From Bacillus sp. AFS059628 (GTDB lineage: Bacteria > Bacillota > Bacilli > Bacillales > Bacillaceae_G), in the NCBI RefSeq assembly GCF_002571225.1, contig NZ_NVEC01000001.1:1-64000 (forward strand): a stretch of 64,000 nucleotides of DNA, in the 5' to 3' direction. The notes under the pieces were generated by a model, which saw only the letters and a list, made by a program, of their open reading frames with translations, was not told the DNA's origin and did not search any database. Both the position numbers and the translations under genes were made by a program. Shown here piece by piece: positions 1 through 64,000 of the stretch. Positions within the stretch are counted from its first letter, which is position 1. Each line of letters begins with the position of its first letter.

Positions 1-70
1 ATGGGCAGTTAATCCCCCACCTAACTTCTTTGCTTTCGCTTAATTTTGAGATGGGGGTCTTACTGCCCAT
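1..70. repeat. Palindromic intergenic-type repeat at the window edge
   Basis: The ends are a perfect 9-bp inverted repeat (ATGGGCAGT at 1-9, ACTGCCCAT at 62-70). A second inner pair follows (CCCCCA at 14-19, TGGGGG at 52-57), so the whole unit can fold into one long hairpin. The shape resembles the short palindromic repeats scattered in B. cereus group genomes (bcr or REP-like), but I assign it by form only. A further copy of ATGGGCAGTT lies at 151-160 inside the neighbouring reading frame, which may be chance or a trace of a target site. Confidence 0.6.
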
Positions 71-289
71 TAAAGTGGGATAAATATCATCTTCTGTTGC
101 ATGTAAAGACTGAAATAAAGTAATGACTCTATTATAAACGCCTTCTAAATATGGGCAGTTTTCATAAATGTTATTGCAATCATAGTTCACACCTAATCTA
201 AAGCGAATACCAATATCCCCATTATAAAATAGAGGTGGTCTAAGTTCTAAATTTGGAAACGTTTTAAGCATATACTCGTTCACCCTCAT
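1..289 (-). CDS. Partial DUF3885-like protein, C-terminus cut by repeat and window edge
   Basis: The frame is open from an ATG at 287-289 (an in-frame ATG at 311-313 is also possible) to the window edge. An AGGTAGG ribosome site lies upstream of the inner ATG. The N-terminal part reads as a normal protein, with the segment PPLFYNGDIGIRFRLG typical of small DUF3885 proteins of Bacillus, by memory of the family. The last 20 or so codons run through the palindromic repeat at 1-70, so the C-terminus is repeat-encoded. The gene is probably truncated or altered by the repeat. Nothing is known of its function. Confidence 0.45.
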   Translation of the reverse strand, partial: MRVNEYMLKTFPNLELRPPLFYNGDIGIRFRLGVNYDCNNIYENCPYLEGVYNRVITLFQSLHATEDDIYPTLMGSKTPISKLSESKEVRWGINCP

Positions 290-339
290 CTCAACACCTA
301 CCTTTAATAGCATCTTGTTTACATAATAAAATTATTCTA

Positions 340-1431
340 TTATAATTTATTTTTGAATTCCTCACTTGTTATAATGTCTCGAATAAAATAATCTACATTA
401 TTTCTCAGCTTTTGATATGCAACTTGATCTTCTATCTCGTTAAACATAATGACAACTTCTACTTTATTCCCTTTCTTATCTGTAGTATACAAGCTTTTTG
501 TCAATACGAATGCGGTAGAACCACCTTTTTGACCAGCATATTCGAACTTACTATTTTTAACTGTTCCTTTGAAAATGTTCTCGATTTCTTCTTGCATTGG
601 TTTTGGAAAATGCTTTCTACTATTTATCTTTTCCATTATACTCATATAATCTTTAGCGTTTGCACCTACTAATCGATCTGACCAAATTCGCTGAAATTCC
701 ATATCTACCTTTAATGGGATATCCCGTTTTTTCCATTCTTCTTCGTCTTTCATCCATTCATGAATTTGTAACACATGTTTATTATACTCATCCTTTGACA
801 TGTTACGTATCATTTCTAACGATTGATTTTCTGGCTCATGAAGCTCTTTTTCTACATACCCTCTCATATATAGTGAAGCAGTATATGAAGTGAACTTGTC
901 ATGACTAGTAAGTTCTAATTCTTTTAAACTGTCATTTACCCTTTCTATTCCAAGCTTATCTAGCAAATATGTTGTATTTGCATTAGAACTATAATGAATC
1001 ATTCCTTTAGCGACTTCTTCTAAAGCAATTTGTCCATTTTTCACTAATTCTCTCGTTTTGGCATCTTCTAACCAATCAGGATGCGCTCCACCGTCAGTGT
1101 TTTTAACATAATATTTTTCTAGCTCCTGCAATGAAATTTGTTCATCACGACTTATTTTTCCTTCTGACACTTGCTTAGCAAACTCAACTGCTATTACGAT
1201 TTTTGCCATACTCGCTAATGGCAATTTTTTATTTTCATTTATAGAAGTTATTACTTCTCCATTTCTTTTAATAAATAATGAACATGTTTCATCGTCTTTA
1301 TGTTCTTTTATGTACTTTAATACGTAATTCGGATCTTCTTTTGACAAATAGTACTTCATAATAACAAAGAAAGCTATAACGGCTACTATAATGACTCCTG
1401 CAACAATTCCTATAATCTTTAATATGTTCAC
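340..1431 (-). CDS. Membrane-anchored serine hydrolase, class A beta-lactamase fold
   Basis: A 363-residue protein with an N-terminal transmembrane helix (about residues 5-26) and an extracellular domain. The three active-site elements of the penicillin-binding serine enzyme superfamily are visible: SMAK (Ser74 to Lys77), SSN (148-150) and KGG near residue 305, in place of KTG. The fold and spacing fit the class A beta-lactamase (PF13354) group. The anchor and the unusual long middle part make a true beta-lactamase unlikely; a cell-wall peptidase-type role is more probable. It starts with GTG, nine bases after a clear AAAGGGGG. It appears to be a single-gene unit. Confidence 0.8.
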   Translation of the reverse strand: MNILKIIGIVAGVIIVAVIAFFVIMKYYLSKEDPNYVLKYIKEHKDDETCSLFIKRNGEVITSINENKKLPLASMAKIVIAVEFAKQVSEGKISRDEQISLQELEKYYVKNTDGGAHPDWLEDAKTRELVKNGQIALEEVAKGMIHYSSNANTTYLLDKLGIERVNDSLKELELTSHDKFTSYTASLYMRGYVEKELHEPENQSLEMIRNMSKDEYNKHVLQIHEWMKDEEEWKKRDIPLKVDMEFQRIWSDRLVGANAKDYMSIMEKINSRKHFPKPMQEEIENIFKGTVKNSKFEYAGQKGGSTAFVLTKSLYTTDKKGNKVEVVIMFNEIEDQVAYQKLRNNVDYFIRDIITSEEFKNKL

Positions 1432-1500
1432 AATATGCCCCCTTTACTAAATTCCCTTCTATATGATTATAATGAATATAATTACAAAATTATACAAAAC

Positions 1501-1535
1501 AGAGTAACTCTTCCTAAAAAAGAAAGAGTTACTCT
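1501..1535 (-). terminator. Hairpin terminator of the cupin gene
   Basis: A perfect 12-bp inverted repeat (AGAGTAACTCTT with its complement at 1524-1535) overlaps the stop codon of the cupin gene. An A-rich stretch to its left gives a weak U-tract on the minus strand. Confidence 0.7.
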
Positions 1536-2164
1536 ATTTCACATGATGTTATATGTCCATTTAACGTAACGACTATATTTGAGTCGCCACTTTCTTTAGC
1601 ACCTTTTAGTCGATTTAAGTTAGGGGGACCAATGACAACTGACTCCTTAATTGGCGAAAGGTCCTTTCCTAATTTTTCTGCACTCACACCGTATGCAGCT
1701 TGAAATACTTCTGACGGTGTTAATCTAAGTATGTCTGATCCTTCTGCTGTTTCAAACTGATCGTTATTGAAGAACAAATGTAAGTGTACTTCTTCTGTTA
1801 CCGCTGTGATCCAATGCCACCATCCCATTGGAATAAAGACAGTTTGCCCCGCTTTTACATGATAATTTTGCAATTGATTCGTTTCGGGATTTAAAATGGA
1901 TGTAATTGCTTCTCCTGATACAACAACATCTAATTCCCACGCATTCGGGTGCCAATGTGGTTCCCGCATATGCCCTTTTGTCATAAACAAATCAACAAAT
2001 GCTCCTCCTATCATCGCTGGTAACTGTGTTGACGTAACTTCATATGCAACGTTTTTCTCATCCCTTTTGAAAAAGACATTTTTTCTCGAATCAAAGAAAA
2101 GATTTGGAGTTCCTGAGCTTTTCTTTAAATTTTTATTATCTGGAACATAACCTGAACTACTCAT
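1529..2164 (-). CDS. Cupin-domain protein (oxalate decarboxylase/spherulin-like)
   Basis: A 211-residue single-domain cupin. Motif 1 is seen as PHWHPNAWELDVVVSGE (two histidines and the glutamate that bind metal) and motif 2 as GQTVFIPMGWWHWI. It has no signal peptide, so it is probably cytosolic or spore-associated. The ATG at 2164 is chosen because AAGAGGG lies six bases upstream; a longer frame from a GTG at 2203 has no comparable site. The domain resembles half of an oxalate decarboxylase, but the substrate cannot be told from the sequence. Flanking hairpins mark it as a single transcription unit. Confidence 0.82.
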   Translation of the reverse strand: MSSSGYVPDNKNLKKSSGTPNLFFDSRKNVFFKRDEKNVAYEVTSTQLPAMIGGAFVDLFMTKGHMREPHWHPNAWELDVVVSGEAITSILNPETNQLQNYHVKAGQTVFIPMGWWHWITAVTEEVHLHLFFNNDQFETAEGSDILRLTPSEVFQAAYGVSAEKLGKDLSPIKESVVIGPPNLNRLKGAKESGDSNIVVTLNGHITSCEIE

Positions 2165-2256
2165 TTTATCCCTCTTTTCCACTCCGAACATTTCTACTTT
2201 CACACTGTATCGTATGAAAAAAACGTATGAATGTGCCTAATCATTCACATAACAAA

Positions 2257-2287
2257 AAAACATGCCTTCATGATGAGAGCATGTTTT
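2257..2287 (-). terminator. Terminator of the 53-residue membrane protein gene
   Basis: A 9-bp stem (AAAACATGC with GCATGTTTT) is preceded on the plus strand by an A-run, giving a U-tract for minus-strand transcripts. It may work in both directions. Confidence 0.65.
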
Positions 2288-2325
2288 GTGATATTCTTCA
2301 CATTATTTAGCTAAAAATAAACTTT

Positions 2326-2487
2326 TTACTTACCATGATGTAACATTAAATCACTAAGTTCTTCTTCAATGTGATTTAATTTCGCAACGCCTTCTTTCCA
2401 TTTATGAATATAACGTGAAACCCCAACGAAAAACAAAACAATAATTGTGGAAAGAATAATACCATACACGATTGCTACAGTACTCAT
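2326..2487 (-). CDS. Small single-pass membrane protein (DUF4083-like)
   Basis: A 53-codon frame starting MSTVAIVYGIILSTIIVLFF. It has one transmembrane helix (about residues 4-24) followed by a short charged amphipathic tail ending HHGK. AAGGAAGTG lies upstream of the ATG and a terminator follows. Layout and size resemble the small DUF4083 proteins of the B. cereus group; the match is from memory, not searched. Function unknown. Confidence 0.7.
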   Translation of the reverse strand: MSTVAIVYGIILSTIIVLFFVGVSRYIHKWKEGVAKLNHIEEELSDLMLHHGK

Positions 2488-2710
2488 AGTTACACTTCCT
2501 TATAATTAGTAATGTGGTTATTAGTTATATTTTTATTATAAACCTTTTTCTTTTAAAATACTTCGATTTCAACTTTTTGTAACAAAATTGATTTTTCTAA
2601 TATTTCGTTCGTAAAAACGGCATATTTTTCACAAATTATACAAAACTTCACCATATGTACTATTACCATATGAGTTATATTATTAAATAGAATAAAGGGG
2701 ATGATATACT

Positions 2711-3133
2711 ATGACGACTTGGTTTATTGTTATGTTAGTTGTATTTGGAGCATTTAAAATTATCGTTTCGAGCCTTCCTAACACTGTTATTGAATCCATT
2801 ATTAGTAAGTACGAAACACACCCACAGCTTGAAGAAGGGAATGCGACTGTTACAATCAATGGAAATAACTTAGAAGGCGAACAAAAATCCAAAATTATTC
2901 ATGATTTTAACGAAGGTTTATTTTTAGATCGCTATTACGCACCACCACACAATGAGGGTACGCCTTTAATTATCAATGCAAAACGTGGCAAAAAAGATTT
3001 TACATTTTATATTTATAGTCATGAAGAGCATGTTGATGTTGTAAAGCAACATAAAAAGAAGGTCGTTGCTTATAGTTTACGCTCTAAAAACCTCCAAAAC
3101 AATGATATGTTCGTATCAGCTGATTTAGCTTAG
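2711..3133 (+). CDS. yfmQ: YfmQ-family protein
   Basis: A 140-residue protein with an N-terminal hydrophobic helix (about residues 3-20) and a mixed alpha/beta remainder. Its start, VVFGAFKIIVSSLP followed by a THPQLEEGNATVTING-like stretch, is what I remember of B. subtilis YfmQ, a protein of unknown role. The start is clear, with AAAGGGG ten bases before the ATG. A strong terminator follows. It stands alone between two minus-strand genes. Confidence 0.75.
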   Translation: MTTWFIVMLVVFGAFKIIVSSLPNTVIESIISKYETHPQLEEGNATVTINGNNLEGEQKSKIIHDFNEGLFLDRYYAPPHNEGTPLIINAKRGKKDFTFYIYSHEEHVDVVKQHKKKVVAYSLRSKNLQNNDMFVSADLA

Positions 3134-3144
3134 TGCTCATATAT

Positions 3145-3175
3145 AAAAGGAATCCATGGCATATGGATTCCTTTT
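3145..3175. terminator. Bidirectional terminator between convergent genes
   Basis: A 13-bp perfect stem (AAAAGGAATCCAT and complement) with a 5-nt loop, T-rich on the right and A-rich on the left. It serves yfmQ and the convergent CYTH-like gene. Confidence 0.85.
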
Positions 3176-3181
3176 TACGAT

Positions 3182-4015
3182 TCACTGAAAAATAAGCTCT
3201 GTCTTCAAACTATCTTTCGGTAACAGCCATCCTTTTTGATCCAAGCTCTGTATTAATAATTCTCTTTGTTCTTTTGCAATACTTTCCTCCTTTGTTTTAA
3301 ACGACACTTCTATTACGAAATCATCTTCGATTTTCCCTGTATGACTTAATGGCCAAACTTCAATATTCGTTTTAATATTTTCAAATTCAGCTGTATACCT
3401 TTTCATTAATACAGGCCCATAAATACAAGAATTTTTGAGCATTTCTTCTCCCCAATTCGTATACAACCATTTGTTCATTTTCCCTGGCAACTTTTCTATT
3501 AACATGTTTTGAGCAGCTCGTTCGTTTGGTAAATCAAGTACTCCATATCCTTTCGCACTGTAGCTTTTCTTATTTGAAATACTTAACGTTTTCTTCTCAA
3601 ATCCCCAATCTATTTCCGCATCATAGTTATCGGTTTTACTATCAAATCCATCATTTTTAGCTACTTCTAGTGCATCTTGAATTACACCGTTTGGAATAGG
3701 ATATCTTTTTTTATATGTTAGCTCAAAATCTTTACTAAATTCTTTCTTTCGAATTCTGGCAAACCAACCTTCCTTACTTAAATTTTTATTTACCGTATCT
3801 AAAAATTGCACTTGTATTCTTTCAGAATTGGTACCAGCCTGGAAATATTCTAGTACCTCTTGATTTATCTCTTTGTTATAACCTAATACTTGTTCTGGTT
3901 TTAATAATAACTTCACTTCAAAACTAGGTGTCATTGGACTGGCAGCAAACCCTTCCTTAACGTTATAAAGGAAACAACAAAAGAAAATGCTTACGAATAC
4001 AAATACTTTTTTCAT
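3182..4015 (-). CDS. Secreted CYTH-superfamily-like protein
   Basis: A 277-residue protein with a signal peptide (MKKVFVFVSIFFCCFL, likely cut after GFAA). The mature part has the order expected of a CYTH tunnel domain: FEVKLLL at its start (a degenerate ExExK), a strand ending LDT, then WFARIRKK and FELTYKKR, and near the end EVWPL and FVIEVSF. CYTH enzymes bind triphosphate or polyphosphate with such basic and acidic strands. The first Glu of ExExK is replaced by Ser, so catalysis is uncertain. The ATG at 4015 has AAAGGGGATAGG before it. It is the last gene of the ABC-transporter operon, 20 bases after the metallo-hydrolase gene. Confidence 0.65.
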   Translation of the reverse strand: MKKVFVFVSIFFCCFLYNVKEGFAASPMTPSFEVKLLLKPEQVLGYNKEINQEVLEYFQAGTNSERIQVQFLDTVNKNLSKEGWFARIRKKEFSKDFELTYKKRYPIPNGVIQDALEVAKNDGFDSKTDNYDAEIDWGFEKKTLSISNKKSYSAKGYGVLDLPNERAAQNMLIEKLPGKMNKWLYTNWGEEMLKNSCIYGPVLMKRYTAEFENIKTNIEVWPLSHTGKIEDDFVIEVSFKTKEESIAKEQRELLIQSLDQKGWLLPKDSLKTELIFQ

Positions 4016-4035
4016 ATACCTATCCCCTTTACATT

Positions 4036-5298
4036 TCAAATGACTTCTATACGTTCCATAGTAAGTGAATATACATTTTCATACCCTGCCGTGCTAAGCT
4101 TTTTCTGTAATCGATCCGTATCCTCTTTCAAAGCGTGTACTAACACCGTATGTTCTGGTAATAATGTATTTAACATCTCTTTCACATCTCTTATACTTTG
4201 GTGAACTTTATACGGTACTCGCTTCACCCTACATTCCTTATCTACACGTTCTTTCAAAACTTTTTCTGCAAAACTCCCTTTCGCAATTTGTCCAGTAAAG
4301 ATAATGGAATTTCGCTTTTCATACCGGAGTTGTTCATAATATAACTGCGCTCGCTTCGTTTGCATATTCGCATCACTCATTACAACTATTCCATAACTAT
4401 TTTGCGTACGGCTGTCATGATCCATAACTATTATGTTTCTTTTTAAACTCTCCATAAGCTCTTCAAGTTCTTCATTATTTTTGATCCAATCTTTATATAC
4501 GAACATCTGTTGAAATCCATCCAAAATTTCTTGATCTACTATAATGGGAAATGCTTTATATTTTTCATATAAATACAATACGATATCTTGCGCCCTACCA
4601 AGGGGTGGCAATGGTAGTAATGCTATCCCTTTATTCCCCACAGCTCGTTCAATTTCTGTACATAGTTCATTTACTCGTTCATGTTGCGAAACATCATCAG
4701 TATGATAAGCGGCATCTACAATTGCAACTTTTATATCGCCACGCAATTTCTCAGGTAAATTAGCTCGCAATATGTTAGACTCTGCTGAATAATCGCCAGA
4801 ATAAAATACATATGTATGACTCATATCCACTAAAAACCAAACAGCGCCTAATACATGCCCACTATACCCCCATTGAAAACGCAATGTAGGGGTAATCTGT
4901 ATCCATTCATTCGGATTGCTAATCTCATCAATATATACATAATTTAAATCTTTAACATTTTGGTCGGTATAAGGTACATGCCATCCTTGCGCCAAATTGT
5001 AGTTTCTCCATTTTTCATAATAAGCAGGAAGTTGCTCCTTCGTATAACGAGTCGTCCAAATTTTTTTCTTATATCCATACTTCGCTAATAAAGGTAACCC
5101 CATCGTATGATCTTCATGAATATGTGATAAAAATACTGCATCTAAAAACGGTACAACTTCCCTATCTATTTTCGGATAACTATCCTCATATGATCGATTA
5201 ATGCCACAATCAAATACTATTTTCGTCTCTTTATTTTTTACAAAGTAGCAGGAACGACCATATTCCCCCGCTCCTCCCCATACCTCTATCCTCATCAT
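4036..5298 (-). CDS. Metallo-beta-lactamase/beta-CASP family hydrolase
   Basis: A 420-residue protein starting MMRIEVWGGAGEYGRSCYF. The zinc motif HIHEDH (in FLSHIHEDHTMGLP), the later SGHVLGAVWFL histidine and YSGDYS aspartate, and a C-terminal beta-CASP-like part with FTGQIAKGS and VHALKEDT place it with RNase J/CPSF73-type nucleases and relatives. No signal peptide is seen. The ATG at 5298 overlaps the permease stop (ATGATGA) and has AAAAGGGG upstream, so the genes are translationally coupled. Its role beside an importer and a secreted CYTH protein is unexplained; nuclease activity is inferred from family only. Confidence 0.8.
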   Translation of the reverse strand: MMRIEVWGGAGEYGRSCYFVKNKETKIVFDCGINRSYEDSYPKIDREVVPFLDAVFLSHIHEDHTMGLPLLAKYGYKKKIWTTRYTKEQLPAYYEKWRNYNLAQGWHVPYTDQNVKDLNYVYIDEISNPNEWIQITPTLRFQWGYSGHVLGAVWFLVDMSHTYVFYSGDYSAESNILRANLPEKLRGDIKVAIVDAAYHTDDVSQHERVNELCTEIERAVGNKGIALLPLPPLGRAQDIVLYLYEKYKAFPIIVDQEILDGFQQMFVYKDWIKNNEELEELMESLKRNIIVMDHDSRTQNSYGIVVMSDANMQTKRAQLYYEQLRYEKRNSIIFTGQIAKGSFAEKVLKERVDKECRVKRVPYKVHQSIRDVKEMLNTLLPEHTVLVHALKEDTDRLQKKLSTAGYENVYSLTMERIEVI

Positions 5299-6965
5299 GC
5301 TACCCCTTTTCGTTTTTGCTCCATATGTTGTAGAAGTAATAAACATATTGTTGTAAGTCCAACTGAAACGACAGCCATCGCCATTCCAATAGATACTTCT
5401 CCTTGTTCAAATTGAGCAAAAATAAATGTTGCTGACGTTTCTACTGATGGAGGTAGTACGAGAAGTGATGCTACTAACTCTCTTATCGAGATTGTAAATG
5501 TCATCGCCCATCCAGCAAGAATACCCGGGATAATAAGAGGTAATATTATTTTTCTAAAAATATAAATATAATTTCCAGAAAAAATACTTCCTGCCTGCAC
5601 GAGAGAATCATCAATTTGCCCGAGCGATGCTTTTACATACTGCACTGTATAAGGTAAAAAAAGAACGACGTACGTTACGATAACCATGACTGGTGTATTG
5701 TAAATTGACAGGGGCATATAGGGTGAATTCCAAAATAAAATAAGCCCCACAACCATTACGATTCCTGGTACCATGTTCGGTAACATCCCGCACATATCCA
5801 GCCATTTTTCAGAGGACTTTTTCCCCTTTCGAATCATAAGCGCCAAAAAGACGCCAATCATAACAGCAATAATCGCTGTTATAAGTGAAAAAAGAAAACT
5901 GTTCCATAAAGCTTCTAATCCTGGAGAGCCAATTGTAAACAATGCTTCATAATGGCTCGTTGTAAAGTTGTTAAACTGAAGACCCCCGCCTCTTAATTTC
6001 GATAATGATGCAATAAGTATAGAAAAATAAGGGATTCCAATTGATACAATTAATAAACCAATTACATAAACCCATGCTACAATGCGCGTAAATATAGACA
6101 ATGTATATCTTTTAGATTTCACACCTTTTCCACTAACCATTGCATATGAATACCTTCGATTTAATACATTTTGCATATACCAAATGAGCATACATGCACT
6201 AAGCAATAAAGAAGATAATGCTGTTGCACTACTAAAATCAATCGGCCAACTCGAAATAAATTTATGAATCTCTGATGTTAACACATGAAATCCGATTCTC
6301 CGTCCGAATGTAGCCGGTGTTCCAAATTCAGCAATCGTCTTTACGAAAATAAGTAAAGCACCCATTACATAACTTGATACTAATAACGGCAATATTATTT
6401 TTCTTAAACGATAGGAAAAGCTTCCACCATGGACTGCTGCAGCTTCTTCTTTACTACTCCCAATTTGAAGTAATGTATTCTTCAACATGAAGTAAAGGAA
6501 TGGGAATAAATGAAGACTCATAATTAAAACCATGCCACCTAAACTAAAAAATGAAGATGAAATCGTCTTTAGCATCGGGAAAAACTGTTCGAAATACCCG
6601 TTCGGTTGCATGAACAAAATCCAGCCCATCGATCCAATATATGGAGGTGTCATAAATGGAATCATAAAAATAATATCTAACTTACTATACTTTCCAACAT
6701 CTGTTTTGCTCATAATGAACGCTAATGGAAATGCAAATATGGTTGCTCCTATTACAACGAGTACGCCTAAAAGCATTGAGTTTAGAAAAATCCCAGCTAA
6801 TCCACCGCCCTGCATCACTTCAAAAGGCTTTAAAAAATTCCAACTACTATTTTCATATATACTAGAAAATAAAATGAGGAAAAGCGGAATAACGATTAAC
6901 ATCGCCACAAGTAACAACGCTACTGTCATTCCAACTTGTCTTACTGATACGAATCGATTTACCAT
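5295..6965 (-). CDS. ABC importer permease, double-domain (FbpB/ThiP type)
   Basis: A 556-residue protein with about twelve transmembrane helices in two homologous halves, each carrying the EAA loop of binding-protein-dependent permeases (EEAAAVHGGSFSYRLRKIILPLL and a second copy before FRKIILPLIIPG). Such fused permeases serve Fe(III), thiamine, 2-aminoethylphosphonate and polyamine-type importers. It lies between the binding-protein gene (12-base gap) and the metallo-hydrolase gene (overlap). The substrate cannot be read from the permease. Confidence 0.88.
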   Translation of the reverse strand: MVNRFVSVRQVGMTVALLLVAMLIVIPLFLILFSSIYENSSWNFLKPFEVMQGGGLAGIFLNSMLLGVLVVIGATIFAFPLAFIMSKTDVGKYSKLDIIFMIPFMTPPYIGSMGWILFMQPNGYFEQFFPMLKTISSSFFSLGGMVLIMSLHLFPFLYFMLKNTLLQIGSSKEEAAAVHGGSFSYRLRKIILPLLVSSYVMGALLIFVKTIAEFGTPATFGRRIGFHVLTSEIHKFISSWPIDFSSATALSSLLLSACMLIWYMQNVLNRRYSYAMVSGKGVKSKRYTLSIFTRIVAWVYVIGLLIVSIGIPYFSILIASLSKLRGGGLQFNNFTTSHYEALFTIGSPGLEALWNSFLFSLITAIIAVMIGVFLALMIRKGKKSSEKWLDMCGMLPNMVPGIVMVVGLILFWNSPYMPLSIYNTPVMVIVTYVVLFLPYTVQYVKASLGQIDDSLVQAGSIFSGNYIYIFRKIILPLIIPGILAGWAMTFTISIRELVASLLVLPPSVETSATFIFAQFEQGEVSIGMAMAVVSVGLTTICLLLLQHMEQKRKGVA

Positions 6966-6977
6966 GTAATCACCATC

Positions 6978-8003
6978 TTATTGAAATACTTTCTTAAATT
7001 GTTTTCCTATTTCATCTTGTTCTTTTTCAACTGTTTTCCAATCAATATGTAATACCGGAATCTCTTCAACATTTGGTCTATTTTCCGCTTTTATATCTGT
7101 TCTGCCTGGTAATAAGTACGCTTTAGCAACTTGTTTTTGCACATCATCTGATAATAAATAATCAATAAACTCTTTTGCACCTTCTACATTTTTACTATCC
7201 TTCATAATACCTGCTGCACGCGGGCTAATAACTGTTCCGCTTTTTGGATAAACAATATCAACCGGTTCACCCTTTGCTTTTGCACTGTACGTCATATAAT
7301 CAACGCCCGCAATGACCATGTCTTTTGCACCTGTTACAACCGGATCTAACGCTTCTTGATTTGCCCCTGCTACTGTAACTTCATTTTTCTTAAGCTGTTC
7401 GAATAAATTCCATCCATCTTTTCCATTCTTTTTCACATATCCTGTTACAAAGTCTAAAGCTGATCCTGAAAGCGCTGGATCTGGAAGGTTCACTTTTCCT
7501 TTCCATTCCCCTTTTGTTATATCACTCCAATCTTCAGGCGCTGTCTTCACATTTTTTGTGTTATACACAATCCCTAACGCTGAAGCACTATATCCAAAAT
7601 AATGTCCTTTATCGTCCGACCATTCAGAACGAAGCTTATCAGCTTGTTTCGCTTCTTTATACGCTAACGTTTGTCCATCCTTTTTTAACCCTTCCATCGC
7701 TGGTAAAGATGCAAGTACGACTACATCCACGACTGGCTTTTTCTTTTCGGCTTCCATTCGCGCTAAAATCTTACCAGTTGTTCCTTGAAACATTTCCACC
7801 TTTATACCCGTTTTCTTTTCAAAGTCCTTTTGAATTTTTTCTGCTAATCCTTTTGGTCCTGCACTATATACAACAATTTTCTTCTCATTTGTGTTTTTAT
7901 TTTTGGCATCTGCACTACCTGTCTTTGAACTACACCCTGTTACTACAGCAGAAAATAATAAAGTACATACAAATAAAGACTTAAGCGAACAGAATTTCTT
8001 CAT
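6978..8003 (-). CDS. ABC importer substrate-binding lipoprotein (Fe(III)/2-AEP type)
   Basis: A 341-residue lipoprotein with lipobox VVTGCS (Cys24). The mature part is a class II periplasmic-binding fold of the Fe(III)/2-aminoethylphosphonate/spermidine cluster: IVVYSAGPKGLAEKIQKDF at the start, FQGTTGKILARM, and SGTVISPRAAGIMKDSKN. No paired tyrosines for iron (YY motif) stand out, so iron is not assured. It starts inside the end of the ATPase gene (23-base overlap), with AGGGGGAG upstream. Whether the cargo is a phosphonate, iron or another anion is open. Confidence 0.87.
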   Translation of the reverse strand: MKKFCSLKSLFVCTLLFSAVVTGCSSKTGSADAKNKNTNEKKIVVYSAGPKGLAEKIQKDFEKKTGIKVEMFQGTTGKILARMEAEKKKPVVDVVVLASLPAMEGLKKDGQTLAYKEAKQADKLRSEWSDDKGHYFGYSASALGIVYNTKNVKTAPEDWSDITKGEWKGKVNLPDPALSGSALDFVTGYVKKNGKDGWNLFEQLKKNEVTVAGANQEALDPVVTGAKDMVIAGVDYMTYSAKAKGEPVDIVYPKSGTVISPRAAGIMKDSKNVEGAKEFIDYLLSDDVQKQVAKAYLLPGRTDIKAENRPNVEEIPVLHIDWKTVEKEQDEIGKQFKKVFQ

Positions 8004-8973
8004 ACGATTCTCCCCCTATATGATGAATACATTTTTTTGGCACATATAACGATACTGGTTTACCGATGCTGAATTTACTATTGTGATAAGCTGTCCATAT
8101 CCCGAGTGCACCCATGTTTACTTTCATTTCATACCGTTCTCCTACATATGTAACGTGTTGTATTTCACCTGTATACATTTCGCACACTTCATTTTTTGTC
8201 CAGCTCACATGCTCTGGACGAACCATTTGTTTCCCCTCTACAAGCCAATTTGCCTTACCAACAAATTTTGCAACAAATTCATGAGATGGCTTCACATAAA
8301 TGTCTTCTGGTTTTCCTTTTTGTAATACTTCTCCTTGTTTCATAACAATAATTTGATCTGACATTGACATCGCTTCTGTTTGATCATGAGTGACATACAA
8401 TGCCGTTAAACCAATTGAATGAACGATATCCATAAGCTCTAATCGCATTTCTTCTCGCAAAATTGCATCGAGTGCACTCAGCGGTTCATCAAACAAAATA
8501 AAATTCGGTTTGGTTACAATTGCTCTCGCAAATGCGACACGTTGCTGCTGTCCACCAGAGAGTTCATGCGGATATCTTTTCTCCATCCCTTGCAAGCGAA
8601 CTCGCTTTATTGCATCTTCTACTTTTTCCCGTAATTGATTCGTTTGCTTTGTAGCTCTTAAACTAAATGCAACATTTTCAAATACAGTCATATGCGGCCA
8701 TAAAGCAAAATCTTGAAATACCATGCCGATATTACGTTCATGAGGAGATGTTTTAATTCTTTTAGTAGAAGAATACATGCACTTATCCCCAAAATATATT
8801 TCACCTTTATCTGGCTCTTCAAGTCCTGCAATCATTCTAAGTAAAGTCGTTTTCCCGCATCCCGAAGGTCCTAAAAGTGTGGTGAATTCACCTTGTTTCA
8901 TAACAATTTGTAACGGTTTTAACGCCTTTGTTTTTCCAAAGTTCTTTTCTAATCCATGAATTTTAATATCCAT
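7981..8973 (-). CDS. ABC importer ATPase (FbpC/PotA-like)
   Basis: A 330-residue nucleotide-binding protein. It has Walker A GPSGCGKT (35-42), Q-loop VFQDFALWP (85-93), signature LSGGQQQR (138-145), Walker B FILFDEP (158-164) and the H-loop in YVTHDQTEAM, then a short C-terminal TOBE-like regulatory part from about residue 250. It is the first gene of an operon with binding protein, permease, metallo-hydrolase and CYTH-like protein. AGAGGTGATACG precedes the ATG. A LysR gene is divergent from it. Confidence 0.9.
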   Translation of the reverse strand: MDIKIHGLEKNFGKTKALKPLQIVMKQGEFTTLLGPSGCGKTTLLRMIAGLEEPDKGEIYFGDKCMYSSTKRIKTSPHERNIGMVFQDFALWPHMTVFENVAFSLRATKQTNQLREKVEDAIKRVRLQGMEKRYPHELSGGQQQRVAFARAIVTKPNFILFDEPLSALDAILREEMRLELMDIVHSIGLTALYVTHDQTEAMSMSDQIIVMKQGEVLQKGKPEDIYVKPSHEFVAKFVGKANWLVEGKQMVRPEHVSWTKNEVCEMYTGEIQHVTYVGERYEMKVNMGALGIWTAYHNSKFSIGKPVSLYVPKKCIHHIGGESYEEILFA

Positions 8974-9089
8974 CGTATCACCTCTCTCCCCTCACTCTTA
9001 ACCTGCTTTCATTCTATCTGGAAGACTTATACTGAATGTTAATGTACTGTAAAGATTAAATTAAAAAACTTCTAATAAACTATTTATTT

Positions 9090-9108
9090 CTATAGATTTT
9101 TTCTATAG
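9090..9108. promoter_or_regulatory. Candidate LysR operator in the divergent promoter region
   Basis: CTATAG occurs twice, 7 bases apart, forming the inverted repeat TATAGA-N5-TCTATA. This is a T-N11-A-type LysR box. It lies 28 bases before the LysR gene and about 115 bases before the ABC operon. Assignment is by position and form. Confidence 0.5.
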
Positions 9109-9135
9109 TTAAAATAAAAAAGGCGGCAACTCCTA

Positions 9136-10029
9136 ATGAATCTCTTAAAATTAGAAATTGTAGTGCTTATTAAGAAATACAAAAAACTTACGATTGTTGC
9201 AGAAAAACTTGGTGTTAAACAACCTACTATTACATTCCATATAAAAAGCTTAGAAGAGGAACTAGGTGTACCTTTATTTGAATTACGTTCTGGAAGATAT
9301 TTCTTAACGGAGGCTGGAGAGGCACTGCATCATTATGCCTGTAAAATAGATGCACTTATGAAAGAGGCTAGACGGGTCACGCAAGAGTTTAAAGATTTTC
9401 ATAAAGGCGCTATAACAATTGGCGCTAGCTATGTACCAGCGACTTATCTTTTACCAGAAATCGTTTATCAATTTCAATGTAAATTTCCAAATATAAAAAT
9501 AACACTTATGGTAAAAACAGCTCCTGAAATTCGAACGATGCTACAAAATCATGAAATTGATCTCGGTGTAATTTCCGCAGCACCGTTTGATGAATCACTT
9601 TTAAAACAGACGAATGTAATGCCTGATACACTTGTTCTTGCTTTCTCCAAAGAACATCATTTTTCAAAAAAAGAAAATGTATCATTACAAGATATCGAAA
9701 AGGAACGAATATTACTACATCGTAATCCATCTACTACGAGAGATTTACTTACAAAATGGATGTTAGCTCATAACATTACATTCCAATCTGAAATTGAATT
9801 AGATTCATTAGAAACGATGAAACAAATTTTAAAATATGGTAATGGAGTGGCTTTTATTTCTAAACTCGCTATTGAACAAGAAGTACACCGAAATGAACTA
9901 TGCTATATACCCATCCCTGGATTTGAGTTTCAACGTAACATTTATACGATTCATCATGAAGACAGATGGAATTCTAAAATTATTTCTTTCTTACTTCATA
10001 ACATCACTTCTTATGCAACAAAAAATTAA
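9136..10029 (+). CDS. LysR-family transcriptional regulator
   Basis: A 297-residue protein. An N-terminal winged helix-turn-helix (residues 1-60: KLTIVAEKLGVKQPTITFHIKSLEEELGVPLFE) is followed by a type II periplasmic-like effector domain (from about residue 90). It is transcribed away from the ABC/beta-CASP/CYTH operon, the usual setting for a LysR protein controlling its neighbour. Its ligand is unknown but could be the transported compound. The ribosome site is AAGGCGG. A strong terminator follows. Confidence 0.88.
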   Translation: MNLLKLEIVVLIKKYKKLTIVAEKLGVKQPTITFHIKSLEEELGVPLFELRSGRYFLTEAGEALHHYACKIDALMKEARRVTQEFKDFHKGAITIGASYVPATYLLPEIVYQFQCKFPNIKITLMVKTAPEIRTMLQNHEIDLGVISAAPFDESLLKQTNVMPDTLVLAFSKEHHFSKKENVSLQDIEKERILLHRNPSTTRDLLTKWMLAHNITFQSEIELDSLETMKQILKYGNGVAFISKLAIEQEVHRNELCYIPIPGFEFQRNIYTIHHEDRWNSKIISFLLHNITSYATKN

Positions 10030-10058
10030 AAGGCTGTCGTTATATACGACAGCCTTTT
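10028..10058. terminator. Bidirectional terminator
   Basis: A 13-bp stem (AAAAGGCTGTCGT and complement) with a 5-nt loop, flanked by A and T runs, between the convergent LysR and lipoprotein genes. Confidence 0.87.
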
Positions 10059-10069
10059 AAACTATAACT

Positions 10070-10594
10070 CTATTTATTTTTCTTCGCTTCAATTTTTGCT
10101 TGCGCCTCTTCAGCCTTATCTAATGCTTCTGAAACTTTTTTCTCTTTTTCTTTCACATCATCTATACTATCGACAGCTTTAATAAGTTTATCGATTCCTT
10201 CTTCTTCTACTTTTCTCCGCTTGGCTACTCTTTCATTCACTTTCTTTTCTACATCTTTTGCTTTTTGAAGCATATTCTCTGCATTTGATGTTACAGCTGT
10301 TGCAAGCGCATCGTCTTTTTTCATTTGTAACACTTCATTTGCAATGTCTTTCGCTTCTAAATACTTACCGTCTTTTAATGCAGTTGCTCCATGATCCATT
10401 TTCTCGGCCATTTCTTTATATGATTTCGCTTCATTTCCTGATTTTTCTTTTTCCGCTTTTTCAAACCACATTGTTGCATCACTATATTTTTCATCTTTCA
10501 ATGATTGCATACCTGTTTCAATATATGTGTCATAATTACTACACCCAGCCATCACGACTAACAGAAAAAGCATAATAAAACTTAATTTTTTCAT
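10070..10594 (-). CDS. Lipoprotein with TPR-like helical body
   Basis: A 174-residue lipoprotein (lipobox VVMAGCS, Cys18). The mature part is almost wholly helical, with alternating KYSDATMWFEKAEKEK and KYLEAKDIANEVLQMKK units that look like tetratricopeptide repeats, then a long lysine- and glutamate-rich coiled coil (EKKVNERVAKRRKVEEEG). The ATG at 10594 is chosen because AAAAGGAG lies upstream and the signal peptide begins there; upstream codons in frame are not protein-like. Probably anchored outside the membrane. Function unknown. Confidence 0.75.
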   Translation of the reverse strand: MKKLSFIMLFLLVVMAGCSNYDTYIETGMQSLKDEKYSDATMWFEKAEKEKSGNEAKSYKEMAEKMDHGATALKDGKYLEAKDIANEVLQMKKDDALATAVTSNAENMLQKAKDVEKKVNERVAKRRKVEEEGIDKLIKAVDSIDDVKEKEKKVSEALDKAEEAQAKIEAKKNK

Positions 10595-10691
10595 GATGTT
10601 TTCTCCTTTTCTTTGCCTGCTCACTTTACTGTAACATACATGAAAAAGAGTTTCAAAAACTAAAATACTAATTTGGTCATTTTTATTATTT

Positions 10692-11960
10692 TCAAACCGA
10701 CACATCTACTTGTTTTTTCGACATATGTTGCTTTACTCCAACTAATACAACTAACAATAATCCTCCGCCTATCGTCATCATCACAATGCTAGTTGGCAAC
10801 ATATCTAATAATAACCCATATACAATCATACCGAGTGGCGCGATTGCAGTAGCAATTGTTTCAAGTAGGCCAAACACACGCCCTAAGTAGCTCGGCTCTG
10901 TCGTTTTTTGCATATGTACTTGCATCGGAATATTTACAATCATAATTGCTATACCAGTTAACATCATAAAAGCAATATAGTAAATAAAACTTGCTACTTT
11001 TGGAATGTTAACTAACAATGGAAAGACTGTACATAAACTTAAACCCGCAAACAAAAACAGTCCTGTATAAATAGAACGAAACGGATTATTCACTTCTTTA
11101 CGTACTGATAAAGCAATCGCACCTATTAACATCCCGACCGCTAACATTCCTTCTACAGTACCGAGTTGCTTTGAAGATAAATGCAATGTATGAACGATAA
11201 TGTATGGAAGCGCAACGGTTAACCCACACGCAAAAAAGTTTACCCACAGTGCTATTTTCATTAAACCATATATTTCATGTTGTCGTTTTACATATGAAAA
11301 ACCTTCTTTTATACTCGTCAAGAAATGCTCTTTACTTTCAACCATTTCTTTTTTATATAAATCAAATACGATAAATAATTGCAAAACAACCGCTAAAAAG
11401 AACGTAATACTATTTAATAAAAAGAACGACTGAATAGAAAAGAATCCAAATACAACTCCGCCAATAATCGGCCCTAAAATATTTGATAAAGAAGCTGCCG
11501 TTTGATTTAAAGCACTCGCTTTTTGAATACGTTCCTCATTTACTAAACTCGGAATAGACGAAGTTAATGCAACTGAATAAAAACTGGCACAAATTGATAA
11601 TAATGCTGCTGAAACATAAATAAAAAGAAGTGATGGTCCAAACATAGTAGCAAGAATAAACATAATAAGCATCGTTAAACTACTTAATAAATCAGTGCCA
11701 ATAACAAGCCACTTTCGATTCACACGGTCAGCTACAGCACCAGCAATTGGTCCACAGATCATCCTTGGAAGTGATCCGCAAACGAGCGTAGTTGCAAAAC
11801 CCATTCCTGAACCAGTTGTCTTTAATACGTATAACCCCATTGCGAATGTATAAATACCTGCGCCCAATAAAGACGTCATTTTTCCAATCATCATTAAAAT
11901 AATATTTCTCGTTGCAATTTTCATTCTTGTATCATGTTGCCCTATACTTATATCTCCCAT
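10692..11960 (-). CDS. MFS efflux transporter (MFS_3 type)
   Basis: A 422-residue, twelve-helix major facilitator. The loop motif between helices 2 and 3 (GAVADRVNRKWLVIGTDLL, motif A) and the overall pattern fit the DHA3/enterobactin-exporter-like MFS_3 group of drug and macrolide exporters. AAGGGGAG precedes the ATG. It is divergent from an Xre/TPR regulator across a 118-base gap with two palindromic sites, so control by that regulator is likely. The substrate is not predictable. Confidence 0.85.
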   Translation of the reverse strand: MGDISIGQHDTRMKIATRNIILMMIGKMTSLLGAGIYTFAMGLYVLKTTGSGMGFATTLVCGSLPRMICGPIAGAVADRVNRKWLVIGTDLLSSLTMLIMFILATMFGPSLLFIYVSAALLSICASFYSVALTSSIPSLVNEERIQKASALNQTAASLSNILGPIIGGVVFGFFSIQSFFLLNSITFFLAVVLQLFIVFDLYKKEMVESKEHFLTSIKEGFSYVKRQHEIYGLMKIALWVNFFACGLTVALPYIIVHTLHLSSKQLGTVEGMLAVGMLIGAIALSVRKEVNNPFRSIYTGLFLFAGLSLCTVFPLLVNIPKVASFIYYIAFMMLTGIAIMIVNIPMQVHMQKTTEPSYLGRVFGLLETIATAIAPLGMIVYGLLLDMLPTSIVMMTIGGGLLLVVLVGVKQHMSKKQVDVSV

Positions 11961-11977
11961 AGCGAATTTCTCCCCTT

Positions 11978-12057
11978 AAAAGTTAAATTGTGTTAAACTT
12001 ATTATATAATCAACTTTCCAATTTTTACAACAAAAAGTTAAATATAATTTAACTTTT
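11978..12057. promoter_or_regulatory. Paired palindromic operators between MFS gene and Xre regulator
   Basis: Site 1 begins AAAAGTTAAAT at 11978-11988, with an imperfect partner TTAAACTT ending at 12000. Site 2 is a near-perfect palindrome of 11-bp arms with a 3-nt spacer: AAAAGTTAAAT at 12033-12043 and its complement at 12047-12057. The same 11-nt half-site begins both. Each lies next to one of the divergent genes, as expected of operators for the Xre protein. Confidence 0.65.
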
Positions 12058-12078
12058 CAATTATAAAGGAGCAATAAT

Positions 12079-13293
12079 ATGGCAACTCTCGGCGAAAAAA
12101 TTAAAGCGTTACGTAAGGAAAAAAAGCTTACGCAAACTGAACTGGCAGGTTCTGAACTAACAAAAAGCATGCTTAGTCAAATTGAAAATGGAAAAGCTAC
12201 ACCTTCCATGAAAACATTGCAATATATCGCTGAAAAACTAGAATGTGAAGCGAGTTTTTTATTAGAAGATGATGATAGAGAAATTGTTGAACTCATTACA
12301 AAAATGGAGCAACTCATAAAGGAAAACAAATGTGATGAAGTGTATGAGACTTTACTTCCTATCGTTCAAAAAGAGCTCCCTTCTACTTTAAATACAGCTC
12401 GTATATACAAACAATTCGTAACTGCTGCGGCGATTATGAAAGATTACAACATTGAATCTTACGTAGAAAAAGCTGTTTCTATTTTCGAAAAATATAAGTT
12501 ATACCGCGACAGTACGGAAACAAAATTAAAATTATCTTTTGCGATATTCACACGTAAAAAATATGCAGAATGTTTACAACTTATATCTAATATTAGAAAT
12601 GATTATGAAAAGAAACATTTAGAAATGGATCTTATTATACATATTGAATTATGTTTATATGAAGCCATCATATTACTAGCATGTGGCGATTATGAAAAAT
12701 GTGAAGAAACGATATTAGAAGCACTCGCATTTTCAAAAAAACATCAAGTGTATTATAAAACAGATGAATTTTACCGTATTTTATCTTACCAAAAAGTGAT
12801 TACAGTTGATAAAGAGCGTTATTTATATTACATAAAAAAATCTGAGCAATTTGCCATTTTTACAGAAGATACTCTATCCATTGCGATAATTGACATTTTA
12901 AAAGCTTACTACTACAACACGATTACTAATGAATATACAATCGCATTAAAACATCTAGAACAATTTCGAGAAAAACTAAAAGATCAGCCCATTTTTCAAG
13001 ACGACGGATTGTATTATCTTGAAAAAGGAAAAGCTTTATACGGATTAAAACGTTACGAAGAAGCTTTACAAGCGTTGCAACGTGCTTTTATACCGGATTA
13101 TATGAACCATCCACTGGATCAAGCGTGGCTTACAACAGCTGGTGCATATCGTGCACTTTGTTACGTTAAACTGAATGATAAAAAAAGAGCTCTTGAAGAA
13201 GCAACAAAAGCAAACGAAACGATACAATCGTATCCTGACTCTATTTTCTCTTCTTTTATTAAAGAAACATTACAAATAATACAAAAACTTTAA
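12079..13293 (+). CDS. Xre-type helix-turn-helix regulator with TPR domain
   Basis: A 404-residue protein. The first 60 residues form an Xre/Cro helix-turn-helix (LGEKIKALRKEKKLTQTELA, then SKSMLSQIENGKATPSMKTL-like recognition helices). The rest is helical with tetratricopeptide-like units (for example YYLEKGKALYGLKRYEEALQ). This is the plan of RNPP-type and related regulators that sense a peptide or protein through TPRs. No secreted peptide gene is seen next to it. AAAGGAG precedes the start. It probably controls the divergent MFS gene and itself. Confidence 0.85.
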   Translation: MATLGEKIKALRKEKKLTQTELAGSELTKSMLSQIENGKATPSMKTLQYIAEKLECEASFLLEDDDREIVELITKMEQLIKENKCDEVYETLLPIVQKELPSTLNTARIYKQFVTAAAIMKDYNIESYVEKAVSIFEKYKLYRDSTETKLKLSFAIFTRKKYAECLQLISNIRNDYEKKHLEMDLIIHIELCLYEAIILLACGDYEKCEETILEALAFSKKHQVYYKTDEFYRILSYQKVITVDKERYLYYIKKSEQFAIFTEDTLSIAIIDILKAYYYNTITNEYTIALKHLEQFREKLKDQPIFQDDGLYYLEKGKALYGLKRYEEALQALQRAFIPDYMNHPLDQAWLTTAGAYRALCYVKLNDKKRALEEATKANETIQSYPDSIFSSFIKETLQIIQKL

Positions 13294-13359
13294 GAATGTC
13301 TCGAAATGGTATATTATTCCTCTTTTTTAGCAAAGATAATAATGATGGGAGGAATATAA

Positions 13360-13539
13360 ATGAATATTCAACGTGCAAAAGAGCTTTCTGTGTCATCTGA
13401 ACAAGCGAATGTCAGTTTTCAAGGCATGCCTGTTACCATTCAACACGTCGATGAAAGCAACGAAACCGCCCGCATATATGAAGTAAAAAATCCAGAACGC
13501 GAATTAACGGTTCCAGTTAATAGCTTAGAGGAAATATAA
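13360..13539 (+). CDS. sspH: H-type small acid-soluble spore protein
   Basis: A 59-codon frame, MNIQRAKELSVSSEQANVSF onward, with conserved VTIQHVDE and the ending NPERELTVPVNSLEEI. This is the full length and pattern of SspH, a minor SASP made in the forespore and found in the spore core. GGGAGG stands seven bases before the ATG. GGTATA near 13305 and CAAAGATAATA near 13331 could be a sigma-G promoter, but the match is loose. A terminator begins at the stop codon. Confidence 0.92.
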   Translation: MNIQRAKELSVSSEQANVSFQGMPVTIQHVDESNETARIYEVKNPERELTVPVNSLEEI

Positions 13540-13572
13540 AAAATGCCACTTCGATTTTGAAGTGGCATTTTT
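13539..13572. terminator. Bidirectional terminator of sspH and the pilus operon
   Basis: A 14-bp stem (AAAAATGCCACTTC and complement) with a 6-nt loop and flanking A and T runs. It separates sspH from the last sortase gene of the convergent pilus operon. Confidence 0.87.
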
Positions 13573-13593
13573 CTTACATTATATATTTCATCA

Positions 13594-14415
13594 CTAGTTT
13601 TTCTTTTTTAATAAACCGTACAATCCTATACAAATTACAATGAGACCCACTATACCAAATGCCAATTCCTCAAATAAATTCCTTGTTTCATGCCCTCTAA
13701 CTTCTACTACACTTTTGGCATCATGTTCAGTTTGATTTGTTTCTACCCTCTCGCCATATATTAACAACCGATATTTATTAGATGTATATGGCTCACATGT
13801 GAGTAATGTAACTCTATCTTGTCCTTTTGTTACACTCAATTTCTCAACTTGATTTGGATTAATGATTTCACGTCCACTTACTTTATAAACAAGTTGCTCT
13901 CCAAGTACATTGACATAGAATATATCGCCATCAGCCAATTGATCCAGGTGCCGAAACATCTTCGCACCATGATAACCTCGGTGCCCTGCCAATACAGTAT
14001 GTGTATCTTTCCCACCAATTGGTAAAGAAGTCCCTTCAATTTGGCCTATTCCTTTACTTAAGTTTTCTTGATTTGCACCTAAGTAAATTGGCAACTCCTC
14101 ATTTATTTTTGGAATTGAAATTGTACCAAACATCTCGTTTTTGTTTACAAAGTCTAACTGCTCATTATCTACTTCAGTATCATGAACAAATGGATCATTC
14201 ATTTTGAAAGTAGTTTTTCCTAACAAACGATTATATGTTTCCATCTTCCGAAATTTCTCATTAACATCTTCTACTTTTAAATTATCGACCATCTTTTCAT
14301 AATGAATTACTCTTGTTTTATATACATAATTATTTATATAATTAGCAACCAATGGATATAGAAATAGAGATAACCCTGTAAGGAACAATATTAAACTTAT
14401 TAAGCCCCTTCTCAC
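13594..14415 (-). CDS. Class C (pilin) sortase, second copy
   Basis: A 273-residue membrane sortase. It has an N-terminal transmembrane helix, the class C lid DPF (in FKMNDPFVHD), the active-site histidine in AGHRGYHG, the TLLTC cysteine, the arginine in KYRLLIYGER, and a C-terminal helix ending LLKKKN. GTG at 14415 is preferred: GGTG lies five bases upstream and the N-terminus then aligns with the first sortase (MRRG versus MKRN). The gap to that sortase is about 20 bases. It probably polymerises pilin or attaches the tip pilin; which of the two copies does which is unknown. Confidence 0.88.
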   Translation of the reverse strand: MRRGLISLILFLTGLSLFLYPLVANYINNYVYKTRVIHYEKMVDNLKVEDVNEKFRKMETYNRLLGKTTFKMNDPFVHDTEVDNEQLDFVNKNEMFGTISIPKINEELPIYLGANQENLSKGIGQIEGTSLPIGGKDTHTVLAGHRGYHGAKMFRHLDQLADGDIFYVNVLGEQLVYKVSGREIINPNQVEKLSVTKGQDRVTLLTCEPYTSNKYRLLIYGERVETNQTEHDAKSVVEVRGHETRNLFEELAFGIVGLIVICIGLYGLLKKKN

Positions 14416-14436
14416 ACACTCACCACACAATACATA

Positions 14437-15237
14437 TTATTTTCGTTTTTTTAAGTAAATGATTAGAAGGATCATACAAATCAGAACAATAGGGACAACA
14501 ATCATCCAATCTTCTAAAATGAAAGGTTTTGTAATCATTTCTTTTTCTCCAGCATCATATGGTACACGGTGTCCTCTCACTAATAGTCTATGCGTATTTA
14601 CTCCATAAGGGGTGCATGTAATTAACGTTGCATAATCTTCTCCTTGTACAACTAATAAATCTTCCGTTTCATTTGGTAATACAACTTTTATTTGATCTAC
14701 TTGATAGGCAAGTACTTTATCTAATGTATGAATATAAAATATATCTTCCTTTACCATTTTATCTAAATGAGTAAACATGAGTGATGAAGGTAAACCGCGA
14801 TGCCCCGTTAAAACTGTATGCGTACTTTCTCCCCCTACTGGTAATGAAGTTTCATCCAACTGTCCAATTCCACGGCTTAACACTTCTTCTGTCGTCCCTT
14901 GATAAATTGGAAGGTTCACATCTATTTTCGGAATTTCTATATGTCCCATAACATCACCAATATTTAACATATCTACGGTCGAACCTTTATGTTCACCATC
15001 CTGTTCACGAAAAGGATCTGAAAATGTTTGCGTCGTATTTTGAATCTTCTTATTATACTCGCTTGCTTCTGTTTCTTTACGATCAATCTCTTCCTGCTCC
15101 AACCTCTTTACCGCTTCATCATACGTACTTACTTCTGAATAGTGAGTTCTTGTCGCAAACCAATTACTTACAGTTGGATAGAGAAATATACTTAATCCTA
15201 GTAAAAAAATACTTCCAAAAATTATATTTCGTTTCAT
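14437..15237 (-). CDS. Class C (pilin) sortase, first copy (SrtD-like)
   Basis: A 266-residue membrane sortase with the same plan as its neighbour: N-terminal helix (FGSIFLLGLSIFLYP), lid DPF (FSDPFREQDG), histidine in TGHRGLPSS, TLITC cysteine, THRLLVRGHR arginine, and a C-terminal helix. Start ATG 15237 with AAAGAGG upstream; the longer frame would read through the preceding hairpin. It lies directly after the major pilin gene, so polymerisation of that pilin through its YPKN lysine is the likely job. B. cereus SrtD is the known relative. Confidence 0.9.
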   Translation of the reverse strand: MKRNIIFGSIFLLGLSIFLYPTVSNWFATRTHYSEVSTYDEAVKRLEQEEIDRKETEASEYNKKIQNTTQTFSDPFREQDGEHKGSTVDMLNIGDVMGHIEIPKIDVNLPIYQGTTEEVLSRGIGQLDETSLPVGGESTHTVLTGHRGLPSSLMFTHLDKMVKEDIFYIHTLDKVLAYQVDQIKVVLPNETEDLLVVQGEDYATLITCTPYGVNTHRLLVRGHRVPYDAGEKEMITKPFILEDWMIVVPIVLICMILLIIYLKKRK

Positions 15238-15266
15238 AACAGCCTCTTTCACTATGGATAAAATGT

Positions 15267-15301
15267 GGAAAAGAGGAAAGCATATCCCTTTCCTCTTTTC
15301 C
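15267..15301 (-). promoter_or_regulatory. Strong hairpin between pilin gene and sortase genes
   Basis: A perfect 14-bp stem (GGAAAAGAGGAAAG and complement) with a 7-nt loop lies between the pilin stop and the sortase start. There is no good U-tract on the minus strand, so partial termination or protection of the pilin mRNA 3' end is more likely than a full stop. This would give more pilin than sortase. Confidence 0.65.
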
Positions 15302-15327
15302 ATACTAAAATATTATGAATATATTCA

Positions 15328-16989
15328 TTAAGAATTCTTTTCAGGTTTCTTTCTAAAGAAAATAAACATTGCTGTCATCATTAGCATAAGACCTACTACT
15401 GTAAAGAGAATTGTCCCCATACCACCTGTTGCTGGGATAATCCATCCGCTCTTATTGTTCTCAACTTGTAAATCAATTACTTTATGATCTTTATCAATTT
15501 TAATATCAATTGGATCTCTTAATTTTTGATATTGCTCTACTGCACCGTCTTCATCTTTATACTTTGGTGCTACCGTTTCAACAATTTGATATTCACCATA
15601 TGGGATTTCATTCCATGTAATCATACCATTTGCATCCGTGATATCATCCATTTTCTTTTTGTTTACTACTACAACATTTCCCTTTTTATCTCGTAATTCG
15701 AATCTTGCACCTTCTAATTTCAAATTCTTATTCTTGCCATCTACTTTTTCAATTTTAATATTTCCCATAGTTGGTGTAACCACTACTTCATTAGATGGCT
15801 TTCCATCTTTTTCTGATGAAACATCATCTTTGTTTACAAAATCTAGTACTGCTTTATTTGGAATTTCTATTCCAGCTTGAGTATCTCCTTTAATTTGTGC
15901 AGTAATTTGCAAATGAAGCTCTTTTCCATTAATTTTTGAAAAATCTTCAATTGTAGCGGTTACTTTTTGACCTTCTACAACTACTTTTACACTACCATCT
16001 TCCACTTTCTTTCCATCAACCATAACAATTGGTTGGCCTTTTATTTCCAAACGATCATCTAAAATATCTGTTACGACATATTTTTTATATAATTTAATAT
16101 CTTCTGGAAGTAATGTTTTGATATCATACGTATAATCTGTCTCTTTATTTATTCCAGCTACTTTTGAACCGTTATTTATACTTTTAGTAATAGTAGGTTC
16201 TTTATAGTTCTTTATATCTTCTAACTTAACTACTTCACCAGACTCCTTAATAGAGAAAGGACGCTCTTCTTTACTAGTTATATAACCGTTTGGAGCCTTA
16301 TGCTCAATAAAATAATAATAATCCCCGTATTCTAGAGAATCTACACGAACTTTACCATCTTCCCCTGTTACTAATGAACTCGGTGTCTTCACTTGTGTGC
16401 TTGTTCCATCTTTATTCTTTTTAAATAAATGGAATTCTGCATCTTTTAACACTTTACCAGCTTCACCTATTTTTACGAATTCTACTGAACCTCTTTTTGT
16501 TTCATTTTTAGGGTAAATATGAACATCGTAATTTAAATCTTTACCGTCTGTACTTGTCATTGGAATATCGACAATAAAAGTAGTCGTATCCAAAGCAATA
16601 TGTTCTGGACCTTTAATAGCTTTTACTTCATAACGTCCTAGTGGAAGATCTGTAAAAACAGCTTCCCCTTTTGCATTTGTTACCTTTGTAATTGCAGCAT
16701 TTTTTACTGGCTTTGCTTCTTCTTTTATAACAGTTCCATCATTTGAATTTTTTTCAAATGACTCAATCCGTTTAATTTCAAAAGTTACACCTTCTAAAGG
16801 TTTTGCATCTTCTGGAACAGTTTGTCCTTCTTTTCCATTGCCTTCTGTAGTTGTTTTAGAACCTTTACTTTGCTCATACTTATGAATCGTTAACGTACCT
16901 GTACTTCTAGATTCCGCACTAACAGCCATGTTAGATAACGTTGAAAAAGCTAACATACAGATTAAAAATAAACTAAAAACCCTTTTCAT
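15328..16989 (-). CDS. Major pilin, BcpA-like (YPKN, IPATG)
   Basis: A 553-residue secreted shaft pilin. It has a signal peptide (MKRVFSLFLICMLAFSTLSN, cut near VSAES), an N-terminal domain with GTLTIHKYE, the pilin motif YPKN (residues 159-162, Lys161 the predicted cross-linking residue), SpaA/Cna-B-type domains with E-boxes (YYYFIEHKAPNGY and YQIVETVAPKYK), and a sorting signal IPATG followed by a hydrophobic stretch and RKK. The sorting motif varies from LPxTG. Start ATG 16989 has AGGGAG upstream. The gene sits between the tip pilin and two class C sortases. Length and plan match B. cereus BcpA; sequence identity was not tested. Confidence 0.9.
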   Translation of the reverse strand: MKRVFSLFLICMLAFSTLSNMAVSAESRSTGTLTIHKYEQSKGSKTTTEGNGKEGQTVPEDAKPLEGVTFEIKRIESFEKNSNDGTVIKEEAKPVKNAAITKVTNAKGEAVFTDLPLGRYEVKAIKGPEHIALDTTTFIVDIPMTSTDGKDLNYDVHIYPKNETKRGSVEFVKIGEAGKVLKDAEFHLFKKNKDGTSTQVKTPSSLVTGEDGKVRVDSLEYGDYYYFIEHKAPNGYITSKEERPFSIKESGEVVKLEDIKNYKEPTITKSINNGSKVAGINKETDYTYDIKTLLPEDIKLYKKYVVTDILDDRLEIKGQPIVMVDGKKVEDGSVKVVVEGQKVTATIEDFSKINGKELHLQITAQIKGDTQAGIEIPNKAVLDFVNKDDVSSEKDGKPSNEVVVTPTMGNIKIEKVDGKNKNLKLEGARFELRDKKGNVVVVNKKKMDDITDANGMITWNEIPYGEYQIVETVAPKYKDEDGAVEQYQKLRDPIDIKIDKDHKVIDLQVENNKSGWIIPATGGMGTILFTVVGLMLMMTAMFIFFRKKPEKNS

Positions 16990-17029
16990 TGTTGTCCACT
17001 CCCTATTGTTTGTGTTACTTTTGTTATTT

Positions 17030-20000
17030 CTATCTCTCATTATTTCTCTTTCTAACAAAGAGAAACAATGTAACAAACATCAATATTCCACCAATTACAT
17101 AATAAATTATTGTCCCTATTCCACCAGTCTCTGGAATAACAAATTCACTCTTTTTATTTACTACTCTTATTTTTTGTGAATCCATTCCAGATTTCACTTC
17201 TATTTCTACTGGCTCTCTCATCAACATATATCCTTTTGGTGCTTGTACTTCTTTTAATGTATATTTGCCAACGATTAATGGAATAGAAGTTGCCAAACCA
17301 TCTTTATCAGTTGTTAATTTACATACTATACTTCCATCTTTACTAATCACTTCAAATACTGCGCCTTCCAATTTGAGATTTTCATCATTCGCATCTACTT
17401 TTTCAATCTCAAATTTCCCTAATGCTGGCGGTACTACAAACACTTCATTTGATACGAATTTCTTCTGGTCAAACAGTAACTCTGCTTTATTTGGAATACC
17501 ATCATTCGCATTGTATTTCGTTAGTATATCTGCATTTACATTAGCGCTTAATCTTGACTTAATATGCATTGTATACAATTGATTCGCAAGATAAGCATAA
17601 TTTCCGTCCGGCTTCGGTAACTCAATACTTACTTTCTTTAATTGTTCATCAATTTGCGGTTTAACTTCTATTTCTTCTCCATAACTGTTTACAAGTTTTA
17701 CTTGCAAGATAGTTAAAATATCTTCTAAGTCATCCTGCAATACTACTTTTTCAAGGTTCATAACATCATTACCAAAATGATAGTTTACATGCCATGTAAA
17801 CTCTTCATCTATACTTTGTAATGTCGCTTTTTCCACTTCTTTTTCATCAGCGTCCGAAACCATCTTTCTTACTTGTGGTTCCTTTGCTTCTACATTTGTT
17901 TTTACATTCGGTTTTTGTGGTGGTAAATCCTCATTATCTGGTGTTTTCCCCTCAACAACCGCTATGTTCTCAATTTCTTTCGTTTTTAATGCGTCTTGCG
18001 TAACTTTCACTTTAAAAGTTACAATTCTTTCTTCTGTATCAAGCACGTCCCCAAAGTTTACTTTGATCGTGTTATCCTCATACGATCCTTCATCTTCGTC
18101 AACTGCATCTGTCAATACATTCCCATTCAATTTCATACTACCAGCTATATACTCAATACCTTCAGGAAGTTTATCCGTTAGACGCATATCTTTAATAAGC
18201 CCATTTTCCACTTTATTTCGGGCTTTAATTTGATACTCAAATTCATCATTAACATGAAATTTTTCTTGCTTTATACCAACAATCTCTTTTTTCGACTCTA
18301 GTTGTCCAGACAACGGGTCAACCAGTGTTTCAACTTCTGGTTTCTCCTTATCTTTCGAACTATCGGTCTCAACTATTGCTATGTTTTTTATTTTCTTATT
18401 TGCCAGCTCTGGTTTTACAACAACTTCAAACGTGATTGCTTTCTCTTCCTCACCTTTAAGATCGCCGAAATGAGCATAAATCGTTCCATCTTTTATATGT
18501 GCATAATGTGCATAATCTTCATCTTCAACATCCGTTTGTTCCTTTCCGTTTATCTTTAACGTGTTCGGAACATACTCTACTCCTTCAGGAAGGTTATCCG
18601 TAATTTTAACTGCCTTTAAGATAGAATCTGGCACACTATTTTTAGCATGAATTGTATATTCTAGTCTGTCGCCAACTTTCAGCGTACCACCGTTTATATC
18701 TTTAGCTAGTTTAGTAGCTACTAGCTTCCCGGGTTTCTCTTCTCGTTCGGGTAATACTTTAACTACTACTTTATTAGAATCGTTAGCCTCAACCTGACTT
18801 CCTGTTAACTCATCAACCCCTTGAACAACAGCGATATTAGGGACTTCTGTTTCTACCTTTTCTCCCCTTAATTTTGCTTTAAATTCAATTGTTGTCTCAG
18901 GTGTTTTATCCGTATAGATTCCACCTTTTGTAGCATTTGCTCCTTCACCAATTCTTATTGTTAACTTTCTTGTCTTTGCATCATAGTCAACTTGTTCTGT
19001 TTCATTTCCAGCATTAGGACCAGAAATGATTTTTACCGAATTTGGTACAAATTCTAGACGCGAATCTAAAACATCTTCAATTTTTGTATCAACAGAACTC
19101 GAATTCGGTTCAATGTTTTTCACCCTTAAACGATATGTAACTTCATCACCTGGCTCATACTTTTCTTTTGCATCTACTACTTCCTTATCGATGACAAGCT
19201 CTGGCGCTGTTGCATTTACTGCAAAAGCTAATGTGTTTAATACGTAGTCATCACCAGCTGTCGCAGCTTTTAAGCGTATTTCCTTTTGCGCTGGTTTAAT
19301 ATATCCTGCTGGTAACTTGATTAAATCCGCATCAACCCCCAAATTATTTTTATAATCTGGGTTAAATGTACCCGGATACTTATCTCGCATATGTTCCTCA
19401 TATTCAGAAATAGTGGAATTGAATATATTACCAGTTGGATTGAGCTTATCATTAATTTCTTTCCAAGCATTATCTGTGTGAACAAACAGTTTATCACCTT
19501 GCCAATATCTATCACCTTGGACAGCGAAAACAGAAACTTTCGGATCTAAATCTCCAGTTTTCGAAGCAATAAAGTTTTTCACTTTAAATTCTTTTTCACC
19601 AGATCCAGTAGCTCTTTTCAATCCACCATCATAAACAGTAAATGCTTTTCTTGTTTTTGACTTATCTTTTGTAATAACTAACATGTACCAACCAGCAAAT
19701 GAATAATATCCATAATTATAGGCAAGTTTTGTATTTGGATAAGGAATATTTGCTAAGGTATAGCTTCCTCCTTTTGAATTAGAGGACTGTAAAAGCTTTG
19801 TAACATCTGCATAGTTAGAATAATAGGTACCATCAATACCAAAACCATAAAGTAAGCCACTTCCGTAATACGTATTACTTGGTTTTACTTGAAAGCTCTT
19901 GCCTGTTGGAGTAGTAAACTTAATTGGTGATACATACTGTTGCTGCGTTAATTCATAACGTGTCGAACTCCAATATAATCCGGCCCATTCAATTTCAGCA

Positions 20001-20365
20001 TCTTCTGGAACGGGAATATATGCCTTAGATGAATTTGTAGTTGTTGGATCATCATCTATATCAATGAGTTCACGGGTATAGCCATTCGGTGCTGTAGACG
20101 CAATATTCGTTATATCTGAATACAATGCTGTTTTCTTCTGAGCTTCAGTAGCTTTAATACCTAAATTCACATTACCGGTCGAATACATCTCACCTTTATG
20201 AATAGATTGATAGGTTGGTTTATCAAAACCTTCTTCATCTGTAACTGCTGCCGTTGCTGTATTAATTGGACTTAAAAATTGCAATTGAGATAATAGCAAG
20301 AATAAACTCATAACAACTACAAATACGTTTAATACTTTTTCATTTTCTTTGATCCTACTGTGCAA
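17030..20365 (-). CDS. Large tip/adhesin pilin (BcpB-like), IPETG-anchored
   Basis: An 1,111-residue secreted surface protein. The signal peptide region is NVFVVVMSLFLLLSQ. An N-terminal adhesin-like domain of about 330 residues follows, rich in Y and G (GYYSFAGWYMLVITKDKS). Then come at least three DUF11-type repeats (EYEPGDEVTYRLRVKN, KVGDRLEYTIHAKN and HVNDEFEYQIKARN variants), a SpaA-like domain with E-box YTLKEVQAPKGY, and sorting signal IPETG with a hydrophobic tail and RKRNNER. TTG at 20365 is the start because a perfect AAGGAGGTGA lies six bases before it. As first gene of the operon it probably caps the pilus. Confidence 0.87.
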   Translation of the reverse strand: MHSRIKENEKVLNVFVVVMSLFLLLSQLQFLSPINTATAAVTDEEGFDKPTYQSIHKGEMYSTGNVNLGIKATEAQKKTALYSDITNIASTAPNGYTRELIDIDDDPTTTNSSKAYIPVPEDAEIEWAGLYWSSTRYELTQQQYVSPIKFTTPTGKSFQVKPSNTYYGSGLLYGFGIDGTYYSNYADVTKLLQSSNSKGGSYTLANIPYPNTKLAYNYGYYSFAGWYMLVITKDKSKTRKAFTVYDGGLKRATGSGEKEFKVKNFIASKTGDLDPKVSVFAVQGDRYWQGDKLFVHTDNAWKEINDKLNPTGNIFNSTISEYEEHMRDKYPGTFNPDYKNNLGVDADLIKLPAGYIKPAQKEIRLKAATAGDDYVLNTLAFAVNATAPELVIDKEVVDAKEKYEPGDEVTYRLRVKNIEPNSSSVDTKIEDVLDSRLEFVPNSVKIISGPNAGNETEQVDYDAKTRKLTIRIGEGANATKGGIYTDKTPETTIEFKAKLRGEKVETEVPNIAVVQGVDELTGSQVEANDSNKVVVKVLPEREEKPGKLVATKLAKDINGGTLKVGDRLEYTIHAKNSVPDSILKAVKITDNLPEGVEYVPNTLKINGKEQTDVEDEDYAHYAHIKDGTIYAHFGDLKGEEEKAITFEVVVKPELANKKIKNIAIVETDSSKDKEKPEVETLVDPLSGQLESKKEIVGIKQEKFHVNDEFEYQIKARNKVENGLIKDMRLTDKLPEGIEYIAGSMKLNGNVLTDAVDEDEGSYEDNTIKVNFGDVLDTEERIVTFKVKVTQDALKTKEIENIAVVEGKTPDNEDLPPQKPNVKTNVEAKEPQVRKMVSDADEKEVEKATLQSIDEEFTWHVNYHFGNDVMNLEKVVLQDDLEDILTILQVKLVNSYGEEIEVKPQIDEQLKKVSIELPKPDGNYAYLANQLYTMHIKSRLSANVNADILTKYNANDGIPNKAELLFDQKKFVSNEVFVVPPALGKFEIEKVDANDENLKLEGAVFEVISKDGSIVCKLTTDKDGLATSIPLIVGKYTLKEVQAPKGYMLMREPVEIEVKSGMDSQKIRVVNKKSEFVIPETGGIGTIIYYVIGGILMFVTLFLFVRKRNNER

Positions 20366-20414
20366 AGAGGTCACCTCCTTCAATAAAATTCATTAACATA
20401 TTATATTAATATAT

Positions 20415-20470
20415 ATTATACGTATTATTCTAATATAAATCACATATTTCGTTAACAAAATATGTGATTT
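20415..20470 (-). promoter_or_regulatory. Candidate pilus promoter with upstream inverted repeat
   Basis: TATAAT is read on the minus strand at 20420-20415, about 50 bases before the pilus start codon. A perfect 13-bp inverted repeat (AAATCACATATTT at 20437-20449, complement at 20458-20470, 8-nt spacer) covers where the -35 box should be. No good -35 is visible, so activator or repressor control is plausible. The repeat could also form a terminator-like hairpin toward the plus strand (T-run after 20470). Confidence 0.45.
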
Positions 20471-20647
20471 TTTTCTATTTTAAACATTTATATATAAAGA
20501 TGTTTATATTTAATTAAATTTCTAACATCAATATAGAAACCTTCGTACTTCATTCAAGTAATAATAAAAAAAACGAAATATTAATAAGAAGCCATGACTT
20601 CTTTTCTATTTATTACATGCTAAACTATATTAAAAGGGGGATTGTAT

Positions 20648-20983
20648 ATGAAAAATACTTCACAAAAAATGAGTCATTATTATGCAGTTATTTTCACTTC
20701 TCATTTATCAAATGATACGACAGATTATAGTGCCGCCTCTGACAAAATGGAGGAACTTGCAAAGCAGCAACCTGGATTTCTAGGCGTAGAAAGTGCACGA
20801 GATCATTCAGGGCTCGGAATTACAGTTTCTTATTGGGAGTCACTTGAGGCAATTGACAATTGGAAACAGAACACCTTACATAAAAAAGCGAAAAAAAGAG
20901 GCCGTGAGCAATGGTATGAAAACTTCCATCTGCGTATATGCCTCGTTGAGAAAGAATTTAAGTTTCATAGAGGTACATTGTAA
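20648..20983 (+). CDS. ABM-domain protein (antibiotic biosynthesis monooxygenase-like)
   Basis: A 111-residue cytosolic protein of the dimeric alpha/beta-barrel ABM family. It has YYAVIFTSHLS, the central QPGFLGVESARD and WESLEAIDNWKQNTLHKKAKKRG, the conserved second-helix region. Many members are small monooxygenases or quinone- and heme-related proteins; the true role is unknown. AAGGGGG precedes ATG 20648; the frame also opens two codons earlier at TTG. It is followed after two bases by a dienelactone-hydrolase-like gene, so they form an operon. Confidence 0.8.
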   Translation: MKNTSQKMSHYYAVIFTSHLSNDTTDYSAASDKMEELAKQQPGFLGVESARDHSGLGITVSYWESLEAIDNWKQNTLHKKAKKRGREQWYENFHLRICLVEKEFKFHRGTL

Positions 20984-20985
20984 CG

Positions 20986-21591
20986 ATGAAGAAAAAATTA
21001 GCTCTCGTTGTTGTTCATGAAATATATGGTGTGAACGACCATATGCATCACGTTACCCATCACTTTAGTTCATCCCATATAGATGTATTCTGCCCGAATC
21101 TTCTACAATCGCAACATCCATTTCATTATAGTGATGAAGAAAAAGCATATCATTTTTTTATGAATCATATTGGATTTGATAGTGGAAAAAAGCAAATTGA
21201 AGAATTCATTACGCATCTTTCTAGTCGTTACACACATATTGGACTTATCGGCTTTAGTGTCGGCGCTACCATTTCATGGCTATGTAGTAACAATCCAAAA
21301 ATAGATTTTATTATTGGATGTTACGGTTCCCGTATACGCGACTATGTTCACATAAAGCCTACATGCGCTACATTACTTATATTCCCTGAAAAAGAAGCTA
21401 GTTTTTCAGTATCCTCTTTCATTCAATCGTTGCAGCAACAAAAAAATCCTTTATTAGAAATAAAACAACTACATGGTGAACATGGGTTTCTAAATCCGTA
21501 CACTAAAAAATATAACGAGCACTCTACAAAGCAAGCATATAATGTAATAGATGCATTTCTTGTAAAAAACACTTTTATAAAGGAAATCTAA
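20986..21591 (+). CDS. Dienelactone-hydrolase-family alpha/beta hydrolase
   Basis: A 201-residue alpha/beta hydrolase. It begins LALVVVHEIYGVNDHMHH, the DLH-type HExxG region. The nucleophile elbow is GFSVGA, with Ser where classical dienelactone hydrolases have Cys, and the catalytic His lies in HGEHGFLNP. The Asp of the triad is not clear from sequence; FPEKEASF marks its usual strand. It is cotranscribed with the ABM-domain gene. Substrate unknown. Confidence 0.8.
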   Translation: MKKKLALVVVHEIYGVNDHMHHVTHHFSSSHIDVFCPNLLQSQHPFHYSDEEKAYHFFMNHIGFDSGKKQIEEFITHLSSRYTHIGLIGFSVGATISWLCSNNPKIDFIIGCYGSRIRDYVHIKPTCATLLIFPEKEASFSVSSFIQSLQQQKNPLLEIKQLHGEHGFLNPYTKKYNEHSTKQAYNVIDAFLVKNTFIKEI

Positions 21592-21950
21592 ATGACGCTT
21601 ACATTATTCTTACTTATTTTCATATTCATTGCCTTTTTCTCAGCACTAACTATCATTATTGTAACCGTAAAAAAAAGGGAGTTTTCCAAACGCCCCTACT
21701 TACAATCTATTATCGTTTGCATTTTATTTTTACAAATTGGTTCTTATATGTAACATCTTTTTATACGTTACTCCCAGAGAAAGTTAGCGAGTTTATATTC
21801 TTGCCAATTTGGTTTTCCCTTTGTATGTTAGGGTTTATCGTTTTCTGGCGCGAATGGAGAAACAATCGTGTGTTCTCAATATGTATCTGTTTTCTTTCTT
21901 TTATTAGTTTTCTATTTGGGTTATTGTTGTTAGTTCTTTCGGGGATGTAG
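21592..21950 (+). pseudogene. Frameshifted small membrane protein gene
   Basis: An ATG directly after the DLH stop, with AAAGGAAA upstream, opens a frame for one transmembrane helix (MTLTLFLLIFIFIAFFSALT) and stops at 21752 after 53 codons. A second frame, at minus one, continues to 21950 with three more hydrophobic segments (SFYTLLPEKVSEFIFLPIWF and on). Joined, they make a protein of about 120 residues with four helices. The shift could occur at the A8 run (21669-21676), read in frame as A-AAA-AAA, or later in the T-rich stretch near 21725. It may be a true mutation, a sequence error or programmed slippage. Confidence 0.6.
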
Positions 21951-21993
21951 TTGTTGTAAAGAGGATAACATACCTCTTTACAACAACTTTTTT
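21949..21993. terminator. Strong bidirectional terminator
   Basis: A perfect 16-bp stem (AGTTGTTGTAAAGAGG and complement) with an 8-nt loop and a T-run. It ends the plus-strand operon and overlaps the end of the convergent membrane protein gene. Confidence 0.9.
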
Positions 21994-22382
21994 CGTTCTA
22001 TGGCGAAAGGGATTAGTAAATATAAAGCATAAGCAATAACCATCCAAATAGTAAATGATATAATTTGCTGTGAGGAGAATTGTGAGAATAGATTAGAAGA
22101 ATTATATAAAATGTAAGTATCTAAAATTAAACCGATTGCTGTACCGCATATACCTAACTTAATAACTGCATATTTTGTAGTATCTAGTTTTTTGTATAAC
22201 CACATTACAAAGTATAAAGCTATAGCCGTTCCTAATTCAAGAAACGTCAATTGTAGAAAAAATCTATTTGAAGTATATTCTAATAAAACGGAAGAACCAA
22301 AAATAATGAAAAATGCTGAAGCAAAAAACCAAACGCCAATCGAAAATAAAATGGTGAGCCAAAGTCTATTATTCACTGACAT
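21978..22382 (-). CDS. Four-helix membrane protein cotranscribed with TetR regulator
   Basis: A 134-residue protein starting MSVNNRLWLTILFSIGVWFF, with four predicted transmembrane helices. The ATG at 22382 overlaps the last codons of the TetR gene by 14 bases and has AAGGGAGG upstream, so translation is coupled. The C-terminus ends inside the terminator stem. I do not recognise the family. It is the probable target and partner of the TetR repressor. Confidence 0.75.
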   Translation of the reverse strand: MSVNNRLWLTILFSIGVWFFASAFFIIFGSSVLLEYTSNRFFLQLTFLELGTAIALYFVMWLYKKLDTTKYAVIKLGICGTAIGLILDTYILYNSSNLFSQFSSQQIISFTIWMVIAYALYLLIPFAIERKKLL

Positions 22383-22953
22383 TACCTCCCTTTTGTAGCA
22401 CTGTAAGCTTTTCCAAGAGCATATATAAATCACCATATACTTTGTCTGTAGAAAAAGATGGATTGAATAACGCTTGCAATGCCAATCCATCAATTAATGC
22501 ATTACATAAAATGCTCCATGTTTCCGTTGAAATTTGAGTTTTCATTGTATCTCCTATTTTTTTATTTAACACACCTTTTAATTCTTGATTTTCATAATGT
22601 AACAATCCACCAATTTTATCTTTCATCGCATCATTTTGTAATCCACTAGCTACTAATTGAAAGAACAAATGATGATACATTGAATCATTCACACATCTAC
22701 TTTCCGCAGACTGTAAAGCCTTCTCTAACTGTACATCCTTTCCTATTTGTTCCCACGATGCTTTACAAAACGATTCCGTTACTTCAAGTAATAATTGATC
22801 CTTCGTTTTAAAATGATAATATACGGTACCTTGTGTAACTTGAGCACTTTCTGCAACTGCTTTTAATGTCAACTTTTCCATCCCGTGCTCTGCAATAATT
22901 ACTTTTGCTGCTTCTAGTAACTTCTCTTTATTAACAACATTCGGTTTTGCCAC
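22369..22953 (-). CDS. TetR-family transcriptional repressor
   Basis: A 194-residue protein. The N-terminal helix-turn-helix (KLLEAAKVIIAEHGMEKLTLKAVAESAQVTQGTVYYHFKTKDQLL) is typical of TetR/AcrR. The C-terminal ligand domain resembles the BetI-like C-terminal group. It starts with GTG after AAGGAGG. A perfect palindromic operator overlaps that ribosome site, so it should repress itself and the membrane protein gene behind it. Confidence 0.87.
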   Translation of the reverse strand: MAKPNVVNKEKLLEAAKVIIAEHGMEKLTLKAVAESAQVTQGTVYYHFKTKDQLLLEVTESFCKASWEQIGKDVQLEKALQSAESRCVNDSMYHHLFFQLVASGLQNDAMKDKIGGLLHYENQELKGVLNKKIGDTMKTQISTETWSILCNALIDGLALQALFNPSFSTDKVYGDLYMLLEKLTVLQKGGNVSE

Positions 22954-22967
22954 TTCTACGACCTCCT

Positions 22968-22995
22968 TTTAAGTTAGTTGTATAACTAACTTAAA
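22968..22995. promoter_or_regulatory. Palindromic TetR operator
   Basis: Two 12-bp arms (TTTAAGTTAGTT at 22968-22979, complement at 22984-22995) with a 4-nt centre. It is directly upstream of the tetR start, adjacent to its ribosome site, as expected of an autoregulatory operator. Confidence 0.75.
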
Positions 22996-23017
22996 TCATA
23001 CAGAAAAATCAGATAAA

Positions 23018-23060
23018 ATAAAAGGAAGAAAAGCCAACATTCAACTTTTCTTCCTTTTAT
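23018..23060. terminator. Bidirectional hairpin terminator
   Basis: A 16-bp stem (ATAAAAGGAAGAAAAG and complement) with an 11-nt loop. It covers the last codons of the small membrane protein gene and would stop its transcript before the tetR promoter. Confidence 0.7.
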
Positions 23061-23211
23061 TTTTACCTTTAGCTTTCACTGTCACTGATTCACAAGGTGT
23101 ATAATATATTTGAGGTGTCGCCTTATCAACAAACATCATAAACGTAATAAAGCCGATAATAAAGAAAATAAGCACCGTTAACAAAATTGCTCCTATCGTT
23201 AAAAGTATCAT
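23041..23211 (-). CDS. Small single-pass membrane protein
   Basis: A 56-codon frame: MILLTIGAILLTVLIFFIIG begins one transmembrane helix, followed by a short tail with QIYYTPCESV and a very basic end (KAKGKNKRKKS). GGGGTGGTG lies just before the ATG. The last codons form the terminator stem. No family recognised. Confidence 0.6.
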   Translation of the reverse strand: MILLTIGAILLTVLIFFIIGFITFMMFVDKATPQIYYTPCESVTVKAKGKNKRKKS

Positions 23212-23273
23212 AACACCACCCCTATATTTTTCATGTTATTACACTTTTCGCTATTATATGAGCGTAATCCTTT

Positions 23274-23585
23274 TTAGAAAAAGAAACGTAACAAAATAAT
23301 CACAATTACTCCCGTTAATACTGTACCTAATAAACTACGAGTATATATTGCAACAAGAAATGTCGGGATTGCTGCGATAAGGTAATCCCACTGCATCGTC
23401 TCATGCATAAATAATACTTGAGCTAAAAGTGCTGCTAATATCGCAATTGGTATGTAATTTAACCATTTTAAACCCCAGTCCGGAATTTGAAGTTTGCTAA
23501 ATACGAGTAGAGGTAAAATACGTGGCACGAGTGTAACAGCTCCTGCTGCTAATAAAAGTAGTATTACGTCCAATCTCATTTCCAT
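23274..23585 (-). CDS. azlD: AzlD-type branched-chain amino acid export subunit
   Basis: A 103-residue, three-to-four-helix protein with the AzlD features: LVPRILPLLVFSKLQIPDW and LNYIPIAILAALLAQVLF. It pairs with AzlC to export branched-chain amino acids or analogues. It overlaps the azlC stop; ATG 23585 or the ATG of the ATGA overlap at 23579 could be used, and neither has a strong ribosome site, which suggests coupling to azlC. Confidence 0.88.
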   Translation of the reverse strand: MEMRLDVILLLLAAGAVTLVPRILPLLVFSKLQIPDWGLKWLNYIPIAILAALLAQVLFMHETMQWDYLIAAIPTFLVAIYTRSLLGTVLTGVIVIILLRFFF

Positions 23586-24301
23586 TTTTCAACCACAACT
23601 CCAATCGTCGCAGCTAGTAATGTTGCGATAATAACCGCTATACTATCTGGCATAAATAAGTGTGAAACGTATGCAATCATAATTGCTACAATTGCAACAG
23701 TAAGATGAATTGCTAGTTTCGGTTTACTACTTATGAGCTGAAGTACAAATAACCCGATAAACATTGCCGGTAATGCATAATCCATGCCGTACGTATGCGG
23801 ATCTGGTATCCACTCACCAAACAACCCGCCAATAATAGTAGCAAGAATCCAATTTAAATATGCTGTGACATTTAAACCGATCATCCATCTTTCACCTAAA
23901 TGTCCTTTTTGCGCTGCGTGTTGCACAGCAACACCGAACGTTTCATCTGTAATTTGAGAACCGATTATTACGTTTTTTAGTAGAGGAAGTTTCGTAAAGT
24001 ACGGCGCGAGTGCAGCACTCATTAGAAGGTGGCGTAAATTAACAAAAAAGACGGTGAAAATGATTGCTGAAGCAGGAGCACCGGCTGCATACATACCAGC
24101 TAATATAAATTGGGCAGAACCTGCATAAATTAAAGTGGACATAAACGCAATTTCAATGATGGAGAAACCTGCTGTTTTTGCAATTACACCGGCTGCTATA
24201 CCGATGCTTAAATAACCAAATACAGTTGGTAAACAATCTTTTACTCCTTGCTGAAATGTATCATCGTTTTGCAAAGCTACATGTGCCTGAGCTTTATTCA
24301 T
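23576..24301 (-). CDS. azlC: AzlC-type branched-chain amino acid exporter
   Basis: A 241-residue membrane protein. It has the AzlC core: LPTVFGYLSIGIAAGVIA, STLIYAGSAQFILAGM and FFVNLRHLLMSAALAPYF. ATG 24301 is preferred because GGAGG is nine bases away and too close to the upstream ATG at 24310. It overlaps the end of the TrmB-type regulator gene and the start of azlD, forming one operon. Confidence 0.9.
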   Translation of the reverse strand: MNKAQAHVALQNDDTFQQGVKDCLPTVFGYLSIGIAAGVIAKTAGFSIIEIAFMSTLIYAGSAQFILAGMYAAGAPASAIIFTVFFVNLRHLLMSAALAPYFTKLPLLKNVIIGSQITDETFGVAVQHAAQKGHLGERWMIGLNVTAYLNWILATIIGGLFGEWIPDPHTYGMDYALPAMFIGLFVLQLISSKPKLAIHLTVAIVAIMIAYVSHLFMPDSIAVIIATLLAATIGVVVEKWK

Positions 24302-25130
24302 CTCTATCATCCTCCATTCCTTTTAAAGTTCGCTTTCCTGTTACGACATGAACTAAATCTATATTTTCACGCCATAGCGTATCTAACTTATCCGCTCCAA
24401 ATTCCTTCGTGATTTCTTCGACCATAATATCGTGCCGCACATACTCTGTAGCAACGAGAACTAAAGCGGGATCATACGTTGTAACGGCCCATGAAGTGCT
24501 ATCATTTGAGAAGTTCGCAATTAATACTTCCTCTCCATCACGAGCAATAACAGTTAAATGACCACCCATTCTCTTTTCTACAACGTGGGGCGTCATATAA
24601 TTATGGTGAAACGTTGCGCCTATTTTTGTATCGGGAGCACCAAATAAGATGGAAAATATATGTACACCTTCCTCTTTCTTTTGATGAATGTATGGCTCAA
24701 TTTCATGCACTTGATCTTCCCATACAGAAATCCATAACTCTTCCTTTGCTCTATTAATTATATTGCAAATTTCTTTTAAAACACGATCATTTGAGCGAAT
24801 ATGCGAAATTACATCTATTTGTCTCTCTTGTTCTAAACCATTTAATTTCTGGTCTAAAAATTCAAAGGACTTTTCAAAATCTTTTCGCATTCGATTCATT
24901 AATTCGGTAGCTGGTACTGGTACATATTTAACTGGTTCAGAAGGTACAATATGTACTGCTCCTTTATCCATTAACTTACCGAGTACCTCGTAAATCATAG
25001 AACGAGGTACTCCTGTTTGTTTACTCACTTCATACCCAGTTACTGGGGAATGTTTTAGCAATCCAATATACGCTTTACATTCATACTGGGAAAATCCTAA
25101 TTTTTGTAGTTCTTTTATAATTTCATCCAT
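24294..25130 (-). CDS. TrmB-family transcriptional regulator
   Basis: A 278-residue protein. Its N-terminal winged helix (ELQKLGFSQYECKAYIGLLKHSPVTGYEVSKQTGVPRSMIYEVL) and following coiled segment are typical of TrmB; the C-terminal part (RAKEELWISVWEDQ on) is the TrmB sensor domain. TrmB proteins bind sugars in archaea; here the operon partner is azlCD, so an amino acid or related ligand is possible. GAGGGG precedes the ATG. It lies 17 bases after the AlaX-type gene. Confidence 0.85.
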   Translation of the reverse strand: MDEIIKELQKLGFSQYECKAYIGLLKHSPVTGYEVSKQTGVPRSMIYEVLGKLMDKGAVHIVPSEPVKYVPVPATELMNRMRKDFEKSFEFLDQKLNGLEQERQIDVISHIRSNDRVLKEICNIINRAKEELWISVWEDQVHEIEPYIHQKKEEGVHIFSILFGAPDTKIGATFHHNYMTPHVVEKRMGGHLTVIARDGEEVLIANFSNDSTSWAVTTYDPALVLVATEYVRHDIMVEEITKEFGADKLDTLWRENIDLVHVVTGKRTLKGMEDDRDE

Positions 25131-25147
25131 CGGTAACCCCTCACAAT

Positions 25148-25858
25148 CTAAATCGTCCTAACTTCAAAACGACGATTTTGCTTTCCTTTACTTTTTACTT
25201 TATCAATAACAAGTGTTCCTATTTCACTCGTATTTTTCACATGTGTGCCTCCACAAGCTTGTTCGTCTAAATCTTCAATTGTAACTATGCGGATTTCTTG
25301 GATAGTAGTTGGCAGGAGGTTTATTGCTGTTTTAATCATTCCTACAGCATTTTCTGCTTCTTCCCGGCTCATATAACGAGTGGAAATTTCTTTATTTTGT
25401 TTAATAAGTTTATTCACTTCCTTAACAATTTCTTCTACTTCCACGCTCGATAACTCTTGTAACTCATTAAAATCAATACGTGCTTTGTCAGGATAAATTT
25501 GATTTCCAGTGCATAGAGCTCCATACTTTTCATAAACGACAGCTCCGATAAGATGCAGTAAAGAATGATGACGCATTAAATTATGACGTCTTTCCCAATT
25601 CATCTCTAATTTAACTGGCCCTAATTTTACTTGAGCTCCTTCTTTTATATAGTGAACTATTTCTCCCTGCTCCTTCTTTACCTTTTCAACTTCAAATACA
25701 GACCCATCTTGTACAATGACACCCGTATCACATTCCTGCCCCCCACCAGTTGGATAAAAAACTGTTTCTTTTACAAATACTTTATTCCCTTCTACTTTTA
25801 TCACTTCTGTTTCGCAACTCGTTTTGTATGCATCTTCTAAATATAATGCCGTTGTCAT
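25148..25858 (-). CDS. AlaX-type alanyl-tRNA editing protein
   Basis: A 236-residue free-standing editing domain. The zinc site is HHSLLH (HxxxH) plus CGGTH (CxxxH), and the N-terminal part has FYPTGGGQECDTG, as in alanyl-tRNA synthetase editing regions. It should hydrolyse Ser- or Gly-mischarged tRNA-Ala. It is the first gene of a run with trmB and azlCD (17-base gap), which hints at a shared amino acid stress role. AAAGAGGTGAG precedes the ATG. Confidence 0.88.
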   Translation of the reverse strand: MTTALYLEDAYKTSCETEVIKVEGNKVFVKETVFYPTGGGQECDTGVIVQDGSVFEVEKVKKEQGEIVHYIKEGAQVKLGPVKLEMNWERRHNLMRHHSLLHLIGAVVYEKYGALCTGNQIYPDKARIDFNELQELSSVEVEEIVKEVNKLIKQNKEISTRYMSREEAENAVGMIKTAINLLPTTIQEIRIVTIEDLDEQACGGTHVKNTSEIGTLVIDKVKSKGKQNRRFEVRTI

Positions 25859-25941
25859 ACTCTCACCTCTTTAGTAGTTATAGTTATACCTACTAATATA
25901 AAAAAGAAGCTCCGCAAAGTCAATTGATAATTCTGAATTTT

Positions 25942-25973
25942 AAACCTAAAACCTAAAACCTAAAACCTAAAAC
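25942..25973. repeat. Seven-base tandem repeat (AAACCTA)
   Basis: Four full copies of AAACCTA plus AAAC, in the gap between the flgG terminator and the AlaX gene. A repeat of this kind is prone to slippage and could differ between strains. Confidence 0.85.
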
Positions 25974-25977
25974 AAAA

Positions 25978-25999
25978 AGACTCCCGCTAACGGAAGTCT
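25978..25999 (-). terminator. Terminator of the flgG operon
   Basis: A 9-bp stem with one mismatch (AGACTCCCG with CGGAAGTCT) and a 4-nt loop, just after the flgG stop. The A-run on its left gives a U-tract for the minus strand. Confidence 0.8.
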
Positions 26000-26000
26000 C

Positions 26001-26774
26001 CTATCTCAAGATTTCATTCGCTTCTTTTTCATAAATTTTATCAAATGAAGTCATAACGCGTTGTGATGCTGAAATCATTCTTTGATCCGTCATAAGATCT
26101 GCCATCTCTTTCGTCATATCTACATTTGAATTTTCTAGCATATGGTTTTTTACTAAGCCTGTTCCGTTCGGTAAATCAGCAATGTTTCCTTCTGCTAGTG
26201 TAAAGCTTTTATTCTCTCTTTGTATTAGACGAGCATTTGCTTCTGCATCTACTGTTTTAGTTTGCAGGCGTGCAATATTATTTTGTGTTACTTCATCATA
26301 TAATGTACCATCTGCTTGTACAGCTACCTTTGCTCCTTCAGGAATACGAATACGTTCATTATTCTCTCCCATAACAAAAGCACCAGATGATGTTTGCAAG
26401 TAACGATCACTATTTATTGTAAAACTACCATCTCTCGTTAAAAACGTTTCATCGTTTTTAGATGTAACGAAAAATGATGTTGTACCGGCTGCGCCATCGT
26501 CTAAAAAGAAATCTGTAGCACTATTTGTCATTTGTATATTTCCTTGTACTAAGTTCACATGCGTAGCGGCTGGAACTACTGCGTAATCGACCGAACCGAT
26601 ATTTGTCACAGCCCCGTCACCACGGCGATATGTGTCTTGTACATCAAATACTTTAGAAGTCATATTTTCTGCTTTAAATCCTGTCGTTTGGGCATTTGCA
26701 ACGTTATTCGAATGAACATTAATACGCTGCATGTAATTCATCATACCCATTGAACCTATATAAAGACCGTTCAT
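26001..26774 (-). CDS. flgG: Flagellar basal-body rod protein FlgG (FlgF/FlgG family)
   Basis: A 257-residue rod protein. The N-terminal motif INVHSNNVANAQTTGFKAE and the C-terminal SNVDMTKEMADLMTDQRMISASQRVM are the coiled ends shared by axial flagellar proteins. It is last in the export-apparatus operon. It has no ribosome site close to its ATG: AGAGGTGA lies 31 bases away, across a perfect 22-base palindrome (see 26783-26813). It could equally be named FlhO/FlgF by homology; only one such gene is in the window. Confidence 0.9.
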   Translation of the reverse strand: MNGLYIGSMGMMNYMQRINVHSNNVANAQTTGFKAENMTSKVFDVQDTYRRGDGAVTNIGSVDYAVVPAATHVNLVQGNIQMTNSATDFFLDDGAAGTTSFFVTSKNDETFLTRDGSFTINSDRYLQTSSGAFVMGENNERIRIPEGAKVAVQADGTLYDEVTQNNIARLQTKTVDAEANARLIQRENKSFTLAEGNIADLPNGTGLVKNHMLENSNVDMTKEMADLMTDQRMISASQRVMTSFDKIYEKEANEILR

Positions 26775-26782
26775 ATTCGATT

Positions 26783-26813
26783 GAATAAGGCAATTGCCTT
26801 ATTCTTCACCTCT
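26783..26813 (-). promoter_or_regulatory. Hairpin inserted between Shine-Dalgarno and flgG start
   Basis: On the minus strand the order is AGAGGTGA (26813-26806), one base, a perfect 22-base palindrome (26804-26783: 9-bp stem GAATAAGGC, loop AATT), eight bases, then ATG (26774). Folding the hairpin would bring the ribosome site to normal spacing. The same geometry precedes cheR. Confidence 0.75.
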
Positions 26814-26816
26814 TTT

Positions 26817-28127
26817 CTATGATGTTTGTAACATTTGTTTTGCTAAATGTTCAGCTGTAGCGATATGTATGTTTTTCTTTACATCTTGTCCGTCTGTCAT
26901 TAATACAATGGGAGCAGATGACACTGCTGGAATTTTCAATAACTCACCACTACTTGCTGTTTCATCAAATTTCGTAAATACGATACCATCAATATGAATA
27001 TCTTTAAAGTTCGTAATGATTTCGATCATATCTTTACTTTTCATCGAAGCTGATAACGTTAAACAAATATAATCTGGCTCTACTTGTCCCATCGTTTCAA
27101 TCATTTCTTCCACTGTTTCTGACGCACGATAATTTTTTCCAGCTGTATCAATTAAAATATAATCGACGCGCGCTTCTTCTTTAAAATACGTAAGCGCTCT
27201 TGTCATTGCAGCTTCATCACGTACAGCGATTACTTCAAATCCAATTGTCTTTACGTAATCTTGCAGCTGCTGTACCGTTCCAATGCGTGAATGATCTGTC
27301 GTAATAAAACCGACCGTTTTTTTCTTACCGTGGAACTGCCATGCCATTTTCGCAAGTGTCGTCGTTTTTCCAACTCCAGTTGGACCGATTAATGCAATTG
27401 TTTGTACTTCTTTTTCAAATACATTTTCCGTATTGAAATGAGATCTCATATCTTCCAATATATATTCGATCACTTCTTCTTCTGTAATCATCGTCGCATT
27501 CTCAAACTTCACTTTTAACTTTTCAGCATATGCATGAATGAAGTATTGTTCTACATCGTTTTGCTCTAGCATGCGAATTACTTTTTGAATAATAAATGGC
27601 ACAGATTCTTGCTTTTCTTTCTTTACAACCACTTCTTCTTTTTTGACAGGAACGACTTTTTTCATAGCTTTTTGCTTTTTTGTTACTTTCGTTTCTTCCG
27701 TCTGTTTCACAACGACGATACCTTTTTCAAACAACTTTAATAGTTTCTCTTTCTTTCTTGCCCATTCTTCACTATTTCCTGTTTGCATCGCCGCATATGA
27801 CATCGGAGTCGTCACGTTTTCTAAATTGTGCAGTACCGATTGAATTCCGTTCGCCTTCACAATTTGTTCTGAAGGCTCATTCACAACATCCATTAATTGT
27901 TCATGAAATTGAGCTGTGCCTTCGTTCACTTCTTCCTGTTTATCCTCTGGAAAAGCGACTAACATTTCATAATTCTTTTTCCAAAAAAACGGGATATTTC
28001 GTTTTACACTTTCATCGACAACGTAATAATAATCTGTACCATATTGGTCAAATAACTTTCGATACAATTCATTTTTCGAAGCTGCTTTTATTCGCATTAA
28101 CGCTTCTTTCTTTTCTGTACTTTCCAT
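26817..28127 (-). CDS. flhF: Flagellar SRP-type GTPase FlhF
   Basis: A 436-residue protein. The C-terminal NG domain has P-loop GPTGVGKTTT, then TTDHSRIGTVQQLQ, DYILIDTAGKNYR and the TKFDETASSG motif of SRP GTPases; the N-terminal basic region (B domain) is divergent. FlhF guides placement of flagella at the membrane. It sits between flhA and flgG. The usual partner gene flhG is absent here. AGGGGGTGAAGTA precedes the ATG. Confidence 0.93.
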   Translation of the reverse strand: MESTEKKEALMRIKAASKNELYRKLFDQYGTDYYYVVDESVKRNIPFFWKKNYEMLVAFPEDKQEEVNEGTAQFHEQLMDVVNEPSEQIVKANGIQSVLHNLENVTTPMSYAAMQTGNSEEWARKKEKLLKLFEKGIVVVKQTEETKVTKKQKAMKKVVPVKKEEVVVKKEKQESVPFIIQKVIRMLEQNDVEQYFIHAYAEKLKVKFENATMITEEEVIEYILEDMRSHFNTENVFEKEVQTIALIGPTGVGKTTTLAKMAWQFHGKKKTVGFITTDHSRIGTVQQLQDYVKTIGFEVIAVRDEAAMTRALTYFKEEARVDYILIDTAGKNYRASETVEEMIETMGQVEPDYICLTLSASMKSKDMIEIITNFKDIHIDGIVFTKFDETASSGELLKIPAVSSAPIVLMTDGQDVKKNIHIATAEHLAKQMLQTS

Positions 28128-28141
28128 TACTTCACCCCCTA

Positions 28142-30208
28142 CTATTCAATATAGGCAATTTGATCTACAACAATCTCTGGTGCTAATTCGCTAATACAAA
28201 GTACTTGTGCTTCTACTTGATAGCGCTCAAGAAGTCTTACAATCGCAAATCTGAAATCTTTTCTGCGCGTTAATAATACTGGTTCTCTTCCCATTAACCT
28301 CGCTTGTTTAAATACGCGTTGTACTTGCTCAACTACGCGCGATTCTAAATCTAAATCCCAGTTTAATAAATAACCTTGATAAGAATTGTTCACAACGTCC
28401 GCATCTAATTCGATTGAATCTGAGAAGAGCGCCGCATAAATTTTACCGTCAGGATTTTTCGCATTTTCACAAATAACTTTTGAAATACATTCACGGACGA
28501 ATGATGTTACACCGTCAACATGATTTTGATAAATTTCTTTTCCGTCAATAATACCTTCAATAATAGTTGGTAAATCACGAATAGAAATACCTTCTTTTAG
28601 CAGTTGTTTAATAACATTTTGAACGAGTGATAAGTCGATTTCTTTCTTCTTAATCTCTTCTAATAAAACGCCGTTATCATTTTCAAGCGAGTTAATTAAG
28701 TCTTTTACATGTTGACGCTGAATTAACTCATGAAGATTACGTCTAACGACAACATCTAAATGTGTAATTAATATGCTAAGCGGCTCTAATACTTGATAGC
28801 CTTTCATCTGCGCATCTTGTACCATATGCTCTAAAATCCAATATCCATCTTCACCGAAAATTGGATCTTTCGCTGGTTCTGCATCTAAATCGGCCATTAC
28901 ATTCGGTGTTTTCAGTGCTAATAAGTAACCTGATTTTAAAACACCTTCAGCTGCCTTCGCACCTTTAATACGAATAATGTATCGTCCGCGTGGTCTAAAA
29001 CTCGTATTATCTTTAAAGTTAATTCCCGGAACGTTAATACCAAGGTCGGTAATAATCGATTTCCTCATAAGAACAACTTTATCACGAGCTGTTTCCCCAT
29101 TAATTTTCTGCTTTACAAGTGCTGCTAAATCTAAACCGAGTTCGACAATAATTGGATATTTATCTGTAAATACTCCGAATGAATCTTCCACTTGTTGCAG
29201 TTGCTCGTCTTCGCCTTGAATCATTTCTATTTCTTTTTGAAGCTCGTCTTCTTTTTCTTTCTTTATTCGGTTTTTATTACGAATGCCTAAGAAGATAATT
29301 GTTCCACCAACGAGTGCGAATGGTAGAAATGGTAGCGGAGTGAAAATACCCATCGCGATAAATAAACCACCAAGCGCATATACAACGACTTCATGCGCTA
29401 ATAACTCTTTAAAGATACCTTCCGTTACTGTATCCGGTGAGCCGTCAAATACACGCGTTACGATAATACCTGTTGAAATCGCAAGCATTAACGAACCAAT
29501 TTGGTTTACGATTCCATCACCGACAGTTAACTGTGTATAATGAAGAGCTGCTTCAGCAAAGCTCATGCCTTGCTGCATCATGCCGACAATTAAACCGAAA
29601 ATAATGTTTACGAATAAAATGACAATCCCGAAAATAACGTCCCCTTTAATGAACTTCCCGGCACCATCCATCGCTCCGTAAAACTCTGTTTCCATATTTA
29701 ATTTCTTTCGTTTCGCCTGTGCATCTTTTTCCGTAATAATACGCTGGTTTAAATCCGCATCGATTGACATTTGTTTCCCTGGTAAAGAATCAAGTGTAAA
29801 ACGTGCTGCAACTTCAGCTGTACGAGATGCACCGTTTGCAACGATAAACTGGAATATGATTAATACTGTAAAAATAACGATACCAATTAATAAGTTCCCG
29901 CCAATTACGAACTGGCCAAACTCTTCAATAACATGACCCGCATTTCCGTTTGTCAAAATTGCTCGCGTCGTCGATACGTTAATCGATACGCGGAAAATCC
30001 CGATTAATAACAACATCGTCGGAAATGATTTTAATTCATCCCACTCGTTAATACTTGTCGCTCGCATATAAATAAGCACTGACATACTTAGTAGAAAAAC
30101 GATAATGATATCAAGTATAAATGGTGGAAGTGGAATTAAGAGCGCCACTACAAATGACGCTGCTAAAAAGATAGAAAAATAGGTTCTTGCAGAATCTATC
30201 TTAAACAA
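28142..30208 (-). CDS. flhA: Flagellar export gate protein FlhA
   Basis: A 688-residue export-gate protein. It has eight N-terminal transmembrane helices with the FHIPEP-type region (GNAGHVIEEFGQFVIGGN, TLDSLPGKQMSIDADLN) and a large cytoplasmic C-terminal domain from about residue 330. TTG at 30208 is the likely start, since GGAGGAG stands directly before it and the longer frame would begin within the ribosome site. It forms the export gate with FlhB and FliPQR. Confidence 0.95.
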   Translation of the reverse strand: MFKIDSARTYFSIFLAASFVVALLIPLPPFILDIIIVFLLSMSVLIYMRATSINEWDELKSFPTMLLLIGIFRVSINVSTTRAILTNGNAGHVIEEFGQFVIGGNLLIGIVIFTVLIIFQFIVANGASRTAEVAARFTLDSLPGKQMSIDADLNQRIITEKDAQAKRKKLNMETEFYGAMDGAGKFIKGDVIFGIVILFVNIIFGLIVGMMQQGMSFAEAALHYTQLTVGDGIVNQIGSLMLAISTGIIVTRVFDGSPDTVTEGIFKELLAHEVVVYALGGLFIAMGIFTPLPFLPFALVGGTIIFLGIRNKNRIKKEKEDELQKEIEMIQGEDEQLQQVEDSFGVFTDKYPIIVELGLDLAALVKQKINGETARDKVVLMRKSIITDLGINVPGINFKDNTSFRPRGRYIIRIKGAKAAEGVLKSGYLLALKTPNVMADLDAEPAKDPIFGEDGYWILEHMVQDAQMKGYQVLEPLSILITHLDVVVRRNLHELIQRQHVKDLINSLENDNGVLLEEIKKKEIDLSLVQNVIKQLLKEGISIRDLPTIIEGIIDGKEIYQNHVDGVTSFVRECISKVICENAKNPDGKIYAALFSDSIELDADVVNNSYQGYLLNWDLDLESRVVEQVQRVFKQARLMGREPVLLTRRKDFRFAIVRLLERYQVEAQVLCISELAPEIVVDQIAYIE

Positions 30209-30231
30209 AGAGATCTCCTCCAAACGCGCTA

Positions 30232-31278
30232 TTACACTTCAAGTTCATTCGTTTGAATTAAATAGCGCATAACTTCAATTACAGCTACGTATAAATCTTC
30301 TGGAATCGTCTCATCTTCCTCGACTTGATAATATAAAGAACGAGCAAGCGGACGGTTTTCCACCATTGGTATTTCTTGTTCACGGGCAAGAGTTCGTATA
30401 TATAATGCGAGCTCATCTTCCCCTTTTGCAACGACAATCGGTGCTGCATCAACGTGTTTATTGTACCTGAGCACGACTGAAATATGAGTCGGGTTGTTTA
30501 CAATAAACGTTGCGCCATCCATCTTCTTCGCAATTGTTCCTTGCAATATGGCGTGCATAAAGTTTTTTCGTTTCCCTTTTACTTGCGGGTCCCCTTCATT
30601 ATCTTTATGCTCTTGTTTTACTTCTTCTTTTTTCATCTTAATATCTTGTTCGTACTCCCACTTTTGATAAATAAAATCAATAATAGAAAGAACGATTAAT
30701 ATAATTAAAATAGCTAAGAAGATAAATTTAATTTGTCTTATAATTTCAGTAAGTGACGCAGTCCAGTTAAATCCAATCATACTCACGATTTTCTCTAAAT
30801 TCTTTTTAAATAGCACGTAAGCAACGTAACCGATTAATCCCATATAAAATAGTGATTTCAAAATATCCACTAAACTTTTACGACTAAATAGTCTTGTAAA
30901 ATAGTTTTTCGGGTTAATACGTGATGCTTTCGGCTTAATGACTTTAGAAGAAAATAAGAAACCAACTTGAATCATATAATTGAATAAATGAAAAGCGTAT
31001 ACGAGTATTAAGATTGGAGCTGATACTTTTAGTAGTAAAATCCCCATTAAATAAAAATACTCGGTCGAATCTGTATTTTTTCCAATTTGATCAAACAGCA
31101 CCGATACAGAATTGGCAATCTCAAACCCTAGCCAATCTCCGAAAAAGTAAACGACAACTGCTAATACAAGAATGGAAAATAAATTATTTAAATCTTTACT
31201 CCGGGCAATATTCCCTTCTTCACGCGATTTTTTACGCTTCTGCGGGGTGGCCTTTTCTGTTTTATTATCCTTTGCCAT
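30232..31278 (-). CDS. flhB: Flagellar export switch protein FlhB
   Basis: A 348-residue protein. The N-terminal TEKATPQKRKKSREEGNIARSKDL is the FlhB hallmark, four transmembrane helices follow, and the autocleavage site NPTH (in IVNNPTHISVVL) begins the C-terminal domain that switches substrate class from rod/hook to filament. Gaps to fliR and flhA are short. AGTAGGGGGA precedes the ATG. Confidence 0.95.
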   Translation of the reverse strand: MAKDNKTEKATPQKRKKSREEGNIARSKDLNNLFSILVLAVVVYFFGDWLGFEIANSVSVLFDQIGKNTDSTEYFYLMGILLLKVSAPILILVYAFHLFNYMIQVGFLFSSKVIKPKASRINPKNYFTRLFSRKSLVDILKSLFYMGLIGYVAYVLFKKNLEKIVSMIGFNWTASLTEIIRQIKFIFLAILIILIVLSIIDFIYQKWEYEQDIKMKKEEVKQEHKDNEGDPQVKGKRKNFMHAILQGTIAKKMDGATFIVNNPTHISVVLRYNKHVDAAPIVVAKGEDELALYIRTLAREQEIPMVENRPLARSLYYQVEEDETIPEDLYVAVIEVMRYLIQTNELEV

Positions 31279-31288
31279 GCGCGTCCCC

Positions 31289-32050
31289 CTACTTCGTTAA
31301 GAAAAAGTTAAATAGTTTCGTATATTCTTCAAGCAATACATCCGTCATATTTTTAAACACATAACCGAGCATCGGTACACTCATCGCAATAAACAAAATA
31401 CCACACGTAATTTTAATAACGTACGCATTCATAAAAACGTTTAATTGCGGAGCGTTTTTTGCGATTAAAATCAACACAAAGTTAATGATGAACAAACTTC
31501 CCATGAGCGGAAGAGCAATTTCAACCGCTGATGTGATCGCAAATAATAACGTTGCGAGTAGACTATCTAAAAAACTAGTCGTCAGCAATTTTGAAATCGC
31601 CTCTGTATATTGAAACGACTTTAAAATCGTGGCAACGAAATAATTAATGCCGCCAAGTGAAATAAAAATAATGAGAAAAAATATATCAAAAATGGTTGAT
31701 AGTAACGTAGACTGTGAACCTGCGTTTACATCAAACAAACTTGCTTGTGATAAACCGATATCAAAATCTAAAATATGCCCGGCCATTTTCGGAATGTTCC
31801 ACAGCATTTCTACAATTTTTGAAAGCGATAATCCAATTACAATTTGCGTACCTGCATAAGCTGCAACGTCCCAAACTGTCTTGATGTGAGAGACATCAAC
31901 TTGATCGGCCACTGTTATAGAAAGAGCAAGTCCAAATGTAACTTTCGCCATCGCTGGAATGGATCGACCTGAGAAAAACGGTAAAAAGTATAAAAATGAA
32001 GTAATGCGACAAAACGCAAAAAACGTCGCCGCCCATAATTCCATATTCAT
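31289..32050 (-). CDS. fliR: Flagellar export protein FliR
   Basis: A 253-residue protein with about six transmembrane helices. SRITSFLYFLPFFSGRSIPAMAKVTFGLALS-like N-terminal features and a GLSLSKIVEM segment fit FliR of the FliPQR pore. AGGTGG lies before the ATG. Order fliP-fliQ-fliR-flhB-flhA is the standard export gene order. Confidence 0.92.
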   Translation of the reverse strand: MNMELWAATFFAFCRITSFLYFLPFFSGRSIPAMAKVTFGLALSITVADQVDVSHIKTVWDVAAYAGTQIVIGLSLSKIVEMLWNIPKMAGHILDFDIGLSQASLFDVNAGSQSTLLSTIFDIFFLIIFISLGGINYFVATILKSFQYTEAISKLLTTSFLDSLLATLLFAITSAVEIALPLMGSLFIINFVLILIAKNAPQLNVFMNAYVIKITCGILFIAMSVPMLGYVFKNMTDVLLEEYTKLFNFFLTK

Positions 32051-32065
32051 TTCATTCCACCTATC

Positions 32066-32341
32066 TTAGTACGAACGCAATAGCGATGGGATTTTATCAA
32101 ATAAATCTAAAATAAGCGTCGTTAACTCTTGAAACATCCACGGACCTAAAATGATAATAACGAGTACAATACTCGCCATTTTCGGTAAAAACGTCAGCGT
32201 TTGTTCTTGAATTTGCATCATCGCCATAATGACAGCGATGATAATAACGACAATCATACTTACACCGGCAACCGGCATTAAAATCATAACCCCTTTATAA
32301 AAAAAGGTTTGAAAAATATCTATAATTGGTGACGTATTCAT
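32066..32341 (-). CDS. fliQ: Flagellar export protein FliQ
   Basis: A 91-residue protein with two transmembrane helices and the FliQ pattern IQEQTLTFLPKMASIVLVIIILGPWM. It forms part of the FliPQR pore. ATAGGAG precedes the ATG. Confidence 0.93.
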   Translation of the reverse strand: MNTSPIIDIFQTFFYKGVMILMPVAGVSMIVVIIIAVIMAMMQIQEQTLTFLPKMASIVLVIIILGPWMFQELTTLILDLFDKIPSLLRSY

Positions 32342-32374
32342 TTATATGACTCCTATCACATAGCATCAAATGCT

Positions 32375-33133
32375 TCAGGCGACCGTTTTAAACATAATGT
32401 CGACGATTTTTGTATATCCACCTAAATATACGAAAACGAGTATTTTAAATGGTAAACTTAAAATCATCGGCGGTACCATCATCATCCCGAGGTACATTAA
32501 AAGTGTACTAATAATCAAATCTATAAATACAAACGCTAAATAAATGAACATCCCTGTTAACAATCCTTTTTGAATTTGCGTTAACGTAAAGGATGGTACG
32601 AGCGTAAATAAGGATAGATCCTTTAAATCCTTCGGCAACTCTTCCCCGCGTACTTTCAGCATCATCTTTAAATCATGCTTATACGTATGCTTTGACATAT
32701 ACTCTTTCATAATCGGAGCTGTCGTTTCCGCAGCTTGACTTACCGTTATTTTCTCTTTCGTCATCGGATCCCACACATCGCTCTTCAGTTGTCCTAGTAC
32801 AGGCTGCATCGTAAAGAGTGATAAAAATAATGCAAGTCCAACAAGTACTTGGTTCGGTGGTAAATTCATTACCCCAAGTCCTTGACGTGTAATCCCAAGA
32901 ACGATCATAAAATAAGTAAAATGTGTAAATAATAGAACGATAGAAGAAGATAATGATAAAAGGGTAACGAGCGCAAATAACTGTACACTTGAATTACTCG
33001 TAAACTCTTTTCCATTTTCGAAATTAATAAAACCGTTTTGGGCTGCATACGCTGGATTTACAAAAATAATTGAAAAAACGATAGAAAATACGAAAATAAC
33101 GGCTAATAATGATAACTGTTTCTTTATTCTCAT
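32375..33133 (-). CDS. fliP: Flagellar export protein FliP
   Basis: A 252-residue protein with a signal peptide (MRIKKQLSLLAVIFVFSIVF) and four further helices. LGITRQGLGVMNLPPNQVLVGLALFLSLFTMQPV and the C-terminal GMMMVPPMILSLPFKILVFV are FliP signatures. It overlaps the preceding fliO-like gene by four bases, so translation is coupled. Confidence 0.95.
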   Translation of the reverse strand: MRIKKQLSLLAVIFVFSIVFSIIFVNPAYAAQNGFINFENGKEFTSNSSVQLFALVTLLSLSSSIVLLFTHFTYFMIVLGITRQGLGVMNLPPNQVLVGLALFLSLFTMQPVLGQLKSDVWDPMTKEKITVSQAAETTAPIMKEYMSKHTYKHDLKMMLKVRGEELPKDLKDLSLFTLVPSFTLTQIQKGLLTGMFIYLAFVFIDLIISTLLMYLGMMMVPPMILSLPFKILVFVYLGGYTKIVDIMFKTVA

Positions 33134-33450
33134 GATGGATCCTCTACTTTTTTCGTTTCACTCTTCACCGCGTCTTCTAGCGCTTGTTGAAACTGATTTC
33201 CTGTTCCTGTTAATTGCACAGATTGAACACCGTTATTACTAATAACAGTGAACACTTGCTTGCCGTCTACTTCAAATAAAAAGGCACTTGTTTGATGATT
33301 TAAATACACGCCGTCCTTCACTTGAATATGGCCATTTTCACCTTGCTTAAAAAACTGCTGTTTGCGCGTCTTTTTCGTCATATAATATGCACCGTAACCG
33401 AGCGCACCAAACAGTAAAACGACTTGAAATAAGGTCGTCATATACGACAT
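33130..33450 (-). CDS. fliO: FliO-like flagellar assembly protein
   Basis: A 106-residue protein with one N-terminal transmembrane helix (LFQVVLLFGALGYGAYYM) and a small beta-rich cytoplasmic part (VKDGVYLNHQTSAFLFEVDGK). Size, plan and position before fliP fit FliO, which is poorly conserved in sequence. It helps FliP assemble. AGAGGAGGAG precedes the ATG. Confidence 0.75.
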   Translation of the reverse strand: MSYMTTLFQVVLLFGALGYGAYYMTKKTRKQQFFKQGENGHIQVKDGVYLNHQTSAFLFEVDGKQVFTVISNNGVQSVQLTGTGNQFQQALEDAVKSETKKVEDPS

Positions 33451-33462
33451 ATGACTCCTCCT

Positions 33463-33822
33463 CTACTCTTTATCTTGCATTTGACTTTGCGCTTTCATAA
33501 GCGCAGCTTGCTTCTTGTCAGCTTCAATTTCAGAAATGATAATACCGAACTTCTCGTCCATTACAATCGCTTCCCCAATGCCGACTTTCATATTACTTAA
33601 ATACACATCTACTTTATGTCCTAAGTTTTTCTCTACTTCCAGAACATCGCCCACTTTTAACTCTTTCACATCACCAAGCGTAATAGATGCCTTTCCAAGC
33701 TTTACACCAAGTTCAATCGAAATATCTGAAACAGTATCAATATGTGCTTTACTTGCTTCATTTCTCTTTCCTGTAAATTCTTCTAATCCCATTAATGACA
33801 CAGGAGATACTTCATGCTTCAT
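33463..33822 (-). CDS. fliN: Flagellar motor switch protein FliN
   Basis: A 119-residue protein with the SpoA/FliN C-terminal domain: DISIELGVKLGKASITLGDVKELKVGDVLEVEK and VDVYLSNMKVGIGEAIVMDEKFGIII. It belongs to the C-ring. It lacks any CheC domain, unlike the large FliY encoded at 60661-62304. TAGGAGG precedes the ATG. A charged tail (KAQSQMQDKE) follows the domain. Confidence 0.92.
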   Translation of the reverse strand: MKHEVSPVSLMGLEEFTGKRNEASKAHIDTVSDISIELGVKLGKASITLGDVKELKVGDVLEVEKNLGHKVDVYLSNMKVGIGEAIVMDEKFGIIISEIEADKKQAALMKAQSQMQDKE

Positions 33823-33832
33823 ATGGATCCTC

Positions 33833-34819
33833 CTACTCTACAAAACTTTTAAATAAGAGCGCCTTACGCGTTCCATCTTTTCCAATAAAACAATTAAATT
33901 TATGTTTTCCATCTACAAAACCAAGTAATTCATCCGAAACTTTCGTATGAAGCGGAATAATATCGCCTTCTTCAATTTGTTCAATTTCACCCATTGTCAT
34001 CTTCTGCTCACCAATTGCAACGTGAACAGGTTTGTACACTTGATTTACTTTCACTTCCACTTCAGACGTATACTTCTTACGTTTATCTGAAGAATGTTCA
34101 ACAATATTTTCAGACGTTAACTTATCCATAATTTCTTCAACAGATAAAAATGGAATTCCGATGCGCACCGTCGTATTCCAAAAATCCGTTTTCATATTTA
34201 CGTTCAGTAATGAAATAATATCGCTTGCTGTCGTAATTTTAAGTGCATTCGGATCTGTCTCTGTCGTTACAAATTTCGGTTTAATTTCCACAACACTTTC
34301 AAATGATTGCTCTAAATTTTTACATAGAAGTGCAAAAATATTATCAAGTGTTAAAAACTCGAACGCCGTCAGTGGTCTACGCATCGTAAAGTTACGCTTA
34401 CTATCTCCGCCGAGCCAGCACTCATGAATGTAAATAACAAATGCTAAATCAATCTCAATAACAATTTCTCCAAGCTCTGGAAGTCCGAGATCAATGACGC
34501 AATATAAATAGTAATCTTTCGGCATTTTCTCCACATACTCACTCGTAAATGGAACTTGCTCAACTGTCGAAGGCTCTAAATCGATTGGAATACGCATACG
34601 CGCTGACAACGTCTGTGACGTCTGTTTACCAAACGTAGAAGCAATCGCTTGCAAACTACGTAAATGCTCCACACCGAACTTCTCCGGTCTATTAAAATCA
34701 TACTCTTGAAATTTATCTTGCTTCCCTGCTTCTTGTGCGAAAGCTGGCATTTCCTCGCCTTCATTTACCGCCTTCAGCAGGGCATCAATTTGCTCTTGGC
34801 TTAATTTTTCGCCACTCAT
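33833..34819 (-). CDS. fliM: Flagellar motor switch protein FliM
   Basis: A 328-residue C-ring protein. The N-terminal LSQEQIDALLKAV is the CheY-P binding peptide; the middle CheC-like domain and C-terminal SpoA domain (QVYKPVHVAIGEQKMTMGEIEQIEEGDIIPL) follow. It is translated from AGGGAAGGGG and followed by fliN after ten bases. Confidence 0.94.
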   Translation of the reverse strand: MSGEKLSQEQIDALLKAVNEGEEMPAFAQEAGKQDKFQEYDFNRPEKFGVEHLRSLQAIASTFGKQTSQTLSARMRIPIDLEPSTVEQVPFTSEYVEKMPKDYYLYCVIDLGLPELGEIVIEIDLAFVIYIHECWLGGDSKRNFTMRRPLTAFEFLTLDNIFALLCKNLEQSFESVVEIKPKFVTTETDPNALKITTASDIISLLNVNMKTDFWNTTVRIGIPFLSVEEIMDKLTSENIVEHSSDKRKKYTSEVEVKVNQVYKPVHVAIGEQKMTMGEIEQIEEGDIIPLHTKVSDELLGFVDGKHKFNCFIGKDGTRKALLFKSFVE

Positions 34820-34833
34820 GACAATCCCCTTCC

Positions 34834-35079
34834 CTACCTTTTCAATTCAACGATTTCAACGTACATCTTTCCATTCTTCGTCAAAATCTTTCCGGTTCCA
34901 ATCTCTTCATTCTCAAGCATAAGACGCACCGTATTTTTCGTTGAATTTTCAAGACGATACAATGTACCTTTCGTAATATGAAGCAGATCTTCAATTTTCT
35001 TTTTCGTATTTCCGATTTCAAAATAAATTGTTAACGGAATATCATCTTGTAATTTCAATCTAGCCAACTCCCATATCAT
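34834..35079 (-). CDS. Small SpoA/FliN-domain protein
   Basis: An 81-residue protein made almost only of a SpoA (FliN C-terminal) domain: LKLQDDIPLTIYFEIGNTKKKIEDLLHITKGTLYRLE then IGTGKILTKNGKMYVEIVELK. It is the third SpoA protein of this operon region, after FliM and FliN. It may be a C-ring or export-linked adaptor. ATG 35079 is used; a GTG two codons earlier is possible and neither has a strong ribosome site. Confidence 0.75.
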   Translation of the reverse strand: MIWELARLKLQDDIPLTIYFEIGNTKKKIEDLLHITKGTLYRLENSTKNTVRLMLENEEIGTGKILTKNGKMYVEIVELKR

Positions 35080-35119
35080 GTTCACGAAAATTTCATTTTC
35101 TCTCTATATATGAAACTTC

Positions 35120-35905
35120 TTATTTTGAAACGTCGATATTTAATATTTTTTTAATATATCCTTGCGTTTCTTTAAATGGCGGTACGCCTCCGTACTTTCT
35201 CACATTACCAGGGCCAGCATTATAAGAAGCAAGTGCCAATACTAAGTCGCCGTTATTTTTCTTTAAATAACCACTTAATTCTTTCACACCGCCCTCAATA
35301 CTTTCAGCTGGTGAAAATGGATTTTTTATACCCATCTCTTTCACATTCGCTGGCATAAGCTGCATAAGCCCCATCGCACCTGCATGTGACACCGTTTTCG
35401 GATTAAAATCAGATTCTACTTCAATCATTTTTTGAATTAACGTTTTCGGAATTCCGTATGTACGACTTACTCTATCTATAATATCCTCATACTTCCCTTC
35501 ATTTGAAGAACGTATTTTTTGAATATTATACTTCTTCGTTAATCCCCACGTATCAACAGCCTCATTTTTCGTTTCCGGGAAACGTCGTTCAAACTCTTTT
35601 TGCGCGACTTGCACTTCATCGACTTTCTTCGTTTCAGGCTTTTCTTCCGGCTTACTTACTTCCTCTACTTTATGAATAGATGCTTCCGGTTTATTCACAA
35701 CCGCTTCTATTTTCGTAGATTGTACCGGCTGACTCATATCCTCTACTTTTGCCGGCTGCGTAGTACCCTTCGTCTCCTTCGCAGGTTCACTCTGCAACTT
35801 CTCTTGAAAACGACTACTAACGAATGCTTGTGGACTACTTAGCTTTTGCTGAATTTGTCCTTTCTTATATGCAAGCACTTCTTTTACTATATTTCCAACT
35901 ATCAT
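35120..35905 (-). CDS. Lytic transglycosylase (SLT domain), flagellar
   Basis: A 261-residue protein. The C-terminal third is a goose-lysozyme-type SLT domain: catalytic Glu in MIEVESDFNP, then AMGLMQLMP and ALASYNAGPGNVRKYGG. The N-terminal two thirds are a low-complexity linker rich in K, E, P and V. No signal peptide is visible, so it is probably exported by the flagellar system to open the wall for the rod; FlgJ is otherwise absent. First gene of the export-apparatus operon; AAAAGGTGA precedes its ATG. Confidence 0.87.
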   Translation of the reverse strand: MIVGNIVKEVLAYKKGQIQQKLSSPQAFVSSRFQEKLQSEPAKETKGTTQPAKVEDMSQPVQSTKIEAVVNKPEASIHKVEEVSKPEEKPETKKVDEVQVAQKEFERRFPETKNEAVDTWGLTKKYNIQKIRSSNEGKYEDIIDRVSRTYGIPKTLIQKMIEVESDFNPKTVSHAGAMGLMQLMPANVKEMGIKNPFSPAESIEGGVKELSGYLKKNNGDLVLALASYNAGPGNVRKYGGVPPFKETQGYIKKILNIDVSK

Positions 35906-36051
35906 AATATCACCTTTTCGGTAAACAAAGATAATCTAATATTAGAGTTTTTTTTTAAAGTTTGCAATAATCCTTTTAATAATATTGTAATAAAAAAATG
36001 AATATATTGTTAAACTGTTATTTTTTTATATTTATTAATTCGAATTTTTAG

Positions 36052-36080
36052 TTGACACCCGCTATGACAGGGATTACAAT
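36052..36080 (+). promoter_or_regulatory. Sigma-A-type promoter of the flagellin gene
   Basis: TTGACA (36052-36057) and TACAAT (36075-36080) are separated by 17 bases: a near-perfect vegetative promoter about 80 bases before the flagellin start. It supports flagellin expression without a sigma-D factor, consistent with MogR-type control. I did not find a perfect TTTT-N5-AAAA MogR box nearby. Confidence 0.8.
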
Positions 36081-36161
36081 AAATCTCGAAATTGATTTTT
36101 TCGCATATTACCGTTTTTCAATTTGCAGAAAAGTCAATATAAAAAAATGGGGGTTCTTAAC

Positions 36162-37250
36162 ATGAGAATTAATACAAACATTAACAGCATGCGTACGCAA
36201 GAGTACATGCGCCAAAACCAAGCTAAAATGAGCAACGCTATGGACCGTTTATCAAGCGGTAAACGTATCAACAACGCTTCTGACGATGCAGCAGGTCTTG
36301 CAATCGCAACTCGTATGCGTGCTCGTGAAAGTGGATTAGGAGTAGCAGCTAACAACACACAAGACGGTATGTCTTTAATCCGTACAGCTGACTCAGCAAT
36401 GAACTCAGTATCTAACATCTTACTTCGTATGCGTGACCTTGCTAACCAATCTGCAAATGGTACAAATACTGATGGAAACCAAGCAGCTCTAAACAAAGAA
36501 TTTGCTGCATTAAAAGATCAAATTGACTACATTTCTAAAAATACTGAATTCAATGATCAAAAATTACTAGATGGTTCTAAAGAATCTATCGCAATTCAAA
36601 CATTAGATGATGCTGATACTGGAAAACAAATTAATATCAAATTATCAGATGTTTCTACTAATGAATTAAAACTTAATGGTTTACAAATTAACGGAAAAAC
36701 GGAAAAAATAATTGATGCTACAGAGCGTACAGCTGCAACTACTGCGCAATCAGATCTAAATGGATTAAAAACTACCGATACAGATGCAGTAGCTAAAGTA
36801 GACGCATTTAAAAAAGCATTTGAAAAAGTAAAAGATTTTATGTCAAGTGATGATGTTAAGGCTGTTAACGCAAAAATTGAAGCTTTTGATAAAGACCAAT
36901 CAATAGACAATGCTAAAGAAATTGGCGCTGCTTTCAAAGCACCTGCTGCTACTGCAAAATTTGAAACTTCAAATGCATCTAGTGCAATTGCAGCAATTGA
37001 CGCTGCCCTTACAAAAGTTGCTGATAACCGTGCAACTCTAGGTGCTACATTAAACCGTCTTGACTTTAACGTAAACAACCTGAAGAGCCAATCTTCTTCT
37101 ATGGCTTCAGCTGCTTCTCAAATCGAAGACGCTGACATGGCGAAAGAAATGTCTGAAATGACTAAGTTCAAAATCTTGAACGAAGCTGGAATCAGCATGC
37201 TTTCTCAAGCAAACCAAACTCCACAAATGGTTTCTAAATTATTACAATAA
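36162..37250 (+). CDS. hag: Flagellin, major
   Basis: A 362-residue flagellin. D0/D1 N-terminal part: MRINTNINSMRTQEYMRQNQ, LSSGKRINNASDDAAGLAIA; C-terminal D1/D0: SQIEDADMAKEMSEMTKFKIL and QANQTPQMVSKLLQ. The middle (about residues 150-270) is variable and lacks family motifs. ATG 36162 has TGGGGG upstream; the longer frame has no support. Codon use is strongly biased, as in a highly expressed gene. It is on the opposite strand to its motility neighbours, with its own strong promoter and terminator. Confidence 0.95.
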   Translation: MRINTNINSMRTQEYMRQNQAKMSNAMDRLSSGKRINNASDDAAGLAIATRMRARESGLGVAANNTQDGMSLIRTADSAMNSVSNILLRMRDLANQSANGTNTDGNQAALNKEFAALKDQIDYISKNTEFNDQKLLDGSKESIAIQTLDDADTGKQINIKLSDVSTNELKLNGLQINGKTEKIIDATERTAATTAQSDLNGLKTTDTDAVAKVDAFKKAFEKVKDFMSSDDVKAVNAKIEAFDKDQSIDNAKEIGAAFKAPAATAKFETSNASSAIAAIDAALTKVADNRATLGATLNRLDFNVNNLKSQSSSMASAASQIEDADMAKEMSEMTKFKILNEAGISMLSQANQTPQMVSKLLQ

Positions 37251-37271
37251 GCCATTTGAGTTAGTTTCCTG

Positions 37272-37303
37272 AATAAACCTCTCTGCTTGCGGAGAGGTTT
37301 ATT
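37272..37303 (+). terminator. Terminator of the major flagellin gene
   Basis: A 12-bp stem (AATAAACCTCTC and complement) with an 8-nt loop, followed by a T-run. Confidence 0.88.
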
Positions 37304-37318
37304 TTTTGTAAAACCTTA

Positions 37319-37371
37319 CTTTTTTTGATGGAAGAGAGCATCCGCGTGGCGTAGAAGCGGTCAGTGCCTAT
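37319..37371 (+). repeat. Motility-locus element, copy C (downstream of flagellin)
   Basis: Sense with the flagellin gene. It begins CTTTTTTTGATGGAAGAGAG and contains GCGTAGAAGCGGTCAGTGCC, ending TAT. The core AGCGGTCAGTGCCTAT (37356-37371) is repeated on the minus strand at 39930-39915 (one change) and 41706-41691 (exact). Confidence 0.65.
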
Positions 37372-37490
37372 CTTTATCCCCTCTCATGTTAAAACACAAC
37401 TAGAAGATAAGCATAAGTCTCTTTTTCTTTTTATAGCTGTTTATTGGCTTTAAGTCCATATATAAATCTATAGGATAAGGAGTGTCTATT

Positions 37491-38291
37491 ATGCGTATTG
37501 GTACGAATGTTTTAAGTATGAATGCTAGGCAATCTCTATATGAGAATGAAAAACGTATGAATGTTGCAATGGAGCATCTGGCTACTGGTAAGAAGTTAAA
37601 CCATGCTTCTGATAATCCAGCTAATATTACGATTGTGACTCGTATGCATGCGAGAGCGAGTGGTATGCGTGTGGCGATTCGAAATAATGAGGATGCGATA
37701 TCGATGCTACGTACAGCGGAAGCTGCACTTCAAACTGTGACGAATATTTTACAGCGTATGCGTGATTTAGCTGTCCAATCTGCAAATGGTACAAATTCAA
37801 ATAAAAACCGTGATTCACTAAATAAAGAGTTTCAATCTTTAACAGAACAAATTGGCTATATTGATGAGACGACTGAGTTTAATGATTTATCCGTATTTGA
37901 TGGACAAAAACGGCCTGTTACGTTAGATGATATTTGTCATACAGTAAATATAACGAAACATATTCCTCCTTCCCCTACACAACATGACATCAAGATTTCA
38001 ACAGAACAAGAAGCAAGAGCTGCCATTCGTAAAATTGAAGAGGCTTTACAAAATGTATCACTTCATCGTGCTGATCTCGGTTCTATGATGAATCGTTTAC
38101 AGTTTAATATTGAAAATTTAAATAACCAAAGTATGGCCCTAACAGATGCTGCATCCCGAATTGAAGATGCGGATATGGCGCAGGAAATGAGCGATTTTTT
38201 AAAGTTTAAATTGTTAACTGAAGTTGCACTTAGTATGGTTTCACAAGCAAATCAAATACCGCAAATGGTTTCCAAGTTACTACAATCTTAA
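37491..38291 (+). CDS. Short second flagellin, diverged
   Basis: A 266-residue flagellin with both conserved ends (MRIGTNVLSMNARQSLYENE; SRIEDADMAQEMSDFLKFKL) but almost no central variable domain. Where the major flagellin has DDAAGLAIA it has DNPANITIV, and other normally fixed positions are changed. Codon use is less biased than in the first gene. AAGGAG precedes ATG 37491. No clear promoter was found in the 187 bases after the first gene's terminator. It may be a minor filament protein, a regulator of length, or a gene under relaxed selection. Confidence 0.88.
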   Translation: MRIGTNVLSMNARQSLYENEKRMNVAMEHLATGKKLNHASDNPANITIVTRMHARASGMRVAIRNNEDAISMLRTAEAALQTVTNILQRMRDLAVQSANGTNSNKNRDSLNKEFQSLTEQIGYIDETTEFNDLSVFDGQKRPVTLDDICHTVNITKHIPPSPTQHDIKISTEQEARAAIRKIEEALQNVSLHRADLGSMMNRLQFNIENLNNQSMALTDAASRIEDADMAQEMSDFLKFKLLTEVALSMVSQANQIPQMVSKLLQS

Positions 38292-38331
38292 AAAAATCAT
38301 CTTCCTTCTTTGAAACGATTCCATACAAAAC

Positions 38332-38368
38332 AAAAGGGAAATACATATAAACTATGTATTTCCCTTTT
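38332..38368. terminator. Bidirectional terminator between second flagellin and mogR
   Basis: A perfect 16-bp stem (AAAAGGGAAATACATA and complement) with a 5-nt loop and flanking A/T runs, between convergent genes. Confidence 0.9.
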
Positions 38369-38387
38369 ATTTTGTACCCAAATTTTA

Positions 38388-39335
38388 TTACTGCGTTACA
38401 GTCATAACCTGTCCACTACGATCAACCATAATTTTCATTTTACCGTCTTGTGCGTTATATAACCCTAATTTATGCAAATCTTGTTTACATTCTTTTACGA
38501 AGAAAGGTAATGTGCGAATTTGATCGATATCAGAGCTCGTAATGAAATGAATTAAATGATGCGTCATTTCTTTTATATCATGAACAAGCTCTTCCTTTTC
38601 TCGCTTGAGTCTGTCATTTTCAGCCCGTAACACATGCAATTCGCCTTCGAGACCACGTGCGTTCTTTTCATCTTTTGAACGCTCTGCAGCCATGCTAGAA
38701 AGCTTATAGATTCCTTCCATGAACTGATGTAGTTCATGCTCTTTTCTTTCACTACACTGGCTAATTGTTTCAAAATTATCAACAATACCAGATATAACTG
38801 TTACAAGATTTTTTTCGGTCTCTGTATTTGGAACTTCATTTCTTAATTCTTGTTTGTTTTCTTTTTTCATTTCAACAATTGGTTCTTTTACAGGCGTATA
38901 TTTTCGTTTTCGTCCTGGTTTTTGTTTTTCAATATTTTCAAACGGTATTTCACATTTTTTTAATTTGTAATACGTATTTTGTAATTGACTTTCTGTTTTC
39001 GGAAAAAGATTTAATTCTTTTTTACTAACGTATTTTGAAATATTAATAATGTTTAAACCGTGACGTTGGGAAAATTGATACACTTCATACAGTAACTCTA
39101 GTTCAGACTTCAGCCATGTAATCGCTGATTTTTCATATGCTCGCATCCCGCCATGTTTTTCTATATCTATTTGAAATAATACCATTCTATTATATAAATC
39201 AACTAATTCTTCATATTTTACTTGGAATTGTTTTTCTATTTTTTTTAATTCCGCTTCTAGTTGCATATCGTTCATTTTATTATTTGACATGTTTTGTAAA
39301 AGACTTAATACATTGATTGCTGTGTGGTGATACAT
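38388..39335 (-). CDS. mogR: Motility gene repressor MogR
   Basis: A 315-residue protein starting MYHHTAINVLSLLQNMSNNK. The N-terminal half carries the DNA-binding region, with SQLQNTYYKLKKCEIPFENI followed by the basic AT-hook-like KPGRKRKY that enters the minor groove in Listeria MogR. The C-terminal part is a coiled coil (GELHVLRAENDRLKREKEELV) and a small end domain. ATG 39335 fits AGGGGGAG ten bases upstream. MogR represses flagellar genes at TTTT-N5-AAAA sites. Its place inside the motility locus is normal for the B. cereus group. Confidence 0.9.
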   Translation of the reverse strand: MYHHTAINVLSLLQNMSNNKMNDMQLEAELKKIEKQFQVKYEELVDLYNRMVLFQIDIEKHGGMRAYEKSAITWLKSELELLYEVYQFSQRHGLNIINISKYVSKKELNLFPKTESQLQNTYYKLKKCEIPFENIEKQKPGRKRKYTPVKEPIVEMKKENKQELRNEVPNTETEKNLVTVISGIVDNFETISQCSERKEHELHQFMEGIYKLSSMAAERSKDEKNARGLEGELHVLRAENDRLKREKEELVHDIKEMTHHLIHFITSSDIDQIRTLPFFVKECKQDLHKLGLYNAQDGKMKIMVDRSGQVMTVTQ

Positions 39336-39757
39336 AATCTGTGTCACTCCCCCTCATCCTTTCACAATTCTCATCTGACTCCCATGTCTTCTCAGAAAAT
39401 AGCAATTTTTTCATATCCATATTATAACATTTCAAAATTATCTGTCAAATATTAAACATACAAAAATGTATAGAAAGTATAGAAATAGAAAAATTATTTT
39501 TAATTAATATGCATAATTACATATTAATTATATTATATGGTATTTCGAATATATTTTCACCGAAAAAGTTTGCGTTACTACGCAACCTTACTAGCATATT
39601 CCAAACATACACTCTCTTATATTTTCAAATAAACAAGCCCGCTATTTATTCATTAAACGAATTGAAAATCTCGAAGTAGAGACTATTCATACAGCCACAA
39701 ACACTCCAGAAACGTTTAATCTTTCTACCTGTACAGTAGAGTATAGAATGCAAAAAA
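39336..39757. other. AT-rich intergenic region with a possible gene remnant
   Basis: About 420 bases upstream of mogR. A plus-strand stretch, open from 39595 to the TAG at 39763-39765, translates to protein-like sequence (NKQARYLFIKRIENLEVETI at 39628-39687) but has no start codon or ribosome site and ends inside a terminator stem. It may be a decayed gene end. The mogR promoter must lie in the AT-rich part nearest the gene; no convincing -35/-10 pair was picked. Confidence 0.4.
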
Positions 39758-39793
39758 GGAACTAGCCAATACTACTTACACGTGGCTAGTTCC
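39758..39793 (-). terminator. Terminator downstream of cheV
   Basis: An 11-bp perfect stem (GGAACTAGCCA and complement) with a 14-nt loop; the A-run on the left gives a U-tract on the minus strand. It ends the cheV transcript about 190 bases after the stop, so the repeat element is transcribed as 3' UTR. Confidence 0.85.
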
Positions 39794-39878
39794 CTCCTCC
39801 CTACTAAAAAAATAGAGTTGTATATCAGTTCTTCAAACCCTCAATTAAAGGCTCTTTTCTTCTACTAACCTAAAACCA

Positions 39879-39973
39879 CTCCATATATCTGGTCTCACAT
39901 CGCATAGGGCTCTATTAGGCACTGACCGCTCTACGCATGGTTAGAGCTTCTATTCCAGCTAAAAAAGCTTTTC
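39879..39973 (-). repeat. Motility-locus element, copy A (cheV 3' region)
   Basis: Read on the minus strand it follows cheV: CTTTTTTAGCTGGAATAGAA, then GCGTAGAGCGGTCAGTGCCT, then GATGTGAGACCAGATATATG and GAG. It aligns over its full length with copy B (41652-41752), and over the first half with copy C. Confidence 0.65.
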
Positions 39974-39983
39974 AAAACGTTTT

Positions 39984-40892
39984 TTACAGCACTAACTTAT
40001 CAACTAAACCAATTAACTCTTGAATATCTGGCTTACTTACTTGAGCATTTGCTCCTACAGCTTCGCCTTTATGGAATAATTCATTTGTAATTAATGAAGA
40101 GAAAATAATGACCGGTAAACGATTCATTACTTCACTATCCTTAACAACTTTCGTTAAATGGTGTCCGTCCATTTTCGGCATTTCAATATCCGTAATGAGC
40201 AAGTGAATATGCTCAAACATTTTTTCCCCTTGCTCTTTCGCTAGTTTTTCAATTTGTGCTAACGCTTCTGCACCATTGCTGAAGAAGTTCATTTTCGTAT
40301 ATCCAGCTGATGACAATGTTTCTTCTAATATTTGGCGAAGCATTGCTGAATCTTCTGCAATATAAATAACTTTTTCAGCTCGATCTGTTTTCTGTTCTAA
40401 CCCTGCAAGTGATTTATTGTCATAACCAGTACCACTAATTTCACATACAATTTTCTCATAATCTAATAGCAAAATAATTTGTCCATCTAGTTTTACAATA
40501 CCAGATGTCGTTTCTTCTAGTCCCATAGACAATGAAGCTGGTTCATCAATTTGTTCCCAAGAAATACGTTGAATGCGATGCACTTCATCAACACGGAAAA
40601 TAACTTTCATTTGATTTAATTCAGAGATAATAAATTTCGTTTGATCAAGTGGCTTTGTCGATTTTAAATTAAGAGCTGTCGCTAAGTTAATAACAGGTAA
40701 AATTTCACCACGTACTTGAACAACACCTTCAACTGCATGATGAGATTCTGGCACAGTTGTAACAGGGAATGGATTAATGATTTCACGTACTTTCATTACG
40801 TTAATACTAAATAGGTTTTCACCAACAGTATATGTAACAATCTCTAATTCATTTGTTCCGCTTTCTAATAAAATACTTTGTGCTTGTGACAT
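39984..40892 (-). CDS. cheV: Chemotaxis coupling/response protein CheV
   Basis: A 302-residue protein. The N-terminal CheW domain (EIVTYTVGENLFSINVMKVREI, VEGVVQVRGEILPVINL) is fused to a C-terminal receiver domain with phospho-acceptor Asp in LLITDIEMPKMDG, acidic pocket YIAEDSAMLRQ and Lys in ANAQVSKPDI. It couples receptors to CheA and tunes adaptation. AAGGGGAG precedes the ATG. It appears to have its own promoter after a hairpin at 40962-40988. Confidence 0.95.
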   Translation of the reverse strand: MSQAQSILLESGTNELEIVTYTVGENLFSINVMKVREIINPFPVTTVPESHHAVEGVVQVRGEILPVINLATALNLKSTKPLDQTKFIISELNQMKVIFRVDEVHRIQRISWEQIDEPASLSMGLEETTSGIVKLDGQIILLLDYEKIVCEISGTGYDNKSLAGLEQKTDRAEKVIYIAEDSAMLRQILEETLSSAGYTKMNFFSNGAEALAQIEKLAKEQGEKMFEHIHLLITDIEMPKMDGHHLTKVVKDSEVMNRLPVIIFSSLITNELFHKGEAVGANAQVSKPDIQELIGLVDKLVL

Positions 40893-40961
40893 AAAGGTGT
40901 CGCTCCCCTTCCATTAATTCCGTATATCTAATTATTAAGCTTTATTAAAACGAAAAAGTCA

Positions 40962-40988
40962 ACTACCTATATGAAAAATATAGATAGT
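40962..40988 (-). terminator. Hairpin terminator upstream of cheV
   Basis: An 11-bp stem with one mismatch (ACTACCTATAT with ATATAGATAGT), a 5-nt loop, and TTGACTTTTTCG following on the minus strand. It ends the flgE-side operon. The TTGACT just after it could be the -35 of cheV (TAATAA about 19 bases on), but spacing is poor. Confidence 0.6.
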
Positions 40989-41012
40989 CGAACGATTTAT
41001 TTTAAAAGACGC

Positions 41013-41498
41013 TTAATCTTGTATAAACGAAGCAAGTGCCTCTAATAACACTTCTTGTGCTCCTACAATTTCTGTCGGCAGTGCTTCCCACTTTTTCGAA
41101 AGCTCCGTTTCTACTCTTATTCTTAGCTCCGAATCCATTTCTTCTAGCACATATTCTTTCGTCGCTATATCAACATCAAGTAGCGCGAGCGCATATAATT
41201 CTGGATCATTTATTTTTTTAAATAATTGTTTCAATATAGCTGGTGCTATATGTTTTAATTTTTCAATATGAATTTCCTTATCCGAAAATAGTAACTCATA
41301 TTGAATAAATGTAACATTTTCTTTAATCACTTTAAAATAGCAATTATTTTTTTTATCATTTACAAAATAACCGTTCGGATCTGCAATAATACTCTCTACT
41401 TTACGAATTAAATCTGGCAAACTACTCGCCGCCATTACAGTCCGCTGCTCAACCTCACTTGGCGAAATGAATGTAACGCGATACTTATTCTGCGCCAT
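41013..41498 (-). CDS. Uncharacterised protein of the motility locus
   Basis: A 161-residue soluble protein. The N-terminal half is beta-rich (KYRVTFISPSEVEQRTVMAA, NGYFVNDKKNNCYFKVIKEN); the C-terminal half is helical with NDPELYALALLDVDIATKEY and acidic patches. No signal peptide or membrane helix. ATG 41498 fits GGAGAGGT upstream. It is last of the fliJ-fliK-flgD-flgE run, separated from the previous gene by repeat copy B. I do not recognise the family; a chaperone or motor accessory role is a guess from position. Confidence 0.7.
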   Translation of the reverse strand: MAQNKYRVTFISPSEVEQRTVMAASSLPDLIRKVESIIADPNGYFVNDKKNNCYFKVIKENVTFIQYELLFSDKEIHIEKLKHIAPAILKQLFKKINDPELYALALLDVDIATKEYVLEEMDSELRIRVETELSKKWEALPTEIVGAQEVLLEALASFIQD

Positions 41499-41651
41499 CC
41501 TCCTCACCTCTCCTTTTATAAAAATCTATCATCACAAACTATCCAGAAGGCACTGGTCTGTTATAAAACAATTAACCCTCCCAGTAACCTTCCATAGATC
41601 CATTTTTGCAACTACACTTCACTTACAACTTCTCAAACTACTCTAGTAGCT

Positions 41652-41752
41652 CTCCATATCTCTGTCCTTACACATCGGTCGAGCACCCAAATAGGCACTG
41701 ACCGCTACCACATACCGCCAGATCCTCTCTCAAAACCTAAAAAAGGGCTTTT
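41652..41752 (-). repeat. Motility-locus element, copy B
   Basis: On the minus strand it follows the gene at 41762-42100: CTTTTTTAGGTTTTGAGAGA, then GTGGTAGCGGTCAGTGCCTA, then GATGTGTAAGGACAGAGATA and TGGAG. The surrounding 254-base gap (41508-41761) holds no ORF. Confidence 0.65.
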
Positions 41753-41761
41753 AAAAGCTTT

Positions 41762-42100
41762 TTAAGAGCTTTTCAATAACTCGATGTTATTGAACCAAAA
41801 CGCTATCTGCTGATCCGTTATCCCTGATAGTGTAATAAAAAACTCACGGCACTTCATCTCGTCCTTAAACAGTTGATACTTCCATTCTCCTTCGCTACCA
41901 ACACTTACGAAATAAAACTCATGAATACGGCCAATGATTGATTGCTTTTCGCCAAATGAATATGGAGGTACTTGCTTAATTTCAAATTGATCAGGTAAAT
42001 ATATATGCTCTTCTCGTTCCATTTTTAACACTTGCTCAGCAAGTTCACGTTTATTTTCGAAAAAAGGCAATTGTAAAATTCGCTCTTGTCTTGTCATCAT
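41762..42100 (-). CDS. Uncharacterised small protein after flgE
   Basis: A 112-residue soluble protein, MMTRQERILQLPFFENKREL onward, with a beta-rich centre (SIIGRIHEFYFVSVGSEGEWKYQLF) and a C-terminal helix (ITDQQIAFWFNNIELLKSS). No membrane segment. It lies 48 bases after flgE in the same direction. The last codons overlap a short palindrome (GCTTTTAAAAGC). Family not recognised. Confidence 0.65.
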   Translation of the reverse strand: MMTRQERILQLPFFENKRELAEQVLKMEREEHIYLPDQFEIKQVPPYSFGEKQSIIGRIHEFYFVSVGSEGEWKYQLFKDEMKCREFFITLSGITDQQIAFWFNNIELLKSS

Positions 42101-42148
42101 ACGAATAAAAACCCTTTCTACTACATTACAATTTTACTTTATGATATA

Positions 42149-43462
42149 TTATCGAATTAAGTTTACAACTTCATTTAATACTTCATCTGACACTTTAATT
42201 ACTTTCGCATTTCCTTGGAATCCGCGTTGATAAAGCATTAAATCAACAAATTCTACAGATAAATCTACGTTTGAACTTTCTTTTGCTGACCCTCGTACAT
42301 TACCTGCACCATTCTCACCAGCAACCCCTATTCCTGGAATACCCGCTGATGGTGTCGCAACGTAATTTCCATTCCCTGTTTTCATTAATCCACCTGAATT
42401 CGGGAATGTGGCTACAGCTAGTTGTCCTACAACTTTCATACTACCATCTGAATATTTCATCATAACGAAACCACCATCAGAAATAGAATAGTCATTTGCA
42501 ATTGCAGCTGGGCGCCCCGTTACTTCTGTGGTAGAAATAGTTTTCCCTGTCGGATAATTTGTTAATCCGCTTAAATCAAGTGTTAGACCACTACCAAAAG
42601 GAATTTGAACAGATCCACCTTTAGTAATTTCTCCAGTTACTGGATCTTTTTGTACAGCCTCATCTGTCTCCTTTAAATTTCCTAATGTATCAAATTTAAG
42701 ATTTTTTTCGCCCGTCATGCCTTCGACAGGCTTAAATTCTTTTTCGTTTTTAGAATCATTCCTTACAGAAACTGTATATGTATATTCGCCTGGCACTGGC
42801 TTTTCAACTTCTTTACCATCTACATTCTCTTTTGTAGTCTTTTGCTTAATATTTACACGTAACGTTAACAAGTTTCCTTCCGCATCAAAAACTGTGAATT
42901 CGTGAGATAATGCATTTTGGTTTCTAGGAAGGTTTCCACCTATTGTCGCTTTATCTGTTTGAATCCCACCAACAGCTGATCCCATCGGAATATGAATTGG
43001 GCTTGGTCGTGAAGAAAAATCTATTTCTTGTGTTCCTGTTTTCACACCATAACCTAGCACATACTGTCCACCTGTAGTTGTAACATAGTTATCTTTCGAT
43101 ACACCGAAAGACCCTTTTCTCGTATACTCTACATTTCCAGCATTACGATCACCAACTAAAAATAAACCGTTTCCTTCTATCGCTGTCTCCATCTTATCAC
43201 TAGTTAAAGTAATAGAACCATCACTAAAATCTGTAGATGTCCCACTGAACTTTACACCGTTACCAATACTCTTTGGATTCGTACCAGCATAAGCACCATC
43301 ACCACGTGAACCAACCGTATTATTATATAGCAAATCATCAAAAATAGCCTTTTGCTTTTTATATCCAACTGTTTGTGCATTTGCAATATTATTTGAAGTA
43401 ACACTTAATGCATTTTGTGCTGCATTCATCCCTGTAATACTTGTATATAACGCTTTAATCAT
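42149..43462 (-). CDS. flgE: Flagellar hook protein FlgE
   Basis: A 437-residue hook protein. N-terminal SITGMNAAQNALSVTSNNIANAQTVGYKKQ and C-terminal SNVDLSVEFVDLMLYQRGFQGNAKVIKV are the axial-protein ends; the middle holds the hook domains (EFTVFDAEGNLLTLRVN). AAAAGGAG precedes the ATG. It follows flgD, the hook cap, after 21 bases. Confidence 0.95.
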   Translation of the reverse strand: MIKALYTSITGMNAAQNALSVTSNNIANAQTVGYKKQKAIFDDLLYNNTVGSRGDGAYAGTNPKSIGNGVKFSGTSTDFSDGSITLTSDKMETAIEGNGLFLVGDRNAGNVEYTRKGSFGVSKDNYVTTTGGQYVLGYGVKTGTQEIDFSSRPSPIHIPMGSAVGGIQTDKATIGGNLPRNQNALSHEFTVFDAEGNLLTLRVNIKQKTTKENVDGKEVEKPVPGEYTYTVSVRNDSKNEKEFKPVEGMTGEKNLKFDTLGNLKETDEAVQKDPVTGEITKGGSVQIPFGSGLTLDLSGLTNYPTGKTISTTEVTGRPAAIANDYSISDGGFVMMKYSDGSMKVVGQLAVATFPNSGGLMKTGNGNYVATPSAGIPGIGVAGENGAGNVRGSAKESSNVDLSVEFVDLMLYQRGFQGNAKVIKVSDEVLNEVVNLIR

Positions 43463-43483
43463 AACCTTTGTACACTCCTTTTA

Positions 43484-44056
43484 TTAATCTGGCTTAACCT
43501 CTTCATTTTTTTCTATATCATCTTTCTTCTCATCTTCCGGGTTAGTTTCTGTTATCGGTTTATCAGAAACTCTTTCTATGAAACGAAGTGAGACAACTTG
43601 ATTATCAACAATAAGTTGCACATCGTTATTTTCAGCAAGTCGAACTGTTTCTACTTGACCAGTCACTTGCTTTCCATTATTGCTTACACCTCTAACGTAC
43701 TTCCCTAAAAACTTCATGCCTCCATCAAGAGCCGTCGAATACATCGTTGATTGCAATTTATCTACTGCTTTCGTCATATTCTGTACTTGCTCCATAAGCG
43801 ATAGCTGTGCTGTTTGGTTCATCATTTGGTTCATATCCATCGCATTAAACGGGTCTTGATGTTGAAAGCTTGCTAAGAAAAGTTTCAGGAAATCATCTTT
43901 ATCCATAATACCGGGTGTTTTTTGAGTACTTGCTGATACTCCATTTGCTTGTTGAGCTGTCGACTGTGCACCAGTAACAGATGCGTTTTTTGTTTGTGCT
44001 CCTGCTTGTAACGGAATATGATTTGTACTCGTTGTATTTAATCCAACTGTTGGCAC
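43484..44056 (-). CDS. flgD: Flagellar hook assembly protein FlgD
   Basis: A 190-residue hook-cap protein. The conserved MDKDDFLKLFLASFQHQDPFNAMD and QLSLMEQVQNM region identifies it; the C-terminal part is short and ends in an acidic/lysine tail, and the Ig/tudor domains of longer FlgD are not obvious. It starts with GTG after TGGAGGAA. It lies between fliK and flgE. Confidence 0.92.
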   Translation of the reverse strand: MPTVGLNTTSTNHIPLQAGAQTKNASVTGAQSTAQQANGVSASTQKTPGIMDKDDFLKLFLASFQHQDPFNAMDMNQMMNQTAQLSLMEQVQNMTKAVDKLQSTMYSTALDGGMKFLGKYVRGVSNNGKQVTGQVETVRLAENNDVQLIVDNQVVSLRFIERVSDKPITETNPEDEKKDDIEKNEEVKPD

Positions 44057-44059
44057 ACT

Positions 44060-45172
44060 TTATTCCTCCAATAATCCCGCAAATTCTTTTGCATGTTGTT
44101 TTTCATGTTTCGTACTTGCTAATTTTTGTTTTTGTCTTTGCTCTTGTTCTCGCTGCTCTTTACGATTTTCATCTTTATCTGCATAGCTAATTTGAATATT
44201 GATTTCTTTTTCTTTTAACTTCAATCTCAATTCATCAAAAATGATTTCCACACGTTTTTTCGCATCGTGTTTTTCCATTTCCACATGAACATCAATTTGA
44301 TCTCCATGTTTTTTCATAAACACTGTTAATGTACCAAGTTTTTCTGGATTTAACTGGAATAAAACACGCTCTTGTTTCACTACAAACTTTTGTAGTGCCT
44401 CTACTTGTGCTTCCATTTTCTTTCCTAAGTCAGGCAATGAAACTTTCTCAGCACCACTATTAGATTTCCCTATTTGATTGGTACCCGTTGCTTTATTTAG
44501 TAACTCCGCACCCGTTGAACTCGAATCGTTTAACACATCACCTTCCGGCAACTCTATCTTTACATCATCGCTCTCAGCTTTCGGAAGATCTCCATCTAAT
44601 TCTTTGGACTCTTCTTGTTTCTTTGCAATATTACAAGTTTCTGTTTCTACCACTTTCAATATTTGCATCGTTTGCTCTGGCATCGTCACTTTATCTAACA
44701 CCATTTGCATTGTATCTTCTAAACATATAGCATTTTTGATATTCATATTTGAAAGGAGCTCTTGTAACTTTTGTAATTCTGCTGCGGGTAATTCGTTAAG
44801 TTTTACATTTCCATATTCTTTATATAGCTCTTGTATTTTTTGTATGTATTGATATAACAATTCTGGCTGCACACGTAATTGCTCAATTGCAACCATTTGC
44901 TCAGATACAGCTAACAATAACTGTTCTGTCTCTTTTTTTTCTTCTTTCTTTACATTAGGCTCTTCTTTCGTTACCGATTTTTTAGAAAGAATGTTTTCTT
45001 TTCTATCCTCTGGTGCATTTTCTTGCTTTGTTTTCTCCGTTTTCGGCTGCTTTTTGTTTTCCATTCTCATCGCACGATCGAATGAAGAATCTTCACTTTT
45101 AGATTGTACTTCTAGCCCTTTTTCTTTTTGCGGAGGTAAACTTTGTTGCACCGGTAATACAAACTGTATCAC
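44060..45172 (-). CDS. fliK: Flagellar hook-length control protein FliK
   Basis: About 370 residues. The N-terminal two thirds are low-complexity and charged; the C-terminal FliK domain has VLFQLNPEKLGTLTVFMKKHGDQIDVHVEME and RVEIIFDELRLKLKEKEINIQ. A GTG at 45172 with GAGGTGA upstream is a better start than the ATG at 45190, which lacks a ribosome site. The start overlaps the end of the fliJ-like gene. FliK measures the hook and signals FlhB. Confidence 0.87.
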   Translation of the reverse strand: MIQFVLPVQQSLPPQKEKGLEVQSKSEDSSFDRAMRMENKKQPKTEKTKQENAPEDRKENILSKKSVTKEEPNVKKEEKKETEQLLLAVSEQMVAIEQLRVQPELLYQYIQKIQELYKEYGNVKLNELPAAELQKLQELLSNMNIKNAICLEDTMQMVLDKVTMPEQTMQILKVVETETCNIAKKQEESKELDGDLPKAESDDVKIELPEGDVLNDSSSTGAELLNKATGTNQIGKSNSGAEKVSLPDLGKKMEAQVEALQKFVVKQERVLFQLNPEKLGTLTVFMKKHGDQIDVHVEMEKHDAKKRVEIIFDELRLKLKEKEINIQISYADKDENRKEQREQEQRQKQKLASTKHEKQHAKEFAGLLEE

Positions 45173-45182
45173 TACATTCACC

Positions 45183-45593
45183 TCATCCATTCATACACAT
45201 TTTCAAATCAAGAAGCATTTTTTCTTCCTGCTTTTCTCGTACTTTCGCAAGCTTTCTACAATCTTCTTGATACATCTCATCAATGACACGTTCTTTTTCT
45301 TTTACTTGTTCTAAAAGGCTTTCATTTTTTTGAATAAAATCTTCTGTTTTTTTAATTTTCCGATTCCATTCTTCTATTCTTTCAGGTGAAAACGTATGTG
45401 AGGAAAGCATACCAGCCATAATACGTTGCCCAGTTTGTACGACTTTACTACGCGATTTTACAACATATAAATCATATTCTTTTTTTTGTTCTATTTTTCT
45501 TTTTTCAGCTGTTAATTCATACACTTCTTTCAAAATCTGTTCTTTTTCTTGATTTATTTGCAATTTTATCGTGTCGTACTGCTGCTTATCCAC
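45183..45593 (-). CDS. fliJ: FliJ-like flagellar export chaperone
   Basis: A 136-residue, all-helical coiled-coil protein rich in E, K and Q (QINQEKEQILKEVYELTAEK; QEDCRKLAKVREKQEEKMLL). Size, composition and position after fliI and before fliK match FliJ, the stalk of the export ATPase. It starts with GTG 12 bases after AGGAAGGGG. A terminator separates it from fliI, so it heads its own transcript. Confidence 0.75.
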   Translation of the reverse strand: MDKQQYDTIKLQINQEKEQILKEVYELTAEKRKIEQKKEYDLYVVKSRSKVVQTGQRIMAGMLSSHTFSPERIEEWNRKIKKTEDFIQKNESLLEQVKEKERVIDEMYQEDCRKLAKVREKQEEKMLLDLKMCMNG

Positions 45594-45686
45594 CTGTTTT
45601 TATAGCCCCTTCCTATTATAACGCTCTCTTTTTCTATTATATAGTTTTTTTCCAAAAAAATCTGTGAAATATTAAAAAACAAAAAA

Positions 45687-45713
45687 ATAAGACCTCTTAA
45701 GCAGAGGTCTTAT
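45687..45713 (-). terminator. Terminator at the end of fliI
   Basis: A perfect 11-bp stem (ATAAGACCTCT and complement) with a 5-nt loop overlapping the fliI stop codon. The A7 run on its left gives a U-tract. Confidence 0.88.
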
Positions 45714-47014
45714 ACGATATGGTGCATCGCTTCAACAATATCATCAAATCGGAAACGATCAGATCGACCTTGTTTTAAAAACGTATTTATACCTTCTACT
45801 TTGTTTTTACATTCAAAAATATAAGCATTTTCTGCATTTTCTTGAATCGTTCCTAATTTAAAATACAATTCATTTTCTTTATAAATAGATAAGATTTTTC
45901 TCATTTCATTTGCAAGTTGCCAGTGATTTGGCGACACGATTTCTTCCATAATCCTACTTACTGAATCTAGCACTGAAATAGCAGGGTAATGACTGAGCGT
46001 TGCAAGCTCACGCTTTAATACAATATGTCCATCTAAAATACCACGTGCTAAATCTGGTACAGGTCCGTTTAAATCATCCCCATCGACGAGTACTGTATAT
46101 ATACCTGTTATGGATCCCTTTTGTGTTTTTCCAGACCGCTCTAACAGCTTCTTCATATAACTTTCCATTAATAGTGTCTTACCACCAATCGGCAACTCTT
46201 TAACAGCAATATCAACACTTCTACGCGCGTCAGCAAAACGAGTAACAGAGTCCATCATAAGTAGTACGTTATTACCTTGATCACGGAAATATTCAGCAAT
46301 AGATGTCGCAAGCTTCGCTGCACGAAGTTGCATTAGGTGACTTTCATCTGATGTCGCTACAACAACGACGCTTTTTCGCATTCCTTCTTCACCTAATTCT
46401 TTTCGAATAAAGTCTTTTACTTCTCGGCCACGTTCTCCTACTAAACTAATAACATTAATGTCAGCTTTTGCGTTTTTCGCAACCATTCCGAGTAAAGTAG
46501 ATTTACCAACACCAGAGCCTGCAAAAATACCAATCTTTTGACCGATGCCAATTGTTAGCATAGAATCAATAGATTTGATTCCCGTTTCAAATACATCGGT
46601 AATTTCTTCACGTTCAAATGCATGAATAGGTGGGGAATCTAGTTTTATTTTCTGTAGTGGAATATTCTCTGCATCCTCATTTAGTACTTCGCCATTTGCA
46701 CTTAACACTTTTCCGAGTAAATGATTGCCACGAGGTATAACAACATCTTCTGCAATTAATGTAACGGAATCTCCGTAGCATACTTTTTCTGTCTGTTCAA
46801 ATGGTAATAACATATTGTTTTCTTTTTCAATCGCAATCACTTCACATAAAACATTATGTTCTCCAACGAGACAAACATCACCGATTTTCGCCTTTGGCCC
46901 TTTCGCTACAAAAAACTGCTCTTGCACACTATGAACTTTACCAACTTTCGTATAAAACGGCGTTTCAATAAATGTATTCCATTTTTGGTTTTCATTCATT
47001 AATAGTTGATTCAT
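45710..47014 (-). CDS. fliI: Flagellar export ATPase FliI
   Basis: A 434-residue F1-beta-like ATPase. P-loop FAGSGVGKSTLLGM, then VGERGREVKDFIRKELG, Walker B VLLMMDSVTRFADARR and YTVLVDGDDLNGPVPD are clear. Its start overlaps the fliH stop by four bases, with GAGGAG upstream. Last gene of the flgB-fliI operon. Confidence 0.95.
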   Translation of the reverse strand: MNQLLMNENQKWNTFIETPFYTKVGKVHSVQEQFFVAKGPKAKIGDVCLVGEHNVLCEVIAIEKENNMLLPFEQTEKVCYGDSVTLIAEDVVIPRGNHLLGKVLSANGEVLNEDAENIPLQKIKLDSPPIHAFEREEITDVFETGIKSIDSMLTIGIGQKIGIFAGSGVGKSTLLGMVAKNAKADINVISLVGERGREVKDFIRKELGEEGMRKSVVVVATSDESHLMQLRAAKLATSIAEYFRDQGNNVLLMMDSVTRFADARRSVDIAVKELPIGGKTLLMESYMKKLLERSGKTQKGSITGIYTVLVDGDDLNGPVPDLARGILDGHIVLKRELATLSHYPAISVLDSVSRIMEEIVSPNHWQLANEMRKILSIYKENELYFKLGTIQENAENAYIFECKNKVEGINTFLKQGRSDRFRFDDIVEAMHHIV

Positions 47015-47697
47015 ACATTTTGCTCCTCAAATAACTTCTCTTCTTCCCATTTCTCGCGAAGTTTCGCAAATATAGGTGCAAATTTAAATTCAAAGAACTC
47101 TTTCTCTTCTTCTAGAACAAATTCACCGAACTGTAAGGAGAAATCGTATTTCCATTCTACTAATTGTAGTAACCAATATTCTTTCGTATTTTCCTTCTCT
47201 TCTTGAATACGTTCAAATGTTTCTGGATGTACGGTAATAACTAGTTTTTCAAACGAAGTCGGCAACGTTTGAACGATGCCAGTTAAAATAGGTAACACAT
47301 CAAGCAATCTAGCATCTACTGCTTGATTCACAATTTTTTCTGCTAGTTGAAAAGATTGATCCCATAATAATTCCATCCATTCGTATGCTGTTTCTTGTTG
47401 TTCTTTTTGAAACTGTATACGTGCCGATTCTATCTCTTTCATCTGCCGCTGTACATGTATTTGAAAGTGTTCTTGATCATGTAATAACTGCTGACGTTCT
47501 CGTTCTAACATTTGTTGTTCTTGCCTTAGTTGATTCAGTTCAGTATGTAATGATTGTTGCTGTGCAAGAAGCTCTTCATGGTTCACCTGTATTTCTTCTT
47601 CTACTTGAACTGGTATTGGTTTTGGAAATTGTAATTCATACGTTTCTTCAGAAAAAGAAACAGAATTCTTCGGAATTCTGTTTTTAAATAAGGACAT
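47011..47697 (-). CDS. fliH: Flagellar assembly protein FliH
   Basis: A 228-residue protein with a long glutamine-rich coiled coil (about residues 30-100: LHTELNQLRQEQQMLERERQ) and a C-terminal FliH domain (EKLVITVHPETFERIQEE; QFGEFVLEEEKEFFEFKF). It holds and inhibits FliI and links it to FliN. ATG 47697 has AGAGGTG six bases upstream; it overlaps the end of fliG. Confidence 0.87.
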   Translation of the reverse strand: MSLFKNRIPKNSVSFSEETYELQFPKPIPVQVEEEIQVNHEELLAQQQSLHTELNQLRQEQQMLERERQQLLHDQEHFQIHVQRQMKEIESARIQFQKEQQETAYEWMELLWDQSFQLAEKIVNQAVDARLLDVLPILTGIVQTLPTSFEKLVITVHPETFERIQEEKENTKEYWLLQLVEWKYDFSLQFGEFVLEEEKEFFEFKFAPIFAKLREKWEEEKLFEEQNV

Positions 47698-48688
47698 CAT
47701 CTTCACCTCTTTGAACGATAATTCTTCCTTCCTTCTCTAGCTTTTTCACTGTACCTGTAATTGTTTGCTGAGCTTTTTCAGCATCCGTCATCTTAAGCGG
47801 TCCTAAGCCATCTAATTCTTCTAGAATCATCTCTTTACGGTTTGAAGACATACATGTAAATAATTTTTCTTTAATCTCTTCTTTTGCAATTTTAAGTGCT
47901 TTCGCAATAACACCGTTATCTGTAATTTCTTCTAATACACGACGAAGTGCAAGATCTTCAAGTCCGAGTAAGTCTTCAAATACAAACATATTTTCTTTAA
48001 TTTTCTCAGATAACTCATAATCCATTTCATCCAGCTTTTGAAAGACTGTTTTTTCAACACCTCGTGAAACGTTATTTAAAATGTTTACTATTGTTTTCAA
48101 GCCATCTGTTTTATTAATTGCATTAAACGCCATATTATTTAATTTTGATTTTAATAAATCCCCAATTTGATTTATTAATTCACCATCTACTTGCTCTAGC
48201 TTCGCAATCCCCATTACCGTTTCTACTCGCTTATGATCTGGTAATCTCTCAATTAATTGAGAAGCAAGCTGCGGTTTAATATAAGAAGCGATAATTGCAA
48301 TCGTTTGTGGCGATTCATCATTAAGTACAGTAAGAAGTGGTTCTAAATCTGTAAGTGAATTTAAGAATTCAAACGGATTATCTTTGTTATACCAAAGATC
48401 TTCCAATAATTTTTCTAGTTCGTCTTCTGGCATATTTTTAAATATGCGACGAATATATTCTTTATCTGGAGTCACTAGGTTTAATTCTTTTACATTTAAT
48501 TCATACAAGAACTCCCCTAGTACATTTTCTAACGTTTCCGGTTTATATACACGAAACTTCGCGATTTCACGAAGTAATACTTCTTTTTCCTCAGCCGTCA
48601 TATATTCAATGACTTTTGCTGCCACCCCTTCTTCTAATGTACGAATAAGGATGGCAGCTTTTTCTTTGGAGGAGATTTCATCTAACAT
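47684..48688 (-). CDS. fliG: Flagellar motor switch protein FliG
   Basis: A 334-residue C-ring rotor protein. N-terminal EKAAILIRTLEEGVAAKVIE; middle domain LTVLNDESPQTIAIIASYIKP (EHPQ-like region); C-terminal torque helix with RRVLEEITDNGVIAKALKIA and MILEELDGLGPLKMTDAEKA. Start ATG 48688 has GGGAGGAA upstream. Confidence 0.95.
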   Translation of the reverse strand: MLDEISSKEKAAILIRTLEEGVAAKVIEYMTAEEKEVLLREIAKFRVYKPETLENVLGEFLYELNVKELNLVTPDKEYIRRIFKNMPEDELEKLLEDLWYNKDNPFEFLNSLTDLEPLLTVLNDESPQTIAIIASYIKPQLASQLIERLPDHKRVETVMGIAKLEQVDGELINQIGDLLKSKLNNMAFNAINKTDGLKTIVNILNNVSRGVEKTVFQKLDEMDYELSEKIKENMFVFEDLLGLEDLALRRVLEEITDNGVIAKALKIAKEEIKEKLFTCMSSNRKEMILEELDGLGPLKMTDAEKAQQTITGTVKKLEKEGRIIVQRGEDDVLI

Positions 48689-48701
48689 CGTTGTTCCTCC
48701 C

Positions 48702-50276
48702 TTACTGTCCATTTAACCATTTTTTAATGACTTTTGCAGTACCTTCTACATGTTCTTTCGTAGCATCCTGCACTTGTTCATCTAACGTTGGTTCTTTCGG
48801 TTCTTCTGGTTCAGGTTTTGGTTCTGGTACTATTTTTTCTTCAGGAATTTCCATAATACTTTCATTACTTGCAGCAATTTCCTCTTCTGCTAAGTATTCT
48901 TCATATTCCTCTTCTTCTTTCTTTCTCTTACGTCTTGCTAAGAAGAACCATACTAGACCACCAATCGCTAATAAACCAGCTGGAATCCCACCGAATAACC
49001 ACCAGTTTATACCACTTTCTTCTGGTTCTTTCTTCTTCTCTTCTTTCGGCTGATCAAACTGAACAGTTACAACGTTAACTTGACCGTTTGTAAAGTTTCC
49101 ATTGGGATCAGCTTGAAGCCCAGCAGCTGTGCCGATTGCTTCTTTGAAAGTAGTCATATCTATTTTTCGTTTTACTAACGTATCGTTGTCTACCCATACT
49201 ACCACATTTGTTTTCGTTAATTCTGGGTGTTTCTTAATTGTTTCAACTGTTTTATCTATTTCATAGTTTTCAATTTTATTACCATTTTTATTATCGTAGA
49301 CGATTTTACCATTTTGATTATTGTTCGTACCGTAGTTTGGCACTTCGCCGTTCGCTGTAATACCAGCGCCTTGCTTCGGCTCTGCTCCTTCTTGTGCAGT
49401 AGAGCTTTCTTCTTGCTCTTGTTTACTACGAAGTACACCTTTATCACCATACTTTTCTGACTGACGTGTAACTTCATCATAGTTTACAGATACTTTCGTA
49501 TTCACTTTATATTCATTCGGTTTAAACATCGTCATTAACGTTGCATCAATATCTTGCTTTAATTTACCTTCAATTTGATGCTGCATCTCAACTTCTTTTT
49601 CATAAGAAGAGGAACTAGTAGAATGCGCTTCATCTGCCCCTTTTGAGATGACACCTTTTTTACTATCAATTACACTTACTTCTTCTGCTTTCACGCCAGG
49701 AACTGCTGCGCTAATCATTTGCTGTACACCCGCAACTTGATCAGCCGTTAATAGTTGACCACGTTTCACACCAACTGTAATTGCTGCTGTTCCCTTTGCT
49801 TTCTCTTCATCAAAAATTGTCTCTTTTTCAGGTAATGTAATTTGAACATTCGCCGTTTCAACTGTCGCAAAGTTTCTTACAATATCTTGCTCCAATTGCT
49901 TTTTCGTACCGACAATTTGCTTCATTTTTTTATCTTGCTCACTTGAACCGAGCGAGCTTTCTAATAAAATTTCCTCACCGCTTTTAGAATTAAACGGTAA
50001 GCCCATCCCATTCATTTCTTTTCGAACCCATGGAGCATCATTCTTTTGCACACGAATCGATCCATCGGCCGCTAACTGATAATCGACACCTAACTTTGAT
50101 AATTCTGCTGTAATCTCTTGCTTATCTGCATCATTTAAATTTTGATATACAACAACATATTTATCTGGCAAGGTGAAGTATAAAAGTGCTCCTGTTACAA
50201 TCGCTAAAAGCGCAGCACCGATTACTAACTTATGCCACGTTTTTAACGATTGGATAACATTTTTCATCTTTTCCAT
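48702..50276 (-). CDS. fliF: Flagellar MS-ring protein FliF
   Basis: A 524-residue protein with two transmembrane helices (LVIGAALLAIVTGALLYF near the start; WWLFGGIPAGLLAIGGLVWF near 440). The YscJ-like ring domain (ELSKLGVDYQLAADGSIRV, ETANVQITLPEKETIF) lies between them, and a FliG-binding cytoplasmic tail at the end. It follows fliE. Confidence 0.95.
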   Translation of the reverse strand: MEKMKNVIQSLKTWHKLVIGAALLAIVTGALLYFTLPDKYVVVYQNLNDADKQEITAELSKLGVDYQLAADGSIRVQKNDAPWVRKEMNGMGLPFNSKSGEEILLESSLGSSEQDKKMKQIVGTKKQLEQDIVRNFATVETANVQITLPEKETIFDEEKAKGTAAITVGVKRGQLLTADQVAGVQQMISAAVPGVKAEEVSVIDSKKGVISKGADEAHSTSSSSYEKEVEMQHQIEGKLKQDIDATLMTMFKPNEYKVNTKVSVNYDEVTRQSEKYGDKGVLRSKQEQEESSTAQEGAEPKQGAGITANGEVPNYGTNNNQNGKIVYDNKNGNKIENYEIDKTVETIKKHPELTKTNVVVWVDNDTLVKRKIDMTTFKEAIGTAAGLQADPNGNFTNGQVNVVTVQFDQPKEEKKKEPEESGINWWLFGGIPAGLLAIGGLVWFFLARRKRKKEEEEYEEYLAEEEIAASNESIMEIPEEKIVPEPKPEPEEPKEPTLDEQVQDATKEHVEGTAKVIKKWLNGQ

Positions 50277-50298
50277 TTAAACACACCCGTCCACTTTC

Positions 50299-50598
50299 CT
50301 AAATTTGCATATTAATTAGTGACTTATAATTTTCAATAAGATTATCACGTACGAGAGCAGCCGTTTTCATTTGAGACTCAGCCTTCTTCTGCTGAATTAA
50401 AACGTCATGCGTTTCTCCTACCCCTTTAGTTAGTAAATCATATACCGCTGTTTGCGCATTGTTTTGTGTTTGATTCATATCTTCCAATAAATCAATAAAC
50501 TTTTTCCCCTCAACTACAGATGTTTGGGAAGTTTTCGGTGCACCAATTGACTGAATTGCCCCAAATGGTTGCGTATTTAGCATTGGTTGGATTTTCAT
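50299..50598 (-). CDS. fliE: Flagellar hook-basal body protein FliE
   Basis: A 99-residue protein with FIDLLEDMNQTQNNAQTAVYDLLTKGVGETHDV and the C-terminal AESQMKTAALVRDNLIENYK. It joins MS ring to rod. AAGGGGG precedes the ATG. Order flgB-flgC-fliE is standard. Confidence 0.92.
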   Translation of the reverse strand: MKIQPMLNTQPFGAIQSIGAPKTSQTSVVEGKKFIDLLEDMNQTQNNAQTAVYDLLTKGVGETHDVLIQQKKAESQMKTAALVRDNLIENYKSLINMQI

Positions 50599-50613
50599 AT
50601 ACTATGTTCCCCC

Positions 50614-51027
50614 TTATCCTCGGCCGATTTCTAAATCTTTATCAAGCATTTTTTTATTCGCATTTAATACACTTGTATTTGCTTCGTACATTTTTTGGGC
50701 AACCATTACATTCGTCATTTCAGCAGTCACATCAATATTTGGATAACGTACATATCCTTCTTCATTTGCATGCGGATGTGTTGGGTCATACACTAAGTTT
50801 TCAGTTTTATCTGCTTCAATACTTTTTATTTTTACCCCATTAGTAGGAGACCCATCTAACATATTTGCAAAACTATTGTTTGATTCTAGCACTACACTAC
50901 GACGCTCATATAAATCTGCCCCCGGAGCCGCCGTTGTATTTGCATTTACAATATTATTTGAAGTAACTTCCATCCACTTTCTCGCTGTCGTTAGTCCTGA
51001 GCCACTTGCATTAATCGCCTGAAACAT
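50614..51027 (-). CDS. flgC: Flagellar rod protein FlgC
   Basis: A 137-residue proximal rod protein. N-terminal WMEVTSNNIVNANTTAAPGA; C-terminal YVRYPNIDVTAEMTNVMVAQKMYEANTSVLNA. AAGGAGAG precedes the ATG; 20 bases after flgB. Confidence 0.93.
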   Translation of the reverse strand: MFQAINASGSGLTTARKWMEVTSNNIVNANTTAAPGADLYERRSVVLESNNSFANMLDGSPTNGVKIKSIEADKTENLVYDPTHPHANEEGYVRYPNIDVTAEMTNVMVAQKMYEANTSVLNANKKMLDKDLEIGRG

Positions 51028-51047
51028 CGTTGTCTCTCCTTCTACTT

Positions 51048-51455
51048 TTAACGTCCGCGTGCCGCTTGGTTAATTGCATATTGTGTATTTATCGCGTTAA
51101 TTGAAATGCCGTATAACTGATTTGCTTTCATTAAATCTAGCATTTCTGTCGTTACATCCACACTATTTCCATCTTTATTCGTTTGCATTGATTTTGTTTG
51201 AATCTTTGCATATGTATTTTTCGTATTTACTGTCGGTAAGTGCATTTCATTCGTTTGATATAAATCTGGATTGCTCTTTAAGTCTGCAGCATTGTTCTTA
51301 TATAATGCACTACTTTTATTCATTTGCTCAGCAAATGTTACATCTTGCGCTTTATAGCCGGGTGTATTCGCATTTGCAATATTACTAGAAACAGTATTTC
51401 GTTTCGTCACTAAATAATTCATATAATGGCCTACATCACTCACTAAATCTGGCAT
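51048..51455 (-). CDS. flgB: Flagellar rod protein FlgB
   Basis: A 135-residue proximal rod protein. YLVTKRNTVSSNIANANTPGYKAQDVTF at the start and DVTTEMLDLMKANQLYGISI at the end. The true start is ATG 51455, preceded by AAAGGGTG; the frame is open 33 codons further upstream, but without a ribosome site. First gene of the flgB-fliI operon. Confidence 0.93.
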   Translation of the reverse strand: MPDLVSDVGHYMNYLVTKRNTVSSNIANANTPGYKAQDVTFAEQMNKSSALYKNNAADLKSNPDLYQTNEMHLPTVNTKNTYAKIQTKSMQTNKDGNSVDVTTEMLDLMKANQLYGISINAINTQYAINQAARGR

Positions 51456-51823
51456 ATTCCACACCCTTTCTTTTCTAATTTCATGATCCACTGATGGAAG
51501 TTTCACTTCATTATTCATTTCCTTATATGCGTTTATTAAAATATTAACAATCATGTACCCTTACATATTTTATTCCATTTTTCCATTGTTGTCTTTAGAA
51601 AAATACAAAAATATAAAAAAGAATACAAAAAAACTGTATACACGCAATAATCTATGAAACATTTAAAGTTATGATCTACAAACTAAAGTTCATTTTTACA
51701 TTATTTAGATTACTACTATTTTTCATTACAGTCATAAAATGAAACCTCAATCAGCGGAAGTCTTTATTTAAACAAAGGAATGGATCCCCTCTTAAAAGGG
51801 GAATCCGTTTCTAAACTCTATCA
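51456..51823 (-). other. Intergenic region and flgB leader
   Basis: A 368-base AT-rich stretch between the fliT-like gene and flgB. It holds a terminator-like hairpin near the left end (51782-51806) and presumably the flgB promoter; no convincing -35/-10 pair was found. The leader nearest flgB is open in the flgB frame but not protein-like. No other gene is seen. Confidence 0.5.
51782..51806 (-). terminator. Terminator of the flgK-fliD-fliS operon
   Basis: A stem of GGATCCCCT with AGGGGAATCC (one bulged A) and a 6-nt loop, about 18 bases after the fliT-like stop. A weak U-tract follows on the minus strand (TTTGTTT). Confidence 0.65.
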
Positions 51824-52096
51824 TTAAAATTTACCGTAAAACGAATTAGCTTTCATGCGTCCATCATTTGTCATAATCATTTCTTCCAAAATCTTTTGCT
51901 TATCTCGAATATGCTGTGCCGCCTTAATAATGAATGGACTTACTTCTGCAGCAACTCGCGCACGCGTTTCCTCATCCAATGTCATCATCCAGCGATTTAA
52001 CATTTCACTCTTCTCAGCAAACTCTCCATCTGACACTTGCAATTCACCGATTTCATTAAAACAACCAACAAACGTCCGATAAATATCATTGTTCAT
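51824..52096 (-). CDS. FliT-like small protein after fliS
   Basis: A 90-residue, largely helical soluble protein (SEMLNRWMMTLDEETRARVA; IIKAAQHIRDKQKILEEMIM). ATG 52096 overlaps the fliS stop, with CGGAG nine bases upstream. Position after fliD-fliS is that of fliT chaperone genes, but sequence similarity is weak, so the name is by position only. Confidence 0.65.
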   Translation of the reverse strand: MNNDIYRTFVGCFNEIGELQVSDGEFAEKSEMLNRWMMTLDEETRARVAAEVSPFIIKAAQHIRDKQKILEEMIMTNDGRMKANSFYGKF

Positions 52097-52454
52097 TTTC
52101 AAGTGCTCCGCGGTAACCGTCTATTAAATCTTGTAACACTTTCACAATCGCATCAATGTCTTTTGCTTCACGTGTTACTTTCATCGTTTGAATTTGAATG
52201 CTAATCCAATCGTATAAGCCATATAAACTATCATATAAATCTTTCGTAATTTCAGGATTTAACTGAAGCTTTAATTCTTCAAAAATACGTTCTAACTTTT
52301 CAAGAAGTGCATCTCCTTCTTGTAGTTTAAAAGCATGTAACAGTTCTTCTAAATTACGAAACTCTACAATGCATCTTTCATAAATAAAAATTGTATTTTT
52401 AATTGGATTACTCGTCATAATATCATTTTGCATATAACGTTGCCATGCTTGCAT
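52086..52454 (-). CDS. fliS: Flagellin export chaperone FliS
   Basis: A 122-residue four-helix protein: QNDIMTSNPIKNTIFIYERCIVEF (FliS N-terminal region), LYDSLYGLYDWISIQIQTMK and KVLQDLIDGYRGA. It binds flagellin before export. AAGGAAGTG precedes the ATG; 22 bases after fliD. Confidence 0.9.
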   Translation of the reverse strand: MQAWQRYMQNDIMTSNPIKNTIFIYERCIVEFRNLEELLHAFKLQEGDALLEKLERIFEELKLQLNPEITKDLYDSLYGLYDWISIQIQTMKVTREAKDIDAIVKVLQDLIDGYRGALENEQ

Positions 52455-52476
52455 ACAATCACTTCCTTACTTTTCA

Positions 52477-53853
52477 TTAATCATCACTTTTTTGTTTTGT
52501 CATTGCTTTAATTGTTTTCAGTTGGCTATCAAGCGCCGCCAATGTACTCTCTAGCTTTTGATACTTCTTCACAATTTCATTTTGTTTATCCAAATTTTGC
52601 TTTTCAATATCTTGAATCTTTTTATCTAGATCACTTACACGTGAGTCAATGTTTTTTACTCGTTCTCCAACTACACCTTTATCACCAAATAGCTTATCAA
52701 GTGGCTCTTCCATCATTTTTCCTAAACCGTTAGAACTAAAGAAAAATTGCTTCGCTGCATCCGGTTTTTCTTTTAACGCTTTCGTTAATGCTTCGTCATT
52801 AACTTCCATCGTTCCATCTTGCTTTAATTGAATACCAAATGAGAATAAGTAATTGCCATCTTGTGAAAATGTTACAACATTGTTCATCGCTTGACGCACA
52901 CTTTGCATAATAGCTTGTCCTTGAAAGGCTCCACCTTTACCAGCAAAGATATCCACTGTAGAAACAGCTTTATTATAATCTGCAACCATCTTTTTAATAA
53001 TATTTGATGCGTCTGTTACGTTTGAGTCACTTACTGTGAATTTTAGATCTATACCTTTTGCTTTTGGTTCTGTTGTACCTGCATCTGGTGTTCCTTCTAC
53101 TTTCGGCTCAGTTACTTTTAGCAATTCAATTTTCACGCCTGGAAGAGCTTCAATTGTATTGGTAGAACTTTCAGCTTCAATACCATTAATACTATATTTA
53201 GCATTTTGCGCTTCATTAATTGTATTAAGCGCTGTGCCATCTGCCTTGGCTAAACCCATATCTTGAAATAGTGTAGATGTGTTCGCTTCAAACTTAATCT
53301 GTCCATCTGTTCCCTCTTTTTTCGAGGTCATGAAAATTTTATTTCCAAGTGTATAAGCCGATACACCATAATCTCCGTCATTAATTTTGTTAATTAAATC
53401 TTTATATGTCATATCAGTTGTTATTTTTAGATCTTTACCACCTAGTTTTAACGTTTCATTTCTTGGAAGCTTCGCATTTATATCAGTAATATCATTAGAA
53501 GCTATTTGATGACGCTGCGCAAGCTGTGTAATTGTCATATTAAAAGTTCCTGCAATCGCACCCCCATCAGCTTTTACATTTATATATCCATCTTGCGTTG
53601 TCGTTACTTTTTTCTCGTTGCCTTTAAAATCCGCTAAGTTTTTAAAAGTTTGTGTGAAAGAGCTAAATTCTGATTTTAAACTTGTATATAATAGTTTATC
53701 TTGCGAAAGTTGATTCTTTTCATTTGTATACGGTGTTTTTCTCATATCTAACGCATTCAGTTCTAATTCAACGAAGTTAGAAGTATCGATCATATTATTT
53801 CCGAGGTTCCATATTTGTTGTCTACCACCAATACCTGTTAACGTTCCTGCCAT
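52477..53853 (-). CDS. fliD: Flagellar filament cap protein FliD
   Basis: A 458-residue cap protein. N-terminal coiled end with KTPYTNEKNQLSQDKLLYTSLKSEFSSF; middle domain with TMTITQLAQRHQIASNDI; C-terminal coiled coil (NIDSRVSDLDKKIQDIEKQN). ATG 53853 has AAGGAGTGAG upstream. Confidence 0.92.
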   Translation of the reverse strand: MAGTLTGIGGRQQIWNLGNNMIDTSNFVELELNALDMRKTPYTNEKNQLSQDKLLYTSLKSEFSSFTQTFKNLADFKGNEKKVTTTQDGYINVKADGGAIAGTFNMTITQLAQRHQIASNDITDINAKLPRNETLKLGGKDLKITTDMTYKDLINKINDGDYGVSAYTLGNKIFMTSKKEGTDGQIKFEANTSTLFQDMGLAKADGTALNTINEAQNAKYSINGIEAESSTNTIEALPGVKIELLKVTEPKVEGTPDAGTTEPKAKGIDLKFTVSDSNVTDASNIIKKMVADYNKAVSTVDIFAGKGGAFQGQAIMQSVRQAMNNVVTFSQDGNYLFSFGIQLKQDGTMEVNDEALTKALKEKPDAAKQFFFSSNGLGKMMEEPLDKLFGDKGVVGERVKNIDSRVSDLDKKIQDIEKQNLDKQNEIVKKYQKLESTLAALDSQLKTIKAMTKQKSDD

Positions 53854-53873
53854 ATTTCTCACTCCTTATTTAT

Positions 53874-54737
53874 TTACATATAATCTAAAATACTCGTTTT
53901 ACTCATCGTACTAACAGCTTTTAACGTAGCTTCATACGTTGCGTTTATATAAGCTAAATCAGAAATGGCTACCGCTAAATCAACATCTTCAATTTCTTTA
54001 CGGTTTTCTTGAAGTGCTAAGTTTTGTTCGCTTAAAATTGTTTTAAACGTCTCCATTGTGTTCATTGTCGAACCAACTTCAGTTGTACGATTAATGATGC
54101 CATCTAAATTTTTCTTATTTTCTCCTAATAAAGGCTGTAACGCTTTTTGGTCACCTTTTTGCATCGCTTCACTTATCTGTTTTAACGTTTTTATAACAGG
54201 GGATAATAACGCTTCGCCGTTACGAAATGCTTTTAATTCATAACCGTCATTTAGCTGCCAGTTCACATCATTTTTTCCACCTTGATATGTACCATCTTCT
54301 GTAAATGGTGGATTTTCTGCACTATCACCACCGAAAATATAACGACCTTGCTCTTTCGTATTTGCTAAATATACAACTTGTTTTAAAATTTGATCGATCT
54401 CTGCACCGATAGCCTTTAATTCTTTTTCACCATTTTGCTCACTTAGTGCCTGCACCATTAATTGATCTGCTCTTGTTACAGACTTTAAAACACCTTGTAA
54501 AGTATTTTCAGTTTGTGTTAATACATTTTTCGAATCCGCTATATCTTTTTGCATTTGTTCAATATTCGCTAATGAATGTTGAATCGCAAATGATTTACTT
54601 GCCGCAAGTGGATCTTCACTCATAAGAAGGTTTTTCTTCCCTGAAGTTACTTGGTTTCGATGGTATTGCTGTTGCACATTCAAATCCATTAACTGATTCT
54701 TTGCCCAGCTTGCATTTTGAAATGTAGATACTCTCAT
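53874..54737 (-). CDS. flgL: Hook-associated protein 3, FlgL
   Basis: A 287-residue flagellin-like junction protein: MRVSTFQNASWAKNQLMDLN, VTSGKKNLLMSEDPLAASKS at the N-terminus and EDVDLAVAISDLAYINATYEATLKAVS at the C-terminus. ATG 54737 has AAGGAGGAG upstream. It lies between flgK and fliD. Confidence 0.93.
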   Translation of the reverse strand: MRVSTFQNASWAKNQLMDLNVQQQYHRNQVTSGKKNLLMSEDPLAASKSFAIQHSLANIEQMQKDIADSKNVLTQTENTLQGVLKSVTRADQLMVQALSEQNGEKELKAIGAEIDQILKQVVYLANTKEQGRYIFGGDSAENPPFTEDGTYQGGKNDVNWQLNDGYELKAFRNGEALLSPVIKTLKQISEAMQKGDQKALQPLLGENKKNLDGIINRTTEVGSTMNTMETFKTILSEQNLALQENRKEIEDVDLAVAISDLAYINATYEATLKAVSTMSKTSILDYM

Positions 54738-54778
54738 TTCTATCTCCTCCTTATATATTTCCAATCAATTACTATCAT

Positions 54779-56077
54779 TTATCGAATAATCGAAAACAGA
54801 CTATCAAACACTTCATTCATCGTAGTAATAGCTTTAGAGTTTGCAACGAAATATTTTTGGAAGGCCATTAAATTAACCATTTCCTCTTCCATATTAACGC
54901 CTTCGACACCCATCTTTTCTTCCTGAATCCCCTCTAATAAATCCCCATGAATTTTTTGATATGCATTCACTGCACTTTTATCAGATGCAATACCAACTAC
55001 GAATTGGTCTAATGCTTGTTTATAAGAAAGACCTTCTTTATAATCTCCATCTGTAATCGCTGCTAGTTTATTTGCTGTTTCAGCTGATATTTTCATTTTC
55101 GAAACATCTTTTGCAAATTCCGGGTTTAATTTCATATCTTTCGCTTGATCTCCAACGAAGAACTCTTTCCCCATTACTGTGTTCACTTCATTCTTTACAG
55201 AACCCATTAATTCTTCAAGGTTTTTCTTATAACTAACAATCTTTGCTTTCGTATCGATTGCTGATTGGATCGCTCCACTAGCTAAGGGAATTTCCGAACC
55301 ATAAATCTCAACTGACATTGGTTCTTTTTCTTTATTTAATTGAAGTGGATATGTATCTTGTCCATTTACTGTTAAAACACCATTCATTCTAACACTCGTG
55401 ATATTAGGATTCATAGATTCATAAGACACTTCTATATTTGCATACTTAGACATTTCTGTAATGATACGATCACGTTCATCTAAAAGCTGATTTGGTACTT
55501 GTGTACCTGCTTGTCCAATTTTTTTATTCGCTTCCGCTAAACTAGCAGCAAGACGATTAAATTCATTGACATGCGCTCCAATATCTTCTGTCGTTTGTGC
55601 TTCTGCTGTATCTAAGCTTTTCGCCAGACGATTTACCTGACTTGTAAACTTCCCAGTTTCAGAAATTAATGTATCGTAGTAATTTGGTTGTTCTGGATTC
55701 TTTGCAACTTCACGAAAGGCATTGAAGAAGCCATCCATTAAACTAGATAATGAATTCTTTCCTGTCGTTCCAGCCATAGACTCTACACGTGATAAAGTCG
55801 AATTCATGTAGTTGTAGTAAGAGAGTTGAGATAATTGATCGTTAAACTGTTTCGTCTTCACTTCATCTGTAATACGATCAACGCCTAACGTTTGTACACC
55901 GTAACCTATTTTTTGTTCCGGTGAATAGCCATGACTTGCTCCAGCCGATCCGTAATTCACCATTTGACGCACATAACCAGGCGTATGAATGTTTGATAAA
56001 TTTTGTTTCGTCGTTTGTAATCCCATTTGTGCCGCTAACAAACCCGATAGCGGCGTATTATAATCAGATAGTCTCAT
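54779..56077 (-). CDS. flgK: Hook-associated protein 1, FlgK
   Basis: A 432-residue junction protein: SGLLAAQMGLQTTKQNLSNIHTPGYVRQMV, then FFNAFREVAKNPEQPNYYDT, and the C-terminal GVNMEEEMVNLMAFQKYFVANSKAI. AAAGGGGAAGTG precedes the ATG. It is shorter than many FlgK proteins but has both ends. Confidence 0.94.
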   Translation of the reverse strand: MRLSDYNTPLSGLLAAQMGLQTTKQNLSNIHTPGYVRQMVNYGSAGASHGYSPEQKIGYGVQTLGVDRITDEVKTKQFNDQLSQLSYYNYMNSTLSRVESMAGTTGKNSLSSLMDGFFNAFREVAKNPEQPNYYDTLISETGKFTSQVNRLAKSLDTAEAQTTEDIGAHVNEFNRLAASLAEANKKIGQAGTQVPNQLLDERDRIITEMSKYANIEVSYESMNPNITSVRMNGVLTVNGQDTYPLQLNKEKEPMSVEIYGSEIPLASGAIQSAIDTKAKIVSYKKNLEELMGSVKNEVNTVMGKEFFVGDQAKDMKLNPEFAKDVSKMKISAETANKLAAITDGDYKEGLSYKQALDQFVVGIASDKSAVNAYQKIHGDLLEGIQEEKMGVEGVNMEEEMVNLMAFQKYFVANSKAITTMNEVFDSLFSIIR

Positions 56078-56094
56078 AATGTTTCACTTCCCCT

Positions 56095-56547
56095 TTACAA
56101 TAGTTCGTTCATAAAGATTTGTGAATTATTGTTTCGTTCTAAATTATATTCAGAAACGGAATCCACAATACTTTCTGTAGTTTTTAATAGTACGTTTAAG
56201 TAATATTGATTTTTCAAAAGAATCATTTTTACATTCTCTTCTAATTTAGCTACATTTTTTTGTAATTCTTCCATTTTTTCAATTTCTTCGTTAGAAAAAT
56301 GCGAAAATAATGCACTTACGCGAAACGGTTCAATTCCCTTTTCTTTACAAAACTGAACAACCATTTCTTCAAACGAGCTTGATAACTTTTTTAAACCATC
56401 AATGTACTGCAATTGCTCTACTTGTAACTTTTGAACTGCATTTACATTTTTATGTTTTAAATTCTCATATATTTGTTCTCCAAGCGTTTGAATGTTTTCA
56501 TATGCTTTTTGAATAATAACGAGCTTTTCATATAATTGTATGTACAT
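56095..56547 (-). CDS. flgN: FlgN-like export chaperone
   Basis: A 150-residue helical coiled-coil protein (YENIQTLGEQIYENLKHKNV; EEIEKMEELQKNVAKLEENV). Size and position just before flgK match FlgN, chaperone of FlgK and FlgL. AAAGGAAAGG precedes the ATG. Confidence 0.78.
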   Translation of the reverse strand: MYIQLYEKLVIIQKAYENIQTLGEQIYENLKHKNVNAVQKLQVEQLQYIDGLKKLSSSFEEMVVQFCKEKGIEPFRVSALFSHFSNEEIEKMEELQKNVAKLEENVKMILLKNQYYLNVLLKTTESIVDSVSEYNLERNNNSQIFMNELL

Positions 56548-56563
56548 ATCGTTTCCTTTCCTT

Positions 56564-57028
56564 TTACAAGACTAAATTTACAATTAAACCGTGGATTTCT
56601 CCAATCTGATTTAACATTTCTAAATGTCCCGTTTTCGTATTAATTAAATTCATAACATCTTCTAACTCATTTAATCCCATTTCCGCCTGTTTCACAATCG
56701 TCATTTTCTGTGAATAGCCATAACGTGGATGACGCGACATGACATCTTTATATTGCAATACATTATCTACGTAAAAATTCAAAAATGATTTTACTGTATT
56801 TTTGTATTCCATTACGTTATCAAGCGTTAATTCCATTTCAATTTTCTCTTTAATTTCTCCAATGTTATCGACAAATGCTTCCATTTGTTCTAGCAATTTA
56901 TCTTTTTTCGGATCTGCATGCAAATTATCCGAAAATGCAAGTCCTGTCCTGACATTTGCTTCTTTCGGCATTTGAGTAGCAGGCGGTATATGCGATAAAA
57001 TTGGATTATGCGAGATCGAACGCAGCAT
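56564..57028 (-). CDS. YaaR/DUF327-family protein
   Basis: A 154-residue helical protein; AFVDNIGEIKEKIEMELTLDNVMEYKNTVKSFLNFYVDN and the ending GHLEMLNQIGEIHGLIVNLV fit the DUF327 (YaaR) family, of unknown function. ATG 57028 has AGGTGA five bases upstream. It heads the flgN-flgK-flgL-fliD run, which hints at a flagellar role. Confidence 0.8.
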   Translation of the reverse strand: MLRSISHNPILSHIPPATQMPKEANVRTGLAFSDNLHADPKKDKLLEQMEAFVDNIGEIKEKIEMELTLDNVMEYKNTVKSFLNFYVDNVLQYKDVMSRHPRYGYSQKMTIVKQAEMGLNELEDVMNLINTKTGHLEMLNQIGEIHGLIVNLVL

Positions 57029-57175
57029 ATATATCACCTATTTATTTATTTTTTTATTTCTCCCTAAACTTAATCGTAAAATCCAGTTATTTATAATTAT
57101 ACTCTGAACACTAACATTTTGCAGTTATTTTTTATAAAAGATATGTTACAATTTAGCATGAGGTGGCACAAATCT

Positions 57176-57673
57176 ATGAATATTTTTCTTTGTGGTTCAA
57201 ATCAATTAACAGCATTAGATCAGGAAGAAATAAAAAAATTTTTAACTGACTATGCTCACAAACATAAAATTTACATATTATGTTATAAATCTATTGAAAA
57301 TGAGATTCTTCGTTTTTTCATCGAAAACGAAAGACTCGCTCAAAATTTATGCCTTTACACGCTACAGCCGTTACAAGCATTAACAGATGAATTTCAAGAG
57401 GTCGTTGATTACTTAAAAAAACACGGAGCCGAGTATGTCGCTTTTGATCATCCTTCCGACTCCATTTACCGATCAGATTATATGTTTTTTGTAAAACAAA
57501 TAATCGAAGATACCGATTTAGTTCTCTGTTTTTATAATGGGGACAAGCATACATCTGTCATTCCCGTTGACGTTGCAAAAGAAGCAGGAATTGATGCTGT
57601 TATTTATGATTTACCAGGTTTACATGAAAAACAGATGAAAAAAAACTTTGAACAAAAAATCCGTATGATGTAA
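57176..57673 (+). CDS. Uncharacterised Rossmann-like protein upstream of cheR
   Basis: A 165-residue soluble protein, MNIFLCGSNQLTALDQEEIK onward, with alternating strands and helices. FLCGSN at the start, DTDLVLCFYNGDKHTSVIPVDVAKEAG near the end, and an overall layout recall the nucleoside deoxyribosyltransferase/SLOG group, but key residues cannot be assigned. It is the first gene of the plus-strand pair with cheR (40 bases apart). ATGAGGTGG precedes ATG 57176; longer frames lack support. Function unknown. Confidence 0.72.
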   Translation: MNIFLCGSNQLTALDQEEIKKFLTDYAHKHKIYILCYKSIENEILRFFIENERLAQNLCLYTLQPLQALTDEFQEVVDYLKKHGAEYVAFDHPSDSIYRSDYMFFVKQIIEDTDLVLCFYNGDKHTSVIPVDVAKEAGIDAVIYDLPGLHEKQMKKNFEQKIRMM

Positions 57674-57702
57674 AGGGGGAGGCACAATATCGTTATTGTG
57701 CC
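57673..57702 (+). promoter_or_regulatory. Hairpin inserted between Shine-Dalgarno and cheR start
   Basis: AAAGGGGGA (57672-57680) is followed at once by a perfect hairpin (GGCACAATA 57681-57689, loop TCGT, TATTGTGCC 57694-57702), then ten bases, then ATG 57713. Unfolded spacing is 32 bases; folded, about 10. The stem and loop lengths are identical to those before flgG. Confidence 0.75.
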
Positions 57703-57712
57703 TATTATAAAT

Positions 57713-58495
57713 ATGATAATTGAACAAGATTATGATCATTTTATCGCGAGTTTTAAACAACAATTCAATATGGATATCGCTTCATATAAACAAGATAGAA
57801 TGCGTCGTAGAATCGATGCTTTTATTTCGAGAAAGGGCTTTGAGAACTACACTAGTTTTCTAAGCAATTTACGTACCGATCAAAAGTTATTTTTAAGTTT
57901 TATTGACTATATTACAATTAACGTTTCAGAGTTTTTTAGAAATAAAGAACGTTGGCAAACGTTAGAGACGAAAGCACTACCAAAATTACTCGAACAAAAT
58001 AACGGAAAATTAAAAGCATGGAGTGCCGCTTGCGCTGCCGGTGAAGAACCATATACACTCTCTTTAATTTTATCGAAGCACCTAGCTCCATATCGTTTTG
58101 AAATACAAGCAACAGATCTTGATTTTCACATTTTAGAAACTGCAAAACGCGGTCAATATACAGAACGTTCTTTAAAAGAATTACCTGCCGATTTAAAAGA
58201 GCGTCATTTCACAAAAGAGAATGATATATATTCATTACACCAAAACATTAAACAAAACGTCACGTTCAAGCAGCATGACCTGTTAATGCAGTCGTTCGAT
58301 ACAAATTACGATTTAATCATTTGTCGCAACGTAATGATATACTTTACTGAAGAAGCAAGGGTAAAACTTTATGAAAAGTTTAGTCGTGCTTTACGAAAAG
58401 GCGGCGTATTATTTGTTGGTAGTACTGAACAAATTTTAACACCTGAACGTTATAATCTTCAGCGCTTCGATACATTCTTCTACGAAAAAATATAA
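57713..58495 (+). CDS. cheR: Chemotaxis methyltransferase CheR
   Basis: A 260-residue receptor methyltransferase. N-terminal helical domain (SYKQDRMRRRIDAFISRKGF), SAM-binding WSAACAAGEEPYTLSLILS, QATDLDFHILETAKRGQY, and LIICRNVMIYFTEEA. It methylates chemoreceptor glutamates. ATG 57713 is preferred to the GTG at 57698, which lies inside the hairpin stem and adds only five unlike residues. It is far from any cheB in this window. Confidence 0.93.
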   Translation: MIIEQDYDHFIASFKQQFNMDIASYKQDRMRRRIDAFISRKGFENYTSFLSNLRTDQKLFLSFIDYITINVSEFFRNKERWQTLETKALPKLLEQNNGKLKAWSAACAAGEEPYTLSLILSKHLAPYRFEIQATDLDFHILETAKRGQYTERSLKELPADLKERHFTKENDIYSLHQNIKQNVTFKQHDLLMQSFDTNYDLIICRNVMIYFTEEARVKLYEKFSRALRKGGVLFVGSTEQILTPERYNLQRFDTFFYEKI

Positions 58496-58498
58496 AAG

Positions 58499-58526
58499 AG
58501 GTCGTCACAATGTAAAGTGACGACCT
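58499..58526. terminator. Bidirectional terminator of cheR and the fliY operon
   Basis: A 10-bp stem (AGGTCGTCAC and complement) with an 8-nt loop, a T-run on the right and A-run on the left, between convergent genes. Confidence 0.85.
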
Positions 58527-58528
58527 TT

Positions 58529-59245
58529 TTATATAACTCGAATTAAAATAATAGCAACAATCCATACAAAGAGAAAGAGAAACGTCATAGACCATTTATG
58601 TTCTTGCATCGTATGTTTCAAAGCCTGTGATAATTGTGTCATATTCATTTCTGCAAGTGCTCTCCATACGCTTACATCCCGCTCTTTAGCAGTGCGATCT
58701 GTAACGCTAATTAAAATGGTTTCGTTAGACAATTTTGTTATATAAGCAGTAATAACCGTTACCATTAAATTTATATTTCCTTCTGAAGAATCACTTTCCA
58801 CTCTAGAAAGGAGTGCACTTACATCTAGTAACGGAATATGTACCTTTCTACCAAATGATAGTTGTACTTCTGCGAAATCATACGTCCCATCTAACAAAGG
58901 AAGCTCTTTTATATGCGCCTGCTTCACAAGTCCTTGCAAGCTTTTCATTACTTGTTCAAATATTTTTTCTGTTTGCTTTCCTTCTCCAGATAATGTATGT
59001 AACTTCTTAAAGAGTTGTAATACTGTATCCATCTCTTTAGAAAGCATTTCCTTCATAACCTTTCCATCGCCTAAACTCGCAAGTAAAATCCCTATTTCAT
59101 TATTCTTCGAAATAATTTTAGACTGTCCAGTAAACACTAGATTACTATGCTTTCGTTCTTTCTGGATTTCATGTTCTGAAATAGCTGCAGGCTGTTTTAA
59201 TGGTTGTAGCGTCTTATTTTCAATTGTTGTACGTTTAATCTCCAT
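58529..59245 (-). CDS. Uncharacterised protein with C-terminal membrane anchor
   Basis: A 238-residue protein. No signal peptide; the N-terminal 200 residues are soluble, with helices (KEMDTVLQLFKKLHTLSGEG) and a beta-rich part (YDFAEVQLSFGRKVHIPLLD), and a single C-terminal transmembrane helix (MTFLFLFVWIVAIILIRVI) ends the protein. This is a tail-anchored layout, with the bulk inside the cell. GTGGAGG precedes the ATG. It is third in a run with fliY and a secreted partner. Family not recognised. Confidence 0.7.
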   Translation of the reverse strand: MEIKRTTIENKTLQPLKQPAAISEHEIQKERKHSNLVFTGQSKIISKNNEIGILLASLGDGKVMKEMLSKEMDTVLQLFKKLHTLSGEGKQTEKIFEQVMKSLQGLVKQAHIKELPLLDGTYDFAEVQLSFGRKVHIPLLDVSALLSRVESDSSEGNINLMVTVITAYITKLSNETILISVTDRTAKERDVSVWRALAEMNMTQLSQALKHTMQEHKWSMTFLFLFVWIVAIILIRVI

Positions 59246-59272
59246 CTAAGCGCCTCCACTACTATGAAATTA

Positions 59273-60631
59273 TTAGCCCCATTCTTTATTACTTTTTAAA
59301 ACTAAAAACAATACGAATAAACCTGACATAATAGCAAATACATTAGAAGCTTGTATTCCCTCGTCACTTTTAGCTTCTTTCTGATCTGCTGGCTCTTCTT
59401 TTTTCTCTTTCTTTTTAGAAACGTCTTGATTGTTATTTTTATTATCTTTATCTTTTTGAGTCGTCGCTTTATTTACTTCCTTGTTGTCTGTGAGAGGCTC
59501 TTTTATAACATAAGTAATTCTTTCTTTCTCTTTCAATGGTTCTTTTATAAGATCGTTTACTTTCTCTTCTTTTTTTGGAATTTGAACAACTGGTGGTTTT
59601 TCTTCCTGAAGCGGGATTTCTACTTTCGAGTCTTCCTGCTTCTCAGTTTCTTTCTTATCTTCTAATTTATTTTCTAATTTATCTTCATTCTCTCGTTCAT
59701 CTATCTTTTTATCCTCTTCTGTTTTTTGCTCCAAAACAGAAACGACATACTCACTTGCTTCAATCAATTTATTTCCAGCCGCATCTACTACCTCTACAAA
59801 TAGTTCGTATGTCCCATTTGGCAACGCATCCGTTATTTCAAATACCTTTTGCCAATCCATATCGCGCTTATTGTAATCTAACAAAAATGTAATCTCTTTA
59901 TTTTCTTTTCCTTTTAATGTAACACGAACTTCTTTCACAACCGATTCCATGTCTGCCGCCTTCACTCTTACACGTATAGAATCGCCTTGTTTTCGTTCGA
60001 GTACGTTCTCCTTCACCTCGTCAATCGTAACCTTATGCAACTTCGGCATCTCTTTATCCATTGTTGGCATTTCATTATTTATACGAATAAAAGGGACTTT
60101 CACTTCATTTTCTAAGAGCTCTTCTTTCTCATTTTCTTTGTAATTTTGAATGAGCTGAAGGTTCCAATCACCTTGCAAATCAAAAGTCTCAACCTTGTAG
60201 TTAGCAATCCATCGCTTCGTTTCCTCTTCATACTTAAACGATAGCATTCTTTCTTGTTCATACTGATCGCCGTTTTTTGGCAAGCGCAAAATACCTTTTA
60301 TACTTTGAACATTTTTCTCTTTCGGCTCTACAATAACCAGCACTTCTTCGCCAACTTTTAATTCCGGCTTATTTACTGTAATAACCCCTTGATCCGTCTC
60401 TATCTTCTTTTCGGTTTCTTGTTCATTTTTTGCTTCTTGTTGTTCTTCTTTATCTTGCTTCATTTCCACTTGTTCTGGCTGTTCTTGAACTTCCTTATTC
60501 TCTTCTTGCACATTCACTTCATTTATATTTTGTTCTGGCACATTTTGCTCTTCCGCCTTACTTTGTAGCGTGAAGAGCAAGCACACATGTATGCATAACC
60601 AGCTCATTAGAAAAAACTTTACGTTTTTCAT
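59273..60631 (-). CDS. Secreted, membrane-anchored Lys/Glu-rich protein
   Basis: A 452-residue protein with a signal peptide (FFLMSWLCIHVCLLFTLQSK), a low-complexity acidic/basic stretch, a central part with two Ig-like beta domains (VITVNKPELKVGEEVLVIVE; LPNGTYELFVEVVDAAGNKL), another long K/E/D-rich linker and a C-terminal transmembrane helix (ASNVFAIMSGLFVLFLVLKS). It should span the wall from the membrane. It lies between fliY and a tail-anchored protein gene. Family not recognised; a stator- or wall-linked role is only a guess from position. Confidence 0.7.
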   Translation of the reverse strand: MKNVKFFLMSWLCIHVCLLFTLQSKAEEQNVPEQNINEVNVQEENKEVQEQPEQVEMKQDKEEQQEAKNEQETEKKIETDQGVITVNKPELKVGEEVLVIVEPKEKNVQSIKGILRLPKNGDQYEQERMLSFKYEEETKRWIANYKVETFDLQGDWNLQLIQNYKENEKEELLENEVKVPFIRINNEMPTMDKEMPKLHKVTIDEVKENVLERKQGDSIRVRVKAADMESVVKEVRVTLKGKENKEITFLLDYNKRDMDWQKVFEITDALPNGTYELFVEVVDAAGNKLIEASEYVVSVLEQKTEEDKKIDERENEDKLENKLEDKKETEKQEDSKVEIPLQEEKPPVVQIPKKEEKVNDLIKEPLKEKERITYVIKEPLTDNKEVNKATTQKDKDNKNNNQDVSKKKEKKEEPADQKEAKSDEGIQASNVFAIMSGLFVLFLVLKSNKEWG

Positions 60632-60660
60632 CTACTAGCTCAAACTCCTATTTCAACGAC

Positions 60661-62304
60661 TTATAGCGATTTCGTCACTTTTACTCCGAAAAATCCATCT
60701 ACATTTACAAGTTCACCATACGCCACCAATACATCATTTACATAAATACGAATTGGTTCGTCAATATCTTCATCTAGTACAACCGCTTCATTCTCTTGTA
60801 AACTTAAAATATCTTGAATGGTTTTCACTGTGCTTCCAAATACAAATTTCACGTTCATTTCTACATTTTGTAGAATGGATGTGTCCATGTATACTGGTTC
60901 CATTTGTTTTACTTCTTTAAATTCAATAGGTTGCACAACAGGTTCTACAACTTTTTCTTCTTCTATTTCTTCCGTAACAATCTCTTCTTCCTCTTCCACC
61001 ATTGGATATAGAAGTCTTCTTACCATTTCTTTCGCTTCTGTAATCGGTAAAATTTGATACATTTTTGATTGAAGCAGGTCGCCAATTTCAAGGTTAAACG
61101 TAATTTGAACGAGTTCGTCCACTTCCATTGACTCTCCCAAATATTCCATTTCTTCTTTTAAGGTTACAAATTTAACATTTGGTGGTGTCATGTCCATTTT
61201 TTCTTGAAACATTTCTGACATCGCTGTTGCCGCATGCCCCATCATTTGGTTCATGATTTCTTTAATACCGCTCAGTTCTAATTCACTAAGTTCTTTCTCA
61301 GAATCAACTTCCCCTGTCCCCATCATCATTAAATCTACCATTGTTAAAGCGACATCTTTCGTAAATACGAATACATTCTCATTCTTTAGTCCTTCAACAA
61401 AATCAACATTTAAAATAACAAACGGGACTGGTACTCCATCATAATGACGAACATTGATCGCTTCTACATTCGGTGTACTAATTGAAACTGGCTGATTTAA
61501 AAGCGTTGACAATACTGTTGAAGCGGAACCAATTGAAATATTTGCAATTTCACCAAGGACATCTTTCTCTTCTTGCGTTAAATGTTCTTTTTCAACTTGT
61601 TCTTCTACAATCTCAGTTTCCACTACTTCTGCTGGCTCGTCTTGCTCTTCTACTCCACCAGATAATTGCATTAATTTATTTATCATTTGTTTCGCATGTT
61701 CAACTGAAACAATTTGCACAAGTTTAGAGTTTACAAGATTATCTATCTTTAAATCAAACGATACTTTAACAATCGTTTGATTCCCATCGATTTCCGAGAT
61801 TTTCTCCATTTCTTCTGATAGCTTTACAACTTTAATTGTCGGCGGAGACATATCTACTGTATCTTGGAAGAATTCAGACATAGATGTAGCTGCGAACCCC
61901 ATCATTTGATTCATCGCTTCTTGTACAGCACTTAGCTCTAATTCACCAAGTTCTTTTCCGTCCTCCACTTCACCTGTTCCCATCATCATTAAATCAGCAA
62001 TGGATAATGCAACATCTTGCTTAAGGACAAGAAGGTTTTCCATATCTAATCCTTTTGTAAAATGAATGTTTAGTACAACGTGTGGAACTTCGACGTCGCT
62101 TGAATCATATAAATCTACCAATTCGATGCGAGGAGCAGTAATGCTTACTTGCCTATTTAAGATTGTTGATAATACAGTCGAAGCTGAACCAAATGATATA
62201 TTTGCAATTTCGCCAAGAATATCGCATTCTTGAGGCGTTAAATGCTCATTTTCTTTTTCTAGCACAATTGTGCTCGTATCCCCTTTTGTGTGTTGCTCAG
62301 GCAT
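60661..62304 (-). CDS. fliY: Flagellar motor switch phosphatase FliY with tandem CheC domains
   Basis: A 547-residue protein. Two homologous CheC-type domains (about residues 20-215 and 240-435) each carry two DxxxExxN/SxxxExxN active-site motifs: DILGEIAN with SAVQEAMN, and DVLGEIAN with SGIKEIMN. A proline/valine/glutamate linker and a C-terminal SpoA (FliN) domain follow (NVEMNVKFVFGSTVKTIQDI on). It should dephosphorylate CheY-P at the C-ring. No CheY-binding N-terminal peptide is evident. It is larger than B. subtilis FliY (about 380 residues), from duplication of the CheC part. GAGGAGG precedes the ATG. Confidence 0.92.
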   Translation of the reverse strand: MPEQHTKGDTSTIVLEKENEHLTPQECDILGEIANISFGSASTVLSTILNRQVSITAPRIELVDLYDSSDVEVPHVVLNIHFTKGLDMENLLVLKQDVALSIADLMMMGTGEVEDGKELGELELSAVQEAMNQMMGFAATSMSEFFQDTVDMSPPTIKVVKLSEEMEKISEIDGNQTIVKVSFDLKIDNLVNSKLVQIVSVEHAKQMINKLMQLSGGVEEQDEPAEVVETEIVEEQVEKEHLTQEEKDVLGEIANISIGSASTVLSTLLNQPVSISTPNVEAINVRHYDGVPVPFVILNVDFVEGLKNENVFVFTKDVALTMVDLMMMGTGEVDSEKELSELELSGIKEIMNQMMGHAATAMSEMFQEKMDMTPPNVKFVTLKEEMEYLGESMEVDELVQITFNLEIGDLLQSKMYQILPITEAKEMVRRLLYPMVEEEEEIVTEEIEEEKVVEPVVQPIEFKEVKQMEPVYMDTSILQNVEMNVKFVFGSTVKTIQDILSLQENEAVVLDEDIDEPIRIYVNDVLVAYGELVNVDGFFGVKVTKSL

Positions 62305-62431
62305 TTTCTCTGCCTCCTCATTTCTGTTTTTCTATCAAATGATATAAACTCTCATTTTATTTTAACAAACTTATTATATAAAACGTTAATATGTATTTAT
62401 TCCCATTTTCAGCTTAGTAACAATTAACCAA

Positions 62432-62465
62432 AAAGCTCCCCAATTGTATACAAGTGGGGAGCTTT
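62432..62465 (-). terminator. Terminator of cheA
   Basis: An 11-bp stem (AAAGCTCCCCA and complement) with a 12-nt loop, 12 bases after the cheA stop, with A-runs on the left as U-tract. fliY is therefore probably transcribed from a promoter in 62305-62431, where no clear -35/-10 pair was found. Confidence 0.82.
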
Positions 62466-62477
62466 CCTTCATTCCTA

Positions 62478-64000
62478 TTATAAACCTTCTGGGTTTAAAA
62501 TGAGGACCACTCGTCCATCACCGAGAATTGTCGCACCAGAGAAATAATTAGAACTCTCTGCAAAGAAGTCACCTAATGACTTTAAGACTATTTCTCTTTG
62601 ACCGATAATTGTGTTTACAATAAGTCCATAGCTGCGATGTGTATTACGAACAATTAACACAGGAACCATTTGACCATCATATGACGCAAACGCCTCATCT
62701 GCTGTTTTCTCACCAAATACCGTACTTAAATGCTTCACTTCAATAATTTGATTACGGTAATTTAACACATCTTTTCCTTGTATGGATTGGATGTCTTCTC
62801 TCTTGATTCGAATTGCTTCAACAATATTACCAAGAGGTAAAGCATAACGTTTATCATTCGTTTGAACAAGCATAGATTGTATAATAGACAACGTTAATGG
62901 AAGTTCAATTCTGAATGTACTGCCTTTTCCTTCTTCAGAATCAATAATTAAATGTCCACCTAAACTATGGATTGTATGTTTCACTACATCTAATCCAACC
63001 CCGCGCCCAGAAAGATCTGATACAACTTCAGCTGTACTAAATCCTGGTTGGAAGATCAAATCAAATATTTCACGGTCTGTTAATTTATTTGCCTCAGATT
63101 CTGTTACAACACCATTTTTAATCGCTTTTTCTAATACTTTCCCTTTATGAATTCCATTTCCATCATCCGTAATTTGAATTACGACATGATTTCCACTATG
63201 GAACGCTTCTAATTTAATCGTACCTGTCTCATTTTTACCTGCATCACGACGTTGTTCAACAGTTTCAACCCCATGATCAATTGCATTACGAATTAAATGA
63301 ACAAGCGGATCACCGATTTCATCAATAACAATCTTATCGACTTCAGTATCTTCACCTGTAATTTGTAAATCGATTTTTTTCCCTAAATCTTTCGCTAACA
63401 TACGTACCATACGCGGGAAACGATTAAAGACTGTTTCAATCGGCACCATACGCATGTTTAGAAGTACATTTTGAATATCTTTTGAAATATCGCCTAATCG
63501 ATTTAAATGCTCAATTAATTCTTTGTTTTGAATTGCTTGTGCCAATTCATCTATACGACCACGCTCAATTACACTTTCTTCAAACATGTTCATTAATCTT
63601 TCAATTTTTTCTAATTGAACACGTATGGAACGATTTTCTACTTTACCATTTTTCGTTTTTGCAGTGCTTTTAGCTGGTGTAGCATTAGCAGATTGTTTAG
63701 ATACTTCTTTAGTTGATTCCACATGCGTAGCCGCTTGTATAACTTCTTGTACGACTTCTTGTGTAACCAATTTTTCCGAAACTACTTCTTTTGATGTATG
63801 TCCTTGCTTCACTTCTACTTTCTCAATTTCAGAAACATGAAGCACTACTTGTTTTAATTCTTCTTCACTTTGATCAGTATCCATAAATACTGTGAACTCA
63901 AACCCGAAAGCATCTGCTTCAATTTCTTCAATACTTGGAACTGTTCTTTGTACATTACCTACATTTTGCAGCGCTTCAATACACATAATGGCACGTACTG
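62478..64000 (-). CDS. cheA: Chemotaxis histidine kinase CheA, N-terminus outside window
   Basis: The frame is open to the window end, showing the C-terminal 507 residues. The phospho-acceptor Hpt (P1) domain is not in the window. Visible: end of P2, dimerisation helices (SIRVQLEKIERLMNMFEESV), kinase N-box HLIRNAIDHGVE, G1 ITDDGNGIHKG, G2 LSGRGVGLDVVK, and the C-terminal CheW-like domain (YALPLGNIVEAIRIKREDI). It ends in EGL just before its terminator. It phosphorylates CheY. Confidence 0.95.
   Translation of the reverse strand, partial: VRAIMCIEALQNVGNVQRTVPSIEEIEADAFGFEFTVFMDTDQSEEELKQVVLHVSEIEKVEVKQGHTSKEVVSEKLVTQEVVQEVIQAATHVESTKEVSKQSANATPAKSTAKTKNGKVENRSIRVQLEKIERLMNMFEESVIERGRIDELAQAIQNKELIEHLNRLGDISKDIQNVLLNMRMVPIETVFNRFPRMVRMLAKDLGKKIDLQITGEDTEVDKIVIDEIGDPLVHLIRNAIDHGVETVEQRRDAGKNETGTIKLEAFHSGNHVVIQITDDGNGIHKGKVLEKAIKNGVVTESEANKLTDREIFDLIFQPGFSTAEVVSDLSGRGVGLDVVKHTIHSLGGHLIIDSEEGKGSTFRIELPLTLSIIQSMLVQTNDKRYALPLGNIVEAIRIKREDIQSIQGKDVLNYRNQIIEVKHLSTVFGEKTADEAFASYDGQMVPVLIVRNTHRSYGLIVNTIIGQREIVLKSLGDFFAESSNYFSGATILGDGRVVLILNPEGL

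Follow-up and report, generated by a model that had tools for sequence, protein, structure and literature searches.

The analysed window, a 64,000-nt stretch of Bacillus sp. AFS059628 (contig NZ_NVEC01000001.1; all positions below refer to it), carries a flagellar and chemotaxis gene cluster which includes MogR and resembles that of the Bacillus cereus group; a published account gives this group as the only known carrier of mogR besides Listeria (PMC7793685). The proteins FlhA, FlhF, FliF, FliM, FliD and FlgK are encoded by intact ORFs and match the Pfam families expected of them; the cheA reading frame is still open at the window edge. Outside the motility genes, two large minus-strand ORFs (15328-20383) resemble LPXTG-anchored pilin proteins with isopeptide-forming domains. 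The region 13594-17076 had no matches in a near search of plasmids, and the pilin-like protein, which is an ill-suited query for this purpose, matched in 0 of the 19 genomes of the family described below. A 28-nt inverted repeat with a 12-bp stem and a 4-nt centre (22968-22995, minus strand) immediately precedes the AGGAGG of a gene for a TetR-type regulator (22369-22953) and is possibly the operator of this gene.

The flgG gene (26001..26774, minus strand) encodes a flagellar rod protein of 257 aa (Pfam PF00460, PF06429 and PF22692) starting from an ATG at 26774, and at its end lies a terminator-like hairpin (25975..26002, minus strand; a consensus match only). The upstream cistron is flhF (26817..28127, minus strand), an ORF call of 436 aa for an SRP54-type GTPase (Pfam PF00448, E 3.7e-40). 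Its TAG stop codon, read from the sequence at 26819-26817 on the minus strand, is overlapped by an extended Shine-Dalgarno (SD) sequence, AGAAAAGAGGTGA (26806..26818, minus strand), recognised from the sequence and from its duplex energy with 16S rRNA. On the minus strand a single A separates this SD from a perfect palindrome of 22 nt, GAATAAGGC-AATT-GCCTTATTC (26783..26804, minus strand), which is self-complementary through its centre at 22 of 22 positions and as RNA would form a hairpin with a 9-bp stem and an AATT loop. An 8-nt tail, AATCGAAT (26775..26782, minus strand), leads from the hairpin to the start codon, and the 42 nt from the flhF stop to the flgG ATG are made up of most of the SD, the single A, the palindrome and this tail. 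The coordinates, stem, loop, 8-base tail and SD core AGAGGTGA given in the initial annotation all proved exact when read on the minus strand. An intrinsic terminator was also considered for the palindrome and rejected: the T-run after the stem is absent, and the terminator prediction did not list it.

The assignment of the flgG start is supported by homology. The protein begins with MNGLYIGSMGM, and the matching methionine starts the homologues in two relatives (L022 and L023; 55-56% FlgG identity) and in two Listeria records (L014 and L015), the FlgG proteins of this set beginning with MNGLYIGSMGM or MKGLYIGAAGM. No in-frame ATG, GTG or TTG is present between the in-frame TAA in the 5' arm of the palindrome and the flgG ATG. 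A minigene running from a GTG to a TGA, ending in the ATGA at the flgG ATG, was dismissed as well; it would require an SD of its own, and none was properly spaced on inspection by eye. At an ordinary distance from the candidate starts of flgG the best SD match was a 4-mer. Paired with an assumed sequence of the 16S 3' tail, the SD that overlaps the flhF stop gave a duplex energy of -15.5 kcal/mol, versus -1.7 kcal/mol for the 21 nt before the flgG ATG. The strong GGTGA core is placed 31 nt from the ATG, and the near SD match is weak.

A stable hairpin occupies the gap entirely between the SD and the AUG. Its stem was predicted to pair with a probability of at least 0.99 at 20-45°C. The predicted unpaired probability was about 0.76 for the SD beside it, which is thus mostly open, and about 0.3 for the partly paired AUG. 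The 86-nt leader region had a predicted fold z-score of -2.75, and 3 of 200 shuffles folded equally well. Without the hairpin, the spacing becomes 9 nt from GGTGA at flgG (1 + 8).

The same order of elements, i.e., stop codon, SD, hairpin, 8–9 nt and AUG, was found in front of a second gene of the locus, cheR (57713..58495, plus strand; 260 aa from the ATG at 57713; Pfam PF01739, E 1.7e-55). Here the SD AAAGGGGG (57672..57679, plus strand) overlaps the stop codon (57671-57673) of the ORF directly upstream (57119-57673, plus strand; 184 aa), for which no NCBIfam match was obtained at E<=0.001. It is followed by a hairpin of 24 nt (57680..57703, plus strand) with a 10-bp stem and a TCGT loop and then by a 9-nt tail, which is also the spacing that remains without the hairpin. 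The overlap between the SD and the stop of the upstream ORF, common to both genes, was not part of the initial annotation. The latter had described the two layouts as equal, which holds for the loop length, while the stem is 9 bp at flgG and 10 bp at cheR and the tail 8 and 9 nt, respectively; it was right that the hairpins differ in sequence, and they are in fact unrelated. The 184-aa ORF and cheR form a short plus-strand pair in a cluster that is otherwise mostly on the minus strand. A further hairpin close to a start at an intercistronic junction was observed at 47658-47683, just past the stop of the preceding ORF and among the opening codons of a FliH-like ORF (47011-47706); it is perfect, with 11 bp and a tetraloop reading TTCG on the plus and CGAA on the minus strand.

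The frequency of the layout was estimated with a rule defined post hoc, with both cases already known: an SD with 5 or more matches in a row, a stem of at least 8 bp starting no more than 4 nt away, then 4-13 nt and a start codon. Genes were called greedily, without curation, as ORFs of 80 aa or more, and every in-frame ATG, GTG or TTG in the first 50 codons was tried with 70 nt upstream, which amounted to 259 starts for the window and 8270 for the nearest relative found, G881. Only flgG and cheR, 2 of the 65 ORF-called window genes, had the layout. A chance co-occurrence of SD, hairpin and start draws some credit from the post hoc choice of the layout and from the plentiful perfect stems of this AT-rich window, where 22 stems of at least 9 bp (loop 3-8) were counted, versus 2.5 on average when the whole window was shuffled 30 times with dinucleotides preserved; such bare stem counts carry little information, since by eye many of the window stems resemble terminators. 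When the upstream 70 nt were shuffled, however, the layout appeared on average in 0.013 genes per window; of the 300 sets, 4 had at least one case and none had two. In 20000 shuffles of each spacer alone, such a stem of 9 bp or more arose 8 times for flgG and 7 times for cheR.

The scan of G881 (2.0 of 3.89 Mb, 2811 N) also spoke against coincidence, with a single match among 1939 genes, located 24 codons inside its ORF. The difference from the window gave a Fisher p of 0.003 with this match counted and 0.001 without it; both the post hoc rule and the higher G+C of G881 (0.40 versus 0.35 in the window) make these rarity figures optimistic. Chance co-occurrence is therefore regarded as very improbable, and the proposal of the initial annotation that the pair exceeds an accident of composition was supported by the shuffles of the upstream regions and spacers and by the G881 scan. 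No case was present among the ORF-called genes of G992 (0/64 in 79,754 bases) or of the two Listeria records L014 and L015 (0/15 and 0/14). A looser rule admitting imperfect hairpins, in which genes with an ordinary SD of at least 6 matches were skipped and no more than 3 starts per gene were tried, gave 11 of 1939 genes in G881, versus 8, 4 and 4 with decoy SDs. Among the 65 window genes it found two, flgG and one other ORF, and missed cheR, with 0, 1 and 0 for the decoys. The G881 count does not clearly exceed the decoys, so a wide hairpin-bridged class is not evident in that genome. One of the looser-rule matches, a 96-aa gene of G881, has by eye a terminator-type inverted repeat.

Close relatives of the locus were few, and no genome of the B. 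cereus group was met in the collections searched. A search of genome contigs recovered 5 loci, all with distant FlgG (27-30% identity). The phylum and class samples contained no close relative: of 398, none matched at E<=1e-40 and 6 did at E<=1e-25, with identities of 31-35%. The order sample of 249 genomes provided two relatives, G881 and G828, with an FlhA identity of 79-80%, and no closer FlgG was present in their genus (4 genomes) or family (19 genomes). In G992 and G993, two of the four genomes of this genus, the window FlgG was unmatched at E<=1e-40 and CheR at E<=1e-30, which suggests a patchy distribution of such motility loci within the genus. A tblastn search of plasmids with FlhA and CheR brought up the Listeria records. 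The plasmid and phage sequences searched contained nothing close to the flhF-flgG region, and no FlgG relatives were found in IMG/VR.

In these relatives the homologous genes have ordinary SD sites. The flgG of both G881 and G828 has an AGGAGG 6 nt ahead of the ATG, and in their cheR a presumed GTG start follows a weaker SD. The flhF and flgG genes of both Listeria records share a 4-nt overlap (ATGA), with the AGGAGG lying within flhF, and cheR has a G-rich SD about 7 nt ahead of its ATG. A strong SD thus precedes flgG in the relatives as it does here, but, unlike in the window, the spacing at their flgG and cheR sites is about 6 to 11 nt with no intervening hairpin. With stems of at least 5 bp considered, the layout of SD, stem and start was found at 0 of the 8 flgG and cheR starts of the two relatives and the two Listeria records, while the same code recovers both window cases; the cheR of L025 has a 5-bp stem, but upstream of the SD. 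Among the 77 ORF-called genes of the G881 flagellar region a perfect stem of at least 8 bp occurs within 60 nt upstream in two, in both cases 5' of the SD. The eight starts without a hairpin indicate that it is not generally required for flgG or cheR, and given these starts the hairpin layout looks derived rather than ancestral. The simplest history read from these sequences would be a later gain of a self-complementary segment within an ordinary SD-AUG spacer.

Such a history leaves room for palindromes that landed in ordinary SD-start spacers of about 9 nt and have no selected or regulatory role. The looping out of the hairpin would then operate just as in the explanation preferred below, the difference being the reason for which the hairpin is there: a self-folding insert is nearly harmless, and for that reason it would persist. 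Tolerated insertions agree with the ordinary spacing that remains at both flgG and cheR once the palindrome is removed in silico, with the absence of a gap at all eight outgroup sites, with the lack of sequence relationship between the two hairpins and with the rarity of the layout in G881. On the other hand, a repeat family was not found: IMG/VR contained 0 exact copies of either palindrome, the flgG leader had no Bacillus match in plasmids, no further copy of the flgG palindrome with up to 3 mismatches was present in the window and neither palindrome occurred with up to 4 mismatches in the 2.0 Mb of G881. Two cases in 65 genes would also be odd for random insertion. Overall, we give merely tolerated insertions somewhat less than an even chance.

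Ribosomes terminating at flhF might alternatively re-initiate at flgG, with the hairpin being incidental or just limiting the drift of the 30S subunit. The flhF stop touches the SD, and the ATGA overlap of flhF and flgG in Listeria makes an ancestral coupling plausible. This, however, leaves a strong SD without a normally spaced start and 22 nt still to be removed or scanned, and it does not explain the perfect stem at both flgG and cheR; translational coupling as the main explanation is considered unlikely. Even less probable is a palindrome acting as a DNA operator or as an element of mRNA processing or stability rather than in initiation. Intercistronic hairpins often set mRNA decay, and the flgG palindrome, symmetric through its centre, is similar to a dyad operator; yet its neighbours are co-directional genes, 25900-27100 contains just one promoter-like site on the flgG strand, which is inside flgG, and at cheR the hairpin differs in sequence and its loop is asymmetric. 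The flgG palindrome also did not fit, by eye, the MogR box TTTTWWNWWAAAA, the consensus being taken from PMC7793685. Rfam gave 0 matches in the window at the gathering score and 0 at E<=5 in 26650-26950, which disfavours a known RNA element.

The explanation we favour, with moderate confidence, is that the flgG leader is an accommodated, or "split", ribosome-binding site in which the hairpin is looped out, and likewise for cheR. The 30S subunit would base-pair with the strong SD overlapping the flhF stop, while the 22-nt palindrome would fold into its 9-bp hairpin and be looped out rather than melted, shortening the distance between GGTGA and the AUG from 31 to 9 nt, at which initiation would become possible. 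At cheR the identical architecture would act through a different hairpin. That ribosomes use the flgG hairpin in this way in the cell is what we infer from the arrangement and its precedents.

The closest precedents are genes of phage T4, described in PMC3014915, through which the split-site work of Nivinskas (1999) and of Malys and Nivinskas (2009) is also cited here. A hairpin is reported to cut the SD-AUG distance from 22 to 5 nt in gene 38 and from 27 to 11 nt in gene 25, and in both genes destabilising mutations lower initiation (PMC3014915). As at flgG, the SD is remote and a hairpin between it and the AUG restores the spacing, and gene 25 shares with flgG the position at an intercistronic junction (26-25); its arrangement is limited, according to the same source, to a subset of related phages (PMC3014915). 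The T4 cases belong to a phage and were tested by mutation, in gene 25 also with a reporter and DMS probing (PMC3014915). In contrast, the genes in the window are chromosomal flagellar genes with a perfect palindrome, for which a split site is predicted from the sequence. In E. coli thrS the hairpin lies 5' of the SD and is part of autoregulation, whereas the flgG hairpin lies between the SD and the AUG. The thrS site, studied by Sacerdot et al., is likewise split, and its likeness to the proposed flgG site is that the ribosome accommodates the hairpin without unfolding it (PMC3936740). A contrary case, with a different structure, is a G-quadruplex 20 bp before a start codon, which is noted to have lowered translation (PMC11087576). 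No description of a hairpin-split flgG leader in Bacillus was found in a partial coverage of the literature by titles and abstract openings. Its sequence features make the flgG leader a probable chromosomal representative of a type of ribosome site that is known but sparsely documented.

The initial annotation had taken the two cases as a shared translational device. A hairpin bridging SD and start is retained as the best explanation with the T4 precedent, while the sharing goes beyond the evidence: the hairpins are unrelated, the looser-rule count in G881 did not clearly exceed those of the decoys, none of the eight outgroup starts has the layout, and its presence at just 1 of 1939 G881 genes means that a general Bacillus device is not evident. 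We consider it improbable that hairpin-bridged sites (stop, SD, hairpin, 8–9 nt and AUG) arose repeatedly in the flagellar operons of this lineage as a selected control point, at which the stability of the stem, or a factor or RNase acting on it, would set the dose of FlgG and CheR independently of the operon mRNA.

The tested hairpin-accommodating sites met in this work are those of phage T4, together with the related thrS of E. coli. Two chromosomal cases in one motility cluster, with a perfect stem, a strong SD and a homology-supported start, would offer a simple system for studying how the ribosome deals with structure in the spacer. The flgG and cheR layout would also be a warning to start-site predictors which assume a fixed SD spacing. 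If the hairpins are merely tolerated, they would illustrate that the folding of RNA can neutralise an insertion.
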